In this document: piece after piece, positions 1-8,446 of the stretch | Position numbering within the stretch: the stretch's first letter is position 1 | Layout: the number at the start of each line of letters is the position of its first letter | NCBI GenBank assembly: GCA_012329085.1 | Contig: JAAXQB010000065.1 | Coordinates: 1-8,446 of the forward strand | Reading direction: 5' to 3' | Source: Methanosarcinales archaeon | GTDB taxonomy: Archaea > Halobacteriota > Methanosarcinia > Methanosarcinales > Methanosarcinaceae | Length of the DNA: 8,446 nt | Position numbers and translations under genes: made by a program | The notes under the pieces: model-generated | Databases searched by the model: none | Seen by the model: only the letters and a program-made list of their open reading frames with translations | What the model was told of the DNA's origin: nothing

Positions 1-866
1 ATTAAAGTATCACCATGTGCAATATCAAATTTTTCATAATTAATATCATGTAAAAACATATTTATACGACAAAGATTGTAAGTGGTTAAATTAATTTCTT
101 GACCAAAAAAACCTTGTCGCACATTGTCTTTTCCAAGAACTTTGGCAAATTTAAGAAGCAATGAACCAGAACCACAAGCAGGGTCATATACCTTATTTAC
201 TTCTTTTTTACCAATAGTTGTAATCTCAGCCAAAAGTTCGCTCACTTCTTGAGGTGTATAAAATTCCCCTCCTGATTTACCAGCACTGCTGGCATACATT
301 GCCATTAAATATTCATAAGCATCTCCGAAAGCATCAATTGTGTGGTCTGCGTAATTTCCTAATTTAAGGCTACCAATAGACTCTAAAAGTTCAACAAGTT
401 TTTTATTTCTTTTTTCAACTGTATTTCCTAATTTGTTTGAATTTACATCAAGGTCATCAAACAAACCTTTTAAATCATCTTCACTTCCAGTTCCTTTGGC
501 AGAATGTTCAATATTTTTGAAAATTGTTGCTAAAGTTTCATTTAAATTAGGATTATTACGAGCATTTTTTGTAACATTTATAAATAATTCACTCGGTAAA
601 ATATAAAATCCTTTTTCTTTAACAGTATCTCCTCGACCAAACTCTGCATCTTCATCAGAAAGAAGAGTATAATCAAAATCTTTATTACCTGCACGATGTT
701 CTTCATCATTAAGATATTTTGTTAAATTCTCACTAATAAAACGATAAAAAAGCATACCTAAAACATATTGTTTAAAATCCCAACCATCTATACTTCCTCT
801 TAGATTATTAGCAATTTGCCAAACTACACGATGTAATTCTTCCCTCTCTTGTTCTTTTGTAACCAT
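1..866 (-). CDS. hsdM: Type I restriction-modification DNA methyltransferase subunit M (N-terminal part, runs off left edge)
   Basis: This is the modification subunit of a type I restriction-modification system, which methylates adenine in the sequence chosen by HsdS and is needed by HsdR for cleavage. I translated it from the ATG at 866; 288 codons are open to the window edge, so roughly the last 40-45% of a usual 500-residue HsdM lies outside. Residues about 8-160 look like the helical HsdM N-terminal domain (WQIANNLRG, FKQYVLGMLFYRFISENL). Residues 198-205 read SGGEFYTP, the hallmark before the methyltransferase fold, and 228-236 read DPACGSGSL, the SAM-binding motif I. The catalytic NPPF/NPPY motif would lie beyond the edge. 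No frameshift is visible. hsdS and hsdR are not in the window and are expected further left. The ATG is favoured because it opens the conserved N-terminal domain and a TATA box lies about 27 bases upstream. Confidence 0.95.
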   Translation of the reverse strand, partial: MVTKEQEREELHRVVWQIANNLRGSIDGWDFKQYVLGMLFYRFISENLTKYLNDEEHRAGNKDFDYTLLSDEDAEFGRGDTVKEKGFYILPSELFINVTKNARNNPNLNETLATIFKNIEHSAKGTGSEDDLKGLFDDLDVNSNKLGNTVEKRNKKLVELLESIGSLKLGNYADHTIDAFGDAYEYLMAMYASSAGKSGGEFYTPQEVSELLAEITTIGKKEVNKVYDPACGSGSLLLKFAKVLGKDNVRQGFFGQEINLTTYNLCRINMFLHDINYEKFDIAHGDTL

Positions 867-889
867 AGTATTAATTAAGATTACCACTA

Positions 890-908
890 ATATATAAGTT
901 TTCCCTTT
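890..908 (-). promoter_or_regulatory. Putative archaeal BRE/TATA promoter of hsdM, possibly leaderless
   Basis: On the minus strand a purine-rich GGGAAAA is followed by CTTATATAT. The TATA centre is about 27 bases from the hsdM ATG, the distance expected between TATA box and transcription start in archaea. No good Shine-Dalgarno sequence precedes the ATG. Together this suggests transcription starting at or next to the start codon, i.e. a leaderless mRNA. The reading depends on the organism being an archaeon. Confidence 0.45.
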
Positions 909-1240
909 TTAAATAAATTGTTTTCGCAACGAAATGGAGAAAATATAACATTGCATCTCCTTTTATTTTAGAAAAAACCAAATTTATTCCTTTTAGAAAG
1001 CCCATCATTATTTTACCTTTTAGAAAAATATTTTTTTAAATTGTGCATAATTCATATATTTACTACGACCTTTTTCCTATTAGTTTTCATCAAACTTATC
1101 TCTTTTAATATTCTACCTACATATAATAGTGAAACCGCCTCATCAGTTTGCTTTTCGTAGCTTATTTGAAAAGATTATTTGGAACAAATGAGCATTATCC
1201 CGATTTTTAAAATCTATAAAAATAATGATTATTTGATTTT

Positions 1241-1279
1241 ATTATTGCAAAATTATTTAAACTATGTATATAAATATAT
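1241..1279. repeat. 39-bp direct repeat, left copy (downstream of hepT)
   Basis: Bases 1241-1279 are identical to 2101-2139 and in the same orientation. The two copies start 860 bases apart and bracket the mntA-hepT pair. The unit starts ATTATTGCAA and contains TATATAAA, which reads TTTATATA on the minus strand. Weak similarity continues past the right end of both copies, where TATTGCAATA here matches TAATGCAATA at 2146-2155 after a small indel. In this copy the minus-strand TATA box has no open reading frame after it, so it looks like a duplicated or orphaned promoter. Confidence 0.9.
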
Positions 1280-1410
1280 ACAACATCGTTATTGCAATAG
1301 TGTCTTTTTCTAATATTCTGTTAGAAATAATATGTAAAAATACAATAATATATGCTCCATACTATGCTATTATTTTACTATTCTTTAAGCTCCATTAATA
1401 TTTTTTTATT

Positions 1411-1435
1411 GCATATAATTTATAAAATTATATGC
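1411..1435. repeat. Perfect 11-bp inverted repeat with 3-base loop over the hepT stop codon
   Basis: GCATATAATTT at 1411-1421 and AAATTATATGC at 1425-1435 are exact reverse complements around the loop ATA. The hepT stop codon (1428-1430) lies inside the stem. In the hepT transcript the hairpin is followed by AATAAAAAAA, not by a U-tract, so it does not fit a classic intrinsic terminator. It could still protect or process the 3' end, or be a protein site. Confidence 0.6.
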
Positions 1436-1772
1436 TCAAAGAAATTTCTAATTTCTTGGATGATGGTTTAAGAGGTGGTGCCTCATCTTTGATAACTTCC
1501 CATACAATTTCCAAATCAACTCCATGATATTCATGAATCAATTTGTCTCTCATACCAGCAATATATTTCCATGGTATATCAGAATACTTAGTTCTTATTT
1601 CATATGGTATATTTTTTACAGCTTCACCCATTACTTCTAAGCTTCTAATTACGGCATTTATAGTTTTTCTATCGTTTATAAATTCCTCAAAATCTATACC
1701 TTCTGTAAATTCCTCAATTTCTTGTATAGATATCAAAACATCCTGTATGTAATCTTTGAATGTTCTTTTCAT
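1428..1772 (-). CDS. hepT: HepT-like HEPN-domain RNase toxin (DUF86 family)
   Basis: This 114-residue protein belongs to the HEPN/DUF86 family, the toxin half of MntA/HepT modules. Family members are small helical proteins that dimerise and cut RNA through the RX4HXY motif. That motif is intact here: R75, H80 and Y82 in RDKLIHEYHG. In studied systems the partner MntA adds AMP to the motif tyrosine and so silences the RNase; Y82 would be the target. Other family marks are SLEVMGEAVKNIP (44-56) and the IPWKYIAGMRDK stretch. Length is normal for the family. The start ATG overlaps the mntA stop by four bases (ATGA), a sign of translational coupling with the antitoxin made first. A hairpin covers the stop codon. 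With the intact active site I expect a working toxin; its RNA target cannot be read from sequence. Confidence 0.93.
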   Translation of the reverse strand: MKRTFKDYIQDVLISIQEIEEFTEGIDFEEFINDRKTINAVIRSLEVMGEAVKNIPYEIRTKYSDIPWKYIAGMRDKLIHEYHGVDLEIVWEVIKDEAPPLKPSSKKLEISLSI

Positions 1773-2062
1773 ATAATTTCAACTTCCTCTAAAATATATT
1801 TGCCTATATGTGGTTTTAGTGCTTTTTTTGATACTAAATCAACCTTAATTCCTATCAATCCACTCAAATATTCTTCCAATATAAGAAATTTGAAAAATCC
1901 TATTGGTTTCTCGAATTCGACCAAGATATCGATATCACTTTTCTTTTTAGCTTCCCCTCTTAAATAAGAACCAAATATGCCAATATTTTTAATGTTATAT
2001 TTTTCTTTTAATTCTATTTTGTGTTTTTTTAAAATTTCCTTTATTTCATCAAATTGTTTCAT
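1769..2062 (-). CDS. mntA: MntA-like minimal nucleotidyltransferase antitoxin
   Basis: This 97-residue protein has the minimal nucleotidyltransferase fold. It shows the complete GSX10DXD signature: G31-S32, ten residues (YLRGEAKKKS), then D43-I-D45, with a third acidic residue D75 in KVDLV completing the metal-binding triad. In MntA/HepT pairs this enzyme transfers AMP to the HEPN toxin's active-site tyrosine and neutralises it. It is the first gene of the pair and overlaps hepT by four bases. AGGTGG at 2069-2074 (minus strand) sits six bases from the ATG and is a good Shine-Dalgarno, which supports this start. A TATA box (2127-2134) within the flanking 39-bp repeat would start a transcript near 2104, giving a leader of about 40 bases. 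Nothing looks degraded. Confidence 0.93.
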   Translation of the reverse strand: MKQFDEIKEILKKHKIELKEKYNIKNIGIFGSYLRGEAKKKSDIDILVEFEKPIGFFKFLILEEYLSGLIGIKVDLVSKKALKPHIGKYILEEVEII

Positions 2063-2100
2063 TTTTATCCACCTATTATTTGCCTATTGATTTCATTATC

Positions 2101-2139
2101 ATTATTGCAAAATTATTTAAACTATGTATATAAATATAT
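2101..2139. repeat. 39-bp direct repeat, right copy (mntA promoter region)
   Basis: This is the exact match of 1241-1279. It lies 39 bases upstream of the mntA start and includes the likely mntA TATA box. It therefore combines a repeat and a promoter, and with its twin it frames the toxin-antitoxin pair. Confidence 0.9.
2127..2134 (-). promoter_or_regulatory. Putative TATA box of mntA-hepT
   Basis: TTTATATA on the minus strand matches the archaeal TATA consensus. A start about 26 bases downstream (near 2104) would leave a leader of about 40 bases containing the AGGTGG ribosome binding site. ATTGCA-type motifs lie on both sides (TTGCAATAAT at 2101-2110 minus strand; TATTGCATTA at 2146-2155 minus strand) and could be operator sites for autoregulation, which is speculative. 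Confidence 0.5.
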
Positions 2140-2241
2140 TATAACTAATGCAATATATAAAATTTTAGTTTTATTATATTTTTTAGCATATTTAACATAA
2201 ATAATTTATTAAATTTTTCTCCAACTAATTTTAAAAATTTC

Positions 2242-4194
2242 CTATCTTATCACAGATTTTACAGCCTTAACAATCTCTTCTCGCTTCAAATCATCCAATT
2301 TAAAATAAACTCCATCTAATAAATCACATATCACCTTTGCAAGCTTCAATTTAATAAATCCAATTTCTGTATCTATAACAATGAATTTAATTCCTTCAAC
2401 ACTTACTTTTCTTGCAATTTGCTTAACTTCAACAATAGGATCATTATCTTCAATAGTAACATTTCCTCTACCATCCGAAATTAACACAATAATTGGAATC
2501 ATATCAGGATTTTTTAATTGTAATGCTTTTATATACTCTGCACTTCTCAATAATGCAAGAGAAAGAGGCGTTTTGCCTCCTGTTTTTAAATCTTTTAATA
2601 TCTTATAACTCAAATCAATACTTCTTGTAGGTGGCAATATAATCTCCACAGATTCATCTCTAAATGCCATCATTCCAATAGTATCTCGCTTTTGATAAGC
2701 ATCTTGCAATAATGATACAATCGCACCTTTTGTTTCAATCATTCTTTTTTGTGCACCCATGGAACCACTTGCATCTACAAGAAATAGAATGGTATTTCCA
2801 ATTCGTTTTTCTCGCACTTTTTCCCTTATATCCCCTCTATAAATTGAAATTGAAAGCCCTTTATCTTTTTTATCATTCTCTCGCATCTTTTGGAATGGCG
2901 CAGCTGCCCGTATAGTTGCATCTAATGCAATATCAGTCACTTGTCCTTTTGGCATTTTATATCGCACATACCTACCTTTTTTTGTATGAGTTTTAGTTTT
3001 ACTTCGCCTCCCATGCCCCTTACTTCGTGCTGTATGGTCTGCTTTTGATTGGACAAGTTCTTTTATAGTAAAAATATCTCCTATTTCATGAGTTTCATCT
3101 TCTTTTTGGGTATTTGAACCATGTTCATTATCTAAATCATCAGAATCGTCCCTTTCTGCATCATGATCTTCTTCATCTTTGGATTCATCTTTAAGATCTG
3201 GACTTGCATCCATTTCCTTTTGCTCTGTTTCATCATCTAAATTATCTCCATCGCCTCTATTCTCTTGTGGTTGTTCTTTATCATCCTGATTATCGCCATT
3301 CTCATTTTCTCTATCATTTTCTTTTTCTTGTTTTTGATTTGTCCTTGGAATTTCAGTGGCACGGTGCGATAATGCAAGATTTGAAACAGCTTTTATATCT
3401 TCTATTGTCACCACATCTCGCAAATTTAATGCTGCATTAGCAACACTCCCAAAACACAATGCTAAATCTCCTCTATGCCCTTTTGTATTTATTTTAAGAT
3501 TTAAATCCGAAATCATAAAAAGTAAATGTTCTGGGATTTTAATTGAGTGTATTTTTTTTTTTGCATTATTAATTTTTATATCAAGTCCTAATTCATCTTC
3601 CTCATGCTTTTTAAAAAATAAATTTGGTGATTCTTCAAATTCAATTCGTCTTTTTATTATTTCTTTTCTTGTTTCTATATCAATCGAACCCTTTATCGAT
3701 ACAAAAAATCCAAACCTATCAAGTATTTGAGGTTTAAGGTCTCCTTCTTCTGGATTCATAGTTCCAATTAAAATAAAATTAGATGGGTGAGAATATGAAA
3801 TTCCATCTCGCTCAACTATATTTACACCTGATTCTGCAACATCAAGAATTATATTTATAATAGAATTCGATAATAAATTCACTTCATCAATATACAATAT
3901 ATTTCCATCTGCTTTTTTTAAAATACCTGAATCAAATGATTTTTTTCCACTTTTAAGTGCTGATTCTATATCTATTGTTCCAATTACTTGCTCTTCTGTT
4001 GCATTAAGAGGGAGTGTGATAACTTTTATATCTGGGCATAACTGTTCAATGGATCGCACTATTGTAGATTTTGCAGTTCCCTTTTCCCCAGATAATAATA
4101 CACCTCCAATTTTTGGATTTATAAGATTTAAAATCAATGCAAGTTTTAATTCATCTTGATCTACAATTGCACTAAATGGATAATATCGTTGCAT
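2242..4194 (-). CDS. ChlD-like metal-chelatase subunit (AAA+ ATPase with C-terminal VWA domain)
   Basis: This 650-residue protein has the ChlD/BchD layout. Residues 1-285 are an AAA+ domain with Walker A GEKGTAKST (36-44), Walker B ILYIDEVNLL (99-108), sensor 1 in GTMNPEEGD (144-152), an LDRF arginine (R160) and sensor 2 GHR (239-241). Residues about 285-372 form a very acidic, Glu/Asp/Asn-rich linker, followed by a basic stretch (386-412). Residues about 467-650 are a VWA domain with a complete MIDAS: D474, S476, S478, T542 and D574. In magnesium and cobalt chelatases this subunit joins the ChlI ring to the large chelatase (ChlH or CobN), which inserts the metal. Unlike bacteriochlorophyll BchD, where the nucleotide site is usually degenerate, Walker A and B are intact. 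It starts four bases after the ChlI-like gene. A role in chlorophyll is unlikely in an archaeon; cobalt, nickel or another tetrapyrrole metal is more plausible. The CobN-like partner is not in the window. Confidence 0.92.
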   Translation of the reverse strand: MQRYYPFSAIVDQDELKLALILNLINPKIGGVLLSGEKGTAKSTIVRSIEQLCPDIKVITLPLNATEEQVIGTIDIESALKSGKKSFDSGILKKADGNILYIDEVNLLSNSIINIILDVAESGVNIVERDGISYSHPSNFILIGTMNPEEGDLKPQILDRFGFFVSIKGSIDIETRKEIIKRRIEFEESPNLFFKKHEEDELGLDIKINNAKKKIHSIKIPEHLLFMISDLNLKINTKGHRGDLALCFGSVANAALNLRDVVTIEDIKAVSNLALSHRATEIPRTNQKQEKENDRENENGDNQDDKEQPQENRGDGDNLDDETEQKEMDASPDLKDESKDEEDHDAERDDSDDLDNEHGSNTQKEDETHEIGDIFTIKELVQSKADHTARSKGHGRRSKTKTHTKKGRYVRYKMPKGQVTDIALDATIRAAAPFQKMRENDKKDKGLSISIYRGDIREKVREKRIGNTILFLVDASGSMGAQKRMIETKGAIVSLLQDAYQKRDTIGMMAFRDESVEIILPPTRSIDLSYKILKDLKTGGKTPLSLALLRSAEYIKALQLKNPDMIPIIVLISDGRGNVTIEDNDPIVEVKQIARKVSVEGIKFIVIDTEIGFIKLKLAKVICDLLDGVYFKLDDLKREEIVKAVKSVIR

Positions 4195-4198
4195 TTTT

Positions 4199-5230
4199 TT
4201 ATTTCCACTTTTTTAATCTCTCTAAATCTAATAAAGACTCTTCAAAAGGTTTTCGCCTCATTCTGTGTGGCAATACAAATTCAGCCGCTTCAAGAATGTC
4301 CTCTTTTGTGACTTTATGCCTATGATGATATGCAGCTATTGTTTTTGCAGTTTTTATCATAGATATGTCTGCTCGATGCCCATCAACCCCCATATCTATT
4401 GCAATTTCTGCGATAAGTTCTATTAATTCATCTGGCATGATTATACTGATAAGAATTTCAATTGCTTTATTTATATCTTCTGATAATTGTTTTTGTTGAG
4501 TTTCATATTTTTCAGAGAAATTTATTGGATTTTCTTCATACTCTATTCTTCTTTTTATAATTTCAACTCTTCTTTTTTTATCTTTTTCCCCTACAATATC
4601 AGTCACAAGCCCAAACCTATCTAACAATTGAGGTCGCAAATCCCCTTCTTCTGGATTCATAGTTCCAACAAGTATAAAATTTGCAGGATGCGAATATGAA
4701 ACTCCTTCCCTCTCCACTGTATTTACACCCATTGCAGCCGCATCTAATAAAATATCTACAATATGGTCTTCAAGAAGATTTACTTCATCCACATATAATA
4801 TATTTCCATTCGCATTTGCAAAAATGCCCGGTTCAAATCTTTTTTCTCCTGTTTTGATTGTGTGTTCAATATCGAGTGTTCCCACTACTTTATCCTCAGT
4901 TGCACTTATAGGTAAATTAATCACATGCATTTTTCGTTTTTCAGTATCTAATTTCCCATTAATCTGTTTTTCAGAACATTCATCACACAATCCACTACCA
5001 TAGTTTATATTGCATTGGAATGCACAATCCATTGCAACTTCCTTTTCTGGTAATAATTCTACAAGAGACCGCACAGCCGTAGATTTTGCAGTTCCCTTTT
5101 CCCCTCTAATTAATACGCCACCAATTTTTGGATTGATGACATTTAATATTAATGCTTTTTTCATATTTTCCTGCCCTACAATGGCAGTAAATGGGTATTG
5201 TATTTTTTCTTTTAAAGTATTGTTAGTCAT
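4199..5230 (-). CDS. ChlI-like metal-chelatase ATPase subunit (AAA+)
   Basis: This 343-residue AAA+ protein is of the ChlI/BchI type, the ring-forming ATPase that powers metal insertion by a large chelatase subunit. Walker A is GEKGTAKST (43-51), Walker B ILYVDEVNLL (144-153), sensor 1 GTMNPEEGD (189-197), the LDRF arginine is R205 and sensor 2 is GHR (284-286). A four-cysteine patch sits between strand 1 and the next AAA segment: C69, C73, C82 and C85 (CX3C then CX2C), a possible zinc or iron-sulfur site. It ends KPFEESLLDLERL, typical of the family. The gene lies 18 bases after the ABC ATPase and 4 bases before the ChlD-like gene, and the AAA domains of the two are clear paralogues. Comparable archaeal proteins are usually called magnesium chelatase or putative cobaltochelatase; the metal cannot be decided here. 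A weak GGAAA precedes the ATG. Confidence 0.93.
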   Translation of the reverse strand: MTNNTLKEKIQYPFTAIVGQENMKKALILNVINPKIGGVLIRGEKGTAKSTAVRSLVELLPEKEVAMDCAFQCNINYGSGLCDECSEKQINGKLDTEKRKMHVINLPISATEDKVVGTLDIEHTIKTGEKRFEPGIFANANGNILYVDEVNLLEDHIVDILLDAAAMGVNTVEREGVSYSHPANFILVGTMNPEEGDLRPQLLDRFGLVTDIVGEKDKKRRVEIIKRRIEYEENPINFSEKYETQQKQLSEDINKAIEILISIIMPDELIELIAEIAIDMGVDGHRADISMIKTAKTIAAYHHRHKVTKEDILEAAEFVLPHRMRRKPFEESLLDLERLKKWK

Positions 5231-5248
5231 ATATTAAATTTCCAAAAA

Positions 5249-6013
5249 TCAAATAGGCTCTATTGGCAATATGGATAAAAATCCACCATCATTTATTACT
5301 CTTGCCCTAACTTCATATACTTTTTCAATATTTTTAGCCGTAAGCACAGCTTTTGGAGTTCCAACATCAAATATAATACCTTCATGCATCATTATAATTT
5401 TATCTACATATCGTGCAGCAAGATTTAAATCATGCATAATTATAATAACAGAAATATTGCTATTTTTTGCAATATCTTGTATTATTTTCATGACTTCTAA
5501 TTGATGCTTTATATCAAGGTCTGAAGTAGGCTCATCAAGTAAAAGAATATTAGGTTCTTGTGCCAATGCTCTTGCAATAATAACTCGTTGCTTTTGACCG
5601 CCACTTAATTCATTTATATTTTTCATTGCAAATTCTTCGACATTTAATAATTCAAGCATTTTTATTGTTATATCAATATCAATCTCACTACTTTTCCATG
5701 AAACATGCGGTCTTCGCCCCATAAGAACTGTTTCAAATACATTTAAAGGAAACATAGCAGAAGTATTTTGTGGAATATATCCAATATTTCGTGCAAGTTT
5801 CATCAAATCTATTTTTTTTATATCCTTTTCATCTAACAATACAACTCCTTTATTTGGAGATAAAATTCTATTTATGCATCGTATCAGCGTAGATTTACCT
5901 GCACCATTTGGTCCAACAATACCAATAATTTCAGATGGTTTTAGTTCTAATGAAATTCCTTTAAGTATTGGATTGCTATTATATCCAAATTCAATATCTT
6001 CAATTTTAAGCAT
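5249..6013 (-). CDS. ABC transporter ATP-binding protein, FecE/BtuD type (metal chelate or corrinoid uptake)
   Basis: This is the cytoplasmic ATPase of a type II ABC importer of the iron-siderophore/haem/B12 family. Counting from the ATG at 6013 it has 254 residues: Walker A GPNGAGKST (34-42), Q-loop Q82 in YIPQ, signature LSGGQKQR (136-143), Walker B ILLLDE (156-161) followed by PTSDLD, and switch H194 in MHDLNLAARY. All catalytic parts are present and length is normal. The ATG shares its first base with the permease stop (TAATG), suggesting coupling. A TTG two codons earlier (6019) is an alternative start: GAGGAG lies 9 bases before the TTG but 15 before the ATG, so 6019 may be the real start and would add two residues. 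Its partner is the permease immediately upstream; the two ChlI/ChlD genes follow in the same operon. Sequence cannot separate B12, haem, siderophore or other chelates as cargo. Confidence 0.95.
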   Translation of the reverse strand: MLKIEDIEFGYNSNPILKGISLELKPSEIIGIVGPNGAGKSTLIRCINRILSPNKGVVLLDEKDIKKIDLMKLARNIGYIPQNTSAMFPLNVFETVLMGRRPHVSWKSSEIDIDITIKMLELLNVEEFAMKNINELSGGQKQRVIIARALAQEPNILLLDEPTSDLDIKHQLEVMKIIQDIAKNSNISVIIIMHDLNLAARYVDKIIMMHEGIIFDVGTPKAVLTAKNIEKVYEVRARVINDGGFLSILPIEPI

Positions 6014-7152
6014 TACCAAAATTCAGTTCTCCTCTTCATCAATAAATATAAGAAAAGTGGTCCGCCTATGAATGATGTTAATACCCCAACAGGTAGTATT
6101 ATAGGTGCCATAATCGTTCTTGCAATCGTATCTGCGGTAAGCAATACCGTACCCCCTAATAAACCAGAAATAGGTAGCACATATTTATTATCTCCGCCAA
6201 TCACAATTCGTGTAACATGTGGTGCTACAAGTCCTATAAATCCTATAGTTCCAACAAATGAAATAATTGATGCAGTAAGAAGTGCAGCCACTACCATAAC
6301 AGATAGTCTAATTCTTTCAACATTTATACCAAGTGATTTTGCAGTTTCATCCCCAGTTCCCAATGCATTTAAATCCCATGCTCTACGAAAGAGATATATA
6401 GAACAAACACCAAGCATAATAAACATATAAAAAATATTTTCCCATGAAGCTCTACCAAGGCTTCCAACTCCCCAAAAAACTGCTTCTTTAACTGCTTCTT
6501 CGTCTGCGAAAAACATCATAAATGTTGTTGCTGCACTAAATATCGACCCCATTGCAATTCCTGCAAGAATCATTGTTTCTGGTGTTGCTTTTCTTGTTTT
6601 TGCAAATGCCATAATAAAAAATGCAGGAATTAGTGAGAATATAAATGCATTTACCACAATTAAATATTCTCCACCAATAACACCTATGCCAAGTATAATT
6701 GCAAGGGATGCACCAAATCCTGCACCTGATGAAATTCCAAGAGTAAAAGGGCTTGCAAGCGGATTTCTAAGTATTCCTTGCATTGAAGTGCCAGCAATTG
6801 CAAGACCCATCCCTGCAACTATGCCCATTACAATTCTTGGAAGTCTAAGATTCCATACAACAATATTTTCTGTTGTAGAAAGATAAGTTGCAATGAATTC
6901 TACCATTCCTTCGCGAAAAATAAACACAATATTTTGAATGATTATTGGAAATGCATTCCAAATTATAGAATATACTTCAATAACTGTAATTGGGTATGAC
7001 CCAAGTGTTGCAGCAATTCCTGAAACTGATGCTATTATTATAAAACAAAAAATGGAAAAAACTATTTTTCTTTTAATAAATTTTTTATAATCTTTTTTTA
7101 TATTATGTTTTTTTAAATGTCCATTTTTTAATTTTTTAAGTGATTCATTCAT
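6013..7152 (-). CDS. ABC transporter permease, FecCD/BtuC family
   Basis: This 379-residue membrane protein is of the FecCD/BtuC family, which forms a homodimeric channel for iron siderophores, haem, cobalamin or related metal chelates. Family signatures are RLPRIVMGIVAGMGLAIAG (103-121), QGILRNPLASP (125-135), LGISSGAGFGA (138-148) and the cytoplasmic coupling region GDETAKSLGINVERIR (267-282), which docks on the ATPase. About ten hydrophobic segments can be seen, the first near residues 30-50 and the last at 353-371. The first ~29 residues are a Lys-rich cytoplasmic tail, somewhat longer than usual. The ATG at 7152 has no clear Shine-Dalgarno; no better in-frame start is visible before the first membrane segment. 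It is the first gene of the four-gene operon. The periplasmic-type binding protein normally encoded beside it is not in the window; transposase remains lie upstream instead. Confidence 0.94.
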   Translation of the reverse strand: MNESLKKLKNGHLKKHNIKKDYKKFIKRKIVFSIFCFIIIASVSGIAATLGSYPITVIEVYSIIWNAFPIIIQNIVFIFREGMVEFIATYLSTTENIVVWNLRLPRIVMGIVAGMGLAIAGTSMQGILRNPLASPFTLGISSGAGFGASLAIILGIGVIGGEYLIVVNAFIFSLIPAFFIMAFAKTRKATPETMILAGIAMGSIFSAATTFMMFFADEEAVKEAVFWGVGSLGRASWENIFYMFIMLGVCSIYLFRRAWDLNALGTGDETAKSLGINVERIRLSVMVVAALLTASIISFVGTIGFIGLVAPHVTRIVIGGDNKYVLPISGLLGGTVLLTADTIARTIMAPIILPVGVLTSFIGGPLFLYLLMKRRTEFW

Positions 7153-7491
7153 ATTTTGACATTAATGTATTATTTATGTGATATTTTTTATGATATATTA
7201 GCATATTTTTGAATTGTTTGTATAATGACATTTATAGCATATTAGAGTATTGAGGCACAGTTCCAAAATCTAGTGATTTTCTACTTTTTACGCCAAACAT
7301 ATTCACTTAATCAGTCAAATATTGTTTTCCAATCATTTATACATTTCTAAAATTCAATATTCAGCATTCAAACTACCAAAAATTAATTTTTTCAACATAA
7401 AAACAAAAAATTTTGCCGAATTTAATATTTAATTACATAAAAATCGATAGCTTACGCTAAATCCTTCTCAAAAATATCAATCTAAAATATA
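7153..7491. other. Non-coding stretch: operon upstream region and end of the transposase remnant
   Basis: No gene is supported in these 339 bases. The part nearest the permease is the leader/promoter zone. TATAAA-like and TATAT-like sequences on the minus strand (7231-7236 and 7192-7200) are candidate TATA boxes, neither with a convincing BRE. The 9-mer TAGCATATT occurs twice (7199-7207 and 7235-7243). A small inverted repeat AAAATC, loop TAGT, GATTTT lies at 7265-7280. The left end of the insertion sequence should fall somewhere in 7250-7491, but its terminal repeat cannot be fixed without the other end. Confidence 0.5.
7199..7243. promoter_or_regulatory. Candidate regulatory repeats upstream of the transporter operon
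   Basis: TAGCATATT at 7199-7207 recurs at 7235-7243, 36 bases apart and 47-91 bases upstream of the permease start. A minus-strand TATAAA (7231-7236) overlaps the second copy. The layout would suit a metal- or cofactor-responsive repressor site, but a third copy at 2184-2192 lies in another AT-rich gap, so chance is possible. Confidence 0.25.
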
Positions 7492-7737
7492 TCAACTAAT
7501 TGCAAATGGTTTGAATAACTCAAACAATTCCAACAATGTTGGTTTTATACATTCAAACATCCCTGCTCTTTTCATTGAAGCAAGTTTCATCTGATGAAGA
7601 ATACCATCATCAGTTCTAAATTGTTTTTTTCGGTGTGTTTTGAGACTTGTTGAATAAAGATTCTCAATAGCGTTATTTGTGGCAGGAGCTCCTTCAATAT
7701 AATGAAACATTGTTAAATTCGTCCAATTCTTTTGAAT
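7492..7737 (-). pseudogene. Transposase C-terminal fragment
   Basis: From the end of the nested palindrome block this reads IQKNWTNLTMFHY, then GAPATNNAIENLYSTSL, then a basic KTHRKKQFRTDDG and KLASMKRAGMF, ending at a stop at 7492. TNNxxE is a known C-terminal mark of several DDE transposase families, where the glutamate can be the third catalytic residue. The open frame can be extended to 7755, but its first residues (MLSERV) come from the palindrome and are not transposase. Confidence 0.8.
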
Positions 7738-7880
7738 AACTCGTTCGGAAAGCACATTCGGAAAGCTCGTTCGGAACGAACGAGCGTATGAGAAAATCTC
7801 TGATTTTCGAACGAATGTGCGTAATCACCCATTCTTCCAGAATGAGTTTAAGAAAATCTCTGATTTTCGAACGAACGAGT
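7738..7880. repeat. 143-bp block of nested palindromes inserted in the transposase
   Basis: Three pairs of 9-bp arms are nested. Outer: ACTCGTTCG (7739-7747) with CGAACGAGT (7872-7880). Middle: GCACATTCG (7752-7760) with CGAATGTGC (7812-7820). Inner: GCTCGTTCG (7765-7773), loop GAA, CGAACGAGC (7777-7785). A further worn hairpin CATTCT, loop TCC, AGAATG sits at 7830-7844. TTCGGAAAGC follows both the outer and middle left arms (7744-7753, 7757-7766), and an exact 25-bp sequence precedes and overlaps both right arms (7791-7815 = 7851-7875). This is what repeated insertion of one element into the loop of another copy would leave. The length is 2 modulo 3, and removing it restores the transposase frame. 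Confidence 0.85.
7791..7875. repeat. 25-bp direct repeat pair inside the palindrome block
   Basis: Bases 7791-7815 and 7851-7875 are identical, 60 bases apart. Each begins AGAAAATCTCTGATTTTC, itself a hairpin (GAAAATC, loop TCT, GATTTTC), and ends in CGAACGAA, the start of an arm of the palindrome family. A related AAAATC/GATTTT hairpin lies at 7265-7280 near the end of the transposase remnant. Confidence 0.85.
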
Positions 7881-7982
7881 GTTAATTTTCAATCGATATT
7901 GTATGTTTTTATTAAATGAATCAATTTTTTCCATCAATCCATTGAAATTTTTTTTCAGCTTTTTCAAGACTGTGTATTTCAT
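7881..7982 (-). pseudogene. Short transposase fragment between two palindromic insertions
   Basis: In the frame that agrees with removal of the 143-bp block, this reads YTVLKKLKKNFNGLMEKI, then DSFNKNIQYRLKIN, which joins cleanly to the C-terminal piece. An A8 run near the start of the fragment leaves doubt: in the neighbouring frame the first part reads EIHSLEKAEKKF, so a slip in that run is possible. Confidence 0.55.
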
Positions 7983-8007
7983 AACTCGTTTGGAACAAAC
8001 GAATGTT
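7983..8007. repeat. Variant palindromic element in the transposase remnant
   Basis: AACTCGTTTG (7983-7992), loop GAA, then CAAACGAATGTT (7996-8007). Seven base pairs next to the loop are perfect (TCGTTTG/CAAACGA); the outer right arm carries two extra bases. It resembles the perfect element at 8202-8224 with C-to-T/G-to-A style changes in both arms that keep pairing. The transposase frame changes phase here in the same way as at the other two elements. Confidence 0.7.
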
Positions 8008-8201
8008 TGTTTTCTTTATTTCTTCTACGGACAAGTTCTAATTTGCGTACAAATTTATAGAATTTTTTCTTTGTAATTTTAATCCAAGATTTATACTCAT
8101 TTTCATCTTGCATCATATAAATTTCCTCTAATTCAAGATTGCAAAGCATTTCAAGTTCTTTCTCGCGATTATAAAAAATATTTAACAATCTATATTTCAA
8201 C
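8008..8201 (-). pseudogene. Central transposase fragment
   Basis: This piece reads LKYRLLNIFYNREKELEM, then a Glu-rich stretch, then YKSWIKITKKKFYKFV and a basic end RKLELVRRRNKEN. It looks like the helical region that in related transposases lies between the second and third catalytic residues. The open frame (TTG at 8203, stop at 7979) has ends made of palindrome sequence, not transposase. No catalytic aspartate context is seen. Confidence 0.65.
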
Positions 8202-8224
8202 AACTCGTTCGTTCCGAACGAGTT
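8202..8224. repeat. Perfect 23-bp palindromic element
   Basis: AACTCGTTCG (8202-8211), loop TTC, CGAACGAGTT (8215-8224): ten perfect base pairs around a 3-base loop. It falls exactly where the N-terminal transposase frame ends (reading SERTSC then stop). Removing these 23 bases joins AISK to LKYRLL in one frame. It is the cleanest copy of the family and the best template for finding others. Confidence 0.85.
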
Positions 8225-8446
8225 TTAGAAATCGCATTATAAGCAACATGGTTTAATCTAAGCACTTTATATAAATCCTTCATCAAATTGGTAAATAATG
8301 TTTTAAGTTCTTCCCAAACACTTCGATCTTCTTCTGTTGAACAGCCACATGGTTTGCAAATATATTTTCCTATTTTAATATGCCCCATTCCCTTTTTGGT
8401 GTAACTGTTATAGCCATTATGAACCATTGAACAGCCGCATATGGGA
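8225..8446 (-). pseudogene. Transposase N-terminal fragment with zinc ribbon, runs off right edge
   Basis: The frame is open to the right edge, starting PICGCSMVHNGY, so the true start codon is outside; the ATG at 8427 is internal. ICGC and, after GHIKIGKY, CKPCGC form two cysteine knuckles of a zinc ribbon, common at the DNA-binding N-terminus of transposases. TEEDRSVWEELKTLF and YKVLRLNHVAYNAISK follow, then the 23-bp palindrome interrupts. Confidence 0.75.

Follow-up and report, generated by a model that had tools for sequence, protein, structure and literature searches.

Nested copies of a small palindrome in a broken transposase gene suggest repeated insertion of one element into its own loops

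How palindromes of one kind come to lie inside one another is the question raised by a short block of DNA in the window, i.e., the whole stretch of 8,446 nucleotides that was analyzed. The nested order that the original prediction had described for this block was reproduced: three perfect 9-bp arm pairs enclose one another (7739–7747/7872–7880, 7752–7760/7812–7820 and 7765–7773/7777–7785), the motifs on the 3′ side of the left arms match (GAAAG, GAAAG and GAACG), and the 25-bp repeat AGAAAATCTCTGATTTTCGAACGAA is present in exact form at both outer right arms (7791–7815 and 7851–7875). A nesting depth of three was reached in 0/200 dinucleotide shuffles of the whole window, a depth of two in 74/200 and a depth of one in 126/200. 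Moreover, the block folds strongly, both as DNA on the plus strand (z = −7.57) and as RNA on the minus strand (z = −6.53), with 0/200 shuffles equally good in each case, and its GC content is 0.42 vs. 0.30 for the window. To our knowledge, the way in which the smallest palindromic repeats spread is unsettled in mitochondria, and for REPs it is settled only in part. In a prokaryotic host with a whole genome, inserts that entered a young pseudogene recently, have units of fixed length and go into loop tips would allow the mechanism to be tested; such a case would also suggest that self-nesting belongs to these hairpins as such and not to organelles.

The whole nested block (7738–7883, plus strand, 146 nt) is located in a transposase pseudogene, at a position referred to here as site 3, and is flanked on both sides by native-reading sequence. 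Its outermost part is the 25-nt palindrome P1, of which the left end and arm (7738–7747) pair through 7739–7747 with 7872–7880 over 9 bp, the right arm and end occupying 7872–7883 on the same strand. The middle palindrome P2 (left arm 7751–7760; right arm with the end CGTA 7812–7823; plus strand) begins in the GAA loop of P1 and forms the start of a 48-nt unit, U2. The GAA loop of P2 in turn holds a second 48-nt unit, U3 (7764–7811, plus strand), composed of the innermost complete 25-nt palindrome P3 (7764–7788), a tail hairpin and GAA. Beyond the three pairs of the original prediction, a fourth 25-nt palindrome, P4, was found on the minus strand at 7824–7848, where it sits in U2 between CGTA and TAAG. 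The 48-nt unit can be written as the palindrome followed by CGTAT(A/G)A, the tail hairpin GAAAATC-TCT-GATTTTC and GAA. This hairpin is present in two identical plus-strand copies (7792–7808 and 7852–7868) and, with up to three mismatches allowed, at no further place in the window. Both 48-nt units are located at the tip of another copy’s GAA loop and have GAA on each side; this flanking GAA may belong to the unit itself.

The 146 nt can be divided into 25 (P1), 48 (U2), 48 (U3) and 25 nt (P4, reversed), by cuts that were chosen to fit. Setting aside the 25 nt of P4 brings U2 and U3 into register: with the inner inserts removed and P4 taken as 7824–7848, the two units are identical at 43 of 48 positions, a match that is 42/48 if P4 is placed at 7825–7849 instead. 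Four of the five differences form two compensating pairs in the arms.

Evidence on insertion was obtained from the host gene, a broken IS transposase on the minus strand (7492–8445), which covers residues 45–435 of a 435-aa family with residues 119–255 missing, and of which the N-terminus lies beyond the window. The assignment is based on tblastn of six relatives, P0122 first, and on DDE profiles in the intact relatives. By profiles the family is loosely near IS66 and IS1; the Pfam cut-off for IS66 was passed by two of three relatives, P0122 staying below it, and the NCBIfam cut-offs were passed by none of the three. A protein search with residues 234–316 of a read-through frame resulted in 655 matches among 656 candidates, and 108 of the 120 matches listed are longer than 420 aa. 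Closest among the matches listed is P0122, an intact protein of 435 aa, which three of the four window pieces match at 94%, 96%, and 98%, the fourth piece being without a separate score. Compared with P0122, the reading frame of the transposase also appears to be displaced by one at a run of eight A residues (7948–7955, minus strand).

Alignment with P0122 defines three sites. At site 3, 149 nt replace codon M354, a net gain of 146 nt (149 − 3). At site 2, 28 nt replace codon H322, a net gain of 25 nt (28 − 3), and the insert is a simple 25-nt palindrome on the plus strand (7983–8007). At site 1, codons 119–255 are absent (137 codons, 411 bp) and a simple palindrome (8200–8224, minus strand) marks the deletion junction. 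Inserts of this kind may contribute to deletions; at this site the loss may have proceeded via short homology between the right arm of the palindrome and a native GAGTTG. As P0122 is a protein, the empty sites at the DNA level are deduced from it. Target duplications are inconsistent among the inserts: a TAA duplication at site 3 fits only if the ancestral codon 354 was ATT, and at site 2 no clean target duplication was seen. A normal structural part of this IS, which the original prediction had raised as a counter-reading, does not agree with the comparison, in which the 435-aa relatives are uninterrupted and without the inserts, the 11 palindrome-coded peptide motifs searched for occur in none of the 120 relatives listed, and a weaker copy of the palindrome (1172–1196) is located outside the IS. 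Among all fetched proteins, the only occurrence of these motifs besides the window’s own read-through P0121 was the short motif LVRN in nine ChlD relatives, an unrelated occurrence.

Within 8.4 kb, six copies of the palindrome, used for the model R1, and one degenerate copy are present. The six 25-nt copies, two of them as joined arms, align without gaps and occur in both orientations. Their arms vary between copies but remain complementary, the P2 arms differing from those of P1 and P3 in matched fashion. The loop is GAA, or GGA in P4; the right ends are GCGTA (two copies), GTGTT, GTGAT, ATGTT, and GTTGT, and the left ends AAC or AGC. Taking into account that the statistics come from six related rows, in which kinship alone can beat shuffles without any structure, 98.1% of 54 cells are paired (0/500 shuffles), five of nine pairs show changes on both sides (1/500), the covariation score is 0.489 (0/500) and also lies above every slid version, and further pair types are ordinary (190/500). 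Four of the strong matches of R1, namely P3 (40.4 bits), P4 (34.2 bits), site 1 (37.7 bits) and site 2 (37.6 bits), are training rows of the model, and the plain stem score of site 2 was reached by 62/200 shuffles. In the intact genes of the window R1 gave at most 6 bits throughout. The search pattern proposed in the original prediction, AACTCGTTCG-NNN-CGAACGAGTT, is present once in the window, at 8202–8224.

The degenerate copy is intergenic (1160–1196, plus strand) and comprises an extra left arm (1160–1168) followed by a 25-nt palindrome (1172–1196), the same order as in the nested block. It is not a training row, and R1 scores the palindrome at 20.0 bits with a rough E-value of 0.0007; by plain stem score it is not significant, being reached by 95/200 shuffles. 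The extra arm pairs at 9/9 positions with G-T allowed; when the 30 bases upstream were shuffled 5000 times, equally good pairing was obtained in 20 cases. A GTAG at 1157–1160 overlaps the start of this extra arm.

These sequence comparisons support, and are best explained by, one small palindrome having inserted repeatedly into loops of existing copies of itself. The element inserted into itself, as the original prediction had put it, is supported because the insert can be measured against the intact P0122, the lengths resolve into 25 + 48 + 48 + 25, further sites exist and the arms stay complementary; the label “archaeal” that came with it is not supported (see below). It is quite probable that the block has been built up from copies of a tiny mobile palindrome without coding content, presumably mobilized in trans and with hairpin tips as targets. 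The basic unit would consist of about 25 nt, with a GAA loop between arms of 9 bp and a short end on the right, and a longer form of 48 nt would carry the extra tail hairpin. P1 would have arrived first and U2 would have entered its loop, followed by U3 in the loop of P2 and P4 in U2. Spread might depend on an enzyme that acts in trans on the single strand in its folded form, an HUH/Y1-like enzyme being the best guess; no mobilizing enzyme is visible in the window. Exposed hairpin tips would serve as targets, the preference for loop tips being drawn from two events, and the palindrome of site 1 could be an earlier insert that was later involved in a deletion. Tentatively, and with odds somewhat against it, the element might be a prokaryotic palindrome of about 25 nt for which its own hairpin tip is the preferred landing site and of which the arms are kept matched by arm-to-arm copying. 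If true, the self-nesting palindromes known from organelles would have an equivalent in cells.

The nested look might alternatively have arisen locally, if after a single insertion template switching or slippage in the hairpin duplicated arms and tails. The left side of the block is a 13-nt tandem (spacing 13 and 13) and the tail is repeated on the right side, as such copying would produce, and arms changing in step are expected if one arm is copied from the other. However, the left and right sides would need to expand in register, P4 is a 25-nt copy in opposite orientation, separate copies stand at two further sites of the transposase gene and the two P2 arms show matching differences from those of P1 and P3. 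Local copying is improbable. A somewhat better chance, still well on the unlikely side, is given to an ordinary REP or MITE family of an uncharted host, in which nesting is accidental and mobility is provided by either a RAYT or a parent IS, a reading that overlaps with the best explanation and differs in how the element would be filed. In size, in hairpin form and in having copies within genes, the element agrees with the REPs in the accessible part of PMC3733652, where REP dimers located in other palindromes are reported too, and the GTAG that overlaps the degenerate copy’s extra arm points in the same direction. Of the MITE-type traits, inverted arms are present and no parent IS was found; at its 5′ end the broken IS extends beyond the window. 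Against this reading, none of the six aligned copies has GTAG or CGTC at an end, no RAYT was detected among the 10 window proteins scanned, and both 48-nt units occupy a loop-tip position.

A structured RNA or a protein-binding array that functions at the position of the block would account for how strongly the plus strand folds as DNA and the minus strand as RNA, but the block lies inside a pseudogene, its copies are found in either orientation and at differing gene positions, and no Rfam match was obtained in the block region at E-values up to 1; this explanation is very improbable. We give hardly any weight to inverted repeats formed by chance or to an artefact of assembly. The window may be a metagenome record, which would leave room for an artefact, yet a depth of three in 0/200 shuffles and the length arithmetic against P0122 speak against both, and compensating changes are not expected from chimeras. 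Integron attC sites, IS200/IS605 ends and CRISPR repeats were set aside as presumably not fitting.

Returning to repeated self-insertion, the closest kind among known systems is represented by the self-nesting palindromes of Volvox organelles. In the accessible part of PMC2670323, the short palindromes of Volvox carteri mitochondria and plastids are on average 50 nt long and often have TAAA/TTTA as the loop. They share with the present element the small hairpins, the loops of usually 3–5 nt that often have one sequence, and the occurrence of palindromes inside palindromes of their own family, here seen in the nesting of P1, P2, and P3. They differ in that the loop is GAA here instead of TAAA/TTTA, the units are 25 and 48 nt and occur also within an IS gene, and the neighboring genes belong to prokaryotic families and not to an organelle (PMC2670323, accessible part). 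The GC clusters of yeast mitochondria (GC42) are likewise mobile hairpins with a GC content above their surroundings that merge into larger units, and the likeness includes changes concentrated outside the stems; unlike the present units they are 42 nt long, flanked by AG or ACT repeats and mitochondrial, whereas in the present copies it is the loop that stays constant (PMC4478555, as far as accessible). In the repetitive hairpin elements of sponge mitochondria, types differ by complementary stem substitutions as they do here, but these elements are organellar and vary in their loops while keeping their stems, in contrast to the nearly constant loop of the present copies (PMC2800124, in the part available).

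For prokaryotic REPs, palindromes of 20–40 bp with GTAG or CGTC ends are described, some in genes and some within other palindromes (PMC3733652, accessible part). The likeness in size and location stands against differences: GTAG/CGTC ends are lacking in the six aligned copies, GTAG being found only beside the degenerate one, the present units nest in loops of their own kind instead of forming dimers, and no RAYT was seen among the 10 window proteins scanned. In the literature surveyed, in which subscription titles are thinly covered, no prokaryotic element is described as nesting in its own loop, and self-nesting of such hairpins appears to be described for algal organelles only.

Searches for copies elsewhere gave nothing that could be related to the element. 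Scanning a collection of genome contigs with CTCGTTYGGAACRAACGAG resulted in seven stretches with one match each, in unrelated records of GC 0.455–0.697, which were judged to be chance. Four DNA patterns in viral contigs gave five, five, one and zero stretches, none relatable to the palindrome element: the surroundings of the five and one stretches of the first and third patterns have a GC content of 0.48–0.63 and dissimilar flanks, L018 lying in long reading frames, and R1 listed nothing in the five stretches of the second pattern at E-values up to 10. At two unrelated loci picked by the collection scans R1 reached 31.5 and 28.3 bits, scores that a large collection produces by chance, and therefore one single R1 match means little. 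By blastn the block had no match in phages and plasmids; the same holds true for the region 7200–8446 in plasmids and for the first transposase piece in plasmids and phages. For P0122, two stretches in viral contigs fit a pattern, none of which was confirmed, and the IS66 profile was found in neither of the genomes G001 and G002. Rfam at E-values up to 1 gave one weak, irrelevant match elsewhere in the window, and a tRNA search gave none.

The surroundings of the block bear on the host. Between 2242 and 7152 the window contains a row of ChlD-like, ChlI-like, ABC ATPase, and FecCD permease genes. The top matches of ChlD and ChlI are 99% identical, and the next ones, among the best 120 listed for each, fall to 58% for ChlD and 57–70% for ChlI, and the host therefore looks poorly sampled. 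The names shown among these best 120 ChlD and ChlI relatives are mostly Bacillota with few other bacteria, most rows being nameless, and no archaeon is among them, so that the original description of the element as archaeal finds no support there. Upstream of these genes, an exact 39-bp direct repeat (1241–1279 and 2101–2139, 860 bp apart) flanks a HepT/MntA-like pair (1428–2062). The repeat includes a stretch that we take to resemble a TATA box, with which an archaeal host would be compatible; duplication of a promoter may explain the repeat, or it may be a remnant of the arrival of the module.
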